In this document: positions 1-64,000 of the stretch, piece after piece
Position numbering within the stretch: the first letter of the stretch is position 1
Layout of the letters: each line of letters opens with the position of its first letter
Source: Bacteroidota bacterium
GTDB taxonomy: Bacteria > Bacteroidota > Bacteroidia > 2-12-FULL-35-15
NCBI GenBank assembly: GCA_947476185.1
Contig: CANJPX010000007.1
Location: 1 to 64,000, forward strand
Direction: 5' to 3'
DNA: 64,000 bases
Notes under the pieces: generated by a model
Database searches by the model: none
The model's input: only the letters and a program-made list of their open reading frames with translations
What the model was told of the DNA's origin: nothing
Position numbers and translations under genes: made by a program

Positions 1-897
1 ATCTTCTCCGGCAGTTGTAATTACATAAGAATTTGGAGAAATGTAATCCACCCTTCCATTCCCTATCTTTTCGAAATAGGCTGCTATTCCTTTATCTCCG
101 TAATAAAAATCTTTATTAGTTAACCCTGATTTTTTAATAAGGTCAAAGGCTTTTTTAGCCTCATTTGAAACCAATGATTCGAACAATTTTATTTCAGAAA
201 ACAAAACATCTTTTATTTCAAAAAAATCATCAACGCTTAAATGCTTCAATTTTTCAATGTAAATAGCGCCCTCTTCATTCAATAAATTTTTAGCGAATAT
301 TTTCAGATCGTTTTCGATGTGCCAACTTTTTTCGTCATCTGTTTTACTTTCGGTAAATTCCACTAAAGCTTTTGTCAGTCGTTCATCATTACCAATCTGA
401 GCGATTAGCAAATCAATTGCCTGAGAAAGTAATTTATCATCATCCATTTCGATTTCAAAACTCATTGGAATTTTCAGATCAAATGCAAAAGTGCGCACTA
501 CTTTATGAACGAAAGCATCGATGGTACCAATAGCGAAATCAGAATAATTATGTAGGATAGCCGTCAATATATTTTGAGCGCGTTTGCGGATGATAGCATC
601 ATCCATCTTCTCATAAAGATTTAACTTAACATGCTTCTTCAGCTCCAGCAATAATGTTTTGGTTCCTGATGAAACTTCAGAATAATCTTCTTCAGAAAGT
701 TCTTTGAGTGCTTTTATGATACGCTCTTTCATTTCAGCAGCAGCTTTATTAGTAAAGGTCACTGCTAAAATATGCTTATACGCTTGTGGTTGCTCAGAAG
801 GATCATTTAGTGCCAGCGCCAGATATTCTTTCACCAGGGTAAATGTTTTACCGGAACCCGCTGATGACTTATAAATAGTAAAGTTCTTCTCTGACAT
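1..897 (-). CDS. UvrD/RecB(AddA)-like DNA helicase, N-terminal part (continues off the left edge)
   Basis: Reverse-strand translation from ATG at 897: MSEKNFTIYKSSAGSGKTFTLVKEYLAL...ILAVTFTNKAAAEMKERI; Walker A (SSAGSGKT) and motif Ia typical of SF1 UvrD/RecB helicases. Not in the supplied ORF track; open to the window edge. Confidence 0.9.
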   Translation of the reverse strand, partial: MSEKNFTIYKSSAGSGKTFTLVKEYLALALNDPSEQPQAYKHILAVTFTNKAAAEMKERIIKALKELSEEDYSEVSSGTKTLLLELKKHVKLNLYEKMDDAIIRKRAQNILTAILHNYSDFAIGTIDAFVHKVVRTFAFDLKIPMSFEIEMDDDKLLSQAIDLLIAQIGNDERLTKALVEFTESKTDDEKSWHIENDLKIFAKNLLNEEGAIYIEKLKHLSVDDFFEIKDVLFSEIKLFESLVSNEAKKAFDLIKKSGLTNKDFYYGDKGIAAYFEKIGNGRVDYISPNSYVITTAGED

Positions 898-962
898 ATA
901 CGAATAAATGAGTATTGCAAATTACACAATAAATACGTACTTTTATTTTAAATCAACGTTCG

Positions 963-2636
963 ATGAAAAAAATATTTTTGTTAATTTCTTTTGCATTATT
1001 ATTCACAAATATCCACTTAGCCGCTCAGGAAACAAATATTGTTGCAGGGAATGTGCTGGTCATGGTTAATTCCGAAACAGACGCTATACAACTTACTAAG
1101 GAGCTTTCCGCCATAAATGGAAATAATACAAATTTTAAGGTTGAACGTTTATTATCAAGGTCGATGCATATTTATCTGATGTCTTTTGATGAACATGCAG
1201 TGAATGAAGATTTGTTTTTAAAAGCTATTAAAAAAAATCATTTAGTAAAAATTGCGCAATTCAATCATACTTTTCAAGAGCGCGTTATCCCAAACGACCC
1301 GCAATTCGGTGTGATGTGGGATATGAATAATACCGGTGCCAGTGGCGGTGTTGCCGATGCGGATATAGATGCACCTGAAGCTTGGGACATTACTACAGGG
1401 GGATTAACTTCCGAAGGTGATTCAATTGTTGTTGCCGTCATTGATGGAGGGTTTGATCTGACACAGGAGGATCTGAATTTCTGGAAAAATTATCAGGAAA
1501 TACCGAACAATGGAATTGATGATGATGCAAACGGTTTCATTGACGATCATGATGGTTGGAATGGCTCAACAGCGACAGATAATTTACCGGTAGCCAGTCA
1601 TGGTACGCATGTTTGCGGAACAATCGGTGCAAAAGGAAATAACAACATAGGGGTCACTGGCGTTAATTGGAATGTAAAAGTAATGGCAATATCTTATGGT
1701 TCGGGAGGGAGTTTCGAAGCAAATGTTGTGGCATCATACGCATTTGCAATGGATCAACGTAGATTGTACAATCAAACAAACGGAGCCCAAGGGGCATTTG
1801 TTGTTTCTACTAATTCTTCTTTCGGGGTCGACCTCGCTTTTCCTTCTGCTTATCCTCTTTGGTGTGCTATGTATGATTCCTTGGGCTCTGTAGGAATATT
1901 AAGTGCCGCTGCTACAGCAAATGCGAATTATAACGTGGATGTGCAGGGAGATATTCCCACAGCATGTGCAAGCAACTGGATGATCTCTGTTACAAATACT
2001 ACGCGCACAGATGCGAAAAACAGCAGTTGCGGTTATGGTGCAACTACCATTGATCTTGGTGCTCCGGGCACAAGCATCACCTCAACATATCCTTCTAATG
2101 TATACACTGCTATTTCGGGAACATCAATGGCTACGCCTCATGTTGCAGGTGCCGTTGCTTTGATGTATTCTGTGAATTGCCCGATATTTATTTCTAATTA
2201 CAAGTCCGATCCAGCCGGAATTGCTTTGATGGTGAAAGATTCGTTGCTAAATGCTACCGATCCTAATTATGACCTGACCGGAATCACAGTTAGTGAAGGT
2301 CGACTGAATTTGTATAAATCTGTGAGATCAATTCAAAATTATTGCGCTATTGTTGGTATTGATGATTTAGATCCAATGGCAGATTTTGAAATCCAACAGG
2401 TATATCCTAACCCTGTAGACGATCTCCTAAGCCTTGTATATAACTGTAATGAAGAAGTGGAAATTTCAATTATTAATGTATTGGGACAACAAGTAAAACG
2501 TGTAAGAGGCGGAACAGATACAAGAGGAATTCAACATGCTCCTATTGATATTTCAAATTTAAATGAAGGAGTCTATTTTGTCAGCATAAATACCACTACA
2601 AAAAAATCGAATATTGTAAAAATTATTGTTTACTAA
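963..2636 (+). CDS. S8 subtilisin-like serine protease with T9SS type A sorting domain
   Basis: Signal peptide; Asp (VAVIDGGFD), His (SHGTHVCG) and Ser (GTSMATPHVAGA) motifs; C-term VYPNPVDDLLSL...VKIIVY. Confidence 0.95.
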   Translation: MKKIFLLISFALLFTNIHLAAQETNIVAGNVLVMVNSETDAIQLTKELSAINGNNTNFKVERLLSRSMHIYLMSFDEHAVNEDLFLKAIKKNHLVKIAQFNHTFQERVIPNDPQFGVMWDMNNTGASGGVADADIDAPEAWDITTGGLTSEGDSIVVAVIDGGFDLTQEDLNFWKNYQEIPNNGIDDDANGFIDDHDGWNGSTATDNLPVASHGTHVCGTIGAKGNNNIGVTGVNWNVKVMAISYGSGGSFEANVVASYAFAMDQRRLYNQTNGAQGAFVVSTNSSFGVDLAFPSAYPLWCAMYDSLGSVGILSAAATANANYNVDVQGDIPTACASNWMISVTNTTRTDAKNSSCGYGATTIDLGAPGTSITSTYPSNVYTAISGTSMATPHVAGAVALMYSVNCPIFISNYKSDPAGIALMVKDSLLNATDPNYDLTGITVSEGRLNLYKSVRSIQNYCAIVGIDDLDPMADFEIQQVYPNPVDDLLSLVYNCNEEVEISIINVLGQQVKRVRGGTDTRGIQHAPIDISNLNEGVYFVSINTTTKKSNIVKIIVY

Positions 2637-2927
2637 AATTCTATTCATACAATTTATTTCTGATCATTATTTTGATATACAATTCGTTTTAAACGGGATA
2701 GTAAATTTTAATTTGTGAGCAGCCACTGTCACATTGCTTTTTTTTCATCCTTTTTAAAGCAGGATTTGTCACTCCGCAGTTATCAACAAGCGCTTGTTTG
2801 TAATTACAACACACCCCTCTTAAAATGCAGTTCAAACTACAATAGTTTTGTTTAAATTATTGCTAGGCCGCTTTAAATATCAATATGTTATCGAGAGATT
2901 TTGGTATTCATTACTAAAAACACCATC

Positions 2928-4235
2928 ATGAGAAACAAAAATTTACTACTTATAGTGTTATTGTTTTCTACTATAACGGCTATTCATGGCCAAAATACAG
3001 CAAAAACAAAACAACTCCCGTCAGTAGCAATTGGTGCAGGTATTTTGTCTTTCAACGGTGATATCGGCAATGGCGTGAACCTAAGTTCTTTTAGCAGAAT
3101 ACGAGTTGGCTACCATTTAACAATAGAAGAACGCATCGGAAAATATCTTGGAGTTTCTGTAAATGGTGTTTACGGGAAATTATCTGACAGTGAAAGAAGT
3201 TTAGAAAGTAATTTAAATTTCGAATCAAAAATAATGCAAGGAGATCTGAATCTGGTATTGCATTTCGACAACGATCTGATCTTTAGTCGCACCAGTGTTT
3301 TTGCACCTTATATATATGCAGGTATCGGATATTTAAAATTTGATACATATGGTGATCTTACAAATAAGAATAATATAAAATATAATTACTGGAGTGATGG
3401 AACAATTCATGATATAGCAGAAACAGATCCGCTTGCTTCATCATCAACATTGATTCAAAGAGATTATACTTACGAAACAAAACTAACTGACTCATCCAAC
3501 TATTCAAGATCCTCGCTTGCTTTACCATTAGGGATAGGTTTCAATTTAAAAGTGCTACGTAACCTTTCGGTAAATATGGGAGCTACTTATTATTTAACTT
3601 TTACAGATTGGATCGATAATTTCAAAGAGGGTAGCAATGATAAATTCATTTATGCAAATGTTTCTATTCAATACAATTTTGGGAAAGAGCAAGATGAAAG
3701 TGATGCTCTATATAAGAGTGTAGATTTTTCTGCTTTGGATAGAATGGATACTGATGAAGATGGCGTAAGTGATGGAGATGACAGATGTCCTGGCACTCCA
3801 AAAGGAGTTAAGGTAACAGGTCACGGTTGTCCGGAAGATAATGATGAAGACGGAGTTCCTGATTACAAGGACAAGGAGTTAATGACGAAGAGAGATGCAA
3901 TAGTTGACGAAAAGGGAGTAACAATAACCGACAAGATGCTTTTGGAACAACAAAGTCAATATGATTCTCTTGCTACAGAGAGAAGTCAACTTTTCAATGA
4001 AAATCCTAGTTTGTCTTATTTGAAAGATGTTGAAGCAAAATCTACAGAAGCAAGAAAAACAAGTCCGGGTAAAGCAAGTAAAATACCATATGCCTTGCGT
4101 CCTGCAGATAAGAATAATGATGGATTTATTTCGGCTGATGAGATAGCAGCTGCAATTGATATGTTTTTTGAAGGAGACTCTGATTTTTCTGTTGAAAAGC
4201 TTAATAAACTTATCGATTTTTTCTTTGAACAATAA
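2928..4235 (+). CDS. outer-membrane beta-barrel protein with thrombospondin type-3 (calcium) repeats and EF-hand-like C-terminus
   Basis: ORF 2901..4235; likely start is 2928 (MRNKNLLLIVLLFS signal peptide). DTDEDGVSDGDDRCPGTPKGVKVTGHGCPEDNDEDGVPDYKD; C-term DKNNDGFISADEI. Confidence 0.8.
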   Translation: MRNKNLLLIVLLFSTITAIHGQNTAKTKQLPSVAIGAGILSFNGDIGNGVNLSSFSRIRVGYHLTIEERIGKYLGVSVNGVYGKLSDSERSLESNLNFESKIMQGDLNLVLHFDNDLIFSRTSVFAPYIYAGIGYLKFDTYGDLTNKNNIKYNYWSDGTIHDIAETDPLASSSTLIQRDYTYETKLTDSSNYSRSSLALPLGIGFNLKVLRNLSVNMGATYYLTFTDWIDNFKEGSNDKFIYANVSIQYNFGKEQDESDALYKSVDFSALDRMDTDEDGVSDGDDRCPGTPKGVKVTGHGCPEDNDEDGVPDYKDKELMTKRDAIVDEKGVTITDKMLLEQQSQYDSLATERSQLFNENPSLSYLKDVEAKSTEARKTSPGKASKIPYALRPADKNNDGFISADEIAAAIDMFFEGDSDFSVEKLNKLIDFFFEQ

Positions 4236-4264
4236 TGCATTAGTAAAAACTAAAGACCAATTAT

Positions 4265-5755
4265 ATGTTAAAATACGCCGCTCTTCTATTTAACACAATT
4301 GCACTGTTGATTTATCAGTTTTTCTTTGCTGATGGTATTACAGTTACGCAAAAAATTCCTCAATCTGCAAAACCGGATAGTGAATTTACAGTAGAATTGA
4401 CCATAAACAAAGGATCGGTTGGTGGATTCGCTAAACTACAACAAGATCTTCCTGAAGGATTTACAGCTATTCAAGATGATAATAATGGTGCTTCATTTAC
4501 TTTCACCAATCAGTCGGTCAAATATATATGGATGTCTTTGCCTTCGGATAAGGAATTTAAAATAAAATATAAAGTAAAAGTTGCAGCAGGAATAAATGGA
4601 GATAAAATTATTGCAGGTAAATTTTCATATGTTTCTGACAATGTAAAGCAATCTGTTGATATTGCGCCATCAACAATTACGATTGGGGAAAAGTCATCTG
4701 AACCAGTTGTAACAACTTCTCCAACAACGACAACAACAGAGCCTCCAACAAAAACCCCGGATCCTATAGTGACAACTCCGGTAGTTACAACAACGCCAAC
4801 AACGACTACTACTGAACCAGTAGTAACTACTCCGATTGTCGCAACCACCACACCAACAACGACAACAGAACCTGTTATCACGCCAACAACAACAGCAAGT
4901 AATTCAGAGCCATCTTCCATTACTTGTGTTAGAACAGTTCCAAGCAATGTGGGAGAAAATTTTACTGTTGAAATCATGGTAAATAAAGGAAATGTAACAG
5001 GATTTGCAAAATTATTAGAAGTTCTTCCTGCTGGATTTACCGCTACAGCTGGCGATCTTCAAGGTGCATCATTTAGTTTCGCAGATCAAAAAGCAAAATT
5101 TGTTTGGGTGTCTATGCCATCACAAACTGAATTTAAAATATCTTATAAGGTGGCTGTTGCTACAGGAACTACCGGAAGTCAAAATATTGATGGTGTTTTC
5201 TCTTTCATTGAAAACGATGAAACAAAGAAATTTGTAATTGCAACCAGCACTGTAACTGTTGGAACCGGTCAGACACAGGTAATTGCCACAAACACAACGA
5301 CCACAACAGAGCCGATAAAAACAACTAATACTACTGAGCCAACAACTACTACAGCGACAACCAATACTACCACCGCAGTAAATACCAATACTACCACTGC
5401 TACAAATACAACTGCTACAACTGAAAACACTAAATCATTGTCAGCGACCAATACAATCCCTGCTTCTCAGGGAAATGTAAATTACAAGGTACAGATTGCA
5501 GCATTGCATAATGCTGTAAATGCGAATGTTTTAGCAACAAGGTATAACATCAGTACAAAAGTCAATACAGAAATGGCTGACGGATTCACAAAGTATACTG
5601 TTGGCTCTCATAACGATTACAAAGAGGCGCGTGATGCAAGAGAGGATGTTAGAAACAAAGGTGTTGCCGGTCCTTTTGTCACAGCTTACAATAGTGGAAA
5701 ACGAATAACTGTTCAAGAAGCACTCATGATCACCAGCCAAAAATGGTTTAGATAA
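4265..5755 (+). CDS. secreted protein: two beta-sandwich-like repeats, Thr-rich linkers, C-terminal SPOR-like domain
   Basis: Repeated unit 'FTVE(L/I).(I/V)NKG.V.GFAKL...P.GFTA'; TTTTTEPP linkers; C-term NYKVQIAAL...YTVGSHNDYKEARDAREDVRNKGVAGPFVTAYNSGKRIT. Confidence 0.75.
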   Translation: MLKYAALLFNTIALLIYQFFFADGITVTQKIPQSAKPDSEFTVELTINKGSVGGFAKLQQDLPEGFTAIQDDNNGASFTFTNQSVKYIWMSLPSDKEFKIKYKVKVAAGINGDKIIAGKFSYVSDNVKQSVDIAPSTITIGEKSSEPVVTTSPTTTTTEPPTKTPDPIVTTPVVTTTPTTTTTEPVVTTPIVATTTPTTTTEPVITPTTTASNSEPSSITCVRTVPSNVGENFTVEIMVNKGNVTGFAKLLEVLPAGFTATAGDLQGASFSFADQKAKFVWVSMPSQTEFKISYKVAVATGTTGSQNIDGVFSFIENDETKKFVIATSTVTVGTGQTQVIATNTTTTTEPIKTTNTTEPTTTTATTNTTTAVNTNTTTATNTTATTENTKSLSATNTIPASQGNVNYKVQIAALHNAVNANVLATRYNISTKVNTEMADGFTKYTVGSHNDYKEARDAREDVRNKGVAGPFVTAYNSGKRITVQEALMITSQKWFR

Positions 5756-5774
5756 TCAATAATGTATTCCCGAA

Positions 5775-5810
5775 AACTCAGTCTGATCGTGGTTAGATTG
5801 AGTTTTTTTT
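5775..5810 (+). terminator. Rho-independent-type terminator after the 4265..5755 gene
   Basis: AACTCAGTCT-gatcgtggtt-AGATTGAGTTTTTTTT (one G-U pair). Confidence 0.65.
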
Positions 5811-5825
5811 ATTATATTTGTAATT

Positions 5826-8093
5826 ATGATTAAAGGAATAAAAATCATTTTATTATTCTTTCTTTTTACCACTGTTTCATATTCTCAAACAGATGAAACA
5901 GTTATTGCTGATTCAATGTCAGCTCATTCATCCAATATAAAACCAGCAAATGAATTTGTATTTAAGCCCGCGATAGGACTTGGTACAGGTATGTTCTCGT
6001 TCTATGGAGATCTTTACACAAAACATTTTCAAGCACCAATGGTTAGTCGAATCGGTTACGATTTAAACGTTTCACAGAGGTTTACGGATTATTTACAATT
6101 TAATTTTTATGCCTTATTCGGAAAACTAGGTGCCAATGAACGTCTTACATCCGATAACAGAAACTTGAACTTCGAATCCCAAATACGTTTAGGAGGATTA
6201 AATTTACTATACAATTTCAATAATTTCCTTCCCGCAAAAAGAGATGCCAGTCCTTACATTTCGTTAGGTTTCGAATCTTTTGAATTTCTTTCAAAAACAG
6301 ACATTTTGGATAAGAACGGAAATAAATATTATTACTGGTCTGATGGCTCAACGCGTAATATCGATGAAAATGCCAGCAATGCAAATATGGCTGTTGAAAT
6401 TCAACGCGATTATACCTATGAATCAGATATACGTACAATGAATTTAGATGGCCTTGGGAAATACCCTGAACGTTCATGGGCAATACCCGTAGGCGTTGGA
6501 GCCATTTTCAACATGAATGACTTTTGGAGTCTGAAAATAGGGACAACCATGCATTTTACGTTCACTGATAATATTGACGGTGTATCCAATAAAAGTGTCG
6601 GAAACAGAGTTGGAAAAAAGAGCAATGACAATTTTATGATGACATCAGTATCATTGCATTATAACTTTGGAATGAAAGACAAAGAAACCGAAGAAATAGA
6701 AGAAGATAATTTTAAGGATGTTGATTTTTTTGCTCTTGATCTTTCCGATATAGATAAGGATGGAGTTCCCGATGCAAAAGATTCTTGTCAAGGAACACCT
6801 GAAGGCGTTCCGGTTGATGCAAAAGGTTGTCCGTTGGATGATGATCGGGATAATGTCCCAAATTTTAAAGACGATGAATTAGATTCGCCAAAAGATGCAT
6901 TTGTAGATGTCAAAGGAGTTAAATTGAACGACTCTATCATTGATTATCAATATCGTTTTTATATGGATTCTACAGGTGCTTTTGCCACTGTTGTAAAACA
7001 TGATCACAATGGAAAAGAGCTGTATAATAATCTATTTCAAAAAGAATATTCTGTTGAAATTGGCAAGTTCAGCAAAGGCCTTCCACCCGAATTAATGACG
7101 AAATATTTGAGCATCGGAGATATCTCCAGCACAAATATCGATGATTCCACTACTGTATATACTGCCGGCAAATTCAATAGTCTGCTGGATGCAGAAATTC
7201 GTAAAAAGCAACTTATAAGTGACGGACTGACAGATGCCAAAGTTGTATATAAACAAAACGGTAAATTATACGATGCTCCTGCATACACTGCAACTAATAC
7301 TACAGCGACAAATAATAACACAAATAACAACAACACTGCTAACAATACAAACAATAGTAAAGCTACTAATAACAACAATAATAATAATAACGCCAATAAC
7401 ACAAATAATAACAATACTGCTAACAATACAAACAATAGTAACGCTGCTAACAACAACACGGCTAACAATACAAATACAACCAATTCCGCAGTTAATTCAA
7501 AAGGAATTATCTTGAGAGTTCAGCTGGGTGCTTATAAAAACCGTTTATCAAAAACGGTATTCAAAGACATCAACGATCTGATAGAAATCAAAACGGATGA
7601 TGGATTATATAAATACATGACCGGTTCATTCACAACCTTTGATGCTGCGGCAAAACATAAAGTAGAAATGCTCTTAAAGGGATATCAGGGAGCATTTATT
7701 ACGGCATATAAAGATGGGAAAAGGGTTACATTAAAAGAAGCCGGAGCAACGCCTCAAAAGAAAGACGATATCACTGAATCGTCATCTGATAATGCAGAAG
7801 TAAATGGAGTTAATAAAAAACTTGTCACATTTAAAGTTCAGATTGGAGTTTTCAAAAGTGAACCTCCTGCAGATAAACAAACTAAGTTTGAAAAAGTAAA
7901 AGGTATCACAAAAGAAGTTACAGCAACCGGTTTAAATAGATATACCGTAGGACCTTATACTGATTACACTTCGGCACAAAATGCTAAGAACGATCTAGTC
8001 AAAAATATTGGGATAGAGGATGCGTTTATTTTAGCCTTTTTTAATGGCGAATATATCACAATACAGGAAGCATTAGAATTATTGAAGAATTAG
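5826..8093 (+). CDS. outer-membrane beta-barrel/TSP3 protein with Asn/Thr-rich linker and multiple SPOR-like domains
   Basis: Paralogous N-terminal half to the 2928..4235 product; DIDKDGVPDAKDSCQGTPEGVPVDAKGCPLDDD; C-terminal VQLGAYK...YMTGSF...AFITAYKDGKRVT and VQIGVFK...YTVGPY...AFILAFFNGEYIT. Confidence 0.8.
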   Translation: MIKGIKIILLFFLFTTVSYSQTDETVIADSMSAHSSNIKPANEFVFKPAIGLGTGMFSFYGDLYTKHFQAPMVSRIGYDLNVSQRFTDYLQFNFYALFGKLGANERLTSDNRNLNFESQIRLGGLNLLYNFNNFLPAKRDASPYISLGFESFEFLSKTDILDKNGNKYYYWSDGSTRNIDENASNANMAVEIQRDYTYESDIRTMNLDGLGKYPERSWAIPVGVGAIFNMNDFWSLKIGTTMHFTFTDNIDGVSNKSVGNRVGKKSNDNFMMTSVSLHYNFGMKDKETEEIEEDNFKDVDFFALDLSDIDKDGVPDAKDSCQGTPEGVPVDAKGCPLDDDRDNVPNFKDDELDSPKDAFVDVKGVKLNDSIIDYQYRFYMDSTGAFATVVKHDHNGKELYNNLFQKEYSVEIGKFSKGLPPELMTKYLSIGDISSTNIDDSTTVYTAGKFNSLLDAEIRKKQLISDGLTDAKVVYKQNGKLYDAPAYTATNTTATNNNTNNNNTANNTNNSKATNNNNNNNNANNTNNNNTANNTNNSNAANNNTANNTNTTNSAVNSKGIILRVQLGAYKNRLSKTVFKDINDLIEIKTDDGLYKYMTGSFTTFDAAAKHKVEMLLKGYQGAFITAYKDGKRVTLKEAGATPQKKDDITESSSDNAEVNGVNKKLVTFKVQIGVFKSEPPADKQTKFEKVKGITKEVTATGLNRYTVGPYTDYTSAQNAKNDLVKNIGIEDAFILAFFNGEYITIQEALELLKN
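7320..7481. repeat. two imperfect 81-bp tandem units encoding Asn/Thr-rich linker
   Basis: acaaataacaacaacactgctaacaatacaaacaatagtaaagct (7320-) recurs at 7401- as acaaataataacaatactgctaacaatacaaacaatagtaacgct. Confidence 0.85.
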
Positions 8094-8112
8094 TAAAATC
8101 TATTTTTGGCAT

Positions 8113-8120
8113 TATCTTTG
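8113..8120 (+). promoter_or_regulatory. Bacteroidota-type -7 element (TAnnTTTG)
   Basis: TATCTTTG upstream of the 8150 ORF. Confidence 0.4.
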
Positions 8121-8149
8121 TCTTATGCATTATAACTAAATTTTAAAAA

Positions 8150-8482
8150 ATGAAAAATGTTGTAAAATTGAGTTTCTTGACTGCAGGAATTGTTCTAAGT
8201 TCTTCACTATTTGCTCAAGGTGATATTAAAAAAGAAGCAGTTAATACTTCTGAAAAATTAGAAGCTCCGAAAGCTACAGAAACCAAATCGGATGCTAAAA
8301 TTGAAAAGCAAGAGCCTGTTAAGAAAACAACGGCAAATGAAGCAAGTAAGTCAACATCAAAAGCAGATACAACTTCTACCGGAGGAACAAGAATGGCAAT
8401 AACAGTTCAAGGGACACCGAAGAAAAACAAAAACAAAAACGCTAAATCATCTACCACTACTACTGAGCCACCGAAAAAATAA
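8150..8482 (+). CDS. small secreted Lys/Thr-rich hypothetical protein
   Basis: Signal peptide MKNVVKLSFLTAGIVLSSSLFAQ; C-term STTTTEPPKK echoes the linker of the 4265..5755 product. Confidence 0.7.
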   Translation: MKNVVKLSFLTAGIVLSSSLFAQGDIKKEAVNTSEKLEAPKATETKSDAKIEKQEPVKKTTANEASKSTSKADTTSTGGTRMAITVQGTPKKNKNKNAKSSTTTTEPPKK

Positions 8483-8503
8483 TCACCCTTTTATTTCATT
8501 GAA

Positions 8504-8535
8504 AAACAGAGGTTTATTTAACCTCTGTTTTTATT
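8504..8535 (+). terminator. hairpin terminator after the 8150..8482 gene
   Basis: AAACAGAGGT-TTATTTA-ACCTCTGTTT followed by T-rich run. Confidence 0.7.
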
Positions 8536-8553
8536 TTAACGAATTTGCAAAAA

Positions 8554-9207
8554 ATGAACAACCTATTTTCACTTTTTTTTGTATGCAATGTTTTTTATTC
8601 TTGTAATGGAAAAGAAATAAATGAAAGCCGGAAAACTGAACAAACAAAATCAGAAATTTTTCAAACTAATAATTCTATGGATACTGCAACTTTCGGAGCG
8701 GGATGCTTCTGGTGTGTCGAGGCACAATTTCAACTTTTAGATGGTGTAATATCGGTATCCTCCGGATTTTCGGGAGGAACTGTAAAAAACCCAGCTTATC
8801 GTGAAGTATGTAATGGCACCACCGGCCATGCAGAAGTTTGCCAGATCGTTTACGATCCGTCAAAAATATCTTATGATGAACTTTTGGCGGCTTTTTGGCA
8901 AACGCATGATCCAACACAACTAAACAGACAAGGAAATGATATTGGCACCCAATATAGATCAGTGATATTTTATCACAATGAAAAACAAAAAGAATTAGCT
9001 GAAAAGTACAAGTTGGAATTAACAAAGTCAGGTGCCTGGGATAAACCTGTTGTAACAGAAATTAGTCCTGCCGGACCATTTTATAAGGCAGAAAATTATC
9101 ATCAGGATTACTATAAAATTAATGGGGAAGTTCCTTATTGCCAATATGTTATTCAACCAAAAGTAGATAAATTCCAAAAAGTGTTCAAAGATAAACTCAA
9201 ACATTAG
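8554..9207 (+). CDS. msrA: peptide-methionine (S)-S-oxide reductase MsrA, predicted lipoprotein
   Basis: GAGCFWCVEAQF, GFSGG, GHAEVCQIVYDP, QGNDIGTQYRS; N-term FYSC lipobox-like. ORF track start 8545; MNNLF at 8554 more likely. Confidence 0.95.
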   Translation: MNNLFSLFFVCNVFYSCNGKEINESRKTEQTKSEIFQTNNSMDTATFGAGCFWCVEAQFQLLDGVISVSSGFSGGTVKNPAYREVCNGTTGHAEVCQIVYDPSKISYDELLAAFWQTHDPTQLNRQGNDIGTQYRSVIFYHNEKQKELAEKYKLELTKSGAWDKPVVTEISPAGPFYKAENYHQDYYKINGEVPYCQYVIQPKVDKFQKVFKDKLKH

Positions 9208-9337
9208 GAATTAATAATTTAAGCATCGCCGGATTTTGGACTTCCAATCTCAATCCTGTAAAGCGCTAAATATCAACAAATTAAAAACCAAGAAAAAAAC
9301 TCGCCTCAAAACTGTGTTTTTTTTTCTAAAATCTTCT

Positions 9338-9345
9338 TATCTTTG
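9338..9345 (+). promoter_or_regulatory. Bacteroidota-type -7 element (TAnnTTTG)
   Basis: TATCTTTG shortly upstream of the desaturase ATG; -33 element not convincing. Confidence 0.4.
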
Positions 9346-9350
9346 CCGCC

Positions 9351-10337
9351 ATGTTAAAAGGAAAAGACCTTATTCTTGCTACCAAACCTTATGCTAAAGA
9401 AATACGCTGGAAAAGTTGGTATTATACACTTTCTACCTTCTTCTTACTGATCGTTTTTCTTCTTGGTACCTACTTCATCCCAAATATTTACGGGAAAATT
9501 TTATCTAGTATATTAAGTGCCACGTTTTTAGCACGTTTCTTTATGATTTTTCATGATTATCAACATCATGCCATTTTGCAAAAATCTATAATCGCCAACA
9601 TAATATTTACGATCTATGGATTTTATATGCTAACTCCATCGAGTATTTGGAAGCGCTCGCATGATCACCATCATAATAATAATGCAAAATTGTATGGTGC
9701 GAATATCGGATCCTTTCCAATAATGACAAAGCAAAAATTTATGGAGGCTTCTGAAAGTGATAGACGTATTTACCTCGCTATCCGTAATCCATTGAATATG
9801 ATCTTTGCATATTTCACCATGTTCATCTATGGAATGTGTCTTCAGTCATTCATTAGCAGTCCGAAAAGACATTGGGATTCAATAGTTACACTGATATTGC
9901 ATATTGGAATCGCCATATTATTAATAATCTATACAGGACCTTTAACATGGTTTCTCGCATTTTTTCTGCCCTTTTTTCTTTCTCACATGCTAGGCGCTTA
10001 TTTGTTTTATGCTCAACACACTTTTCCTGGTGTTGTTTTCAAAAGTAATACAGAATGGACCTATTCAGAAGCGGCATTAGAATCATCCAGTTATTTGAAA
10101 ATGAATCCCATAATGCGCTGGGCAACAGCAAATATCGGTTATCACCATATTCATCATTTAAATTCAAGAATACCTTTTTACCGTTTGCCAGAAGCAATGA
10201 AAAATATCCCTGAATTGCAGAATCCTTCAGTCACAACATTCAAACTTTCGGATATTATTTCTTGTTTAAGATTAAAACTATGGGATCCGGAACAAAACAG
10301 GATGATCCCTATATCGGAATTAAATCTTTCTCACTAA
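9351..10337 (+). CDS. fatty acid desaturase family protein
   Basis: His boxes HDYQHH, HDHHH, HHIHH in a multi-TM protein. Confidence 0.9.
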   Translation: MLKGKDLILATKPYAKEIRWKSWYYTLSTFFLLIVFLLGTYFIPNIYGKILSSILSATFLARFFMIFHDYQHHAILQKSIIANIIFTIYGFYMLTPSSIWKRSHDHHHNNNAKLYGANIGSFPIMTKQKFMEASESDRRIYLAIRNPLNMIFAYFTMFIYGMCLQSFISSPKRHWDSIVTLILHIGIAILLIIYTGPLTWFLAFFLPFFLSHMLGAYLFYAQHTFPGVVFKSNTEWTYSEAALESSSYLKMNPIMRWATANIGYHHIHHLNSRIPFYRLPEAMKNIPELQNPSVTTFKLSDIISCLRLKLWDPEQNRMIPISELNLSH

Positions 10338-10364
10338 TTTTTTTTCTGAATTCCTTGGGATAAA

Positions 10365-11396
10365 CTAGCTATTTTCTGCTATTTTATTTTGCTTTTCAAT
10401 TTGGTCAATACGTTTAACAATTGAATCCAGGTTGCGGAAATGAATGTATGCTTTTCTATATTTGGCAGCATCAAAGGCCGGAGAGCCCATATATACTTCC
10501 CCTTTTTTAGTAATACTTTTTGAGATCCCAGATTGGGCCGTAATAATTGTCTGATCAGCAATTTCAAGATGACCAACGATCCCGACCTGTCCGCTGAACA
10601 TACAATTTTTACCAATTTTTGAAGAACCGGCGACAACGCCATGCGCTGCAATGTATGTATTCTCGCCTATTTCAACATTATGCGCAATATGAACCAGGTT
10701 ATCAAACTTCACACCTTTCCTTAATATCGTTGATCCTAAAGTTGCTCTATCAATAGCACAGTTTGCTCCAATTTCAACATTATCCTCAATAATAACATTT
10801 CCTATCTGTGGAATTTTCTGGTTATCATTTTGCGGGTTAAATCGAAATCCATCGCTACCAATAACACTTCCAGAGTGGATGATACAATCTTTTCCAATCA
10901 CCGTTTCCGAATAGATCTTTACTCCTGCAAACAAAGTGGTATTATCACCAATAACAACATTTTCACCAATAAATACCTGAGGATATATTTTTACGTTATT
11001 TCCTATCTTTGCATTATCACTAACAACAGCAAATTCACCGGCATATATATCCGTTCCTGTTGTAGCAGTTTCGGAAATATAAGCGTGTTTTGAAATTCCT
11101 GTTTTATTAAGCTTCACCTGATTATACATTTCAAGCAATTTTGAAAATGCGGTCTCAGCACTATCAACCCTTATCAAGGTTGTATTAATTGGGGCTGTTA
11201 AAACAAGGTCTTTATTTACGATAACCAAAGAAGCTTTTGTTGTATATAAATACTGTGTGTATTTTGGATTTGCCAAAAAAGAAATCGATCCAGGTTCACC
11301 TTCTTCAATTTTTGAAAGTTTGCTGATTTTAACTGTTGAATCGCCTTCAATTTGTCCTTGCAAAAGTCCGGCTATTTGTTGAGCAGAAAATTCCAT
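10365..11396 (-). CDS. lpxD: UDP-3-O-(3-hydroxymyristoyl)glucosamine N-acyltransferase
   Basis: Left-handed beta-helix hexapeptides; GSVIGSDGFRFNPQ, NVEIGANCAIDRATLGSTIL, HIAHNVEIGENTYIAAHGVVAGSSKIGKN. Confidence 0.95.
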   Translation of the reverse strand: MEFSAQQIAGLLQGQIEGDSTVKISKLSKIEEGEPGSISFLANPKYTQYLYTTKASLVIVNKDLVLTAPINTTLIRVDSAETAFSKLLEMYNQVKLNKTGISKHAYISETATTGTDIYAGEFAVVSDNAKIGNNVKIYPQVFIGENVVIGDNTTLFAGVKIYSETVIGKDCIIHSGSVIGSDGFRFNPQNDNQKIPQIGNVIIEDNVEIGANCAIDRATLGSTILRKGVKFDNLVHIAHNVEIGENTYIAAHGVVAGSSKIGKNCMFSGQVGIVGHLEIADQTIITAQSGISKSITKKGEVYMGSPAFDAAKYRKAYIHFRNLDSIVKRIDQIEKQNKIAENS

Positions 11397-11447
11397 ATTT
11401 AATTTTTATTTAAAAAGAAAAAAACAATCATTTTTATATGCTGCATA

Positions 11448-12542
11448 TTAGGACTCATCCAAAGCCATCGCAACAGAATAGCCTCTCCACTTATTAATAA
11501 CAGAAAGCATATCCTGAGGAATGTCCGAATCAAAATGAATATATTTTCCTGTAATCGGATGATTAAATCCTAATGATTTTGCGTGCAATGCATGACGTGG
11601 TAAAATAGTAAAACAATTTTCCACAAACTGCTTATACTTGGCAAATGTTGTCCCTTTCAAGATACGGTCTCCGCCATAGGTTTCATCGTTAAACAAAGAA
11701 TGGCCGATGTGCTGCATATGCGCACGAATTTGATGGGTACGACCTGTCTCTAATTTACATTGTATCAACGTAACATATCCGAAACGTTCCAAAACTTTAT
11801 AATGTGTTACTGCATGTTTTCCTTCTTCACTATCGATTGGAAAAACATCCATTTTTTTTCTGTCTTTTAAATGACGACCAATATTTCCAGTTACAGTTCC
11901 TTCATCTTCTTGAAAATCGCCCCAAACAAGTGCATAATATATCCTGTCTAAATTCCTATCGAAAAAGTCTTTTGCTAATTTCACCATTGCTTTCTCACTT
12001 TTCGCAACAACCATTATTCCACTGGTATTTTTATCCAATCGGTGAACCAATCCGGGACGCAGCAAAGCCTGTTCTTTCGACTTTTTGGTAGCCTCGATTG
12101 TAGCAGCATATCTGCTTATAGGTAATTGCTGGAAATGATACGCCAAGGCATTCACCAATGTTCCTTTGTAATTTCCATAACCAGGATGAACAACCATTCC
12201 CGGATCTTTGTTCACGATGATCAGATCATCATCTTCAAAAACAATATTAACTGGAATATTTTGAGGGATAAGCTCCGTTTCACGCGGAGGGTGAGCGAAA
12301 ACAACGGTAATTACATCTAAAGGTTTTACTTTATAATTTGATTTTACCGGCTTATCATTAACCAGGATATTCCCATTTTCAGCAGATTGCTGAATTTTTG
12401 AACGCGTGGCGTTTTGTGTTTTGCTGATCAGATATTTATCAATGCGAAGCAGCGACTGCCCCTTATCAACAACCACCCTAAGGTGCTCAAACAGTTCCTG
12501 ATCATCATTGTCTTCTACTACATCTAAACCTTCTTCAATCAT
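11448..12542 (-). CDS. rluD: RluA/RluD family pseudouridine synthase
   Basis: S4 domain plus VHRLDKNTSGIMVVAKS catalytic motif and GRTHQIRAHMQHIGHSLFNDETYGG. Confidence 0.93.
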   Translation of the reverse strand: MIEEGLDVVEDNDDQELFEHLRVVVDKGQSLLRIDKYLISKTQNATRSKIQQSAENGNILVNDKPVKSNYKVKPLDVITVVFAHPPRETELIPQNIPVNIVFEDDDLIIVNKDPGMVVHPGYGNYKGTLVNALAYHFQQLPISRYAATIEATKKSKEQALLRPGLVHRLDKNTSGIMVVAKSEKAMVKLAKDFFDRNLDRIYYALVWGDFQEDEGTVTGNIGRHLKDRKKMDVFPIDSEEGKHAVTHYKVLERFGYVTLIQCKLETGRTHQIRAHMQHIGHSLFNDETYGGDRILKGTTFAKYKQFVENCFTILPRHALHAKSLGFNHPITGKYIHFDSDIPQDMLSVINKWRGYSVAMALDES

Positions 12543-12561
12543 CAGGATACTTTAAAAATGT

Positions 12562-14433
12562 TTATTTTACTTTAATGAACTTTAGTGTTGTTGTATTTTT
12601 TTCGTCATTCAAACGAACAAAATAAATACCATTATCAAGATTTGAAATATCGATAAGACCAGAATAAACCGCATTATCAATAATTACTTTTCCCAACAGA
12701 TCAACAATTGAAAACATAATCTTTTCATTTGTATTTCCGGTATTGATAAACAACCGGTCATTCGCAGGATTGGGATATAAAGAAAAATCGTTCGTTTTAT
12801 TATCAGTGTTTAAGATTCCTGTAAATTCTGATGCAGCACCAAAAACAGGATGCACCATCAATGAGCCTACAAAAGGAGAAGTGTTCCAAGAACCGCTTAC
12901 ATTATAAAATATTTTCGATTGGGTATTTGTATTTTTATCTACACCGACATTTAAAAACTGATTTGTATTTTGTGTAAAACCAACATAAAATGTACCCGGA
13001 TTCAAATACAAAGGAGCATCCAATTTATACCGAATAAATTGATTATGCGTTACCATACCATAGACAGGACTTTGAGCTAAACTACCTGTATAAACAGCAG
13101 CTCCAGGAACACCGCCTCCATCAATCCAAACATTCAGATTGAATGTATAAATGGAGGTATTAGTCATGAAGGGGTTAAAATAAATATCAATATATTGTAT
13201 AGAATCCGCTACATTCAAAATAAATTTTTCTGCGAGTTGGGCATATAAAGTGCTTAAACCAAAGGAATTTTCAGCGGTTCCATCATCGTAGGAAAAATAG
13301 TTGGTAAGGTCTTGCACATGGCGTACTGTGTCATTCCCTCTTTCATTATCGGGAGTTGAATTCACAACACTTTCAATTGTGTAACGCGCAGCAGTAGTTA
13401 AAGCTGGGATCGTAAAATTAACAGCAGGATTTGTAAAAGGTGCGTAGTTCATGTATCCTGCAGTTGAAAACGGATCAATATTAAAACTTCCTCCTGAATA
13501 CGTAGTATTTACCTGAGTTCCTGCATCATCATACATTTTATAAATAAAACTTCCATTTTTTATTGCTGTATGATTATTGCGTATCGTTGTATTATAATTC
13601 AATTTCATATCCGCTGTAGCATACTGTTTCCAAGGCATAGCAGAATAAGTATTCAATAATGAAGCGGTATTATACACAAATGCAACATCCTCAAAAGTTG
13701 TATCATTTTGATTTCTAGTCTTATTTAAATATACATAATCAATATTCCAATGATCTGTATTTCCGCTAATGGTAGCCTTATTATAAAAACGAAATTGAAA
13801 TCCATCTTTCAGAAAGGCCGTATCTACAATAGGGATCATAACCAAAGTCCAGGAACTATCTGTTGCTGCAAGAATGCTGCCTTTTAATGCCCAAACATTT
13901 TGCCAAACACCAGAGGAGTGTTTGAACTGAACCACCAGTGAATCAGTGTATTCAGGAGCATTTCCAATACCTTGGGGCTGACAATAGAAACTAAAATAGA
14001 TGGAATCGCTGGCCGGTAAATTTAAATGAATCGGTTTTGAAGTAAGGTAATCTGCAAGTGCAGAAGTTGAAGCCCCGGCAGTAAAATCATAAGGGTAACC
14101 GTTATAATCCAATCCATCAAAGGTTGCTACACCAAGTGTAATAGGAGCTTTGGCAAAATCGCGATTAATATATACTCTATTATCCAACCAAAATGAAGTA
14201 TCCGGATAAGGCCCTTCAGATGAAAAATCATCTAAGATCCCTTTTGCACCAAGACTCAAAGTATCTGTAGGAGAAGGTAATCTGAGGGTAGATTTTAGCT
14301 GATCATATTTACTGATGATCACCTGATTGGTAGTTAATTCATTTTCAACCAAACCTTGACTAAAACAAAGATTAGTTAGAAACAACAGGCAGATCGCTGC
14401 ATTAATTTTTTTAGTCAAAATTCGGATCATCAT
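12562..14433 (-). CDS. T9SS type A sorting domain-containing secreted protein
   Basis: Signal peptide; C-term LYPNPANDRLFINTG...GIYFVRLNDEKNTTTLKFIKVK. Confidence 0.9.
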   Translation of the reverse strand: MMIRILTKKINAAICLLFLTNLCFSQGLVENELTTNQVIISKYDQLKSTLRLPSPTDTLSLGAKGILDDFSSEGPYPDTSFWLDNRVYINRDFAKAPITLGVATFDGLDYNGYPYDFTAGASTSALADYLTSKPIHLNLPASDSIYFSFYCQPQGIGNAPEYTDSLVVQFKHSSGVWQNVWALKGSILAATDSSWTLVMIPIVDTAFLKDGFQFRFYNKATISGNTDHWNIDYVYLNKTRNQNDTTFEDVAFVYNTASLLNTYSAMPWKQYATADMKLNYNTTIRNNHTAIKNGSFIYKMYDDAGTQVNTTYSGGSFNIDPFSTAGYMNYAPFTNPAVNFTIPALTTAARYTIESVVNSTPDNERGNDTVRHVQDLTNYFSYDDGTAENSFGLSTLYAQLAEKFILNVADSIQYIDIYFNPFMTNTSIYTFNLNVWIDGGGVPGAAVYTGSLAQSPVYGMVTHNQFIRYKLDAPLYLNPGTFYVGFTQNTNQFLNVGVDKNTNTQSKIFYNVSGSWNTSPFVGSLMVHPVFGAASEFTGILNTDNKTNDFSLYPNPANDRLFINTGNTNEKIMFSIVDLLGKVIIDNAVYSGLIDISNLDNGIYFVRLNDEKNTTTLKFIKVK

Positions 14434-15238
14434 TTTTTACACTTGAAGTATCAGGGATTGCGGAAAGTTTGTTTTTATCACTTGTAAAATATAGGTCAAC
14501 TGTTCCACCCATTTTAATCATTACATCTCTAATACAAGATGGTATTTGTCGATATACTCTTCCATTTATTGAATCTTTGGCTACATCAAAATTAACAGCT
14601 CCAATAGTCAAGGAAGCTTCCGCTAATTTTTCCATTGCTTCTCTACGGGATAAGCCGTATAAACAAGGTACACCAACTTCTTCATCGCTTAATCCTTTTC
14701 CAATGATCAAATCGATCACAGTTCCTTTTTCAATTTTTTCGCCGGGTGCAATATTTTTACCTTTTACCATTTGCTCCAACACACAATTAGCACATTGGTC
14801 CGGAACAAATTTTGTTTTACCCATCTTTAATCCGAAAGTTGTTATCATAGCAGCTGCTTGTCTTAAAGAGCGATCAATCAACTTTGGCATTTGAATACTA
14901 GGAGGTAATACAGAAGTAACATAAAGGTAAATGGTTCTCCCCTCTTTTACTTCAGCCTTTGCCTCAGGCTCCTGCTTAATAACAACACCCTTTTTAGCTT
15001 TTGTATCATATAGAGAATCAATTACCAAGTAACGTAAATTTTTATCCGCAACAAACTTGTCTAACTCTTTAATACCAACTCCTGAAAAATCAGGTACAGA
15101 AACTGTTTCATTATGATTTGTGGTATTCCCTAACCAGGAAATGATGAACCAGCATATCAAAGAAACTGACACAATGTAAATGGTCAAATGTTTTAGAAAT
15201 GTTTTGCTCTTTATAAATTGTAATAGCCCTTTAAACAT
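14411..15238 (-). CDS. PASTA domain-containing membrane protein
   Basis: N-terminal TM, then PASTA repeats (VPDFSGVGIKELDKFV..., MPKLIDRSLRQAAAMI..., VPCLYGLSRREAMEKL...). ORF track start 15250; 3' end overlaps the next gene by 23 bp. Confidence 0.9.
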   Translation of the reverse strand: MFKGLLQFIKSKTFLKHLTIYIVSVSLICWFIISWLGNTTNHNETVSVPDFSGVGIKELDKFVADKNLRYLVIDSLYDTKAKKGVVIKQEPEAKAEVKEGRTIYLYVTSVLPPSIQMPKLIDRSLRQAAAMITTFGLKMGKTKFVPDQCANCVLEQMVKGKNIAPGEKIEKGTVIDLIIGKGLSDEEVGVPCLYGLSRREAMEKLAEASLTIGAVNFDVAKDSINGRVYRQIPSCIRDVMIKMGGTVDLYFTSDKNKLSAIPDTSSVKNDDPNFD

Positions 15239-15321
15239 AAATGGTTGCAATCGAAATTAGACTACGAAGGTACGAATTTTAAGGAAACGAAAAAAAGGGG
15301 TGTAAATTGTATTTAGCGTCC

Positions 15322-15350
15322 ATAAAAAATCGATTTTCATCAAAAATCGA
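15322..15350 (-). terminator. low-GC hairpin after the GIY-YIG ORF
   Basis: TCGATTTT-CATCA-AAAATCGA 8-bp stem with A-run at left (T-run on minus strand). Confidence 0.5.
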
Positions 15351-15355
15351 ACACG

Positions 15356-15697
15356 CTACGTCACACAGAGCGGAGTCGAAGTGTTGCCTGTCAAATTCAG
15401 ATAATTACTCTGATTTTTGCAAACGGATAATTCTTTCAGCCTCTCCCAATTGCTACTTATTAAAGCTATTTTCTTTGCCCGTGTCCAGCCTTTCAGTTTT
15501 TTTTCGAATCTGATTGGAAAAGATGCATCATTAAATAATTCATAAAAAACTATTTCTAAAGGTTGCCTTGAAAAAGTGTAGCAATTTTTGTTAATTCCAT
15601 TAACGTGTAGCACAAATCTCATTTCTAAATTATTAGTTACCCCAATATAAAATGAATCAGCAGAACATTTTAATATATAAACAAACATTTTTTTCAT
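15356..15697 (-). CDS. GIY-YIG nuclease superfamily protein
   Basis: MKKMFVYILKCSADSFYIGVTNNLEMRFVLHVNG...RFEKKLKGWTRAKKIALI; the last codons (TSTPLCVT*) lie inside a REP-like repeat. Confidence 0.9.
   Translation of the reverse strand: MKKMFVYILKCSADSFYIGVTNNLEMRFVLHVNGINKNCYTFSRQPLEIVFYELFNDASFPIRFEKKLKGWTRAKKIALISSNWERLKELSVCKNQSNYLNLTGNTSTPLCVT
15360..15381. repeat. REP-like repeat copy 1 (overlaps GIY-YIG 3' end)
   Basis: GTCACACAGAGCGGAGTCGAAG; 20/22 match to the reverse complement of 15760-15781. Confidence 0.85.
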
Positions 15698-15759
15698 AAA
15701 AAAATTATCAATGTATTAATAAATAAAAAGGAGTTTTTGATTGACAAACGTTTGTCGCC

Positions 15760-15781
15760 CTTCGACTCCGCTCAGGGTGAC
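15760..15781. repeat. REP-like repeat copy 2
   Basis: CTTCGACTCCGCTCAGGGTGAC. Confidence 0.85.
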
Positions 15782-15799
15782 CAAACCGAACCCTGTGTG

Positions 15800-15841
15800 G
15801 TCATGTTGAGCTTGGCCTGTGCTGAGCTTTTGTCGAAGCAT
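15800..15841. repeat. REP-like repeat copy 3, with internal insertion
   Basis: GTCATGTTGAGCTTGGCCTGTGCTGAGCTTTTGTCGAAGCAT. Confidence 0.75.
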
Positions 15842-15866
15842 CGAAACATTTGTGTATGCTTTTCCA

Positions 15867-15891
15867 CCCCTTCGATAAACTCAGGGTGACC
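15867..15891. repeat. REP-like repeat copy 4
   Basis: CCCCTTCGATAAACTCAGGGTGACC. Confidence 0.75.
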
Positions 15892-15963
15892 TCACCGCTC
15901 CGACATTTTGCACCATGACCTGACAATGATATTTTCAAAAAATCATTCTAAGAAAAATAAAAA

Positions 15964-18669
15964 CTATTTCAATTCCATTTTTCGTTTTTGAAAACCAAAA
16001 TCTAAGATCTTGTCAATAAAATCGTATGGTTTATAGCCATTGATGGCTGTTTGATGAAAGATGCAGGTTGCAGGGGTCATGCCGGGCAAAGAATTCACTT
16101 CAATAAAGATTACTTCTACCCGATTCACATCGTAGATCCGGACAAATGCATCAATACGAGTGTACCCGTTAATGTTCAATAATTTTGCAGCTGCACCTAA
16201 TGTTTGTTTTACTTTATCGGAAATGTGCTGACGTTCTTTCAAATCTTTTGAATAACGCGCCGGAGTAATATTCTGACCTTGACCTGCCAGAAACTTTTCT
16301 TCCAATGACAACACTTCGCCTTCACTTAATGCTTCTGATGCTTCAAAAACTTCGTAGTGCACATTGCCTTCTTTATCAAATTTGGTAAGCATTCCGCCCG
16401 TTACTTCCAAAAAGTGTTTCGCATCTTTTTTTGAGATCAATTCTTCCACCAATATAACCGACTTTTTAGGGAATTCTTCTTTGTCTTTTATATGCAATAA
16501 TTGTGCAGCTGCATGTTCCAATTTTTCTTCCTTCCGGAAAATCAGTTTCGCAAAAGCTACAAACTCTTCAGGTGTTTTAATTTTTTTTACTGCTGAGGAA
16601 CATCCATCATCCACAGGCTTTGCGATAAACGGATAATGGATCTTGTCCTTAATAGTATTTAATACTTTTGTATGATCCGCATTCCAATCCACTTCCGTAA
16701 CCAACAAATGTTCGGCAACAAGAAAACCATTTTGTTTTAAGATCTCATTGGTTCTGTATTTATCAATTGTAATTTGAGAACTTGCAACACCCGAACCATT
16801 GTAAGGCAAACCAACTCTTTCCAAATTAGCTTGTATAGCGCCGTCTTCACCTGGTCGACCATGCAGCGCAATAAAAACACAATCAACCATTTCACCCAAC
16901 TCTTCGTATGTAATTTTTTTAGGCTTTGCTAAATTGTCGGTGTTCGAATATTTTGTTGTAATGGCCGAACATTCATTCATGATCTCTTTTACAAGATCAT
17001 GAATTTTATAATTATCGATCTTATCTTTTATATCATCTGCATTATCTTTCAATAAAATATTTACAGGTATTTGATACATGATATGTTCCTCATTGCTTCC
17101 AGTAAGGAACACAGGAATAGGTTCATATTTAATGGATGAAGCTAATTTCTCATAAATATTTCTGCCACTTTCAACCGAAATATGTCGTTCGGAAGAATAA
17201 CCTCCCAATACTACAGCCACCTTGATCTTATTGGTTGCCGCATTTTTATCCAATTTGATAGCGCTATCTAATTTATTTAACAGCTCATCAAAGACTCCGC
17301 TATTCCTAGTTGCGATAATTCGTTGAGCCAATGAGGTACGAATGATATACGTAAGAAATTGTGAAGGATTCAAACCTATTTCAGCTGCCTGGTGGAAGAA
17401 AAAAGAAGAAGGCATCATTCCAGAAGTGGTGTTCGGATCATTCAAAAAGATCTTTCCTTCATTGGAAATGAAACCATCAATACGTGCATATACGTCGAAA
17501 TTCAGCGCATAAAACAAACGTTCACATTCCTTACGGATTGCTTGAATTTGAGTATTCGGCAGATCGATCGGAGTAATCTTGCGAGATAAACCGGGTAAAT
17601 ATTTTGAGCGGTAATCGAATAATTCTTTACCTTTTCTTATCTCGGTCGGTGGCAACGCAATGGCTTTTCCAGCCTCATCCTGAGCTACAATGCAAGAAAA
17701 TTCTTTCCCTTCAATAAATCCTTCGATAAGCACTTTACTTTCTCCATCCAAAGCAGACAAAACAACACCTTCATTTTCTGTTTCAAAAGTTTTATCCAGA
17801 TATTCAATTAAATCTTGTGGATGATATGCAATGCTTTCAACTTTCAACGTTGAACTTTGAACTTTTACCGGCATGCCAATTCCTTCACGAATATCAGCCA
17901 GTTCACGAATAAAAATATTTTTTCCGACAGTATCTAATTTATTCCAATCTGCAGCATCTAGCCATTTGGTAAAAAAAGCCTTTTCAACAGCTTCCATGAA
18001 TTTAAAATTATCATCCTCATGTAAAATACTTATCCCGATGGAAGAGCCTTGATTGGCAGGCTTTATAACAAGCGGCAGACCAATTTCTTTTTTTGCTTTT
18101 TCAAAAGCATTCTTACAATCACCATTAATATATGTATTTCTGTTAATTGTAAAAAACTTCGGACTATTAAATCCAGCATTTACCATAAGACGTTTTTGAA
18201 CGCTTTTATCGATGCCGATAGCAGAAGGTAAAATTCCGGAGCCAGAATATGGTATTCCAAGATATTCAAACAATCCTTGAATTTTACCATCTTCACCGTA
18301 TGAACCATGCAGACATAAAAAGGCGAAATCGAAATGCAATTTAAGTTCATTAGGTGCTAGTTTCTTCCCAATTTTGCTGATAATTTCAAGTTGCTGATCA
18401 TCCGATAATTTTCCAATTTGCTCTGTATAAATTTGAAAATCACCATCCTTGGTTGGAATAAATTCTGACGGAGGATAAAAATCGCGAATACTACCTTTAT
18501 AGACATATTCCCAGTTAAGCAAAACAAAATTCCCGAAACTATCCACAAAAACGGGAATTGCCTCGAAAAGAGATTTATTTAGATTATCGTAAACTGTTCG
18601 TCCGCCCGCAAATGAAATTTCCCGTTCCTTAGAAAAGCCGCCAAAAATGATCCCTATTTTTATTTTCAT
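15964..18669 (-). CDS. ddl: double-length (tandem) D-alanine--D-alanine ligase family protein
   Basis: Two complete Ddl-like modules: IIFGGFSKEREISFAGGR...HGSYGEDGKIQGLFEYLGIPYSGSG...IKPANQGSSIG and VVLGGYSSERHISVESGR...HGRPGEDGAIQANLERVGLPYNGSG...IEVNSLPGMTPA. Confidence 0.92.
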   Translation of the reverse strand: MKIKIGIIFGGFSKEREISFAGGRTVYDNLNKSLFEAIPVFVDSFGNFVLLNWEYVYKGSIRDFYPPSEFIPTKDGDFQIYTEQIGKLSDDQQLEIISKIGKKLAPNELKLHFDFAFLCLHGSYGEDGKIQGLFEYLGIPYSGSGILPSAIGIDKSVQKRLMVNAGFNSPKFFTINRNTYINGDCKNAFEKAKKEIGLPLVIKPANQGSSIGISILHEDDNFKFMEAVEKAFFTKWLDAADWNKLDTVGKNIFIRELADIREGIGMPVKVQSSTLKVESIAYHPQDLIEYLDKTFETENEGVVLSALDGESKVLIEGFIEGKEFSCIVAQDEAGKAIALPPTEIRKGKELFDYRSKYLPGLSRKITPIDLPNTQIQAIRKECERLFYALNFDVYARIDGFISNEGKIFLNDPNTTSGMMPSSFFFHQAAEIGLNPSQFLTYIIRTSLAQRIIATRNSGVFDELLNKLDSAIKLDKNAATNKIKVAVVLGGYSSERHISVESGRNIYEKLASSIKYEPIPVFLTGSNEEHIMYQIPVNILLKDNADDIKDKIDNYKIHDLVKEIMNECSAITTKYSNTDNLAKPKKITYEELGEMVDCVFIALHGRPGEDGAIQANLERVGLPYNGSGVASSQITIDKYRTNEILKQNGFLVAEHLLVTEVDWNADHTKVLNTIKDKIHYPFIAKPVDDGCSSAVKKIKTPEEFVAFAKLIFRKEEKLEHAAAQLLHIKDKEEFPKKSVILVEELISKKDAKHFLEVTGGMLTKFDKEGNVHYEVFEASEALSEGEVLSLEEKFLAGQGQNITPARYSKDLKERQHISDKVKQTLGAAAKLLNINGYTRIDAFVRIYDVNRVEVIFIEVNSLPGMTPATCIFHQTAINGYKPYDFIDKILDFGFQKRKMELK
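17834..17866. repeat. heptad-type palindromic repeat inside the ddl coding region
   Basis: CTTTCAACTTTCAACGTTGAACTTTGAACTTTT, encoding KVQSSTLKVES in frame on the minus strand; core TTCAACGTTGAA. Confidence 0.7.
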
Positions 18670-18809
18670 ATACCTTACACTTGCCTACCCATAAGGGAAA
18701 GACATATTAAATTTATTAAAACTGATACTGACTCAAATTAATATCCACACCAATTGGTATCTGACAAAAATTATAGTTCTTACAAAATTAAGATTATCGA
18801 AGCGTGTAT

Positions 18810-19388
18810 TTATGCAAGCGTATTCAAGTATTCAACAAGTTTATTAACCGCTAAAGCACGATGGCTGATTTTATTCTTTTCGGAAAGGCCCATTTCGGCA
18901 AAGGATATGTTAAAGCCATCCGGTAGAAAGATCGGGTCATAACCGAAACCCTGAGATCCTTTTTTTTCTGTTAGGATCTGCCCATTCACTATCCCTTCAA
19001 ATTGAATTTCCATTCCATCTATTATCAAAGAAATAACGGTTTTAAACCTAGCGTTGCGATTTTTCAGTCCAGACATTTCTGAGAGTACTTTATCCATATT
19101 TTCATTAGCATCCTTACTTTCACCGGCATATCGGGCAGAAAGCACACCGGGCTCCCAATCCAATGACTCAATCTCTAATCCAGTATCATCAGCAAAACAG
19201 TTCTTATGATATTTTTCAAATACATAATAAGCTTTTTGATAGGCATTTCCTTCAATCGTTGTTTGAGTTTCAGGAATTTCTTCTTGACAATTGATGTCAT
19301 TCAGACTTAATATCTCTATTGAATCAGGAATCAGAGATTGGATCTCCTTTGCTTTATTTTGATTGGCGGTGGCGAAGACGAGAATCAT
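18810..19388 (-). CDS. rdgB: RdgB/HAM1 family non-canonical purine NTP pyrophosphatase
   Basis: ILVFATANQNKAKEIQSL; FADDTGLEIESLDWEPGVLSARYAG; GSQGFGYDPIFLP; ISHRALAVNKL. Confidence 0.95.
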   Translation of the reverse strand: MILVFATANQNKAKEIQSLIPDSIEILSLNDINCQEEIPETQTTIEGNAYQKAYYVFEKYHKNCFADDTGLEIESLDWEPGVLSARYAGESKDANENMDKVLSEMSGLKNRNARFKTVISLIIDGMEIQFEGIVNGQILTEKKGSQGFGYDPIFLPDGFNISFAEMGLSEKNKISHRALAVNKLVEYLNTLA

Positions 19389-19485
19389 GGATAATTATAT
19401 TTGGCAACAAAAATACAATTTTGTCAATTAAATAATGGTTAATTTTTCCTATCTTTAGAATCTTAATGACACCTTTAAGTTTTGT

Positions 19486-20373
19486 ATGAGTAGACCAATT
19501 GATGTAATGATTGTAGGAGCCCAAAAAGCTGGAACAACTTCCCTTTTAAGATATTTAGGCGAACATCCCGAATGTATTACACATCCTCAAAAAGAGTTTG
19601 CTTTCTTTGTAGATTCTCATGAATATAATAATAACTATAATCAGGCATTTAATAAGTATTTTCCGAACAAAACAATTCCTCTAAACTTAAAAATTGTAGC
19701 TAAAAGTGCCGGATTATATGCTAATGAAAATGCAATAAAGAGACTTTATGATCATAATCCCAAATGCGAACTAATTATCATTCTCCGCAATCCTGTTGAA
19801 AGAGCCTATTCTTCCTATTTAATGGAGAAAAATTACGGTTCTGCAAAATTTGAATTTTCAGAATTACCAGAATTAATGAAGGAACATAAAGAAAATGATG
19901 AAAGTTGGGGTTTTAATTTTTTTATAGAATATGGGTTCTATGCTAAGCACTTGAATAATATTTATAAATACTTTCCAAAAGAACAAGTTTACGTAATTTT
20001 ATATGACGAATTAAAAAACCATACGCTGAAAGTTTGTCAGGACATTTTCAATATCATCAATATCGATAATCTATTTCAACCCAATGTGGAAGTGAAACAT
20101 AACGTGACACAAAAAATGTATTCTCAATTTTATGCCAGAGTAACAAAACACATCCTCAAAAAAAAAGGCGTTTTCAGAAGGCTTTTTTTGAAAATTATCC
20201 CAACTAACAAGGCATACAAATTTGGTGAAAAATTAAGATTGATAAATAAAAAAAATGGTAAAAATTCCGAAATGAATGATTCCGAAAAAAAATATTTAAT
20301 CACTTTTTATAAACAACATAACGATGAATTGGAAAAAATAATAAAATGTGACTTATCTGATTGGAACAAATAA
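19486..20373 (+). CDS. sulfotransferase family protein
   Basis: IVGAQKAGTTSLLRYLGEHPE (PAPS 5'-PSB loop) and IIILRNPVERAYSSYLME. Confidence 0.9.
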   Translation: MSRPIDVMIVGAQKAGTTSLLRYLGEHPECITHPQKEFAFFVDSHEYNNNYNQAFNKYFPNKTIPLNLKIVAKSAGLYANENAIKRLYDHNPKCELIIILRNPVERAYSSYLMEKNYGSAKFEFSELPELMKEHKENDESWGFNFFIEYGFYAKHLNNIYKYFPKEQVYVILYDELKNHTLKVCQDIFNIINIDNLFQPNVEVKHNVTQKMYSQFYARVTKHILKKKGVFRRLFLKIIPTNKAYKFGEKLRLINKKNGKNSEMNDSEKKYLITFYKQHNDELEKIIKCDLSDWNK

Positions 20374-20376
20374 AAT

Positions 20377-21198
20377 ATGGAATACGAAATAAGACCAAAA
20401 GAAAAATTGAATCTTGGAATTGCTGAATTATGGCAATACAGAGAATTGTTTTATTTTTTCACTTGGCGTGACATAAAAGTAAAATACAAACAAACTGTTC
20501 TTGGTTTTTTATGGGCGATATTACAGCCACTTATTATGACTATGCTTTTTTCTTTCAGTTTAGGGAAAATAATATCGAACAACACGCAATTAAATATGCC
20601 TTATCCATTATTTGCATTAAGTGGACTAATAGTATGGAACATATTTTCTTCAGGATTATCGGGTGCCGGGAATAGCATGGTCACAAATTCAAATATTATA
20701 AAAAAAATATATTTTCCAAGATTAATTATTCCAATTTCTGCAGTACTAGTTTCACTATTCGATTTTATTATGGCCTTTATAATTTTCATCGGAATGCTTA
20801 TCTATTATCAAACTGATATACATATTTTAAATTTTATTATTTTTTTTCCATTGAGTATTTTGATTACCTGCATTTCAACATTTGGTCTGGGTTGTTGGCT
20901 TGCTGCCTTAAATATAAAATACCGCGATTTCAGGTATATTATCCCTTTTATGATACAAGGATTATTATTTTTAACTCCAGTTATTTACCCTCTTTCATTA
21001 ATTAGTAACTTAAAAATAAAATATTTATTAGCCTTGAATCCAATGTATTCAGCAGTTGAACTTTCCAGATATGCTGTTACTACAAAACCCCTTGATTCAA
21101 ATTTGATGCTTGTAAGTGTACTATCAGCTATACTATTTTTTATAATTGGCGTATTTTATTTTAGAAAAACAGAAGCTTATTTTGCAGATTTAGCATAA
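20377..21198 (+). CDS. polysaccharide ABC transporter permease (Wzm-like)
   Basis: ABC-2 family: YFFTWRDIKVKYKQTVLGFLWAILQPLIMTMLFSFSLGKI; YRDFRYIIPF...LTPVIYP. Confidence 0.95.
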   Translation: MEYEIRPKEKLNLGIAELWQYRELFYFFTWRDIKVKYKQTVLGFLWAILQPLIMTMLFSFSLGKIISNNTQLNMPYPLFALSGLIVWNIFSSGLSGAGNSMVTNSNIIKKIYFPRLIIPISAVLVSLFDFIMAFIIFIGMLIYYQTDIHILNFIIFFPLSILITCISTFGLGCWLAALNIKYRDFRYIIPFMIQGLLFLTPVIYPLSLISNLKIKYLLALNPMYSAVELSRYAVTTKPLDSNLMLVSVLSAILFFIIGVFYFRKTEAYFADLA

Positions 21199-21199
21199 A

Positions 21200-22393
21200 A
21201 TGAAACCAATATTAGAAATACAAAACATTTCAAAAAAATTTCGTATTCAACACGAAACACAACCTTATTTAAGTTTACGTGATTCCATTATCAATACTAT
21301 TAAGTCCCCTTTTCAAAAAACAGCAGGAAGTAAAGACGAAGATTTTTATGCCCTAAACAATATCAGTTTTAATATAATGCCGGGCGAAAGTGTTGGAATT
21401 ATTGGAAAAAACGGAGCAGGAAAATCAACACTACTAAAAATATTATCAAAAATAACACCACCGAGTTCTGGAAAAATTATTTCAAGAGGACGTATTGCCA
21501 GTTTATTGGAAGTAGGCACAGGGTTCCATCCTGAGTTAAGCGGCAGGGAAAATATATTTATGAATGGTTCTATTTTAGGGATGCGCAAAAAAGAAATTCT
21601 GAAAAATTTTGATGCCATTGTTGATTTTGCAGGAGTAGAAAAATTTATTGACACCCCTCTTAAACATTACAGCTCAGGAATGCAACTTCGCTTAGCATTT
21701 GCCGTAGCTGCTTTTTTAGAGAATGAGATCCTGATCATAGATGAAGTATTAGCCGTTGGCGATGCCGAGTTTCAAAAAAAATGTATGGGTAAAATGGAAG
21801 ATGTTACCCATAGCGGCCGAACAGTTTTATTTGTTAGCCATAATATGGGGATTGTCACACAATTGTGTAGTAAGGGAATTTATTTAGAAAGAGGAATTGT
21901 AAAAAAAGAAGATTCAATTAGTAACATAATAGCCCAATACCTCCATTCGGAAGATAACGCCTCATTTATAAATGAAACAAAAACACAACAAAAAATAGAC
22001 CTTCTTAAGGTACAAACAACAAACAACAATACTGAGTTAAAATCAACTTTTAAAGTTGATGAAGAAATTTACATACCATTTAAATTAAGAATAAATGCAA
22101 ACAACTCTGGCTACTCTTTGATGATTACGATAACAAATCTTTTAAAATCTCCCGTTTTTTCGGCTGAGACTATAATTGATAATGAAGATATTGTTTTAAA
22201 AATAAACAAACACTTTCTTACAGAAGGACAATATAATTTGAGTCTTAGAATTCATATACCTAATAAAGAATTAGTACATCATTATGAAGATTTATTAACA
22301 TTTTCAATCATTGATCTGCAATCCGATTTTATGATATATAACGTGAACAATTACTTCTATGGTAGTGTTTTTGGTAATTATGAATGGCTATGA
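21200..22393 (+). CDS. polysaccharide ABC transporter ATP-binding protein (Wzt-like) with C-terminal domain
   Basis: GIIGKNGAGKSTLLKIL; YSSGMQLRLAFAVAAFLENEILIIDEVLAVGD; 150-aa C-terminal beta-rich extension. Confidence 0.95.
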   Translation: MKPILEIQNISKKFRIQHETQPYLSLRDSIINTIKSPFQKTAGSKDEDFYALNNISFNIMPGESVGIIGKNGAGKSTLLKILSKITPPSSGKIISRGRIASLLEVGTGFHPELSGRENIFMNGSILGMRKKEILKNFDAIVDFAGVEKFIDTPLKHYSSGMQLRLAFAVAAFLENEILIIDEVLAVGDAEFQKKCMGKMEDVTHSGRTVLFVSHNMGIVTQLCSKGIYLERGIVKKEDSISNIIAQYLHSEDNASFINETKTQQKIDLLKVQTTNNNTELKSTFKVDEEIYIPFKLRINANNSGYSLMITITNLLKSPVFSAETIIDNEDIVLKINKHFLTEGQYNLSLRIHIPNKELVHHYEDLLTFSIIDLQSDFMIYNVNNYFYGSVFGNYEWL

Positions 22394-22992
22394 AAATAAC
22401 TGAATTATTACCTTTTTTATTTTTTAAAAAAAAGCAAGAGTTTGTCTTTACAAAAGAGCTATTTTCAGGTTCCAATATAAAAATTGGCAATTACACTTAT
22501 GGTGTCCCAAAAATATATTCTTGGGATAAAAACACCAAACTTGAAATTGGAAAATTTTGCTCAATCGCTGATAATGTAAAAATTATTTTAGGTGGAAATC
22601 ATAGAACTGATTGGATTTCAACTTACCCTTTCAATGTATTAAATAATAGTTTTATAAATGGAAAAACTGTAAAAGGACATCCCTCGACAAAAGGAAACAT
22701 AAAAATTGGAAATGATGTATGGATAGGAAATGACGTAATAATATTATCAGGTGTAACAATTGGTGACGGTGCAGTTATTGGAGCAGGTAGTGTTATTTCG
22801 AAATCAATTCAAGCCTATGAAATCGTTGCAGGAAATCCTGCCAAACATTTAAGAAAAAGGTTTTCAGAAGAAATAATTTCTGATTTATTACAAATCGAAT
22901 GGTGGAATTGGCCTGAAAATAAAATAAATGAAAATATTCAATTAATATGCTCTGAAAATATTCAAGCATTTATAGATAAGCATTTAAAATAA
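22384..22992 (+). CDS. CatB-related O-acetyltransferase (hexapeptide repeat)
   Basis: IGKFCSIADNVKIILGGNHRTDWISTYPF...IGNDVWIGNDVIILSGVTIGDGAVIGAGSVI. Confidence 0.92.
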   Translation: MAMKITELLPFLFFKKKQEFVFTKELFSGSNIKIGNYTYGVPKIYSWDKNTKLEIGKFCSIADNVKIILGGNHRTDWISTYPFNVLNNSFINGKTVKGHPSTKGNIKIGNDVWIGNDVIILSGVTIGDGAVIGAGSVISKSIQAYEIVAGNPAKHLRKRFSEEIISDLLQIEWWNWPENKINENIQLICSENIQAFIDKHLK

Positions 22993-22999
22993 AGTAAAA

Positions 23000-23653
23000 A
23001 TGTATATTCCTTCTCTTTACGATATTAAAAACAAAAATTATTATGAATTCAATCGGTTGGAAATGTTACAATTCATTCCAAAGGATGCAAAATTTATTTT
23101 GGATGTGGGTTGTGCTTCCGGAAAATTTGGTTTGGAAGTAAAAAAACAAAACAACTGTTTGGTTTGGGGAGTAGAACCTAATAAAGAAGCCGCAGAGCTT
23201 GCAAAAAAAAATCTTGATAATGTCATTAACTCACTATTTGATAATAACACCGATTTTGGCGGTCAAAAATTTGACTGTATTATTTTTAACGATGTGTTGG
23301 AACATTTAGTTGATCCATACTCAACAATTGAAATTTGTAAGAAACACCTTAACCCTAAAGGATACATAGTCAGCTCAATACCAAATGTATTTTATTACTG
23401 GAATTTTATTCAAAATATACTTCAGCAAGATTGGAAATACGAAGATGCAGGAATTATGGATAAAACACATTTGCGTTTTTTTTCATCAAAAAGTATTAAA
23501 AAAATGTTTGCCGAATCGGGTGGGGAAATCATTAAACATGAAGGTATTAATTCCTATTATTCGCGTAAATTCAAGATACTGAACTGGCTACTGCTTTTTA
23601 AAATAAATTCATGGCAATTCCAGCAGTTTGCAACAGTAGTTAAATATAAATAA
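23000..23653 (+). CDS. class I SAM-dependent methyltransferase
   Basis: FILDVGCASGKFGLEVK; FDCIIFNDVLEHLVDP; GYIVSSIPN. Confidence 0.9.
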   Translation: MYIPSLYDIKNKNYYEFNRLEMLQFIPKDAKFILDVGCASGKFGLEVKKQNNCLVWGVEPNKEAAELAKKNLDNVINSLFDNNTDFGGQKFDCIIFNDVLEHLVDPYSTIEICKKHLNPKGYIVSSIPNVFYYWNFIQNILQQDWKYEDAGIMDKTHLRFFSSKSIKKMFAESGGEIIKHEGINSYYSRKFKILNWLLLFKINSWQFQQFATVVKYK

Positions 23654-24519
23654 TGGTTTCAATTATCATCATAAATTACAAAACATTAGATTACACAAAA
23701 AAGTGTATTGAATCGATTATTCAATACACAAAAAACATTGCCTTTGAAATTATTTTAGTAGATAATTTTTCAAATGATGGTTCAGCAGAAAAATTAAAAC
23801 AGTTGCACCCAACTATAAAACACATTCAAAACAATACAAACTCAGGGTTTTCAAAAGCTAACAATTTAGGGATACTAAAAGCTAAAGGAGAAATAATTCT
23901 TTTATTAAACAGTGACACGGAACTTTTTGAAGACACTATCAGCTATTGCTACCATTACATAATGAATGGCAAAACAAATAGCATAGTTTCCTGCAAATTA
24001 ATTTATCCTAACAATCAAATTCAGTATCAATGTTCTACTTTTCCAAGTATTAAGAATAATATTGTAGAAATCTTTAGATTACAAAAATTGCTAACAAAAG
24101 AAAAAGCTGCTAAACTTTTATTCTCAACATACTTTGACCATAATAGTGAAGCAGAACCAGAATGGATATGGGGTACATTTTTCATGTTTCATAAAAAATG
24201 TTTAGAGAAGTTAAATCAAAAACAACTAGATGATACCTTTTTTATGTATGGAGAAGATATGAAATGGTGTTATGATTTTAAGCAAGTCGGGTGCAAGATC
24301 GTTTATCTACCTTATAAAAAAATAATACATCATGTAGGCAAATCGTCAACTCATATTTCAGAAAAAACAAATCAAATTATCAAAAATGAATTACAATTTA
24401 TTTGTTTGGTAAAAGGAAGAACTTATAAATTAATATACAAGGCGATAAGAATTTTAAATTTACTGAGTAGCCTTAAAGCCAATAACTATAAGTTGTCTAA
24501 ATTATATTCAAAATATTAA
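23653..24519 (+). CDS. glycosyltransferase family 2
   Basis: VSIIIINYKTLDYTKKCIESI...LVDNFSNDGSAEKL...NNTNSGFSKANNLGI...LLNSDTEL. Confidence 0.92.
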   Translation: MVSIIIINYKTLDYTKKCIESIIQYTKNIAFEIILVDNFSNDGSAEKLKQLHPTIKHIQNNTNSGFSKANNLGILKAKGEIILLLNSDTELFEDTISYCYHYIMNGKTNSIVSCKLIYPNNQIQYQCSTFPSIKNNIVEIFRLQKLLTKEKAAKLLFSTYFDHNSEAEPEWIWGTFFMFHKKCLEKLNQKQLDDTFFMYGEDMKWCYDFKQVGCKIVYLPYKKIIHHVGKSSTHISEKTNQIIKNELQFICLVKGRTYKLIYKAIRILNLLSSLKANNYKLSKLYSKY

Positions 24520-24520
24520 A

Positions 24521-25525
24521 ATGGTTTTAAGTGTCATCATTCCAACTTACCAAAGGAACAAAATACTTCCAATTGTACTTCAACACCTAGCAAATGCTTT
24601 AGTAAATATAAATGCAGAAATTATTGTAATAAATGATGATAAACAAAATCAAATATTGCCAATAAGTTTAAACAACAATGATATTCCTTTAAATATTTAT
24701 AATAATAAAAAGGCTGGTGCAGCTTCTGCAAGAAATTATGGTTCTAACATTGCAAATGGTGAGATTTTATTATTTTTAGATGATGATATTTTAATTGATT
24801 CTGAAACTATATCATCAATACTTAAAATACATACAGAATATGATAAAGCAATTTCTACACCAATCTGGGAATATAGTAGTGAAATGAAAATACTTTTAAA
24901 TAAAAATTCTTTCGGAAAATTCAGATTGATATATGACTACGGTAGCATTAGAGGAAGAAAAAATAATGAAACAAAAGAAAACTCAAAACATTACTTAGTG
25001 GATTCATTGGCATCGTTCTGTTTGTCGATCAAAAAAAAGCATTTTATTCAATTGAACGGGATGGATGATTTATTTCCATATGCAGGCTGCGAGGATCAGG
25101 AGTTTTCAGCACGGGCAAAGCAAAATGGATTTATATTACTACTCGATGAAAACAACACAGTACTTCATCATGAAATTGATAGAATTCAAAAATCAGTTTG
25201 GTTAAATAGGCAATACAATGGCGTGCAAGGATTTGTAAGGCTTGCAAATTTATACCCTGACAAAAAAAAACTCGAACTATGGTATGAGAACACGCCTATC
25301 TCAAAAAGCGATTCGACAAAATTGAAAATCAAGAAAGTTATTAAGAAAATAGCAAGACAGAATTTTTCGATAACTATTGTTAATTCCCTTACTTACTTAT
25401 TAGAATCGTTAAAAGTCAACTATTCCATTTTAGAAAAAATATATTTAATTCAAACAGGCATTTACATTAATAAAGGATTTAACAATTCATATGAAAACCA
25501 CTCACATAGCAATGACAATGGCTAA
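24521..25525 (+). CDS. glycosyltransferase family 2
   Basis: LSVIIPTYQRNKILPIVLQHL...AGAASARNYGSNIANGEILLFLDDDI. Confidence 0.92.
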   Translation: MVLSVIIPTYQRNKILPIVLQHLANALVNINAEIIVINDDKQNQILPISLNNNDIPLNIYNNKKAGAASARNYGSNIANGEILLFLDDDILIDSETISSILKIHTEYDKAISTPIWEYSSEMKILLNKNSFGKFRLIYDYGSIRGRKNNETKENSKHYLVDSLASFCLSIKKKHFIQLNGMDDLFPYAGCEDQEFSARAKQNGFILLLDENNTVLHHEIDRIQKSVWLNRQYNGVQGFVRLANLYPDKKKLELWYENTPISKSDSTKLKIKKVIKKIARQNFSITIVNSLTYLLESLKVNYSILEKIYLIQTGIYINKGFNNSYENHSHSNDNG

Positions 25526-26618
25526 CACACCATCTGTGCCATATTTTAATTGGTTCGCAGAAGAAGTTGCAAAATATCCCGAATTAAAATTTTCGTTTAT
25601 ATGTCTTTATCACGTAAAACCAATAATGATAGAGGAAATGAAAAACTTCAATTGTGATTGTTATTGGATAAAATTTGACGCAAAAAAAAGAAAAAAATCA
25701 ATGTTTTTTGCATTATTGAGTTTCATTAAATTGTACAAAAAAATCAAGCCCGACATTGTCCATTCACACTTATTTGATGACTCATTGCCATCATTAATAG
25801 CAGCAAGACTAACAGGAATAAAAAAAAGAATTATTACAAAACAAGATACATCCTTTCATTATTATTATGCCCCAAAGTGGGTTTGGGCAGATAAATTTAA
25901 CAACTTTAATGCTACTAAAATTATCGCCGTAAGTAAGGAGGTGTCAAAATTTGTTATTGAAAAAGAAAGAGCAAAGGAGCAAAAAGTAACAATTATTCAT
26001 CATGGCATACCTTTTAAATATCTATGCAAAAGTGATGATGAATTAAAAAAAGAACTAATACTAAAATATAAATTATCAAATAAAATTGTAATCGGAACAA
26101 TTGCAAGATATATTGAATGGAAAGGTTACAGGTACATTATTGATGCTGCGATAGATATAGTAAAAAAGCATAGCAACGTTGTATTTTTATTTATTAGTAC
26201 GGGAGAACAAAAAGAAGAATTGGAACAATTAATAAAAAAGAATAAACTTCAACAAAATATAATTTTAACAGGGTGGATTGATAAAAAATATATTCCTTCT
26301 TTATATTCATTAATGAATATATATTTACATGCTGCAAATTATGAACCTTTTGGATTTGTCATCGCTGAAGCCATGGCGAATAAAGTACCAATAGTAACAA
26401 CTCCAACAGGTGCAGCACTTGATGCATTAGAACACAAAGTAAATTGTTACATGACGGAATATAAAAATCCTCAGCAAATAACGGATGGAGTACTTTGGTT
26501 ACTTGAAAGCAAAGAAAATCAAAATATATTAACTGATAACGCGTATCAAAAAGCAATAGAAATGTATCAATTTGAAACAATGTTTCATAATCACTTGAAG
26601 TTATACAAAGGCATCTAA
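25491..26618 (+). CDS. glycosyltransferase family 4
   Basis: KPDIVHSHLFDDSLPSLIAARLTG; IGTIARYIEWKGYRYIIDAA; LHAANYEPFGFVIAEAMANKVPIVTT. Confidence 0.92.
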   Translation: MKTTHIAMTMANTPSVPYFNWFAEEVAKYPELKFSFICLYHVKPIMIEEMKNFNCDCYWIKFDAKKRKKSMFFALLSFIKLYKKIKPDIVHSHLFDDSLPSLIAARLTGIKKRIITKQDTSFHYYYAPKWVWADKFNNFNATKIIAVSKEVSKFVIEKERAKEQKVTIIHHGIPFKYLCKSDDELKKELILKYKLSNKIVIGTIARYIEWKGYRYIIDAAIDIVKKHSNVVFLFISTGEQKEELEQLIKKNKLQQNIILTGWIDKKYIPSLYSLMNIYLHAANYEPFGFVIAEAMANKVPIVTTPTGAALDALEHKVNCYMTEYKNPQQITDGVLWLLESKENQNILTDNAYQKAIEMYQFETMFHNHLKLYKGI

Positions 26619-26934
26619 AAGCAGTATACTAAAAAACAATATTCATTCCTATTCTAAAGAAAATGGCTTCCAATAGGACAAACCAACCTTCATATTTAGA
26701 AGAAAGATAGTTTATCTAAGTATGGAAAGAATATTAATTCATAAAAACATTTAATGAGATTGCTATAAACAAACCTACTAACATGAAAATAGATTCACTC
26801 CATTATTATAATTTTAAAAATAACGCATTACTTTAGCAAAATTGAGCAAAACGTATAAATATTGAAACTAACTAAAATCTGTTTTCAAAATATATAAAAT
26901 ATCACTAAAAAAATGCAATCCTTTAAAAGTTAAT

Positions 26935-27807
26935 ATGATTCCAGAAACATCCATAATAATGCCTGTATATAATGCAGAAAAATATATTGAAGAAACGATT
27001 CAATCGGTATTAAATCAGACTTATGAAAATTGGGAATTAATAATAATTAATGATGGCTCAAATGATAAAACAGATGGAATTATTCAGAACTATTTAACCA
27101 ATATTAAAATCCACTACTACCACCAAAATAATTCAGGTGTTTCAGTTGCAAGAAATTTCGGCATCTCTAAATCGAGAGGCAAATACATATCATTTCTTGA
27201 CGCCGATGATATATGGCTTCTTTCAAATCTAGAAGAAAAAATATTTTTCCTTAAAAAAGAATCTATTGATGCCGTTTATTCAAACTGTGATATAATAGAC
27301 GAAAACTCCATTAATATAAATAAAACATTAACAGGAAGTAAGACACCAACCTTAAATGATATATTATCTATAAAAGGTAATTACATAACTGCTCCTTCTG
27401 GCATAATTTTAAAAAAAGAAATTTTTGACACTATTGGAACATTTGATACAAATTTATCTAATAATGCTGATCAAGATCTGTGGATTAGACTTCTTGCAAA
27501 TAAATTTAAATTAGAATTAATAAATAAATCGCTGTGGAAATATCGAGCACATAAGAATAACATGTCAAAAAACATTTCACTATTAGAAAAAGATTCAATT
27601 TACTTAATAGAGAAAGTAAATAAAAATAATTTATTTGAATCACAATTTTTCAAGAAAAAATGTTTTGGGAAATTATATTATATGTTAGCAGGCAGTTGGT
27701 GGAAAAATGGCAATAATAAATTCAGAGGCCTTTATTTTTTATTAAAATCTATTTGGAATTACCCTCAAATCACGCTTCGAATCTTAAAGAAAAAAAGTGT
27801 CAACTAA
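26935..27807 (+). CDS. glycosyltransferase family 2
   Basis: TSIIMPVYNAEKYIEETIQSVLNQTYENWELIIINDGSNDKT...ARNFGISKSRGKYISFLDADDIW. Confidence 0.94.
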   Translation: MIPETSIIMPVYNAEKYIEETIQSVLNQTYENWELIIINDGSNDKTDGIIQNYLTNIKIHYYHQNNSGVSVARNFGISKSRGKYISFLDADDIWLLSNLEEKIFFLKKESIDAVYSNCDIIDENSININKTLTGSKTPTLNDILSIKGNYITAPSGIILKKEIFDTIGTFDTNLSNNADQDLWIRLLANKFKLELINKSLWKYRAHKNNMSKNISLLEKDSIYLIEKVNKNNLFESQFFKKKCFGKLYYMLAGSWWKNGNNKFRGLYFLLKSIWNYPQITLRILKKKSVN

Positions 27808-28999
27808 AAAAAATAATATATTAATAATTACCTATTGGTGCTTTAACGATGCATTAATACAAACGTATACACTCCCTTACATAAAAATAATTTCAAAAAA
27901 ATTACCAGAAGGCAGCAAAATATATTTAGTCACATTAGATAAAAACAAAACGAAAAATGCACTTTCAGAATGCGGTATAAAAAACATTAGTCTTCCATAC
28001 ACCCCATTTGGCTTTTTTGCAATTTTTAGATGGATTAAAAACATTATTCAACTATACTTTCTTATTAAATTTAAAAATATTTCAACTATCCACGCATGGT
28101 GTACTCCATCAGGAATGATTGCTTACACACTTTCTATTCTAACTAAAAAAACACTTATCATTGATAGTTTTGAACCACATGCAGAAGCTATGGTTGAAAA
28201 TGGCGAATGGAAACAAAACAGCATCGCATTCAAACTGCTTTTCATTTTCGAAAAGCTTCAAACTAAAAGAGCTAAGTATTTGATTACGACAACTGAAGGA
28301 ATGAAAGATTATTCAAAAATAAAATACAATCATGACGCAAACAACTTTTTTGTAAAACCAGCCTGCGTTGATCTAAAATTATTCTCAAAAAAAAATATAA
28401 AGAAAAAAGAATTGTTATCAGAATTAAATTTAAAGGAGGCAATAGTATGTGTCTATGCCGGCAAATTTGGAGGAATTTATCTAGATAAAGAAATTTTTGA
28501 TTTTATAAAAGCGGCGGAAATATATTGGGGAGAGACTTTCAGAATGTTAATTTTATCGTCATCCCCACAAAGTTACATACAAGACATGGCCGCGGAATCA
28601 GGTATATTATCTAGAACAATTATTCATACGTTTGTTTCTCACGATCAAATTCCCGATTATATGGGATTAGCAGACTTTGGCATCACTCCAGTAAAATCTG
28701 TTCCAACAAAAAAATATTGCACACCAATAAAAGATGGAGAATATTGGGCATTAGGTCTACCTGTTGTTATAACACCCAACATATCAGACGATTCAGATAT
28801 CATCTATACTTATAAAATTGGAAGTGTATTAGAAAACTTAAATACTGAGGGTTACCTAAAATCAATAAAAGAAATCGACAATTTATTGAAAAATAATACG
28901 AGAATCGAGTTATATAATAAAATACGGCCAATTGCAGAAAAGTATCGTAATTTTGAAATCGCAGAGAATATTTATTCAAAAATATATAAAAATGACTAA
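27797..28999 (+). CDS. glycosyltransferase (GT4-like)
   Basis: GTG start overlapping the upstream stop; IHAWCTPSGMIAY, VYAGKFGGIYLDKEIFDFIKAAEIYW, HDQIPDYMGLADFGITPVKSVPTKKYCTPIKDGEYWALGLPVVIT. Confidence 0.8.
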   Translation: MSTKKNNILIITYWCFNDALIQTYTLPYIKIISKKLPEGSKIYLVTLDKNKTKNALSECGIKNISLPYTPFGFFAIFRWIKNIIQLYFLIKFKNISTIHAWCTPSGMIAYTLSILTKKTLIIDSFEPHAEAMVENGEWKQNSIAFKLLFIFEKLQTKRAKYLITTTEGMKDYSKIKYNHDANNFFVKPACVDLKLFSKKNIKKKELLSELNLKEAIVCVYAGKFGGIYLDKEIFDFIKAAEIYWGETFRMLILSSSPQSYIQDMAAESGILSRTIIHTFVSHDQIPDYMGLADFGITPVKSVPTKKYCTPIKDGEYWALGLPVVITPNISDDSDIIYTYKIGSVLENLNTEGYLKSIKEIDNLLKNNTRIELYNKIRPIAEKYRNFEIAENIYSKIYKND

Positions 29000-30026
29000 A
29001 TCAGGTACTATTATCGTTACTGGAGGAGCAGGGTATATTGGCTCTCACACAATAATTGAATTAATAGAAACAACAAATTTAAAAGTTGTTTCTATCGATA
29101 ATTATTCGAATTCGAATGAAGAAACCTACAATAGAATTAAACAGATTACAGGAAAAGATGTAAAATACTACGATGTTAATCTATGTAATTATGAGAATAC
29201 TTTAAAGATTTTTGAAATTGAGAAAGACATAATTGGTGTGATTCATTTTGCCGCTTTCAAATCTGTCCCAGAATCTGTCGACAATCCATATAAATATTAC
29301 AATAATAACATTAATTCACTTTTAAATATTTTGCAATGTTGTCTAAAATTTAACATAACAAATTTTATTTTTTCTTCCTCCTGCTCTGTATATGGCAATA
29401 TTTATGAACTTCCGGTAAAAGAATCGACGCCATTTAATAAAGCAGAATCTCCTTATGCATACACTAAGCAGGTTGGAGAAGAAATATTAAAAGATTACTG
29501 CAAAGCATATCCACAATTAAATGCAATTTCGTTGCGGTACTTTAACCCTGTTGGCGCTCATGTTTCAGGATTGATAGGTGAACTACCAATTAATAAGCCT
29601 AGTAGTTTAGTACCTATTATTACTCGAACAGCAATTGGTGATATAGAACAAATGAGTGTTCATGGAATTGATTATAACACACGAGACGGCAGTTGCATCA
29701 GAGACTATATACATGTTACAGATATTGCAATTGCCCATATAAAAGCGGTGCATTTTATTTTGAGCAACAAAAACAAATACAACTACTCAGTTTTTAATTT
29801 AGGAACAGGCAATGGTGTCAGCGTCCTTGAAGCATTAAGTTCATTTGAAAAAATAAGTGGCATAAAGCCAAACTACATAATTGGTCCTCGAAGGCCTGGA
29901 GATGTAGAATCAATTTATTCCGATACAAATAAATCAAGAAAAGAACTTGATTGGAAGCCAAAATATAATTTAGATGAAATGATGGAATCCGCATGGAAAT
30001 GGGAGAACAATCTAAAAAAGCAATAA
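28992..30026 (+). CDS. galE: UDP-glucose 4-epimerase
   Basis: IIVTGGAGYIGSHTIIELI; YAYTKQVGEEIL; LRYFNPVGAH; RDYIHVTDIA. ORF track start 28932; MTKSG at 28992 preferred. Confidence 0.94.
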   Translation: MTKSGTIIVTGGAGYIGSHTIIELIETTNLKVVSIDNYSNSNEETYNRIKQITGKDVKYYDVNLCNYENTLKIFEIEKDIIGVIHFAAFKSVPESVDNPYKYYNNNINSLLNILQCCLKFNITNFIFSSSCSVYGNIYELPVKESTPFNKAESPYAYTKQVGEEILKDYCKAYPQLNAISLRYFNPVGAHVSGLIGELPINKPSSLVPIITRTAIGDIEQMSVHGIDYNTRDGSCIRDYIHVTDIAIAHIKAVHFILSNKNKYNYSVFNLGTGNGVSVLEALSSFEKISGIKPNYIIGPRRPGDVESIYSDTNKSRKELDWKPKYNLDEMMESAWKWENNLKKQ

Positions 30027-30892
30027 TGTATAATAAACACAATCACTGCCTTATTTGTAGTTCTAATAATCTTACTATACTTCCAAATTTTCAAAAAGAT
30101 TATTTAGTACAATGTATTTCTTGCAAATTCGTTTTCTGCAATAGAATCCCAACCAATGTTGAATTATTAATCCACTATAAAAAATACAAAAGAGGGAATC
30201 TTTTGTCACCAATCACATTAATGCGATACAATGAATTACTTGATAATTTTGAACAATTCAGACAAACAAACAATATTCTTGACATAGGTTGCGGTGACGG
30301 GTATTTTTTAGACGCTGCAAAAAACAGAGGATGGAATGTATATGGAACTGAGTTCACTGATGAAGCAATTGAAATTTTGGATTCAAAAGGAATTAAATCA
30401 AATCAAGGAAAACTGGAAACAAGCAATTACCACAATGAGATGTTTGATGTCATAACATCGTTTGAAGTCCTAGAACACATTAATAACCCTAATGAAGAAT
30501 GTAATAGCATATACAAGATACTTCGAAAAAAAGGATTAATATACGTTACAACTCCTAATTTCAACTCATTCAGTCGCTATTTTTTAAAACATTGGAACAT
30601 TATTGAATATCCTGAACACCTCTCCTACTACACTCCAAGAACAATTAATAAATTATTTAAAATTAATGGTTTCTTTAAATCAAAAATTGAAACTACAGGG
30701 ATTCACATTAATAGATTTCGACAAAGCACTGGCACTATACAAAGTGACGGAACATATGGAACTATGGAAGAAAGTTTGAGAAGCAAAACAGAAACAAAAA
30801 TAATCTTTAAAATTTTTAAAAAAATCGCGAATAAAATCTTGGATATTTTAAAAAAAGGAGACAGTTTAAAAGCCTGGTATATAAAACACTAA
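30026..30892 (+). CDS. class I SAM-dependent methyltransferase with N-terminal zinc-ribbon-like Cys pairs
   Basis: CLICSSNN...CISCKFVF; ILDIGCGDGYFLDAAKNRGWNVYGTEFTDEA; ITSFEVLEHINNP. ORF track start 29993; MYNKH at 30026 likely. Confidence 0.88.
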   Translation: MYNKHNHCLICSSNNLTILPNFQKDYLVQCISCKFVFCNRIPTNVELLIHYKKYKRGNLLSPITLMRYNELLDNFEQFRQTNNILDIGCGDGYFLDAAKNRGWNVYGTEFTDEAIEILDSKGIKSNQGKLETSNYHNEMFDVITSFEVLEHINNPNEECNSIYKILRKKGLIYVTTPNFNSFSRYFLKHWNIIEYPEHLSYYTPRTINKLFKINGFFKSKIETTGIHINRFRQSTGTIQSDGTYGTMEESLRSKTETKIIFKIFKKIANKILDILKKGDSLKAWYIKH

Positions 30893-30894
30893 AT

Positions 30895-32244
30895 TCAAGA
30901 TGATTTATTTTCACGCATAAGATAATATGTAATTAATAAAAAACTGACAAACTCAGGTAAATAAGCAATTCTAAATCGCACCAACGCACCAAAGTTCGCT
31001 GTCGAAAGACCAACAATCAATGAAAAGAAAACCGAATAAATAATACAAAACAACAACAAAGGATTGCCTGAAATGATTTTAATTAATTTCCTAAATTTAA
31101 ATTTCATTATTATAAAAACACTTATTAATAAATAAATAAAATTCTCGATTCCTGACAATAACATTACAACATTTTTAGATTCCCACAGAAACGGTCTGTA
31201 TAATCCAGCAGTTATTGCTGCAGGGGAAACCCCCATAGCTCCAGCGATTGTAGGTTCATAAGTTCCAATATCAAAAGAGTTCCCTGAATAATAACTTTGT
31301 TTGAGATCTGATTGTTTCTCTGATGCTTCATATAGTAATTTATTTATATCAAAGCCGCCAATACTGGTTAATATAAAAAAGCCTATCAACAAACTAGACA
31401 AAAGGCCAACAGGAATAATTAAATAACGAATTAATATATTTTTGATATTCAATATTTTTTCGTAAAAAATCCAAACAATTGAACCAGGAAGTAAGGTGTA
31501 TAAAATGTATGGCTTTATTGAAAGTATCACAAAGACAATAATTATTAATAATAAAAAATTTTTGATAGGCTTTTCCCTGATAATAAATAATTTATAAAAA
31601 ATATAAATATACCAACATGATGCAGATAAGGTGATTGTATCTTTTAATATCCCGGACCCCCAAAAAACAACAGAAGGAAGAAATAAAATTGCCACAGCTA
31701 ATTGTTTATAATACTTTAGGTAGTGATTTGAAAAAACAATATACAACCTCCAAATACCTGCAAAAGAAGCCCAAGAAAACAATATTGTTGTCAACATATA
31801 TCCCTTAAATGACAAAAGCATAAAGGGTACTAATAATTTTATCACAAAAAAAGTTTTTTGGTCGTAGAACATATATGCCCATGGGTATCCTGTGGTTTTC
31901 CCGTTAAAAAGAAAGTAGTTTTCAACACTAGGTCCTTCGGACATTACCTTAAAAAAATCTAAAGGCTTTTCAAGAAACAAATTTGTTAGTGCCCTTGCGC
32001 TCTCAAAATAGGAAATTGTATCTCCACCTTTATAAACATATATATAAACCAAACAAAAAACAATTGCTCCAATAAGTTTAACAAAAACACCCAATGTGTA
32101 AAACTTATAAATAGGATATTTTTTTATATTTTTTTGTTGTATCCAGTAAGAAATAAGCAAAATAAAAAAAATATAAATAGGAAAAGAAATGTATTCTGAT
32201 AATTCAAGATTATCCAAATAGCCAAAATTCTTAATCTCATTCAT
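30895..32244 (-). CDS. multi-pass membrane protein of unknown function (possibly polysaccharide-related)
   Basis: About 10 hydrophobic segments; GGDTISYFESARAL and LPSVVFWGSGILKDTITLSA; located at the end of the glycosyltransferase locus. Confidence 0.65.
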   Translation of the reverse strand: MNEIKNFGYLDNLELSEYISFPIYIFFILLISYWIQQKNIKKYPIYKFYTLGVFVKLIGAIVFCLVYIYVYKGGDTISYFESARALTNLFLEKPLDFFKVMSEGPSVENYFLFNGKTTGYPWAYMFYDQKTFFVIKLLVPFMLLSFKGYMLTTILFSWASFAGIWRLYIVFSNHYLKYYKQLAVAILFLPSVVFWGSGILKDTITLSASCWYIYIFYKLFIIREKPIKNFLLLIIIVFVILSIKPYILYTLLPGSIVWIFYEKILNIKNILIRYLIIPVGLLSSLLIGFFILTSIGGFDINKLLYEASEKQSDLKQSYYSGNSFDIGTYEPTIAGAMGVSPAAITAGLYRPFLWESKNVVMLLSGIENFIYLLISVFIIMKFKFRKLIKIISGNPLLLFCIIYSVFFSLIVGLSTANFGALVRFRIAYLPEFVSFLLITYYLMRENKSS

Positions 32245-32460
32245 CAGATACTGTATTATTTAGTTGGGATTAATATAAACTTAAACAGATCTCAAATTAA
32301 TCCAATAATTTAGGTCATAAGTAGACAATATAACTCACTTTAACAACCAAAAATAAGAATTTTACCATTTCGCCACCCTTCTTATTTATATTTCAAGACT
32401 TAATGCCATTTCAATTAAACAGCATAAATTGTTAACTTTACAATAAATTAAGCTACTTGT

Positions 32461-34680
32461 ATGGAAGAACAACCTGTCATTAATATTGAAGCAGAAAAAA
32501 AAGAAATATTAAAACGTTATCGGGCACTTTTACATGCCTGTAAGCGGACACTTGAAAAAGGTGATAAACTTCTTATCCGGAAGGCCTTCGATATTTCATT
32601 GGAAGCGCATAAAAATATGCGGAGAAAATCGGGAGAGCCATACATCTACCACCCTATTGCCGTTGCCCATATTTGTGCTGAAGAAATTGGTTTGGGAACA
32701 ACATCTGTTGTTTGTGCCCTGTTGCACGATGTTGTTGAAGATACCGACCTTACACTTGAAGACATCAAGGGGTTATTCGGGGCCAAAGAAGCGAAGATCA
32801 TTGATGGATTAACCAAAATTTCAGGTGTTTTTGATCAAGGTTCATCTTTACAAGCTGAGAATTTCAGGAAAATGCTTCTTACCCTTTCTGATGATGTTCG
32901 TGTGATCCTGATAAAACTTGCTGACCGCCTTCATAACATGCGCACACTCGAAAGCATGAAGCGCGACAAACAATTAAAAATAGCCTCTGAAACACTTTAT
33001 CTTTATGCTCCTTTAGCTCACCGCTTAGGTTTAAATGCTATTAAAACAGAACTTGAAGACCTTGGTTTAAAATTCACAGAACCTGAACTATTTAACGATA
33101 TTGAACAACGACTAAGAGAATCTGAACCGGAGCGCAAAAAATTTATCAGCAAATTTATGGTTCCGATAAAAGAAATTTTAGAGGAGCAAGGATTAAAAAC
33201 AAAAATTATTGGTCGGCCAAAATCCATTTTCTCGATCAATAGTAAAATGAAAAACAAAGGTGTTCCTTTTGAAGAAATTTACGACTTATTTGCTATCCGT
33301 ATTGTTATTGATACGCCTCCCGAAAATGAAAAAACAGATTGTTGGCGGGTTTATTCTACCGTAACAGATTTCTACCATCCTAGTCCGGATAGGCTCCGCG
33401 ATTGGATCTCGACGCCAAAGGCAAACGGATATGAAAGCTTGCATACCACTGTTATGGGACCTGAAGGTAAATGGGTGGAAGTCCAGATCCGTACAGTGCG
33501 TATGGATGAATTAGCAGAAAAAGGATATGCGGCACATTGGAAATATAAAGATAGTGCAAACGAAAGTCAGCTGGACGACTGGATTCGCAAGATCCGTGAG
33601 ATACTTGAGAGTCCGGAAGAAAATGCAATGGAATTTTTAGATGATTTTAAATTAAATTTATTTGCTGACGAAATTTTCGCTTTTACTCCTAAAGGAGAAA
33701 TGAAAACCTTACCAATAAATGCCACTGCCTTAGATTTCGCATTTGATATCCATACTAAGGTTGGAGAAAAATGTATCGGGGCGAAAGTAAACCATAAACT
33801 TGTTCCGCTGAGTTATAAATTAAAGAGCGGGGATCAGATAGAAATACTTACATCCAACAAGCAGACCCCAAAAGAAGATTGGTTGGGATATGTTGTTACT
33901 GCCCGTGCAAAATCAAAAATAAAAAATGCACTGAAGGAAGAAAGAAAAAAAGTTTCGGAAGATGGAAGAGATATGCTTGAACGGAAATTCAATCATTTAA
34001 AAATAGATTTTACTATTTCCAATATCAATGAATTAGCCAATTTCTTTAAGTTACCGAGTAGTCAGGAACTTTTTTATCGTGTTGCAGTTGGGAATATTAA
34101 TCTAAAACATCTTAAAGATTTCCGACAAGAACATGGAAAAATTATCCACAAATCTGGCAATATCAAAAAAACAGAAACTACTCAATCATTAGAACAATTG
34201 GTAACTGCGGCACGAGGGAAATCCGACATGCTGGTGATTGGAGAGAATTTGCAAAAGATAGATTATAAACTTTCGCCATGCTGTACCCCTATTCCAGGTG
34301 ATGATGTATTTGGTTTCATAACAATTAATGAAGGAATAAAGATACATCGTGTTAATTGTCCGAATGCGATTCAATTATTATCAAACTACTCCTATCGCGT
34401 AGTAAAAGCTAAATGGACGAGCAAGGAATTAATTTCATTCTTATCCGGAATAAAAATTACAGGAATTGATGAAGTGGGGTTGGTAAACAATATCACAAAA
34501 ATTATTTCAAATGAACTGAATGTTAATATGCGTTCAATTAGTTTTGACACCAATGATGGAACTTTTGAAGGAACGGTAATGGTTTTTGTTCAGGACACGA
34601 ATCACCTAACCGAATTAATGAAAAAACTCAAAAAAGTAAATGGTGTATTGAGTGTTACCCGGATCGATGGGAACAACTAA
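32461..34680 (+). CDS. bifunctional (p)ppGpp synthetase/hydrolase, RelA/SpoT family
   Basis: HD domain YIYHPIAVAHICAE...CALLHDVVEDTD; synthetase PKANGYESLHTTVMGPEGKWVEVQIRT; TGS and ACT domains. Confidence 0.97.
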   Translation: MEEQPVINIEAEKKEILKRYRALLHACKRTLEKGDKLLIRKAFDISLEAHKNMRRKSGEPYIYHPIAVAHICAEEIGLGTTSVVCALLHDVVEDTDLTLEDIKGLFGAKEAKIIDGLTKISGVFDQGSSLQAENFRKMLLTLSDDVRVILIKLADRLHNMRTLESMKRDKQLKIASETLYLYAPLAHRLGLNAIKTELEDLGLKFTEPELFNDIEQRLRESEPERKKFISKFMVPIKEILEEQGLKTKIIGRPKSIFSINSKMKNKGVPFEEIYDLFAIRIVIDTPPENEKTDCWRVYSTVTDFYHPSPDRLRDWISTPKANGYESLHTTVMGPEGKWVEVQIRTVRMDELAEKGYAAHWKYKDSANESQLDDWIRKIREILESPEENAMEFLDDFKLNLFADEIFAFTPKGEMKTLPINATALDFAFDIHTKVGEKCIGAKVNHKLVPLSYKLKSGDQIEILTSNKQTPKEDWLGYVVTARAKSKIKNALKEERKKVSEDGRDMLERKFNHLKIDFTISNINELANFFKLPSSQELFYRVAVGNINLKHLKDFRQEHGKIIHKSGNIKKTETTQSLEQLVTAARGKSDMLVIGENLQKIDYKLSPCCTPIPGDDVFGFITINEGIKIHRVNCPNAIQLLSNYSYRVVKAKWTSKELISFLSGIKITGIDEVGLVNNITKIISNELNVNMRSISFDTNDGTFEGTVMVFVQDTNHLTELMKKLKKVNGVLSVTRIDGNN

Positions 34681-34809
34681 TAATAATCGATTTTTCAAGG
34701 CCAAATACCTCATTTACAGAACATTTAGCGCATTTTATTTTGTGAATATCTTTAGGAAACAAAACCGATAATTTTCGTAATTTTATACCTCAAATTTTAA
34801 AAGACCAGT

Positions 34810-35292
34810 ATGTCTGCTATTGATACGAAAGAAACGGTAAAACAAATTTTTTCTGAATATTTAGAAAATCATGGTCATAGAAAGACGCCAGAACGTTTTA
34901 CTATTCTAAGTGAGATCTATTCGCATAACGGCCATTTTGATATCGAATCACTTTACATTCACATGAAAAACAAAAAGTATCGTGTGAGTCGAGCAACACT
35001 ATACAATACCATTGAACTGTTATTAAATTGCAACCTGGTTACCAAACATCAGTTTGGAAAGAACCTTGCTCAATTTGAAAAATCATACGAATTCAAACAA
35101 CATGATCATTTAATTTGTCAGGATTGCGGTGAAGTATTAGAATTTTGTGATCCACGCATACAGCAAATTCAAAAGATGGCGGATGAACTGCTGGAGTTTG
35201 ATATCAGCCATCACTCACTTACATTTTACGGCAAATGCAAAAAACTAGCAAAAAATGGGGTTTGTGATAATAAAAAATCAAAAGAAAAATAA
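34810..35292 (+). CDS. Fur family transcriptional regulator
   Basis: [27 protein letters not shown]...[15 protein letters not shown]...[15 protein letters not shown]. Confidence 0.95.
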
Positions 35293-35300
35293 TAGTTCCT

Positions 35301-35648
35301 ATGATATTTAGTTATAAATCAAGCAGACAAAATTCGGTCAATGTTTTTCTTCTATATGGAGAATTAATTGATCGGGGCCAAGCTAACGGTATTCTCGAAG
35401 AAATTGAAGAAGGAATTGAAAAAGGCGAAAACAAGATCCTTTTAAATTTGGCTGATTTGAAATACTTGAACAGCAGTGGCCTTAATGTGATCATCAATAT
35501 CCTTACCAAAGCACGTAAGTCAAGCGGAGATGTTGCAATATGCAATGTAAACAAAAAAATTACAGAGCTTTTGATCATTACAAAATTAAACAGCGTATTC
35601 AATTTATGTGATAGCGTTGAAGAAGGAATAGAAATATTAAATAAATAG
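35301..35648 (+). CDS. STAS domain protein (anti-sigma factor antagonist)
   Basis: NKILLNLADLKYLNSSGLNVIINILTKARKSSGDVAICNV. Confidence 0.92.
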   Translation: MIFSYKSSRQNSVNVFLLYGELIDRGQANGILEEIEEGIEKGENKILLNLADLKYLNSSGLNVIINILTKARKSSGDVAICNVNKKITELLIITKLNSVFNLCDSVEEGIEILNK

Positions 35649-35724
35649 CCAAAGTTTTATTTATTCAAATCTTTGTAAAATAGAAAGAGTATAAAATTCG
35701 TATTAATAAGTTATTCACAGATAA

Positions 35725-37005
35725 ATGAAAGTAGATGTATTATTAGGTCTTCAATGGGGAGACGAAGGAAAAGGAAAAATTGTTGATGTTTTAACACCAA
35801 AATATGACATCATAGGCCGCTTTCAAGGTGGGCCGAATGCAGGACATACATTGGAATTCAATGGAATTAAACATGTTTTAAGAACGATCCCTTCCGGAAT
35901 TTTTCATGAGAAATCAATTAACATCATTGGAAATGGTGTTGTGATCGACCCTGTTGTTCTTCTTTCCGAAATTGAGGCTTTGATAAAAATGGGTGTAGAT
36001 GTAAAGTCGAAACTTTTACTTTCTACCAAAGCCCACCTGATCCTTCCTACTCATCGATTGCTTGATGCCGCATCCGAAGCTGCAAAGGGGAAAGAAAAAA
36101 TTGGTTCTACTTTAAAAGGTATCGGACCAACCTATATGGATAAAACAGGTCGAAATGGAATTCGTGTCGGAGATATTTTATTACCTAATTTCAAAGAAAA
36201 ATATAATGCCCTTGTTGAAAAACACAAACAAATATTAAGTCATCATAATTTTGCATACGACCTTTCAGCAATGGAACCTGAATGGTTTAAGGCGATTGAG
36301 GACCTAAAAGCGTTTCAGCAAATAGAAAGCGAACATTACATCAACGATGCTTTTAAAAACAACAAAGCAATATTAGCAGAAGGAGCGCAAGGCTCATTGC
36401 TTGATATCGATTTTGGATCTTATCCTTTTGTAACCTCTTCCAATACAATTTGTGCAGGAGCTTGCACAGGATTAGGCATTGCTCCAAACCGTATCGGGAA
36501 AGTATTTGGAATTTTCAAAGCATACTGCACACGTGTTGGAAGCGGTCCTTTCCCTACAGAATTATTTGATGAAGTTGGAGATAATATCAGGAATAAAGGA
36601 CGTGAATTTGGTTCAGTAACAGGCCGACCAAGAAGAACGGGATGGTTAGATCTACCGGCATTAAAATATGCTGTAATGATTAATGGCGTTACAGAATTAA
36701 TGATGATGAAAGCTGATATCTTGAGCGGTTTCGAAACCATACAAGTTTGTACACATTATAACTATCAAGGTAAAAAAATTGATTATTTACCTTATGATTG
36801 TTCAGCAGAATTACTTTCGCCTGTATATACTTCATTAAAGGGCTGGAACCAGGATCTTACCGGCTTAAACAATCCGGAACAAATGCCGGAAGCATTAAAT
36901 GCATACATTGCATTTATTGAAAAAGAAGTTGGCGTTCCTATATCTATCGTTTCCGTTGGTCCTGACCGAACACAAACCTTAATGCGTAAAAAAGAGTTGG
37001 TATAG
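35725..37005 (+). CDS. purA: adenylosuccinate synthase
   Basis: LLGLQWGDEGKGKIVDVL; GGPNAGHTL; GIGPTYMDKTGRNGIRVGD; GAQGSLLDIDFGSYPFVTSSNT. Confidence 0.98.
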   Translation: MKVDVLLGLQWGDEGKGKIVDVLTPKYDIIGRFQGGPNAGHTLEFNGIKHVLRTIPSGIFHEKSINIIGNGVVIDPVVLLSEIEALIKMGVDVKSKLLLSTKAHLILPTHRLLDAASEAAKGKEKIGSTLKGIGPTYMDKTGRNGIRVGDILLPNFKEKYNALVEKHKQILSHHNFAYDLSAMEPEWFKAIEDLKAFQQIESEHYINDAFKNNKAILAEGAQGSLLDIDFGSYPFVTSSNTICAGACTGLGIAPNRIGKVFGIFKAYCTRVGSGPFPTELFDEVGDNIRNKGREFGSVTGRPRRTGWLDLPALKYAVMINGVTELMMMKADILSGFETIQVCTHYNYQGKKIDYLPYDCSAELLSPVYTSLKGWNQDLTGLNNPEQMPEALNAYIAFIEKEVGVPISIVSVGPDRTQTLMRKKELV

Positions 37006-37042
37006 TAATTGCCTTAATAGCAACAGTATTTATACCATAAAA

Positions 37043-38719
37043 ATGATCTATACAGGAAATAAAAATTTGATCAAAAATAAAATGAGGTCTTTTTTATTTC
37101 CTGTTTTTTATTTATTTTTTTTTACCACATCCCTTTTATCCTATTCACAAAGTTCTGTAAAAACCGGTGGTAAAAAGATCATGATCGAGCATGCCGGCTC
37201 TTTGCAATTCGCAAACAACCTTGGAAATGGTGCTCAGCGGCTAATAGGAGACGTCAGATTCCGACAGGATAATGCATTGATGTTTTGTGATAGTGCCTAT
37301 TTATATAAAGATAATTCATTGGATGCTTTCGGACATATTCATATTCAGCAAGGCGATAGCATCCACTTGTATGGCGACCTCTTAAAATACAATGGAAATA
37401 CTAAAAAAGCTTTAATCACTAAAAATGTTGTGGTAAATAAAGGCGACATGCAATTAACCACCGATGAGTTAAATTACGATATAACTTCGGGGGTCGGTTA
37501 TTATGTAACTCCTGCACGTATAATAAATAAAGAGAACACGCTTACAAGTAACACAGGGTATTTCTTTTCAAAAAGTAATGACCTCACTTTCAGAAAAAAT
37601 GTAGTCCTTACGAACCCACAATTTGTGATCAATTGTGATACGATGCGCTATAATACATCCTCCAAAATAACATACTTTATTGGTCCTACGACAATAAAAA
37701 GCAAGGATAATCTGATCTATGCAGAAGATGGGTGGTATGATACATTCAAAGACCAATCACGTTTCAGTAAAAATTCATATATCATTACGAAAGAACAAAA
37801 AATGTATGGAGATAGTTTGTATTACGATAGAAAAAATGGAATAGGCAGGGCAATAAAAAATGTTCAAATAATTGACACCACGCAAAATATAGATATTAAG
37901 GGAGCATATGCTATTCATTATGAATTTAAAGACCTTTCAATTGTTACCGGGAATGCATTATTAACGCAAGTCTACGAAAAAGACACTTTATTTCTTCATG
38001 CTGACACTTTAAAAGCGATCGGCAATTCGAATGTAAAAAACAAAAATGCAAATGCCTTAGCGCCTAAGGGAAAACCATTGCTTCCAAAACAAAAGATCAA
38101 AGAAATGAAGATCGCAGGAGAGGATACTACTTATTATTATGAACCGGGAAAAGCAGATAACCAGCAATTGTTTGCCTACCACAAAGTGAAATTTTATAAA
38201 AAAGATATTCAGGGAAAATGTGATTCGTTATATTATAGCATGAAAGATTCTACCATGCACCTATTTGGTCAACCGGTTCTATGGTCGGATGAAAATCAAC
38301 TAACCGCAGATAGCATTAAAGTAATTACTGGGAGTAAATCCATTCATTCTATCGAATTAAAAGGAGCTGCATTTATCGTTTCTGAGGAAGATAGCATTCG
38401 CTTTAATCAGATCAGGGGAAAGGTAATGAAAGGCTATTTCCAAAAGAACAAATTATATCTAGTGAATGTTGAAGGAAACGGACAAACACTTTATTTTGCT
38501 AAAGATAAAAAAGAATTAAAGGCGGTAAACAGGGCTGATTGTAGCGACCTAAGAGTATACTTCAAAGACAATAAAGTAAATAAGATCACTTTTATTACAA
38601 AACCCGATGCAACACTTTTTCCCTTGGATCAAGTGGACGTGAAAGAACTAAAATTGAAAGATTTCAATTGGAGAAAAAAAGACAGACCTCTTTCATCTAA
38701 AGAGATCTTTTACTGGTAA
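37043..38719 (+). CDS. OstA/LptA-like periplasmic protein
   Basis: OstA-like motifs (GDVRFRQDNALMFCDSAYLY..., ALITKNVVVNKGDMQLTTDELNYD). Start may be 37082 (MRSFLFPVF signal peptide). Confidence 0.85.
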   Translation: MIYTGNKNLIKNKMRSFLFPVFYLFFFTTSLLSYSQSSVKTGGKKIMIEHAGSLQFANNLGNGAQRLIGDVRFRQDNALMFCDSAYLYKDNSLDAFGHIHIQQGDSIHLYGDLLKYNGNTKKALITKNVVVNKGDMQLTTDELNYDITSGVGYYVTPARIINKENTLTSNTGYFFSKSNDLTFRKNVVLTNPQFVINCDTMRYNTSSKITYFIGPTTIKSKDNLIYAEDGWYDTFKDQSRFSKNSYIITKEQKMYGDSLYYDRKNGIGRAIKNVQIIDTTQNIDIKGAYAIHYEFKDLSIVTGNALLTQVYEKDTLFLHADTLKAIGNSNVKNKNANALAPKGKPLLPKQKIKEMKIAGEDTTYYYEPGKADNQQLFAYHKVKFYKKDIQGKCDSLYYSMKDSTMHLFGQPVLWSDENQLTADSIKVITGSKSIHSIELKGAAFIVSEEDSIRFNQIRGKVMKGYFQKNKLYLVNVEGNGQTLYFAKDKKELKAVNRADCSDLRVYFKDNKVNKITFITKPDATLFPLDQVDVKELKLKDFNWRKKDRPLSSKEIFYW

Positions 38720-38779
38720 TTAATTTAATTTTAAGGATGAGCGTTATTTTACATTGAAAATATAACAAAAAATCAATCT

Positions 38780-39265
38780 ATGAAAATATTAATGTATGCC
38801 TTCTTATTGCTTATCGCACCCTGCAATAGTTCAAAAAATATTGCTAAAACACCAGAGCAGAATAACAGTAAAGTCGTTATTATTTTTCAAACTACCGCTT
38901 GCTTTGGTCGCTGCCCTATTTACACATTAACTATTAACGGAGAATCTAATACGGCTACATTTATTGGTGAAAGAGACACAGAAAAAATTGGAACCTATAC
39001 CAGATCCATTTCAGAAAAAGAATTAAGTGTTTTCGTGAAGGCTTTTGAAGATTCGAATTTTAATTCTTTGAACGATGAATATCCCGGTACTATAACCGAC
39101 TTTCCATATAAGTATATCACCTATACTAATAATGGAAAAACAAAAAAAATAAAAGAAAGAAGCGGTGCACCGAAAGAGTTGACCGATTTAGAAAAACTAT
39201 TAAGCAATTATGCAAACAGCGAAGATTGGAAAAAAACAGAAGGCTCTTCAAATTCTAAAGATTGA
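38780..39265 (+). CDS. DUF6438-like lipoprotein
   Basis: LLIAPCNS lipobox; FQTTACFGRCPIYTLTINGES motif. Confidence 0.7.
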   Translation: MKILMYAFLLLIAPCNSSKNIAKTPEQNNSKVVIIFQTTACFGRCPIYTLTINGESNTATFIGERDTEKIGTYTRSISEKELSVFVKAFEDSNFNSLNDEYPGTITDFPYKYITYTNNGKTKKIKERSGAPKELTDLEKLLSNYANSEDWKKTEGSSNSKD

Positions 39266-39268
39266 GAA

Positions 39269-39751
39269 CTAAGCCAGCACCCTGTTTTGCCAGCTATTTT
39301 TTAAAGGCACTTCCCATTCCCAATCGAAAGCAGATTTAGTTGTTACCATATTATTAAAAACAATTGTGGCTTCATTTACAAGACCTTGTGAGGCAAGTTT
39401 TTCGAAATCAGATAATTTACAAACAAAAATTTCATTTCCTTTCCTATAGGCAACCTGCATCCTATCGAATAAATCCAAATTCATTTTTTGCTCCAATCCT
39501 TTGAAAAACCGGATCGAAGTATCGATACTACATCCACTTGCCATTGCCTGTTTTTCATCAACAGCGATCACTATGAACAAATTATGCAAAACATCAAAAC
39601 TTGCTTTTAAACTTGCTTCATGAGCTACCCATTCCGAAATAAAATGCATTCCTGCATTCTCAATTTCCTTCACCTCAGCATCGGATAACACTCTGTTACT
39701 TTGATAAACCCAAACACGGGCATCGGATGGCATTGTATTTAATGTTGTCAT
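39269..39751 (-). CDS. conserved Bacteroidota protein of unknown function
   Basis: MTTLNTMPSDARVWVYQSNRVLSDAEVKEIE...; no Walker motifs; lies downstream of Fe-S oxidoreductase genes on the same strand. Confidence 0.7.
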   Translation of the reverse strand: MTTLNTMPSDARVWVYQSNRVLSDAEVKEIENAGMHFISEWVAHEASLKASFDVLHNLFIVIAVDEKQAMASGCSIDTSIRFFKGLEQKMNLDLFDRMQVAYRKGNEIFVCKLSDFEKLASQGLVNEATIVFNNMVTTKSAFDWEWEVPLKNSWQNRVLA

Positions 39752-39837
39752 AAAATTGTATTGATATTGGATTTTGTTGTCATCATGAACTTTGATGACA
39801 GTATAACTAAGATCTGTAATTCAATAATTCGTTTTAT

Positions 39838-40629
39838 TTATAAATCTTTAGCTTGAGCAATTAACTCAGCGACATCAAGAACTTTTACAGAATCTTCTTT
39901 ATTAAAATGTTTCACTCCGTCTGTCATCATCGTATTGCAAAACGGACAACCAACAGCGATCACATCAGGGTTCAATGCTAATGCCTCTTCGCTCCTCTCG
40001 ACATATATTTCTTTGCTTCCTTTTTCAGCCTCCTTAAACATTTGTGCTCCGCCTGCACCACAACACAAACCATTTTCGCGGGAACGTTTCATCTCCATCA
40101 ATTCTGCTTCCAGGTTGATCATTACCGAACGTGGCGCTTCGTAAACATCATTTGCGCGCCCCAAATAACAGGGATCATGAAAAGTTATTTTTTTTCCTTT
40201 AAAACTTCCTCCTTCAATTTTTATTCTGCCTGTATTTAATAATCCCTGCAATAGTTCTGTATGATGGATCACTTCATAGTTCCCACCAAGAGAAGGATAT
40301 TCATTTTTTAATGTATTCAAACAATGCGGACAACCTGTTACGATTTTCTTAACTTCATAACCATTCAAAATTGTAATATTATTCATTGCCTGCATTTGAA
40401 ATAAAAACTCGTTTCCGGCACGCTTAGCTGGATCCCCGGTGCAACTTTCTTCTGTTCCAAGAACAGCAAATTTTACATTTGCATGATTTAAGATCTTGAC
40501 AATGGCTTTGGTAATTTTTTTTGCCCGATCATCAAAACTACCGGCACATCCTACCCAAAATAAAATTTCAGGAGATTCGCCTTTCGCCTTATACTCGGCC
40601 ATTGTTATCACATTCAATTTTTCGCTCAT
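39838..40629 (-). CDS. (Fe-S)-binding CCG-domain oxidoreductase subunit (HdrB/LutA-like)
   Basis: GCPHCLNTLKNEYP; FHDPCYLGR; NGLCCGAGGAQMF; GCPFCNTMM. Confidence 0.92.
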   Translation of the reverse strand: MSEKLNVITMAEYKAKGESPEILFWVGCAGSFDDRAKKITKAIVKILNHANVKFAVLGTEESCTGDPAKRAGNEFLFQMQAMNNITILNGYEVKKIVTGCPHCLNTLKNEYPSLGGNYEVIHHTELLQGLLNTGRIKIEGGSFKGKKITFHDPCYLGRANDVYEAPRSVMINLEAELMEMKRSRENGLCCGAGGAQMFKEAEKGSKEIYVERSEEALALNPDVIAVGCPFCNTMMTDGVKHFNKEDSVKVLDVAELIAQAKDL

Positions 40630-40664
40630 TGCCTTAATTATTTTTCAGATCCCGCAAAAGATCA

Positions 40665-41987
40665 TTATTCGTTTTTCCAATTCAATCGATCTGCCTGACC
40701 AAACTGCCATGGAGCGCCATTGTTTTCAATATTCGTGAACATTCCATTTAATTCAGTTGGAGCAGCACTTTGTTCCATTACAATAAATCTTCTCATATCA
40801 ATAATAATGCTCAAAGGATCTATGTTTACAGGACATTCCTGAACGCATGCATTACATGATGTACAAGCCCATAATTCCTCAGCAGTAATATAATCTCCTA
40901 ATAAGGATTTTCCATCATCTTTAAAAACACCGTTGGCATCCATATTTTTTCCAACTTCCTCTAATCGATCCCTTGTGCTCATCATTATTTTCCGGGGTGA
41001 TAATAATTTTCCAGTAATATTTGCAGGACATGAAGATGTACATCTTCCACATTCGGTGCAAGTATATGAATCCAATAATTGTTTCCAGGTCAGGTCTGTA
41101 ACTTCTTTTGCACCGAAACGCATTGGTATATTCGGGTCTGCCACAGGTGGAACAAAGGAAGGATCAAAAATAGCCTTCACCTCATTGGTCACCGAATCCA
41201 TATTGGTAAATTTCCCTTTCGGATTTAAATTGGAATAAAAAACATTCGGGAAAGCCAAGAGGATATGAAAATGTTTTGAATAAGGAAGATAATTTAAAAA
41301 CCACAACACCATTCCAATGTGCCCCCACCATCCAACCCGTTCAATAATGTGTAATGAATGTTCCGACATACCACCAAATAGGAAAGGTCCAAGATGGCTA
41401 CTGATGGCTAACCCTAATGTACCCTCGTTTAGATCTACAGCGTGAGACTGATGCAATGAATAAAGCACTTCATCAGCGCCATTCATCATAAAAATAAAAC
41501 ATATCAGGGTTATCTCACTCAACAAAATTAAATTCGCATCAAGCTTTGGCCAGCCATTCAATTCATTTTTCACCAAACGAGGTACTTTCAATAGATTCCT
41601 TCTGGATAAAAATGCTATTGTTCCTATGAAGGCAAGAACGGACAGAATTTCAATAAAGCTTACCATGAAAGTGTAGAATCCGCCGAGAGCGGGACGAAAC
41701 ATACGGTGACTGCCTAATGAACCGTCACAAATTATTTCAATAAGTTCTATTTGAGTAATAACAAAAGCAACATACAAAAACAAGTGTAAAATTGCAGGAA
41801 TCGGTCGTTCGAACATTTTCCTTTGGCCCAGAGAAACCAAAGTCATTAATTTTATTCGTTGTGGAAAATTATCTTTTCTGTTGATCTCTTTTCCTAATAA
41901 AATATTGCGTCTTACTTTGCGCGCATTGATGGTAAAGAGAATCCCGCCACCAAGCAATAGTAAAATAAAAATAATGCTTGAAATCAT
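40665..41987 (-). CDS. membrane-anchored 4Fe-4S oxidoreductase subunit (HdrE/C-like)
   Basis: N-terminal TM region; two CxxCxxCxxxCP motifs (CTECGRCTSSCP, CTSCNACVQECP). Confidence 0.92.
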   Translation of the reverse strand: MISSIIFILLLLGGGILFTINARKVRRNILLGKEINRKDNFPQRIKLMTLVSLGQRKMFERPIPAILHLFLYVAFVITQIELIEIICDGSLGSHRMFRPALGGFYTFMVSFIEILSVLAFIGTIAFLSRRNLLKVPRLVKNELNGWPKLDANLILLSEITLICFIFMMNGADEVLYSLHQSHAVDLNEGTLGLAISSHLGPFLFGGMSEHSLHIIERVGWWGHIGMVLWFLNYLPYSKHFHILLAFPNVFYSNLNPKGKFTNMDSVTNEVKAIFDPSFVPPVADPNIPMRFGAKEVTDLTWKQLLDSYTCTECGRCTSSCPANITGKLLSPRKIMMSTRDRLEEVGKNMDANGVFKDDGKSLLGDYITAEELWACTSCNACVQECPVNIDPLSIIIDMRRFIVMEQSAAPTELNGMFTNIENNGAPWQFGQADRLNWKNE

Positions 41988-42023
41988 AATACTATATTTC
42001 TAAATCCTGAAAAAAATGCTAAC

Positions 42024-43001
42024 TCATTCTTTAGGCTTATTCCTATCCTTCCTACCGAAAACAGAAACATGAACATATCGCTCAGGATTGATTCGTAAAT
42101 CTTTTAAAAGTTTATCAAGATCTTCGGATGACTTGTCTAGTTTGCGATATAAGCTATCGTTATTTATCAACATCCCCATACTTCCCTGCCCGCTGTTTAT
42201 TTTCGTAAGTATTGTTGTAGCCTGACCTAATGCGAGATCAGCATTATTAATTGCAGAAGTAAGATTTGATTTTGCTAGAGAATCACTGATATTTGAAAAA
42301 TTATTAATTACATTCCCAAGCTTATCACTGTTGTTGGCTAAGGTAGTAGCTAGGATATTCACTTTAGAAAGAATACTAGATATTTTATATTTCTCGTTTG
42401 ATACCATTGTATCTAATCTATACGAAGTAGTTTCCAAAGAGGTGATTGCTAATTTGATGCTCTCAAAACTTTTTGATAGATTCTGTCTTGCGCTTTCATT
42501 AAATACTTGTTGCACAACAACCATAACGGAATCAATAGAAGATATTAATCCGACAGCTTTTTGTTGAAGTGGTGCGATTGTTTTACTGACAGAAGTTTTC
42601 AAATCATCCTCTTGGGCAGCAATCAACGTATCTCCATTTTTAGCATAAATATCCCCTCTACCAAGTATCAACTGAACCGCTTTTGATCCCAAAATATCAG
42701 AACTTACAACTTTTGCAATAGAATTTTTGGGTACCTTCACATCATTATCAAGTAATAAGGTTACAATGACATTTCCCGATGTATCATTTGCAAGAACAAT
42801 TTTCCCGACTATCCCAACCTTAAATCCATTGATCATTAATGGATTCGCTTGAACCAATCCGTCAATATTGTTATAAACTGCATAAAATGTACGTTGAGAT
42901 GAGAAAAGGTCTCTTCCTTTCAGAAAATTGAAGCCATAAATAAAACATCCTATGGCAAGTGTAGTAACGATTCCGACTTTTACTTCTTTTGATATCTTCA
43001 C
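42024..43001 (-). CDS. MCE/MlaD family lipid-transport substrate-binding protein
   Basis: N-terminal TM; RTFYAVYNNIDGLVQANPLMINGFKVGIVGKI typical MCE domain. Confidence 0.93.
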   Translation of the reverse strand: MKISKEVKVGIVTTLAIGCFIYGFNFLKGRDLFSSQRTFYAVYNNIDGLVQANPLMINGFKVGIVGKIVLANDTSGNVIVTLLLDNDVKVPKNSIAKVVSSDILGSKAVQLILGRGDIYAKNGDTLIAAQEDDLKTSVSKTIAPLQQKAVGLISSIDSVMVVVQQVFNESARQNLSKSFESIKLAITSLETTSYRLDTMVSNEKYKISSILSKVNILATTLANNSDKLGNVINNFSNISDSLAKSNLTSAINNADLALGQATTILTKINSGQGSMGMLINNDSLYRKLDKSSEDLDKLLKDLRINPERYVHVSVFGRKDRNKPKE

Positions 43002-43050
43002 CTTCTAAAACGTTATAGCGTTGTTTTGCAAATTTACGAAATTCCTCGGA

Positions 43051-44310
43051 CTATTTGAGTGGAATTCTTTTTCCGTCCTGCATGGCAATAACGAATGCAT
43101 CTTTAAAACCATTTTTGCGCAAAACAGCTTGTAATTTGGTGGCTTCGTTCTGGTTCTTACATTCTCCAGCTGTATATTTATATATACCTTTATCTATATA
43201 TTCACCAGGTTTCTCCACTCCTGTAAATTTTTCAGAATTAATAGGGATCGGTTTATCTGACGAAGTAATCTGCACCTTATAAATTATTTGTGCATTCGAT
43301 GGTTCCGGATCTCTTTTTTCCTCTACCAGATCTTTTTTCTCATCCTTTTTTTCCGGTGGAGGATCTTTTACTTCTACATCAGAAGAATCTAAATTTGCCA
43401 AATTCTTGGTCTTACTATTTTCCATCATTTCAATGGAATCCTCCTTGCTGAATTTATATGCGGCCATCCTTTCAATTGCATCATCGTACTTTTTTGTGGT
43501 CCCCTCAATTTCATCCTTGTACTCCCTAAATGCCCTGAAAATACCGGAAGCAACATAATCTTGTCCCTTTACAGAACCTAAGAACTGCTCTTCTTTCGGA
43601 TTTGTTAAGAAGCCTATCTCCGTTAAAACACTTGGCATATATGTCCTCCAAAGCACCCACAAACTTGCTCTTTTTACTCCTTTGTCTACTCTACCTGCTT
43701 TTGACTGATATTGTTTTTGCACTTTAGAGGCAAAATTGAGACTCTGTTCTATATAATTATCGCTAAACATGCTCATAATGATATAGGATTCATCAGAATT
43801 CGGGTCAAAACCATCATATTTCTTCACGTAATTATCTTCCAATAGGATCGCAGAATTCTCTCGTTTTGCAACATCAAGCTTCCCTTGTTCATTTTTTATC
43901 CCCATCACATAAGTCTCTGCACCCAATACCTCATCCTTACAGATATCTTTTTTCAACTTTTTATCGCGAAAACAAGCAGAATTACAATGGATACAGATAA
44001 ATAAGTCCGCCTTGGCCTTATTGGCAATTTCTGCACGTTGCTGAAGTTCAATAAAAACATCTGTTTTACGAGTATAAACGACTTTTACATCTTTCATATT
44101 TTCCTCGATGTATTTACCTAATTTCAAGGCAACAGCAAGCGCAACATCCTTCTCCTTATACCTACTGCCATGGCAACCGGGGTCTTTTCCACCATGACCG
44201 GCATCGATCACAATTGTCTTGATAGAAAAGATTGGCTTGGATTTTGGATAAAAGGAGCTCACCAAAAAACAAACTCCAAAAAGACTTAATATGAAAATGT
44301 TTTTTTTCAA
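43051..44310 (-). CDS. N-acetylmuramoyl-L-alanine amidase (Amidase_3) with C-terminal SPOR-like domain
   Basis: IVIDAGHGGKDPGCHGSRYKEKDVALAVA; SVLTEIGFLTNPKEE; C-term YKVQITSS...YKYTAGEC...AFVIAMQDGKRI. Confidence 0.95.
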   Translation of the reverse strand: MKKNIFILSLFGVCFLVSSFYPKSKPIFSIKTIVIDAGHGGKDPGCHGSRYKEKDVALAVALKLGKYIEENMKDVKVVYTRKTDVFIELQQRAEIANKAKADLFICIHCNSACFRDKKLKKDICKDEVLGAETYVMGIKNEQGKLDVAKRENSAILLEDNYVKKYDGFDPNSDESYIIMSMFSDNYIEQSLNFASKVQKQYQSKAGRVDKGVKRASLWVLWRTYMPSVLTEIGFLTNPKEEQFLGSVKGQDYVASGIFRAFREYKDEIEGTTKKYDDAIERMAAYKFSKEDSIEMMENSKTKNLANLDSSDVEVKDPPPEKKDEKKDLVEEKRDPEPSNAQIIYKVQITSSDKPIPINSEKFTGVEKPGEYIDKGIYKYTAGECKNQNEATKLQAVLRKNGFKDAFVIAMQDGKRIPLK

Positions 44311-44446
44311 GGTTTTCGACTCAAATAATTAACAATTAACAACAATATAATGTTTGCAAACGCCTAATGTCATCTGCTAACTGTTTATTTTTTTACTTAG
44401 TTTTGAGCTTTATCATCAAAACACAAACCAAAATTACAAGATAAAA

Positions 44447-46954
44447 TTGCGTATAGTAAGGTTTAAATCTTTTTTTATCCTCGTTTGCCTGTTAATAACT
44501 GCATCAGGCCATGCTATTACATTTAAGCCAACACCAATTGATACAGCAAAAAAATCGATTGAAAATAAATCATTCTTAAAAGATAAAGTAAGTTATAGTG
44601 CCACTGACTCGATGCTCATTGACCAGGTGAATCAAAAAGCCTACCTCTATAACAATGCTGTGGTTATTTATGACGGATTGAACTTAAAAGCAGGCTATAT
44701 AGAAATTGATTTTGCGAAGAATATGGTATATGCCACTGTTATGAAGGACAGTGCAGGAAAAGATGTTCAAAAACCTGTATTTGAACAGGGGGAAGATAAA
44801 TTTACAGCCGAAAAGATCACCTATAACTTTAATACGAAAAAAGGCAAGATCGTTGATGTCATTACTCAGCAGGGAGAAGGATTCATACATGGCAGGGATA
44901 TTAAGAAAGATACGAATAACGTGTATTATGTTGGGCATGGAAAATACACAACCTGTGATCTGGAGCACCCTCATTTTTATATAGGTGCAAAAAAAATTAA
45001 AGTTATCCCGAATGATAAAATCATAACCGGCCCTGCGGTTCTTTACATAGCGGATATTCCTACTCCTCTGGCTATTCCATTTGGATTTTTCCCAAATAAA
45101 AAAGGAAGAGCATCCGGCATCTTACTGCCAACATATGGTGAATCTACGAACATGGGGTTCTTTTTAAAGGATGGGGGATTTTATTTTGGGATGAATGAAT
45201 ATGTTGATCTGGCATTGAGAGGAGATATTTTTTCGAATGGAGGTTATGGACTGAAAGCCAATAGCAGTTACCGAAAACGGTACCGGTATAATGGTGGTTT
45301 AAGTGTAAATTATTCCCGGTTTATTGAAGGCGACAAAGAATTGCCAAATTCGAAAACCCGCAATGATTTTTTTGTTCGATGGAGCCATACACAAGACCCA
45401 AAATCCAAACCCAATAGTCGTTTTTCAGCCAATGTAAATGCCGGTAGCAGTTCCTATAATAAATACAACGGAAGTGTTAATGGCGATTATTTATCCAATA
45501 CCTTTCAATCCAATATTTCATATTCTAAAACATTCCAGGGAACTCCTTTTAATTTTTCTGCCAGTGCCCGGCATAGTCAAAACACCATCAGCAAAAAAGT
45601 AGATATCAGTTTGCCGGAATTAGCGCTGAACATGAATCGTATTTATCCGTTCAAAAATAATAAACGTGTTGGAAACAGATGGTACGATAAAATAGGATTG
45701 AGTGCAAGTGCTAATGCACGGAACGACATCAATTCTTACGATACTTTATTATTCACCAATCGTACGGTTCAACAGATGCGGAATGGAGTGCGGTTTATAG
45801 TGCCGATCAGCACCTCTTTTAATGTATTTAAATATTTCACTTTTACTCCAACAATAAATACAGCCAGCAACATCTATTTTGAAACCATTCAAAAACATTA
45901 TGACCAGAATATCAATTATGTTTTTACAGATACGATCACAGGAGTTAAAATGGCAAATGACTTTAGCGTTTCATCCGGGCTAAGCACACGCTTATATGGT
46001 GATTATTTTTTCAGAACAAAGCGCTTGAAACAAATACGGCATGTTGCAACGCCAACAATAAGTGCAAGCTACCGGCCAGATTTTAGTGAAAAAGGATATG
46101 GCTATTATAAAAAAGTGCAATCCGATTCAATCGGCACAGAGCAAGAATATTCAATTTTTCAAAACGGAATATACGGCACACCACTCTCGGGTAAATCAGG
46201 ATTAATAGGATATAGTTTAAACAATTCTCTCGAAGCAAAAATCAGGGAAAAAACGGATTCAGGAAATGTAGATAAAAAAGTAAAATTACTTGAGAGTTTT
46301 AATATTGGATTCTCCTATAATCTAGCTGCAAAAAATTACAACTGGTCCGCAATTAATATTAATGGTCGTACAAAATTATTTAATGTATTAGATATTAACG
46401 CGAGTGCTTCACTCGACCCTTATCAAATTGATTCCGTAGGAAACAGGATAGAAAAGTACGAATGGAAAAATGGAAAAGCAGGAAGGATCACGTCTTCCAA
46501 TCTTTCTATGAGCACTAATCTGAGAAGCAAGGAAGGAGATGGCAGTAAACCAAAATCAAGCATTGCAGGAACACAGGATGAATTGGATTATATCAATTCT
46601 CACCAAGATGCCTACGTTGACTTTAACGTTCCATGGAATTTAAATATGTATTACAACATCAATTATAGCAAACCCGGAATCAAGGAAACTGTTTCACAAT
46701 CGGTTACCTTTAATGGTGATGTCAGTTTAACAAAAAAGTGGAAAATAAGCCTTTCTTCCGGATACGACTTTACCCGCAAAGAGATGACTTTAACATCGGT
46801 AAATGTGTACAGAGATCTTCATTGCTGGGAGATGAGATTCAATTGGGTGCCATTCGGATTCCGGCAAAGTTTTTCAATTGATATTAATGTGAAATCATCC
46901 ATCCTAAAAGATTTAAAATTGAGCAGAAGGAAAGGTTGGGAGGATTATCAATAA
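44447..46954 (+). CDS. LptD-like LPS-assembly outer-membrane protein
   Basis: Signal peptide; OstA-like N-domain; long beta-barrel; ATPLAIPFGFFPNKKGRASGILLPTYGES-type motif. TTG start as in ORF track. Confidence 0.85.
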   Translation: MRIVRFKSFFILVCLLITASGHAITFKPTPIDTAKKSIENKSFLKDKVSYSATDSMLIDQVNQKAYLYNNAVVIYDGLNLKAGYIEIDFAKNMVYATVMKDSAGKDVQKPVFEQGEDKFTAEKITYNFNTKKGKIVDVITQQGEGFIHGRDIKKDTNNVYYVGHGKYTTCDLEHPHFYIGAKKIKVIPNDKIITGPAVLYIADIPTPLAIPFGFFPNKKGRASGILLPTYGESTNMGFFLKDGGFYFGMNEYVDLALRGDIFSNGGYGLKANSSYRKRYRYNGGLSVNYSRFIEGDKELPNSKTRNDFFVRWSHTQDPKSKPNSRFSANVNAGSSSYNKYNGSVNGDYLSNTFQSNISYSKTFQGTPFNFSASARHSQNTISKKVDISLPELALNMNRIYPFKNNKRVGNRWYDKIGLSASANARNDINSYDTLLFTNRTVQQMRNGVRFIVPISTSFNVFKYFTFTPTINTASNIYFETIQKHYDQNINYVFTDTITGVKMANDFSVSSGLSTRLYGDYFFRTKRLKQIRHVATPTISASYRPDFSEKGYGYYKKVQSDSIGTEQEYSIFQNGIYGTPLSGKSGLIGYSLNNSLEAKIREKTDSGNVDKKVKLLESFNIGFSYNLAAKNYNWSAININGRTKLFNVLDINASASLDPYQIDSVGNRIEKYEWKNGKAGRITSSNLSMSTNLRSKEGDGSKPKSSIAGTQDELDYINSHQDAYVDFNVPWNLNMYYNINYSKPGIKETVSQSVTFNGDVSLTKKWKISLSSGYDFTRKEMTLTSVNVYRDLHCWEMRFNWVPFGFRQSFSIDINVKSSILKDLKLSRRKGWEDYQ

Positions 46955-47000
46955 TTTTGTTAAACGTTTAATATTCATTAAAAAAAACACAAAAACAATT

Positions 47001-47378
47001 ATGAAAAAAATAATTACATCAAAAAATGCACCAGCTCCTATAGGTCCTTACAGCCATGCTGTATTGTTTGGAAATATGTTATTTGTAAGCGGACAAGTTG
47101 GAAAACATCCGGAAACGGGAGAAATAATGTTTAGCGATATTAAGGCAGAAACCAAACAAGTGATGGAAAATGTTAAAGCAATTTTAAAAGATGCAGGTAT
47201 GGATTGCGCACATATTGTAAAGACCTCCATTTTTTTGAAAGACATGAATAATTTCTCTTCCGTAAATGAAGTTTATGGCTCCTATTTTACAAGTGATTTT
47301 CCGGCAAGGGAAACAGTACAAGTTTCCAGATTACCATTGGATGTGAATGTGGAAATAAGTGTTATTGCAATTAAGTAG
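47001..47378 (+). CDS. ridA: RidA family reactive intermediate/imine deaminase
   Basis: NAPAPIGPYSHAVLFGNMLFVSGQVG; PARETVQVSRLPLDVNVEISVIA. Confidence 0.96.
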   Translation: MKKIITSKNAPAPIGPYSHAVLFGNMLFVSGQVGKHPETGEIMFSDIKAETKQVMENVKAILKDAGMDCAHIVKTSIFLKDMNNFSSVNEVYGSYFTSDFPARETVQVSRLPLDVNVEISVIAIK

Positions 47379-47392
47379 GAAAATTATAAAAT

Positions 47393-47431
47393 AAAAAAAT
47401 CTCAGAAGATTAAATTTCTGAGATTTTTTTT
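47393..47431. terminator. bidirectional terminator between convergent ridA and membrane-protein genes
   Basis: AAAAAAATCTCAGAA...TTCTGAGATTTTTTT. Confidence 0.8.
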
Positions 47432-47443
47432 GAGTCAAAACAA

Positions 47444-47914
47444 TTATGACATGTGTTTTAAATTTACCGAATACATGATGATAAATGCTATTGGAAATAA
47501 AGCACCTATCGCCATAAATATCCCAAAACCCATCAGGATCATAGGAATTGCAATTGAAAGAACCTGTCCGCATACATAAGCGTAAAAACCTACTTTACGA
47601 AGTTTCCACATCATTAAGGCGCCAAACAAACAGAAAAGGCTAGTACCAATAGAAGAAATAGCTAATGGAAGAGCATTGAGAGCCGCTGCATGTGCATTTT
47701 CGGTTATCATGGTCATAAAACCACTATTCATATTTGCGGTCATTTCTTGCATTTTCTCGTAATCTTCAATAGCAGTAGGCGCTTTCACCAAATTATACAA
47801 TCCGCTCAGTAAACCCAATCCGGCCCCAATAAAAGTGAGGATACATAGTACTTTTAAAAATTGAGGAAGCCTTGCCTCCATCCAATTTGATTCAATATTT
47901 TCTTCCATATTCAT
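47444..47914 (-). CDS. small multi-pass membrane protein, unknown function
   Basis: FLKVLCILTFIGAGLGLLSGLYN...MMWKLRKVGFYAYVCGQ; similar to the 49190..49636 product. Confidence 0.75.
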   Translation of the reverse strand: MNMEENIESNWMEARLPQFLKVLCILTFIGAGLGLLSGLYNLVKAPTAIEDYEKMQEMTANMNSGFMTMITENAHAAALNALPLAISSIGTSLFCLFGALMMWKLRKVGFYAYVCGQVLSIAIPMILMGFGIFMAIGALFPIAFIIMYSVNLKHMS

Positions 47915-47971
47915 TTTTTTTTAAAGAAATATTTTAATTATTTCAGATGAACATTACTAATAGAATTATTA

Positions 47972-48406
47972 TTACGCCAATTTAGTTTGTTCCAGTTTCG
48001 TTTTATAGCCGGCTATTTTCACCCAATAGATGATCCAACAAACCAATCCTCCTATCGCTGCTAAACCACCCAAAATTGGAATAATAGAACAGCAATACAA
48101 GATACAATAGGTTAATCCGATTGAATAACCGGGTCTATCCTCATCAATAGGAACATTTCTTTTAGCAAATTCCGCTTTCAAAGAGTCTGCGATGCGGTTA
48201 ACAACAATAAATGCCCATACCATCCCAAAAATAGGTATTAAAATTAGCCATACTTGTCCGGGAGGCATTTGCCGATTTTCAGGACTAACTTCATTTAATG
48301 TTTTTTGCAATGTTAGGAGATAAAAAATAATAGGAATTAATCCGATCATTACCCCAACAATTATTGCTATCGCAAATATCCCAATTATTGCTCCATCTGA
48401 ATTCAT
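47972..48406 (-). CDS. multi-pass membrane protein, unknown function
   Basis: Hydrophobic segments plus PPGQVWLILIPIFGMVWAFIVVNRIADSLKAEFAKR. Confidence 0.75.
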   Translation of the reverse strand: MNSDGAIIGIFAIAIIVGVMIGLIPIIFYLLTLQKTLNEVSPENRQMPPGQVWLILIPIFGMVWAFIVVNRIADSLKAEFAKRNVPIDEDRPGYSIGLTYCILYCCSIIPILGGLAAIGGLVCWIIYWVKIAGYKTKLEQTKLA

Positions 48407-48510
48407 ATTGTTTTAATTTTTAAGGTTAATACTCATTAAATTGAAATTTACGTTTAGCTAATGAACAAAAAAAGAAAGAGTATTCAAAATATACATCTGA
48501 ATATTTTGAA

Positions 48511-48545
48511 AGAAAAAAAGAACTTCTGTATTTCTACAGAAGTTC
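48511..48545 (-). terminator. minus-strand terminator after the DUF4190-like gene
   Basis: GAACTTCTGTA-TTTC-TACAGAAGTTC, 11-bp perfect stem, with A-run on the left (T-run on minus strand). Confidence 0.75.
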
Positions 48546-48575
48546 TTCAAATAAAATAATAATATGATATTTTAA

Positions 48576-48995
48576 TTATTGGGCATTTTTTAATGAATCT
48601 GCTGCAGTTTTAAGTCCTTCTTCCATTGCATTTCCTACAGTTTCCAAAGCTTTACTTCCCAATCCAACTTTTTCGAATTCAGTTTGAGCTTTGCTAACAC
48701 CCATTACAGTAGAAACAGACAACAAAGTTGCAACTAATCCTAAAACCAATCCGGCAATAGCTAACCCTTTTTTGCCACCTGTTTTACCTAATTTCATCAT
48801 TCCCATTACACTTAATACTAAACCGGCAAGACTAAATACCAACCAAAATCCTGCTAAACCCATTCCTCCACCCAACGCGGCTGCAAATACAGCTGCAACT
48901 GAAATAAATGTCCATAATACTAATGCTATTAATGAAATTACGAATCCCGCAACTGCCATTCCTTTTCCTTCTGGTGTTTGTGTAGTGTTTTCCAT
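48576..48995 (-). CDS. DUF4190-like small membrane protein
   Basis: ORF 48576..49085, likely start at 48995 (MENTTQTPEGKGMAVAGFVISLIALVLW); KGLAIAGLVLGLVAT. Confidence 0.75.
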   Translation of the reverse strand: MENTTQTPEGKGMAVAGFVISLIALVLWTFISVAAVFAAALGGGMGLAGFWLVFSLAGLVLSVMGMMKLGKTGGKKGLAIAGLVLGLVATLLSVSTVMGVSKAQTEFEKVGLGSKALETVGNAMEEGLKTAADSLKNAQ

Positions 48996-49189
48996 GTTTT
49001 TTGTGTTTTTAGTTAATTGTTTGTTTAACAAATCAAGTAAAAAAAACAAGATGAATTGAAGTTGTTCATCGAAATTTATTAACAATTCATAAGAAAAACC
49101 TCGAATTTAATCGAACAACACAGTATCAATAACCTGAATATCAAATAGATACAAAAACAATGGAAAGACTCTAAATAATTCAATTTTCT

Positions 49190-49636
49190 TTATTTCATGA
49201 ATTTTAAGTTCAAAGCATAAGAAAAAATGAAGATCGAAGGAAAAATGAGATCTGAAATATTAAATGGACTGCCAATTATCAATGTGGGGAGTAAAGTCAA
49301 AAGAATATTAGAAAGTGCGTAAAAATGAAATCCATTTTTTAAAAGCTTCCACATCATGATCGCACCTGCTAATGAAATAGCTGAGCACACTGCGGCTGAA
49401 AGATGGTATGCCCAACCTGCGTTTAATATTGTAATTAAGGCGGCTTGTTTCTCGGCATCAAAACCGGGTTGTTGTTGCATCACTTCAACCAGACTTTCCG
49501 CAATTGGAGGTACTATTAAGGAAACAAAAACTGCTAATCCTGACGAAATAAAAGTTAAAATACATAATACTGTCAGAAAAACCGGACGCTTTGCCGGCTC
49601 CATATTTTCGTATTGATCTGGGAATTGCTCTTCCAT
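49190..49636 (-). CDS. small multi-pass membrane protein, unknown function
   Basis: FLTVLCILTFISSGLAVFVSL...MMWKLLKNGFHFYALSNILL; similar to the 47444..47914 product. Confidence 0.75.
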   Translation of the reverse strand: MEEQFPDQYENMEPAKRPVFLTVLCILTFISSGLAVFVSLIVPPIAESLVEVMQQQPGFDAEKQAALITILNAGWAYHLSAAVCSAISLAGAIMMWKLLKNGFHFYALSNILLTLLPTLIIGSPFNISDLIFPSIFIFSYALNLKFMK

Positions 49637-49641
49637 AATTA

Positions 49642-51375
49642 TTAAAATTTATTATTGCACCACATTTCAAAATTCTTTTTTTGATCGTCATTTACGGTTA
49701 ACGACTTCTGCATTTTTACTGTTTTGTAAAATGCACAAGGTCGTGGATCAAGGGTTGCTGATTTTACGATTCCACTACTTGCAAACGTTATTTGTAGAGG
49801 AACATTTCCAAAATAATTACACCATTCAGTAAAATTCGTCCCACTTGAATCTGTTTTAATTTGAATATTATTTATTGTAAGTATGTCATCATTTATTGCC
49901 AATCCATTTAAATCAGCAACAGAATCAGGATAAACCGAAACAACTTTACAAATTCCTGCAACCTCATTAACCTTTATTCCTAAAGCATTTTCGTTGAATT
50001 TTGTACAAGGGTCCATTTTTAATTCACAGCCAATAAAACTCATTGCATCTATTAATAATGGTTCATAATCCTGAGTACCATTTATATAATTATCAAAGAC
50101 ATTATCGTAAGAAGTTCCTGCAAAATGTTCAACTACACCTTTATAATCCTTATCAGAATAGCCCTTATTTTTTAAGGCGAACTCATTATACAAATAACGC
50201 ATCACATCATCCAATGAATATTTATTTTCAGAATTTTTTCTGATGAAAATATCAGTTACAAATGCCAAAAGACTTCCTTCATCATAAATATTTGTCTTAC
50301 GATTCGGGATACCGGGAACATATCCATCTAGCCAGGTATCGAAGGAAGAATCGGCAACCGATAAATTGTTCCTTCCAAAATTATCGAAATGTTTTTGCAA
50401 ACGTTCAGCGAATGTTTTTAAATATTCTTGCTCCTTAAACACACCTGACCTAAATAATAAATAATCGCCATAATAAGTAGTAACGCCTTCACACACATAT
50501 CCCAATTTAGAATAATTTTCTTTTGTATAATCGTAAGGATACATTTCAACCGGGCGAATCGTTTTGATATTCCAGGCGTGAAATAATTCGTGACAACAAA
50601 CACCCAATACATTTTCGTACAATTCACCTTTCATAAGATTATAGCCAGGTCCGAGTGCCAATACCGTGGATGTAGTGTGCTCAACACCATGATACATTTT
50701 GAAGGGCACAATTTGAAATAAAAAGTGATACGCGTCAAACGGTGCTTGTTTCATCATTTCTAGCTGATGATTACAAAATTTGATAAAATCATTTGTCAGT
50801 TTGGACCAATCAGCCTTGCATTCACCCTGCAACCACAGATTAAATTCTTTTCCTTCACAAACAAATTTATTATGCTGAAGTGCACCGGATGCAATGAAAG
50901 GAGAATCAGCCAGTTCATGGAAAGACTTACAATTAATAACATTGTTTTTATGATCTGCTCCGCAAGCAATTTTATAATCTGCAGGTAGTATCAATTTCAT
51001 TTCGCATGCTTCATTCATTTTTTCTGGAATAAAAACACAACAATTCACCGGATTCATATACAATTGTGTTGCATCCAAAAAAGTTGAACCTGCATTCAGA
51101 TCTGCCGCATAATAATTGTATTTTATATGCAGTTCAGAAACGCCTTTCGTTTGAACCTTCCAGCAATCTTTATTTATTTTTTGAAATTTCAGAGCATTAC
51201 CTTTCTGATCAAAGGCTGCCCATTTCTGAATATTTTTCGCAAAATTACCTAATTCATATCGCCCTGGGCGCCATGCTGGAAGCTGAACAAATGTTTCGTC
51301 CTGCATAACCTCAGTTATAAATTCAATATCGATAAAGTGATTATGTGGTTTGGTATAGGATATAATGTATTTCAT
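49642..51375 (-). CDS. M61 family glycyl-aminopeptidase-like metallopeptidase with PDZ domain
   Basis: CCHELFHAWNIKTIRP (HExxH); YVCEGVTTYYGDY; C-terminal PDZ-like region. ORF track start 51420; MKYIISY at 51375 preferred. Confidence 0.92.
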   Translation of the reverse strand: MKYIISYTKPHNHFIDIEFITEVMQDETFVQLPAWRPGRYELGNFAKNIQKWAAFDQKGNALKFQKINKDCWKVQTKGVSELHIKYNYYAADLNAGSTFLDATQLYMNPVNCCVFIPEKMNEACEMKLILPADYKIACGADHKNNVINCKSFHELADSPFIASGALQHNKFVCEGKEFNLWLQGECKADWSKLTNDFIKFCNHQLEMMKQAPFDAYHFLFQIVPFKMYHGVEHTTSTVLALGPGYNLMKGELYENVLGVCCHELFHAWNIKTIRPVEMYPYDYTKENYSKLGYVCEGVTTYYGDYLLFRSGVFKEQEYLKTFAERLQKHFDNFGRNNLSVADSSFDTWLDGYVPGIPNRKTNIYDEGSLLAFVTDIFIRKNSENKYSLDDVMRYLYNEFALKNKGYSDKDYKGVVEHFAGTSYDNVFDNYINGTQDYEPLLIDAMSFIGCELKMDPCTKFNENALGIKVNEVAGICKVVSVYPDSVADLNGLAINDDILTINNIQIKTDSSGTNFTEWCNYFGNVPLQITFASSGIVKSATLDPRPCAFYKTVKMQKSLTVNDDQKKNFEMWCNNKF

Positions 51376-51396
51376 AGTTAGGGATAAAAAAATTGC

Positions 51397-51418
51397 CTCC
51401 GACACCGCTCGGGGCGAC
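51397..51418. repeat. divergent REP-like repeat copy
   Basis: CTCCGACACCGCTCGGGGCGAC upstream of the M61 peptidase start. Confidence 0.5.
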
Positions 51419-51550
51419 AAATAAATTTTTACGAATTTACAAATTCAAAGTGATAAAAACACAGATTCGTAAATTCGTATTAATTCGCAATCCGTACCAA
51501 TTATTTTTGTTACTTTCGTAATTCATTATACACATTAAAATTTTCAAAAT

Positions 51551-52936
51551 ATGAGTTACGATTTAATAGTAGTAGGCAGTGGACCAGGTGGTTATGTGGC
51601 TGCGATCAGAGCATCACAACTTGGGTTAAAAACAGCCATTGTAGAACGCGAAAACCTTGGTGGCATCTGCCTTAATTGGGGATGTATTCCAACAAAAGCA
51701 TTGTTAAAAAGTGCACAAGTCTTTGAATACCTGAACCATGCTGCTGATTACGGTATCACCGTTAAAGGTGGAGAAGTTGATTTTAATGCAGTTGTAAAAC
51801 GCAGTCGTGATGTGGCAGATGGAATGAGTAAAGGTGTTCAATTCTTATTGAAAAAAAATAAAATTGATGTCATCAATGGCAGCGGTAAAATAAAAGCAGG
51901 TAAAAAAGTTGATGTAACAGCAGACGGCAAAACAACTACGTACGAAGCAAAACATATTATAATTGCTACCGGTGCACGCTCACGTGCTCTGCCAAATCTT
52001 CCGCAAGACGGAAAAAAAATTATCGGATATCGTGAAGCATTGACTTTGCCTAAAATGCCTAAAACAATGGTTGTTGTAGGTTCCGGTGCAATTGGAAGTG
52101 AGTTTGCATATTTTTATGCAACGATGGGAACAAAAGTTACTTTGGTGGAATTTTTGCCAAACATCGTTCCTTTTGAAGATGCCGAAGTTTCAAAACAATT
52201 GTTACGCTCATTCAAAAAAATGGGAATTGATGTTATGACAGAATCAAACGTAGAACGTGTTGATATAACAGGTTCTGATTGCAAAGTTTATATCAAGACC
52301 AAGAATGCAGATAAAATTGTTGAAGCAGAAGTAGTATTATCGGCTGTTGGCATTCAAGCAAATATCGAAAATATCGGACTGGAAGAAACCGGTATTGCAA
52401 CTGATAAAGGAAAAATTTTAACAAACCCATATTATCAGACAAATATCCCGGGATATTATGCGATCGGTGATTGCGTTGCCGGACAAGCACTTGCACATGT
52501 CGCATCTGCAGAAGGTATAATTTGTGTTGAAAAAATTGCAGGACAGAATCCTGAGCCATTAGATTATAACAATATTCCAGGATGTACTTATTGTCAGCCG
52601 GAAATTGCATCTGTTGGAATGACGGAAGCAAAAGCAATTGAATCCGGAAGAGAAATAAAAATTGGAAAATTCCCTTTCTCAGCAAGCGGAAAGGCAAGTG
52701 CTGCAGGAGCGAAAGATGGATTTGTAAAATTAATTTTTGATGCGAAATATGGCGAATTATTAGGTGCACATATGATCGGAGCGAATGTTACGGAAATGAT
52801 CGCAGAGATCGTTGCTATCCGTAAATTAGAAACGACTGGACATGAATTGATAAAAACAGTTCACCCTCATCCAACAATGAGTGAAGCAATTATGGAAGCT
52901 GCTGCTGCCGCGTATGGAGAAGTGATTCATATGTAA
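51551..52936 (+). CDS. lpd: dihydrolipoyl dehydrogenase
   Basis: GSGPGGYVAAIRASQLG; GGICLNWGCIPTKALL (redox Cys pair); VGSGAIGSEFAYF; HPHPTMSEAIMEAA. Confidence 0.97.
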   Translation: MSYDLIVVGSGPGGYVAAIRASQLGLKTAIVERENLGGICLNWGCIPTKALLKSAQVFEYLNHAADYGITVKGGEVDFNAVVKRSRDVADGMSKGVQFLLKKNKIDVINGSGKIKAGKKVDVTADGKTTTYEAKHIIIATGARSRALPNLPQDGKKIIGYREALTLPKMPKTMVVVGSGAIGSEFAYFYATMGTKVTLVEFLPNIVPFEDAEVSKQLLRSFKKMGIDVMTESNVERVDITGSDCKVYIKTKNADKIVEAEVVLSAVGIQANIENIGLEETGIATDKGKILTNPYYQTNIPGYYAIGDCVAGQALAHVASAEGIICVEKIAGQNPEPLDYNNIPGCTYCQPEIASVGMTEAKAIESGREIKIGKFPFSASGKASAAGAKDGFVKLIFDAKYGELLGAHMIGANVTEMIAEIVAIRKLETTGHELIKTVHPHPTMSEAIMEAAAAAYGEVIHM

Positions 52937-52984
52937 TCATTCTCTAAACTCGATTGGCTCAACCCTTGCAAAATTTTGTGTATT

Positions 52985-53008
52985 GTCATGTTGAGCCTGT
53001 CGAAAGAT
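52985..53008. repeat. REP-like repeat copy downstream of lpd
   Basis: GTCATGTTGAGCCTGTCGAAAGAT. Confidence 0.7.
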
Positions 53009-53056
53009 ATGAGCAGTCCTATGCAAACGCTTTGAAATTTTGTACCTGTCTCTAAC

Positions 53057-53091
53057 AAAAAAAAGTCCCGAAGAAATTCGGGACTTTTTTT
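53057..53091. terminator. bidirectional terminator between lpd and the 53111..53449 gene
   Basis: AAAAAAAAGTCCCGAAgaaaTTCGGGACTTTTTTT. Confidence 0.85.
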
Positions 53092-53110
53092 ATTTCATTA
53101 AATTGAATAA

Positions 53111-53449
53111 CTAATGAGCATCAAAATAAAAGCGGAAATTATTTTTTGAGTGCATTTTATTTTCGATGCACTTTATCGCTTCGTCAATTAGAAATGCGTG
53201 AAGATCTTCCTGCGAATAATCAATGATCTGATTCAGCAAATCGGGTAATGCATCAGGGATTTGTAAATAGTTTTCTGCATTAAATAATAAGAATTTCTTT
53301 TTCTGAGCGATATAAAATACAATATAAAAATCGTCCTCATGCTCAAATGCAATGACTTTATCCATTGAAAAATCCAAAGGAAGTTGTTCGCATTTCTCAA
53401 GAAAAAAATAAATATCAGTAGTATTTTCTTTCCTGTATTGCATACACAC
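53111..53449 (-). CDS. hypothetical protein
   Basis: 112-aa ORF directly following the methyltransferase gene on the same strand; no recognised family. Confidence 0.6.
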   Translation of the reverse strand: MCMQYRKENTTDIYFFLEKCEQLPLDFSMDKVIAFEHEDDFYIVFYIAQKKKFLLFNAENYLQIPDALPDLLNQIIDYSQEDLHAFLIDEAIKCIENKMHSKNNFRFYFDAH

Positions 53450-54652
53450 TTAATTCAGCCTTTTCAATTTAGCCATATAAAACCCATCAAATCCTTCACT
53501 TGGGAGCACTTTACGATCTTCGATAAATTCGAAGTTTGAATTATTCTCTAAAAACAGCTCTACTTGTTGTTGATTTTCACTTGGCAAAATACTGCAAGTT
53601 GCATAAACCATTATTCCACCGGGCTTTAGCATTTGTGAATAGTTGCTTATAATCTGCTGTTGCATTCTCTTTGTTTCTTTGATAAAATCCAAACTCAATT
53701 TCCATTTTGCATCAGGATTTCTTCTGATAACGCCTAAACCCGAGCAAGGAACATCAAGCAATAACCTATCTGCAGAATCTTTCAATTTCTTTACTTCCTC
53801 ATTATTAATTATTTTGGTTTTAACAACCGTTACTCCACCTCTATCCGCACGTTTTTTTAATTCAGATAATTTACGCTCTTCAACATCCATTGAAAAAATT
53901 CTTCCTGAATTATTCATCATTGCTGCAATATGGAGGGATTTGCCACCCGCTCCGGCACATGCATCGATCACCGTCATTCCCTCCTTCAGATCCAAAAACG
54001 GAGCGATCATTTGTGAAGAGGCATCCTGTATCTCAAAAAATCCTTGTTTGTATTCCGAAAGTTGTTGAAGACTCTGACGTTTACTTAACATCAAGGCATC
54101 GTGATAATCTCCAATTATTGTTGTTTCAACTGATTCCTGATCCAACAAGCGTTGCAATTGTATCCTGTTTGTTTTTAAGGTATTTACTCTTAAGACAACT
54201 TTCGCTTCTTTGTTTAACTCGGCAAGTTCATTTGTCCAAACAGTTTCACCCAATTCCAGACTGCCAAGTTCATCCAACCAATCGGGAATGGATTCACGAT
54301 ATTTCCGAATTTGTTTTGCTTCTTTGGCAGCCAATAAGATCTCCGCTTTATCGATTCCTCGGAACTCTTCCCAATCTGGCAATTCCACTTCATTCATTAT
54401 TTGCCATGCGGCAAAAATTTTCCAGAATTCGGAAGATTGTCGGGGCGCTTCAATAGAAGCCGATCTCAAGATCAACCTCCACCAACGCACCATTTCGTAT
54501 GTTGTTTCAGCGATAAAACGCCTGTCGCGGGAGCCCCAGCGGGAATTCTGTTTCAGCACCTGTTCAACAGCTTTATCGGCATATACTCCTCCAATAAAAA
54601 TCTGTTGAAGCGTATCAATTACTGCTTGTACGAGCGTTCTGTGTAATTTCAT
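53450..54652 (-). CDS. RsmB/NSUN-type (NOL1/NOP2/Sun) RNA m5C methyltransferase
   Basis: VIDACAGAGGKSLHIA; LLLDVPCSGLGVIRRNPDAKWK; YATCSILPSENQQQVE. Confidence 0.94.
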   Translation of the reverse strand: MKLHRTLVQAVIDTLQQIFIGGVYADKAVEQVLKQNSRWGSRDRRFIAETTYEMVRWWRLILRSASIEAPRQSSEFWKIFAAWQIMNEVELPDWEEFRGIDKAEILLAAKEAKQIRKYRESIPDWLDELGSLELGETVWTNELAELNKEAKVVLRVNTLKTNRIQLQRLLDQESVETTIIGDYHDALMLSKRQSLQQLSEYKQGFFEIQDASSQMIAPFLDLKEGMTVIDACAGAGGKSLHIAAMMNNSGRIFSMDVEERKLSELKKRADRGGVTVVKTKIINNEEVKKLKDSADRLLLDVPCSGLGVIRRNPDAKWKLSLDFIKETKRMQQQIISNYSQMLKPGGIMVYATCSILPSENQQQVELFLENNSNFEFIEDRKVLPSEGFDGFYMAKLKRLN

Positions 54653-54728
54653 TTCTATTAACTATCAGATGTGCAAAAATACATATTACTTGTTTTATAA
54701 ACCTGATAAATCATAAGTAAAAATCTGT

Positions 54729-54736
54729 ATTTTTGA
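54729..54736 (+). promoter_or_regulatory. Bacteroidota-type -7 element (TAnnTTTG) upstream of recR
   Basis: TATTTTTG just before the recR ATG. Confidence 0.35.
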
Positions 54737-54740
54737 TGTT

Positions 54741-55361
54741 ATGAACTTCTCCTCCAAACTAATCGAAGAAGCTGTAAATGAATTCAGTAAATTACCGGGT
54801 GTTGGTAAGCGTACAGCCTTACGTTTCGTTTTACATTTGATGAAACAAGATATTACCGAGGTCAATCAATTTGGAAATGCATTCATCAAATTGCGAAACG
54901 AATTACGTTATTGCGAAAAATGCCACAATGTTTCAGATAAACCTCTGTGTGAGGTGTGTGCAAACCCGAATAGAGACAGCAGCTTAACCTGTGTTGTAGA
55001 AGATATCAGAGATGTAATGGCGATCGAGAACACACAACAATATCGTGGCGTTTACCACGTTTTAGGAGGTATTATTTCTCCGATGGATGGCATTGGTCCA
55101 AGTGACCTGAACATTGAAACGTTAGTTCAGAAAGCCTCTACAGGAGAGATAAAAGAAGTGATAATGGCTTTAAGCACAACGATGGAAGGCGATACAACTA
55201 ATTTCTATATCTATAAACGGTTAAAAGATTTTGATCTGAAAGTTACTACTATTGCACGCGGTATCTCTATCGGTGATGAGTTGGAGTATGCCGATGAAAT
55301 TACATTGGGGCGTTCAATTGTGAATCGTACTCTTTACGAAAATTCGCTTTCCTTTAAATGA
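54741..55361 (+). CDS. recR: recombination mediator RecR
   Basis: [33 protein letters not shown] zinc motif; Toprim [13 protein letters not shown]...[16 protein letters not shown]. Confidence 0.98.
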
Positions 55362-55367
55362 TATTCT

Positions 55368-55412
55368 GATATACCAATTAGCAGATGTGCCGATATACCG
55401 ATTTAGCAGATG
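55368..55412. repeat. ~22-bp imperfect direct repeat (tgatataccaattagcagatg / cgatataccgatttagcagatg)
   Basis: Directly read immediately upstream of the S23 ORF. Confidence 0.85.
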
Positions 55413-55427
55413 AGTAAAAATTAATTT

Positions 55428-55796
55428 ATGGAATATAAAAAAGATAACCTGATTCTAGATCTTACATTCAATTTTTCATTAGAAATTGTAAAGTACACAG
55501 AACAACTAGAAGGATTAAAAAAATATAATTTATCAAATCAATTATTTAGAAGCGGTACAAGCATAGGAGCAAATGTGCATGAATCTCAAAATGCAGAAAG
55601 CAAAGCAGATTTTATTCATAAACTCAAAATATCTGCAAAAGAAGCCGAAGAAACAAAATATTGGCTAAAAATTTGTCAAAACTCGTCTAATTACACCGAT
55701 TGTAAGCATCTTTTATTGCAAATTGAAAGTATTAATAAAGTTTTAGGTAAGATTATCTCATCGTCAAAGACAAACTCTCAAACGTATGCACAATAA
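55428..55796 (+). CDS. four helix bundle protein (S23 / 23S-rRNA IVS family, Avd-like)
   Basis: DLTFNFSLEIVKYTEQL...LSNQLFRSGTSIGANVHESQNAESKADFIHKLKISAKEAEETKYWLKI, the canonical S23 signature. Confidence 0.95.
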   Translation: MEYKKDNLILDLTFNFSLEIVKYTEQLEGLKKYNLSNQLFRSGTSIGANVHESQNAESKADFIHKLKISAKEAEETKYWLKICQNSSNYTDCKHLLLQIESINKVLGKIISSSKTNSQTYAQ

Positions 55797-55819
55797 TCTT
55801 TTCATTTTAAATCCAATCG

Positions 55820-55851
55820 GCACATCTGCACATCTGCACATCTGCACATCT
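55820..55851. repeat. (GCACATCT)x4 perfect octamer tandem repeat
   Basis: Directly read: gcacatctgcacatctgcacatctgcacatct. Confidence 0.95.
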
Positions 55852-55901
55852 GCTAATACTCGTTTCGGCAGAACAATCACTGTTAACACTCAAGCCTCTA
55901 A

Positions 55902-57857
55902 ATGAAACTAAGTGTTATAATCGTTAACTACAACGTCCAACATTTTTTAGAACAATGTTTACATTCCGTGTGCAAAGCATCTAAGAATGTTTCTACTGAA
56001 ATATTTGTTGTCGACAATAACTCTGTTGATGGTTCAATTGCTATGGTGAAACAAAAGTTTCCCGAAGTTCAACTAATCGAAAATAAAAAGAATACCGGAT
56101 TTTCATTCGCCAATAACCAGGCAATGCGAATTGCAAAAGGCGAATACATTTTACTGCTGAATCCCGATACAGTTGTTGAAGAAGACACCTTTGAAAAGGT
56201 AATAGCCTTTATGGATACACATCCTGATGCCGGTGGCCTGGGTGTAAAAATGCTGGATGGCAAAGGAAAATTTTTACCTGAATCGAAACGTGGACTTCCT
56301 ACTCCAACTGTTGCATTTTATAAAATTTTCGGACTCTCCCGATTATTTCCAAGATCAAAAACATTTGGTAAATATCACCTGGGATTTTTAGATAAAGACA
56401 AGATACATGAAGTGGACATTCTTTCAGGGGCTTTTATGCTGATGCGAAAAAGTGCATTGGATAAAGTTGGTTTACTTGATGAAACATTTTTTATGTATGG
56501 TGAAGACATCGATCTTTCGTATCGGATCATTTTAGGAGGTTATAAGAATTATTATTTCCCCGAAACCCGCATCATACACTATAAAGGAGAAAGCACAAAA
56601 AAAAGCAGCGTAAACTACGTGTTTGTTTTTTACAAAGCAATGGTGATTTTTGCACAAAAACATTTTTCACAAAAGAATGCAAAACTTTTTTCTTTCCTGA
56701 TCTATTTTGCGATCTATTTAAGAGCCGGAGCTGCCATTTTAATTCGATTCCTAAAATCAATTGCATTACCGTCTTTTGATTTCGGATTAATTATGATTGG
56801 ATTGATCCTTATAAAAGATTATTACGAAAAAAATATCAAATTTATTCAAGGTGGTTCTTATTCTGACGCACTTATCTCTATTGCATTTCCCGCTTATATC
56901 CTTGTTTGGATGTTTACCGTTTATCTGAGTGGAGGATACGACAAACCTGTTCGCTTATTCCGAATCATTCGAGGTATTTTAGTTGGAACAGGAATTATTT
57001 TGATCGGATATTCTTTATTACCTGAAGCCTACCGTTTCTCAAGAGCCTTGATATTATTTGGAATGGGCTGGGTTGTTCTTTCGTATTTAATTTCCCGACT
57101 GACATTTCATTTTGCAGGATTCAAATCCTTTAATTTAAATCCCGATCAAAGTAAACGGATCGCCATCATTGGCAAACAAGAGGAATTTGAACGTGTAAGG
57201 GGATTGCTAAAACAAACAAGAATAAATACAAGTTTTTTAGGATTTATAAGTGCAGATGACAATGGAAATACTCACGAAGATTTTGTTGGCAATATCAATC
57301 AGATCGGAGAAGTAATTGAAATATACAAGATCAATGAAGTGATCTTTTGTTCGCGGGATATTTCCGCGCAAGGGATCATCGATTACATGCATACCTTAGT
57401 ATCTGCTGATGTAGATTTTAAAATCGCACCTCCTGAAAGTTTATCTATCATAGGAAGTAACTCCATAGATACTGCAGGTGATCTTTATATCATTGATGTA
57501 AATTCTATTGGCAAACCGAAGAATAAAAGAAACAAACGCCTGTTTGATGTTTTATCAAGTGGACTATTTGTAATACTTTCACCTCTTCTTATTTTATTCC
57601 AGGAAAACAAGATCGGATTTCTGAAGAATATTTTTTCTATTTTATTCGGTTTTAAATCATGGGTTGGTTATGGCCGCGACAAACATGATCATTTACCAAA
57701 ACTTAAACCTTCTGTCCTTTCACCTTCTGATGCAATAAAAAATATTCCAATTAATGCTGACACACGAAATCGCTTGCACCTTGTCTATTCAAAAGATTAT
57801 AAGATCGAAAATGATTTGAATATTGTATGGAAGGGAATTAAGAAATTAGGGAATTAG
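55902..57857 (+). CDS. GT2 glycosyltransferase fused to TM segments, CoA-binding-like domain and sugar-phosphate-transferase-like tail
   Basis: N-term LSVIIVNYNVQHFLEQCL...ENKKNTGFSFANNQAM...LLNPDTVV; C-term RIAIIGKQEEFERV... then KRLFDVLSSGLFVILSPLLIL resembling the start of PF02397. Confidence 0.85.
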   Translation: MKLSVIIVNYNVQHFLEQCLHSVCKASKNVSTEIFVVDNNSVDGSIAMVKQKFPEVQLIENKKNTGFSFANNQAMRIAKGEYILLLNPDTVVEEDTFEKVIAFMDTHPDAGGLGVKMLDGKGKFLPESKRGLPTPTVAFYKIFGLSRLFPRSKTFGKYHLGFLDKDKIHEVDILSGAFMLMRKSALDKVGLLDETFFMYGEDIDLSYRIILGGYKNYYFPETRIIHYKGESTKKSSVNYVFVFYKAMVIFAQKHFSQKNAKLFSFLIYFAIYLRAGAAILIRFLKSIALPSFDFGLIMIGLILIKDYYEKNIKFIQGGSYSDALISIAFPAYILVWMFTVYLSGGYDKPVRLFRIIRGILVGTGIILIGYSLLPEAYRFSRALILFGMGWVVLSYLISRLTFHFAGFKSFNLNPDQSKRIAIIGKQEEFERVRGLLKQTRINTSFLGFISADDNGNTHEDFVGNINQIGEVIEIYKINEVIFCSRDISAQGIIDYMHTLVSADVDFKIAPPESLSIIGSNSIDTAGDLYIIDVNSIGKPKNKRNKRLFDVLSSGLFVILSPLLILFQENKIGFLKNIFSILFGFKSWVGYGRDKHDHLPKLKPSVLSPSDAIKNIPINADTRNRLHLVYSKDYKIENDLNIVWKGIKKLGN

Positions 57858-57918
57858 TTGGAACGCTATCAGAACTAAGAAAAAAACAGTCGAATAAAAT
57901 ATCGTGGATAAATAAAAT

Positions 57919-58431
57919 TTATTTTTTTGCCGACTTCACCTGCATCAACAAATCAAAAAGTTTAGCTGTTGCCACTGCATCTCCTTCAGCTCTATGCCGT
58001 GCATTATTAGGAATCCTTAACGCTTCGCACAATTTCCCTAAGCTATAGGATTTATGTCCTGGAATTAATTTTCTACTTAGTTGAACGGTACATAATTTAT
58101 TGCGTTCATAATTAAAACCCAGAGAAGCGAATTCTGCTTTTATAAAATTGTAATCAAAACTTACATTGTGTGCAACAAATGTTTTGTTTTCGGTAAGCTC
58201 ATGAATTTTTTTTGCCACCTGATGAAATTTCGGCGCACCATTTACCATTTGATTGGAGATCCCTGTAATGCTGGTGTATAAGGGCTGTATGTAACATTCT
58301 GGATCGATCAGGGTAGAGAATTTTTCTACGACCGATAAACCATCGTGAATTAAAATACAGATTTCGGTAATCCTTCCATTGGGATAATTAAATTTCCCAC
58401 CACATGTCTCTATATCTATGATTGCAAACAT
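57919..58431 (-). CDS. DnaQ-like 3'-5' exonuclease domain protein
   Basis: FAIIDIETCGGK (DxE), FVAHNVSFDYNFIKAEF, RHRAEGDAVATAKL. ORF track start 58467; 58431 preferred. Confidence 0.92.
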   Translation of the reverse strand: MFAIIDIETCGGKFNYPNGRITEICILIHDGLSVVEKFSTLIDPECYIQPLYTSITGISNQMVNGAPKFHQVAKKIHELTENKTFVAHNVSFDYNFIKAEFASLGFNYERNKLCTVQLSRKLIPGHKSYSLGKLCEALRIPNNARHRAEGDAVATAKLFDLLMQVKSAKK

Positions 58432-58462
58432 TTTACGAAGATAGTAGTTCGCTACAAGTTTT

Positions 58463-58602
58463 ACCACAGATTACACAGATTTTCACAGATAAAATTTGAA
58501 AAACTATTTCAACACTATCTTTTACGCCTAACACTTATATTTATAAATATAAATATTAAACAGAAAAATAAAAAATCTGCGTAAATCTGTGTAATCTGTG
58601 GT
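58463..58602. mobile_element. 140-bp MITE-like element with 28-bp terminal inverted repeats
   Basis: ACCACAGATTACACAGATTTTCACAGAT (58463-58490) versus ATCTGCGTAAATCTGTGTAATCTGTGGT (58575-58602): 26/28 inverted match; no ORF inside. Confidence 0.7.
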
Positions 58603-58606
58603 GAGC

Positions 58607-59365
58607 CTACTTGCCCATTTCAACTCTAAACGACTGCAAGAACCGTATCATGCTATCTAAATTCAGATCCTGTGGTTTGAACTCACCAATATTCAAGCTG
58701 CAAACGAAACTCCATATCTCTATAATGTTTTCTGATTTTACAGTATACGGACTATAGGCTGTGTTGTCTGAATGAAATTGAAAAACATCATTCGTTTTTT
58801 TGTCTTCACGATAAAGTCGTTTATAAACAACACCATCATCTTTGGTAAGAACAATGTATGTATGTCCGTCCTTTATTTCTTTAAGAGACTCCACATATTT
58901 ACCAACTACAAATGTTCCATCTTTTAACGGAGGCATTGAATCACCTTTAATTGCGAAAGCACGATGTTTACCAACAATTTTAAAGGGTAGATTCATAATA
59001 GGAAGATCTTCCATAAATTCAGGATCAGCGTAACCTGTTAAATATCCGGCCACAGCTTTTGCAGGAACCACTTCTACCATATCCTGATTTTGTCTGTCGA
59101 CGATCACAGGAAACAGAATTCTATTTTTACCAACTTCCAATAATGATTCGGGGTCGGTTTTCGCCAAATCACCACGCACCAATGCATCAATTGCAATGTG
59201 GAAATGATCGGCTATTTTAATTAAAAGATCGTAGGGAGGCTCGGCTCTTCCTTCTTCATATGAACCTAATCGGGAGCGGGAAATATCTAATTCATCCGCT
59301 AACTGAGTTTGAGATAATTTTTTCAGTGCTCTCAAGACACTAATGTTTTTGGCTATTTTCGACAT
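58607..59365 (-). CDS. XRE-family HTH transcriptional regulator with S24/LexA-like peptidase domain
   Basis: LKKLSQTQLADELDISRSRLGSYEEGRAEPPYDLLIKIADHF; AIKGDSMPPLKDGTFVVGKYV; VYKRLYRED. ORF track start 59413; MSKIAKN at 59365 preferred. Confidence 0.92.
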   Translation of the reverse strand: MSKIAKNISVLRALKKLSQTQLADELDISRSRLGSYEEGRAEPPYDLLIKIADHFHIAIDALVRGDLAKTDPESLLEVGKNRILFPVIVDRQNQDMVEVVPAKAVAGYLTGYADPEFMEDLPIMNLPFKIVGKHRAFAIKGDSMPPLKDGTFVVGKYVESLKEIKDGHTYIVLTKDDGVVYKRLYREDKKTNDVFQFHSDNTAYSPYTVKSENIIEIWSFVCSLNIGEFKPQDLNLDSMIRFLQSFRVEMGK

Positions 59366-59369
59366 TGCT

Positions 59370-59401
59370 AATATATTTAGCACAATGTTACTAAATATAT
59401 T
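59370..59401. promoter_or_regulatory. operator-like inverted repeat upstream of the XRE-S24 gene
   Basis: AATATATTTAG-N10-CTAAATATATT, perfect 11-bp arms, 4 bp upstream of the proposed ATG (59365). Confidence 0.6.
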
Positions 59402-59452
59402 GGTAACTTGCAAACGAAAATAAAAAGATTATTTGTTTGTGATCTTCAATTT

Positions 59453-59547
59453 AAAACGTTTTCGAATCGGAGTGCTGCTTTCAATAAAAAATAAACACAG
59501 CCATGGTTATTTAAATAATGAAACCACTCCGGTCACGAAAACGTTTT
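59453..59547. repeat. long-range imperfect inverted repeat in intergenic region
   Basis: AAAACGTTTTCGAATCGGAGTG (59453-59474) versus CACTCCGGTCACGAAAACGTTTT (59525-59547). Confidence 0.7.
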
Positions 59548-59678
59548 TTTTACATTCTTCAACCAAAAAACAAACGATCCAACGCTAAAAAAAGAACAGG
59601 ATCTCAAATAAAATTCCCCATTCCGTTATCCAAAAATCTTCTATATTTACAATAGAATTTATAGTACGATATAAATAT

Positions 59679-62600
59679 ATGAAGAAGTCAACACTATTAT
59701 TACTTGCATTGTTTTCAATAGCAATGAATTCTTTTGCTCAATTTCCAGAAAGCAATTTTCAAAATAGCAGTAATCAATACTACTGGAAAAACAGAAAACC
59801 ATACGAAGGCTATTGGCAACAAGATGTACATTATAAGATCTCCGCCTCGATTGATGATAAAACGGATATTATTGAGGGCTCTGAGGCATTGACCTATTAT
59901 AACAATTCTCCTGATGAGTTGTCCTTTGTCTATTTTCATTTATATAGTAATGCTCAGGTAAAAGGCTCTTACTTATCGGATCTTTACAAAAACAATGACA
60001 TCAAAGTAAAATTCGGAAAATATCAAGAACAGGGATTAGGAACCGTTGTATCCAAGATCACAGCAAATGATGTTGATCTGAAGATGGAATTGGATAATAC
60101 TATATTGAAAGTGTATCTGCCAACGCCCTTGAAATCGGGTGAGAATATCGCATTAAAGATAAATTTCAAAACGTATTTTGATAACGGCACTATCCGTAAC
60201 CGGATGAAGATGTTTAATTCATTTGGATACAAACATTACGATGTGGTTCATTGGTATCCCCGTATTTCGGTTTATGACCGTAAAGCCGGATGGGACACAG
60301 ACCAGCATATGGATCACGAGTTCTACGGTGATTATGGAACATTTGATGTTGCCTTTACTTTTCCGAACAACTATATACTTGATGCAACAGGAATGTTACT
60401 GAATAGAAATGAGGTTTTACCTGCTGATCTGCGAGCGAAATTAGATATCAAAAATTTCAGCAAAAAACCATGGAATGAAAAACCTTCTGTGATCATTGAG
60501 CCAAACGGAACTACAAAAACATGGTTATTTCATGCTGAGAATGTCCATGACTTCGCACTTACCGCTGACCCTACTTATCGGATTGGAGAAACAGAATGGA
60601 ATGGAATTAAATGTATTGCACTTGTGCAGGAACCACATGCTATTGGATGGCTGAATGCCGCCGATTATACCGCAAAGATCATTAGAGTTAATTCTGAAGA
60701 TTTCGGAAAATATGGCTACGCAAAAATGATCGTTGCCGATGCGCAAGATGGAATGGAATATCCGATGCTTACATTATGCGGAGGATTTGATCCAGACTAC
60801 AGAGACCTGTTTGCGCATGAGATCAGTCACAACTGGTTTTTTGGAATGGTAGGTTCAAATGAAACGTATTGCCCTGCACTGGATGAAGGGTTCACTCAAT
60901 TTGTGACAGCCTGGACCTATGAACGAATCGATGGAAAAGAAAAGATCTCCTATGTTCCGAAATCAAACTATGTAAAACGTTTTACGGAGCCTGATTATGT
61001 CCGCAACAGTGAAGTGTACAATGGCTACATGAATTCTGCAACAAAAGATGTAGAAACATTTATGTCCATGCATTCAGATATGTACAATGGGGCTATTCGC
61101 CATGGTGGCGGATATTCACAGGTATATATGAAAACTGCAACCATGTTATATAATTTGCAGTATACTCTTGGCGATTCATTATTTAAGGCGGCAATAAGTA
61201 ATTATTTTAATCAATGGAAATTTGCCCATCCCTACTTGGAAGATTTTAGAAATTCTGTTATACAATACACCCATGTTGATCTGAACTGGTTTTTTGACGA
61301 ATGGATGGGAACATCTAAAACGATCGACTATTCGGTAAAATCAGTAAAAAAAGGGAAAGCAAGTGGTGATTATAATATCACTTTCGAACGCAAGGGAATG
61401 CAAATGCCAATCGATTTTGCAGTGGTCGGAAAAAACGACAGTGTATATTATTATCACATTCCAAATACTTGGTTCATTAAACAAACAAAATCAAAAGTTC
61501 TTCCACGATGGATCGGATGGGATAATGTGCAAAAAACATATACTACCACTTTAAATGTTCCCGGTGGAATAGCAAATGTGATAATTGATCCGAGCACACG
61601 ACTGGCAGATGCGAATATGCTTAACAACAATCAAAAGTTTCCGGTAAAATACAGATTTGATTCAAAAATTTATAATCCATCCGATTGGACCAGCTACGAA
61701 TTATTTGCCCGTCCGGATGTTTGGTATAACGGCTATGACGGGTTAAAAGTTGGATTGAACATGAATGGAAATTATATGGCCTACAAGCACATTTTCGATG
61801 CAAGTGTTTGGTTCAATACAGGATTAGGACATAATTATCTTGATTCAACAACCGAAAAAAATGCAAAAGACCTTTACGACAATGTGAGTTGGAAAATTAG
61901 TTACCGTACAGCTACAGATAAATTTATGAAAGGATCGTCCTTTTATTTTGCAGCGAAAGCTTTGGATGGATTGAATGGATATACTGTGGGCTTCGACAGG
62001 AAAGATACCAAAGGAAAAAACAAATTATATATGTTCTTTAAATCGATGTATAGAAAAGGATTAAATGATCTTCCATATTTATTATTACCGAAAGAATGGA
62101 CACCAAATCAACTTAACAATACAATAAATTTCGGATTAAATCACACTTACAATTACGCTGCCGGAGCAGGCTCTATTGATCTTGGCATGCGTTCTTCAGC
62201 GATCATGAGCGATTATGATTTTCAAACTATAAATTTAAACGTGATCAACCGTACCCGATTATGGCGCTTACTTTTAAGTACAAGAGTATACGGACAATTT
62301 GGAACAGGAAAAAATTGGGCAAGTGAATCTTCCTTGTTCTTAGCAGGAGCAAACCCTGAAGAAATGATGGAGAATAAGTATACCCGTTCACAAGGATTTT
62401 TTGATCCGGCCTGGGCAGAATATGGTGCTTCCACAAATATTTTCCACTCAGGTGGAGGATTAAACCTGAGAGGATATTCCGGATATTTTGATCCGCAAGT
62501 ACAAAGTGATGGAACAATTGTATACACATATAAAGGAAACACAGGTGCTTCAATAAATGCTGAACTTGAATTTAGTGGTATTGTGAAAATAAAAAAACAA

Positions 62601-62879
62601 AACTGGTTAACAAAAACATTTAAATTAAGCACCTATTTATTTGGTGATGCAGGGGTCATCAATTATAATAAACCAACCGATGCGATCTTAAAAATGTCGG
62701 ATATTAGAGCTGACGCAGGTTTAGGGGCGACCTTAACGATCAAAAAGTTTGGACCATTACAAACGGTTGATCCCTTAACTATTCGATTTGATATGCCATT
62801 ATTTTTAAATCAAATTCCGGCTACGGACAAAAATTATATTCAATACCGCTTTGTAATTGGCATAAGCAGAGCTTTTTAA
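59679..62879 (+). CDS. M1 family metallopeptidase
   Basis: HEISHNWFFGMVGSNETYCPALDEGFTQFVTAW (HExxH-18-E); signal peptide; long C-terminal beta-rich region. Confidence 0.95.
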   Translation: MKKSTLLLLALFSIAMNSFAQFPESNFQNSSNQYYWKNRKPYEGYWQQDVHYKISASIDDKTDIIEGSEALTYYNNSPDELSFVYFHLYSNAQVKGSYLSDLYKNNDIKVKFGKYQEQGLGTVVSKITANDVDLKMELDNTILKVYLPTPLKSGENIALKINFKTYFDNGTIRNRMKMFNSFGYKHYDVVHWYPRISVYDRKAGWDTDQHMDHEFYGDYGTFDVAFTFPNNYILDATGMLLNRNEVLPADLRAKLDIKNFSKKPWNEKPSVIIEPNGTTKTWLFHAENVHDFALTADPTYRIGETEWNGIKCIALVQEPHAIGWLNAADYTAKIIRVNSEDFGKYGYAKMIVADAQDGMEYPMLTLCGGFDPDYRDLFAHEISHNWFFGMVGSNETYCPALDEGFTQFVTAWTYERIDGKEKISYVPKSNYVKRFTEPDYVRNSEVYNGYMNSATKDVETFMSMHSDMYNGAIRHGGGYSQVYMKTATMLYNLQYTLGDSLFKAAISNYFNQWKFAHPYLEDFRNSVIQYTHVDLNWFFDEWMGTSKTIDYSVKSVKKGKASGDYNITFERKGMQMPIDFAVVGKNDSVYYYHIPNTWFIKQTKSKVLPRWIGWDNVQKTYTTTLNVPGGIANVIIDPSTRLADANMLNNNQKFPVKYRFDSKIYNPSDWTSYELFARPDVWYNGYDGLKVGLNMNGNYMAYKHIFDASVWFNTGLGHNYLDSTTEKNAKDLYDNVSWKISYRTATDKFMKGSSFYFAAKALDGLNGYTVGFDRKDTKGKNKLYMFFKSMYRKGLNDLPYLLLPKEWTPNQLNNTINFGLNHTYNYAAGAGSIDLGMRSSAIMSDYDFQTINLNVINRTRLWRLLLSTRVYGQFGTGKNWASESSLFLAGANPEEMMENKYTRSQGFFDPAWAEYGASTNIFHSGGGLNLRGYSGYFDPQVQSDGTIVYTYKGNTGASINAELEFSGIVKIKKQNWLTKTFKLSTYLFGDAGVINYNKPTDAILKMSDIRADAGLGATLTIKKFGPLQTVDPLTIRFDMPLFLNQIPATDKNYIQYRFVIGISRAF

Positions 62880-62917
62880 TAATTATTTTAAAAACTATTA
62901 ACTATTAATAAACAACT

Positions 62918-63673
62918 ATGAAAAAAATAATCATCCTCCTTTTTGCTGTCATCACCGGGCTTTCTGCAATTTCACAAACCAGTGAAGAACAATATGCAAA
63001 AGCGTATAAATTGAAATTGGAATTTAATTACAAAGAAGCCTTCCCTATCTTTCAAATGCTTCTAAAATCAGATTCCAGCAATGTGAACTATGTTCAATAT
63101 GCAAGTTATTGTTATTCCAAGTATGGATATTTTTATGCAGCGGAAGCTGATAAAATCAAATTCTATAAGACAGCAGAATATCTTGCAAAAAAGGCTATCA
63201 AATTAAAAGAAACAAACGCAGACGCACATTTTGCATATGCAATGGCAATAGGGAGAATCAATGAAAATGCAAGTTCAAAACAAAAAATTGCCAATGCTAA
63301 ATTGATGAAAGCAGAAGTGGACAGGGCAATCGTTTTGAATCCGAAATTAGCAGGAGCCTACCATATACTTGGCCGCTGGCATAGAACTATTGCCGGATTT
63401 AATGCCATAGAAAAGGCAATGATAAATTCTTTTTTCGGTGGTGTTCCTCCAGGTGGTTCTTATGATGATGCCATAAAGGCATTTTTAATGGCAATTGCTC
63501 TTGAGCCAAAATACATGAATCATAAATACGAATTAGCTCAAACCTATTATGAAATGGGGAAGAATGTGGAAGCAAAAATCTGGGCACAAAAAGCACTGGA
63601 AACAACTCCTGCATGTGAAGATGATATAAAGGCAAAAAAAGATTGTGAAGCTCTCCTAAAAAAATTAAATTAA
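62918..63673 (+). CDS. secreted tetratricopeptide-repeat protein
   Basis: Signal peptide; AYKLKLEFNYKEAFPIFQMLLKSD, YDDAIKAFLMAIALEPKYMNHKYELAQTYYEMGK. Confidence 0.88.
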   Translation: MKKIIILLFAVITGLSAISQTSEEQYAKAYKLKLEFNYKEAFPIFQMLLKSDSSNVNYVQYASYCYSKYGYFYAAEADKIKFYKTAEYLAKKAIKLKETNADAHFAYAMAIGRINENASSKQKIANAKLMKAEVDRAIVLNPKLAGAYHILGRWHRTIAGFNAIEKAMINSFFGGVPPGGSYDDAIKAFLMAIALEPKYMNHKYELAQTYYEMGKNVEAKIWAQKALETTPACEDDIKAKKDCEALLKKLN

Positions 63674-63705
63674 AAAAAAGCCCCGAATACTCGGGGCTTT
63701 TTTTT
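63672..63705. terminator. bidirectional terminator between the TPR and GT2 genes
   Basis: AAAAAAAAGCCCCGAatacTCGGGGCTTTTTTTT. Confidence 0.88.
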
Positions 63706-63742
63706 GCTATTTTCTTGTACTTATTTTACGACAACCAATTTC

Positions 63743-64000
63743 TCAGGTCATTGTTCTCTTAAATAATTTATGAAAGGGATATCTTAAAAAAATATAAATG
63801 TGATTTAAAAATGTTGAAAGGAAACCGTAATGTTTAGTCATTACGACAAATCGCTCTTTTAAAGCGGACCTCCTTTTTTTATCTGATGTTCCGCCTTCTA
63901 AAAACTTTGAAATATAAATTTTTGTATTAACGATCATCTTTGCTTTTTTCAAAATTCTGATCACCCAATCTATATCAGCACTAATAGAATAATTCAGATC
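63743..64000 (-). CDS. GT2 glycosyltransferase C-terminal end (continues off the right edge)
   Basis: Reverse-strand frame is open to the edge: DLNYSISADIDWVIRILKKAKMIVNTKIYISKFLEGGTSDKKRRSALKERF...; the 'ISADIDWVIRI' and 'FLEGGTSDKK' pattern is typical of GT2 C-termini. The ORF-track 63743..63964 is a fragment of this. Confidence 0.75.
   Translation of the reverse strand, partial: DLNYSISADIDWVIRILKKAKMIVNTKIYISKFLEGGTSDKKRRSALKERFVVMTKHYGFLSTFLNHIYIFLRYPFHKLFKRTMT

Follow-up and report, generated by a model that had tools for sequence, protein, structure and literature searches.

The window, as we call the whole analysed stretch of 64,000 nucleotides from a Bacteroidota bacterium (genome G000 in our collection), contains between recR and a GT2 glycosyltransferase gene a small open reading frame of the S23 four-helix-bundle type which lies between inverted sequences. 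An earlier note on this DNA had suggested that gene and flanks form a small mobile cassette, possibly mobilised in trans. The locus raises the question whether gene and flanks behave as one unit in related genomes and what defines the ends of such a unit. As argued below, the cassette of the window quite probably belongs to a family of compact hairpin elements, themselves non-catalytic, in which convergent arrays of 7- or 8-nt repeats enclose an S23 gene.

Organization of the cassette

The features of the locus are compiled in Table 1. The inverted pair of the earlier note, ATTAGCAGATGTGC at 55377–55390 and its exact reverse complement at 55844–55857, was confirmed, and the second pair (55381–55394 and 55816–55829) is present as claimed. 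The two pairs are, however, really part of one array of period 8 on each side, and the described ends are one register of it. Tandem Repeats Finder gives a period of 8 and 4.8 copies for the right array, and for both arms together the autocorrelation excess is 0.34 at lag 8 versus −0.09 at lag 7. A packaged unit does exist between recR and GT2, but it is larger than the about 480 bp assumed before: as judged from the empty sites described below, the insert is bounded by the recR stop and the GT2 start (55902) and measures about 540 bp.

Table 1. Features of the S23 cassette in the window and of the decayed cassette at the thiolase junction
Feature	Position	Strand	Remarks
recR, upstream host gene	54741..55361	+	Pfam RecR/Toprim domains
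recR stop TGA	55359-55361		left edge of insertion
Left degenerate octamer array	55360..55414	.	begins in recR stop codon; convergent with right array; units GATATTCT GATATACC AATTAGCA GATGTGCC GATATACC GATTTAGCA GATGAG
S23 / 23S_rRNA_IVP / four-helix-bundle ORF, 122 aa	55428..55796	+	PF05635
Right octamer array	55816..55857	.	reverse-complementary to left array; units ATCGGCAC ATCTGCAC ATCTGCAC ATCTGCAC ATCTGCTA AT
Non-repetitive right tail of insert, up to GT2 start	55858..55901	.	missing from empty sites; similarity still recognisable in G003
GT2 glycosyltransferase, downstream host gene	55902..57857	+	PF00535, E 7.8e-26
Decayed cassette L340	G000:C16, upstream of 10714-11886 (- strand thiolase)		

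Inverted flanks were scored as the best local match between the 200 nt upstream of a gene and the reverse complement of the 200 nt downstream, and as controls we used 366 genes other than S23, located in the window or in 20 congener stretches of 20 kb (464 kb of the genus). The cassette of the window scores 22, a value reached by only three of the 366 control genes. When the whole insert is folded as RNA, GCAGAUGUGCCGAU is predicted to pair with AUCGGCACAUCUGC, which places S23 in the loop. The predicted arm pairing extends over at least 13 bp; as the z value of the whole cassette is −2.1 and 2 of 100 shuffled sequences fold equally well, the fold is modest evidence. A lone unit-like word, TCAGATGTGC, was also seen at 54665–54674 of the window, in the intergenic region 5′ of recR and about 700 bp away from the cassette.

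The S23 protein

The assignment of the reading frame to the S23 four-helix bundles is borne out by a match to the PF05635 profile (E 1.8e-22; 80 bits, cut-off 33.8) and to TIGR02436, ‘four helix bundle protein’ (93.9 bits, cut-off 24). The AF2 model of the monomer has four helices (pLDDT 89.7), and its best matches in the PDB are 2rld (TM 0.7–0.8 for the query) and 2gsc (about 0.7). XCC0516, a solved S23 relative, is a homopentameric ring of four-helix bundles (PMC4990558). The S23 protein is under purifying selection: among the orthologues at the recR site dN/dS is 0.02–0.18 for the pairs with estimable dS, and these low values argue that the protein matters. A role as an anti-phage defence system was rejected, as the PADLOC model search for known systems of this kind gave no match.

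Occupancy of the recR junction

recR and the GT2 gene are neighbours, with or without an insert, at all 34 junctions compared (31 congeners and three outgroups). The junction is readable in 31 congeners. Eleven of them have an S23 gene enclosed by convergent octamer arrays, and the S23 gene of one of these, G045, contains a stop. The empty site which the earlier note had envisaged, recR directly joined to GT2, exists as well: in nine of the 31 congeners and in two of the three outgroups (G030 and G039) the recR stop overlaps the GT2 start exactly as ATGA. Intermediate states are found in the other 11 of the 31 congeners, namely S23-less hairpin arrays in G019 (152 bp) and G012 (41 bp), a 12-bp remnant in G014, or unrelated sequence. 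Thus the order recR–S23–GT2 varies among relatives and the idea of a cassette survives this comparison. The arrays together with S23 are a unit which in close relatives can be present, absent or reduced at one and the same junction, and its loss or gain can leave an exact host junction.

Filled and empty sites are found side by side on well supported branches. G009, which is filled, and its sister G018, which is exactly empty, are joined with 100/99 support, and a clade with 99/98 support comprises G003 and G016 (filled) and G010 and G048 (empty). The presence of S23 at the recR site requires at least nine changes on the tree, which is equally readable as repeated precise loss or as repeated gain. 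For part of the pattern repeated loss is probable because an S23 protein from the recR site is most similar to others from this site, and a single ancestral gain followed by repeated precise loss is possible at this site. An ATGA-like duplication of 4–7 bp at the recR site coincides with the start and stop codons, and may be selected as recR stop and GT2 start.

At the same site the two arms tend to evolve in concert (18.3 versus 16.3), a trend which is not significant (p 0.07). The recR sites of G050 (L255) and G051 (L257) contain nested or doubled copies, with a truncated S23 gene and its arrays immediately in front of an intact S23 gene, and with long doubled arrays.

The thiolase junction and other loci of the same genome

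The junction before a thiolase gene is an independent second site. Nine genomes carry here S23 with arms of the GATGTGA type, and six have clean gaps of 6–9 bp. S23-less hairpins are present in G001 (GTATCAGG), G041 (GTATTAAG) and G017 (GATTTTTGATGTTAGA); further solo hairpins are short in G015 and G024 and of the CTCTGTG type in G042. The genome of the window has kept at this junction the 3′ end of S23 and a right array of the GATTTGAGA type, and this remnant is a decayed S23 cassette. That unrelated units occur at one and the same thiolase junction is hard to explain without separate insertions.

The ATTAGCAGATGTGC end does not accompany other S23 genes, the two other S23 genes of the window's own genome having different flanks. 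From the proposal of a mobile cassette we can therefore retain the variable occupancy, the precise empty sites in close relatives and the inverted ends, which are found at many S23 loci, but not the classical fixed terminal repeats.

Two loci of this genome were also observed. One (L004, G000:C11, about 31890–31990) is a solo inverted octamer array without S23 which has the unit type of the window cassette and folds at −23.8 kcal/mol. The other (L005, G000:C32, 12588–12902) is a second S23 gene, now a pseudogene with an internal TAA, at which inverted heptamer flanks of the AACTAAC type are kept.

Inverted flanks and repeat period in the genus

Many of the congener genomes are fragmented and gene ends were taken from simple rules; as part of the loci go back to common ancestry, counts are given by site where this matters. 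A score of at least 18 is reached by 75% of the 114 S23 loci in the genus (mean 21.5), as compared with 1.4% of the 366 control genes. When each insertion site is counted once, the proportion is 77% of 48 S23 sites versus the same 1.4% of the controls (p about 2e-37). If flanks are paired across loci, upstream of one with downstream of another, 3% reach 18 and the mean is 10.8. Since the match within a locus by far exceeds the match between loci, it belongs to the locus and does not reflect composition.

Autocorrelation of the arms was evaluated for 99 loci: 68 have their best lag at 7 and 26 at 8, with secondary signals at 14 and 16. Random 50-mers prefer neither lag. The units themselves are not the same at different sites (GATGTGA, AGTATCA/GGTATCA, AACTAAC, AATAGTT, CTATTCG, ACTTTGA, TTTGAAA, TAATACT and CCAACTG, and GATGTGCT-like octamers at the recR site). 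The common property of the ends is a period of 7 or 8 nt in convergent arrays, and the sequence varies by site.

It could be argued that such arrays are simply intergenic microsatellites grown by slippage and that S23 is an old gene which happens to lie there. Indeed the arrays are degenerate tandem repeats whose length changes quickly, and AT-rich genomes commonly contain short tandem repeats. Mere repeat expansion does not account for arms that are convergent and match within but not between loci, for control genes which lack such arrays, for random 50-mers without a preference for lag 7 or 8, or for empty sites from which gene and arrays are missing together. This explanation is already disfavoured and we regard it as very improbable.

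The period of the repeats goes with the clade of the S23 protein, also when the sites differ. On a tree of 38 sites the periods 8 and 7 cluster (7 changes versus 10.4 after shuffling, with 3–5 of 500 shuffles as low), and in the clade of the window protein all five sites sampled have period 8. A division by the solved subfamilies (2RLD-like versus 2GSC-like) was discarded as too coarse, since the 2RLD-like proteins divide 17:16 between the two periods, and the finer S23 tree was needed. It is mainly because the period tracks the S23 clade, and thus on indirect grounds, that we think the protein reads the arms. The median arm length is 34 nt or about five heptamers, which is compatible with a pentamer but no proof of it. 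Arm sequence is only sometimes shared by similar S23 genes at different sites: at a protein identity of at least 60% an arm similarity of at least 0.6 is found in 4% of the cases. The few pairs of this kind with like arms include L084 and L088 (79% identity, arm similarity 0.94).

S23 cassettes beyond the genus

We extended the analysis to plasmids and GTDB genomes, with 83 S23 loci in all; the GTDB sample was drawn with one conserved S23 motif and is thus biased to that subfamily. Inverted flanks with a score of at least 14 are found in 70% of these loci versus 5% between loci, and the best lag is 7 in 47 and 8 in 7 of 58 loci across phyla. The GTDB sample ranges over Pseudomonadota, Bacteroidota, Acidobacteria, Chloroflexi, Planctomycetes, Verrucomicrobia, Clostridia and candidate phyla to a Methanophagales archaeal MAG. 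On cyanobacterial plasmids the arms consist of AGTAGGG, GGGTGTA or GGGAACA units, and in plasmids of Pseudanabaena and Anabaena (L161 and L164) an S23 cassette separates cas6 from cas4 in CRISPR loci. GGGAATC arrays flank S23 on either side in Xanthomonas and Rhodanobacter, where the gene is situated between accB and accC (assigned by eye from the protein ends). In Azospirillum lipoferum an S23 gene with heptamer arms on both sides is located inside a 23S (LSU) rRNA gene.

Within the genus of the window the unit lies almost always in sense between co-directional genes: S23 and both neighbours point in the same direction at 37 of 39 sites (37% expected, p 2e-14). At two cyanobacterial plasmid loci S23 is antisense to its neighbours and the sense rule is therefore not absolute. 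The orientation would suit a regulatory module of the operon, that is a host-owned device for RNA processing or translation control which sits between co-transcribed genes, is selected and is lost when no longer needed; the strong purifying selection on S23 and the stem predicted in the RNA point in the same direction. The host genes are, however, functionally unrelated (recR/GT2, thiolase, accB/accC, cas6/cas4 and 23S rRNA), congeners do without the cassette at the same junctions, and one junction can hold different units in different species. We therefore consider a regulatory module unlikely.

Possible mode of propagation

In our preferred reading as a compact hairpin element the unit would be transcribed together with the host operon, and pairing of the arms would give a long stem whose loop contains S23. 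In the 23S rRNA intervening sequences a stem of this kind is cut by RNase III, and the stem around S23 might be processed in like manner. Such processing would insulate the host genes and allow the element to persist at little cost. The putative S23 ring would bind the arms, the repeats of the single-stranded RNA or DNA serving it as regularly spaced sites, and a ring that reads such sites would keep the period fixed while the sequence drifts. The TRAP protein is a ring that reads evenly spaced sites.

The turnover of the unit is evident at the junctions described above. Movement would be rare and, the element itself being non-catalytic, might depend on host replication, template switching or an enzyme acting in trans. 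Excision could take place by slippage between the short ATGA-like duplications, favoured by the hairpin, and would leave solo hairpins or clean sites. Among the sites compared no transposition event, no fixed-length target duplication and no excised form was seen.

The trans-mobilisation assumed in the earlier note could not be linked to an identified enzyme. Over 36 genomes of the genus the number of reverse transcriptases is unrelated to S23 copy number (rho −0.05) and the S23-richest genome, with 19 copies, has none. A reverse transcriptase acting in trans was rejected on these grounds, and such an enzyme is not needed for movement of the unit. Possibly the hairpins are substrates of a Y1 transposase of the IS200/REP type acting in trans, with S23 as cargo. 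Hairpin ends would fit this proposal, and in the 36 genomes Y1 and S23 copies are weakly correlated (Spearman 0.43, p 0.008, uncorrected for phylogeny or completeness). No Y1 match was found, however, in the genome of the window or in G020, G042 and G044, each of which has 2–4 S23 genes; moreover the ends have no common sequence, unlike those of REP/Y1 pairs, and the gene-specific period is left unexplained. That S23 is a passenger of Y1 thus appears rather improbable, even more so than the regulatory module.

GxxExxY genes and the wider class

The sole small control gene with array-like inverted flanks encodes a GxxExxY PD-(D/E)XK protein. Genes of this family (PF13366) are likewise enclosed by convergent arrays of short period (L262:4048–4452, L280–L309 and L311). 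At 29 GxxExxY loci of the genus inverted flanks of at least 14 are found in 86% versus 22% between loci. The case is weaker than that of S23 because units are common to several loci, hence the high value between loci. The best lags of the arms are 9–10 and not 7–8, with the unit types CACAGATTA, CTCTGTGG and CAGAGGACG. Every one of the 36 congeners has members of this family, and a genome can contain as many as 11. A copy on a Bacteroides plasmid, between radA and another gene, follows this pattern with CAGAGGACG units; copies in Treponema and Prevotella give no clear picture.

There is an even chance, in our estimation, that all these loci belong to an unnamed class of mobile hairpins whose ends are set by period and not by sequence, comprising S23 with 7/8-nt arms and possibly GxxExxY as a sister class with arms of about 9–10 nt. 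Solo arrays would then be a main source of the heptamers reported from cyanobacteria, Beggiatoaceae, Xanthomonas and Bacteroidota, and copies which had landed in rRNA genes would be what is known as intervening sequences there. Orphan ‘four helix bundle’ proteins, 23S rRNA intervening sequences, cyanobacterial STRR-type heptamers and the GGGAATC repeats of Xanthomonas would have a common partner, and it becomes a testable claim that the clade of the ring protein determines the period at which its own hairpin repeats. If this is right, a large number of insertions between the genes of operons which now lack annotation could be recognised, and for S23, discovered in rRNA intervening sequences, function becomes a question of binding.

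Comparison with known systems

Like MITEs and the REP/RAYT system (REPtron) the S23 units are small intergenic hairpins with gene-bearing and gene-less forms. Unlike these, the S23 ends are fixed in period only, and in place of a Y1 transposase there is S23, a helical bundle that is non-catalytic. A transposon with terminal inverted repeats or a MITE was rejected as the ends differ between sites and have only the period in common.

S23 also shares features with Avd, the accessory protein of diversity-generating retroelements. The S23 model shows weak structural similarity to 4dwl and to the DGR complex 8ub7, and a congener S23 weakly matches the NCBIfam Avd model (25 bits, cut-off 80). In contrast to these retroelements, there is neither a reverse transcriptase nor a template repeat near the S23 gene of the window, and the counts of reverse transcriptases are unrelated to those of S23. 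The cassette was rejected as a DGR: no reverse transcriptase is among the neighbouring genes, and the S23-richest congeners lack one.

In content the cassette resembles the intervening sequences in 23S rRNA of Leptospira and Coxiella, which carry an S23 ORF of about 120 aa between complementary ends and are sporadically distributed (PMC4990558). The Coxiella sequence has tandem GACAGAT heptamers 5′ of S23, whose number varies between strains; they were treated as a local feature and tied to no other repeats (PMC4990558). The window cassette likewise is an S23 ORF between complementary ends, but it has a period of 8 and lies between the protein genes recR and GT2, not in rRNA. A relative in Azospirillum does sit in the LSU rRNA, with heptamer arms on both sides.

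In period the arms resemble the heptamer repeats, namely the cyanobacterial STRRs, TAACTGA and GGGAATC, which have a period of 7, are intergenic and sometimes form convergent pairs. GGGAATC and GGGGA(C/T)T repeats have been described in Xanthomonas and Nostoc, with 70 convergent pairs in Xcc and S23 unmentioned (PMC4692102), and TAACTGA heptamers likewise without mention of S23 or of any partner gene (PMC4679880). Both sets of arrays were read as regulatory or G-quadruplex elements (PMC4679880, PMC4692102). In the open literature we found no paper which links S23 to the scattered heptamer repeats. Whereas the arrays of these two studies stand without a partner gene (PMC4679880, PMC4692102), S23 in Xanthomonas and Rhodanobacter is flanked by exactly the GGGAATC type and TAACTGA-like AACTAAC units flank S23 in the genus of the window. 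To sum up, S23 genes wrapped in arrays of 7- or 8-letter repeats across many phyla, even in rRNA genes, point to one overlooked class of compact hairpins.
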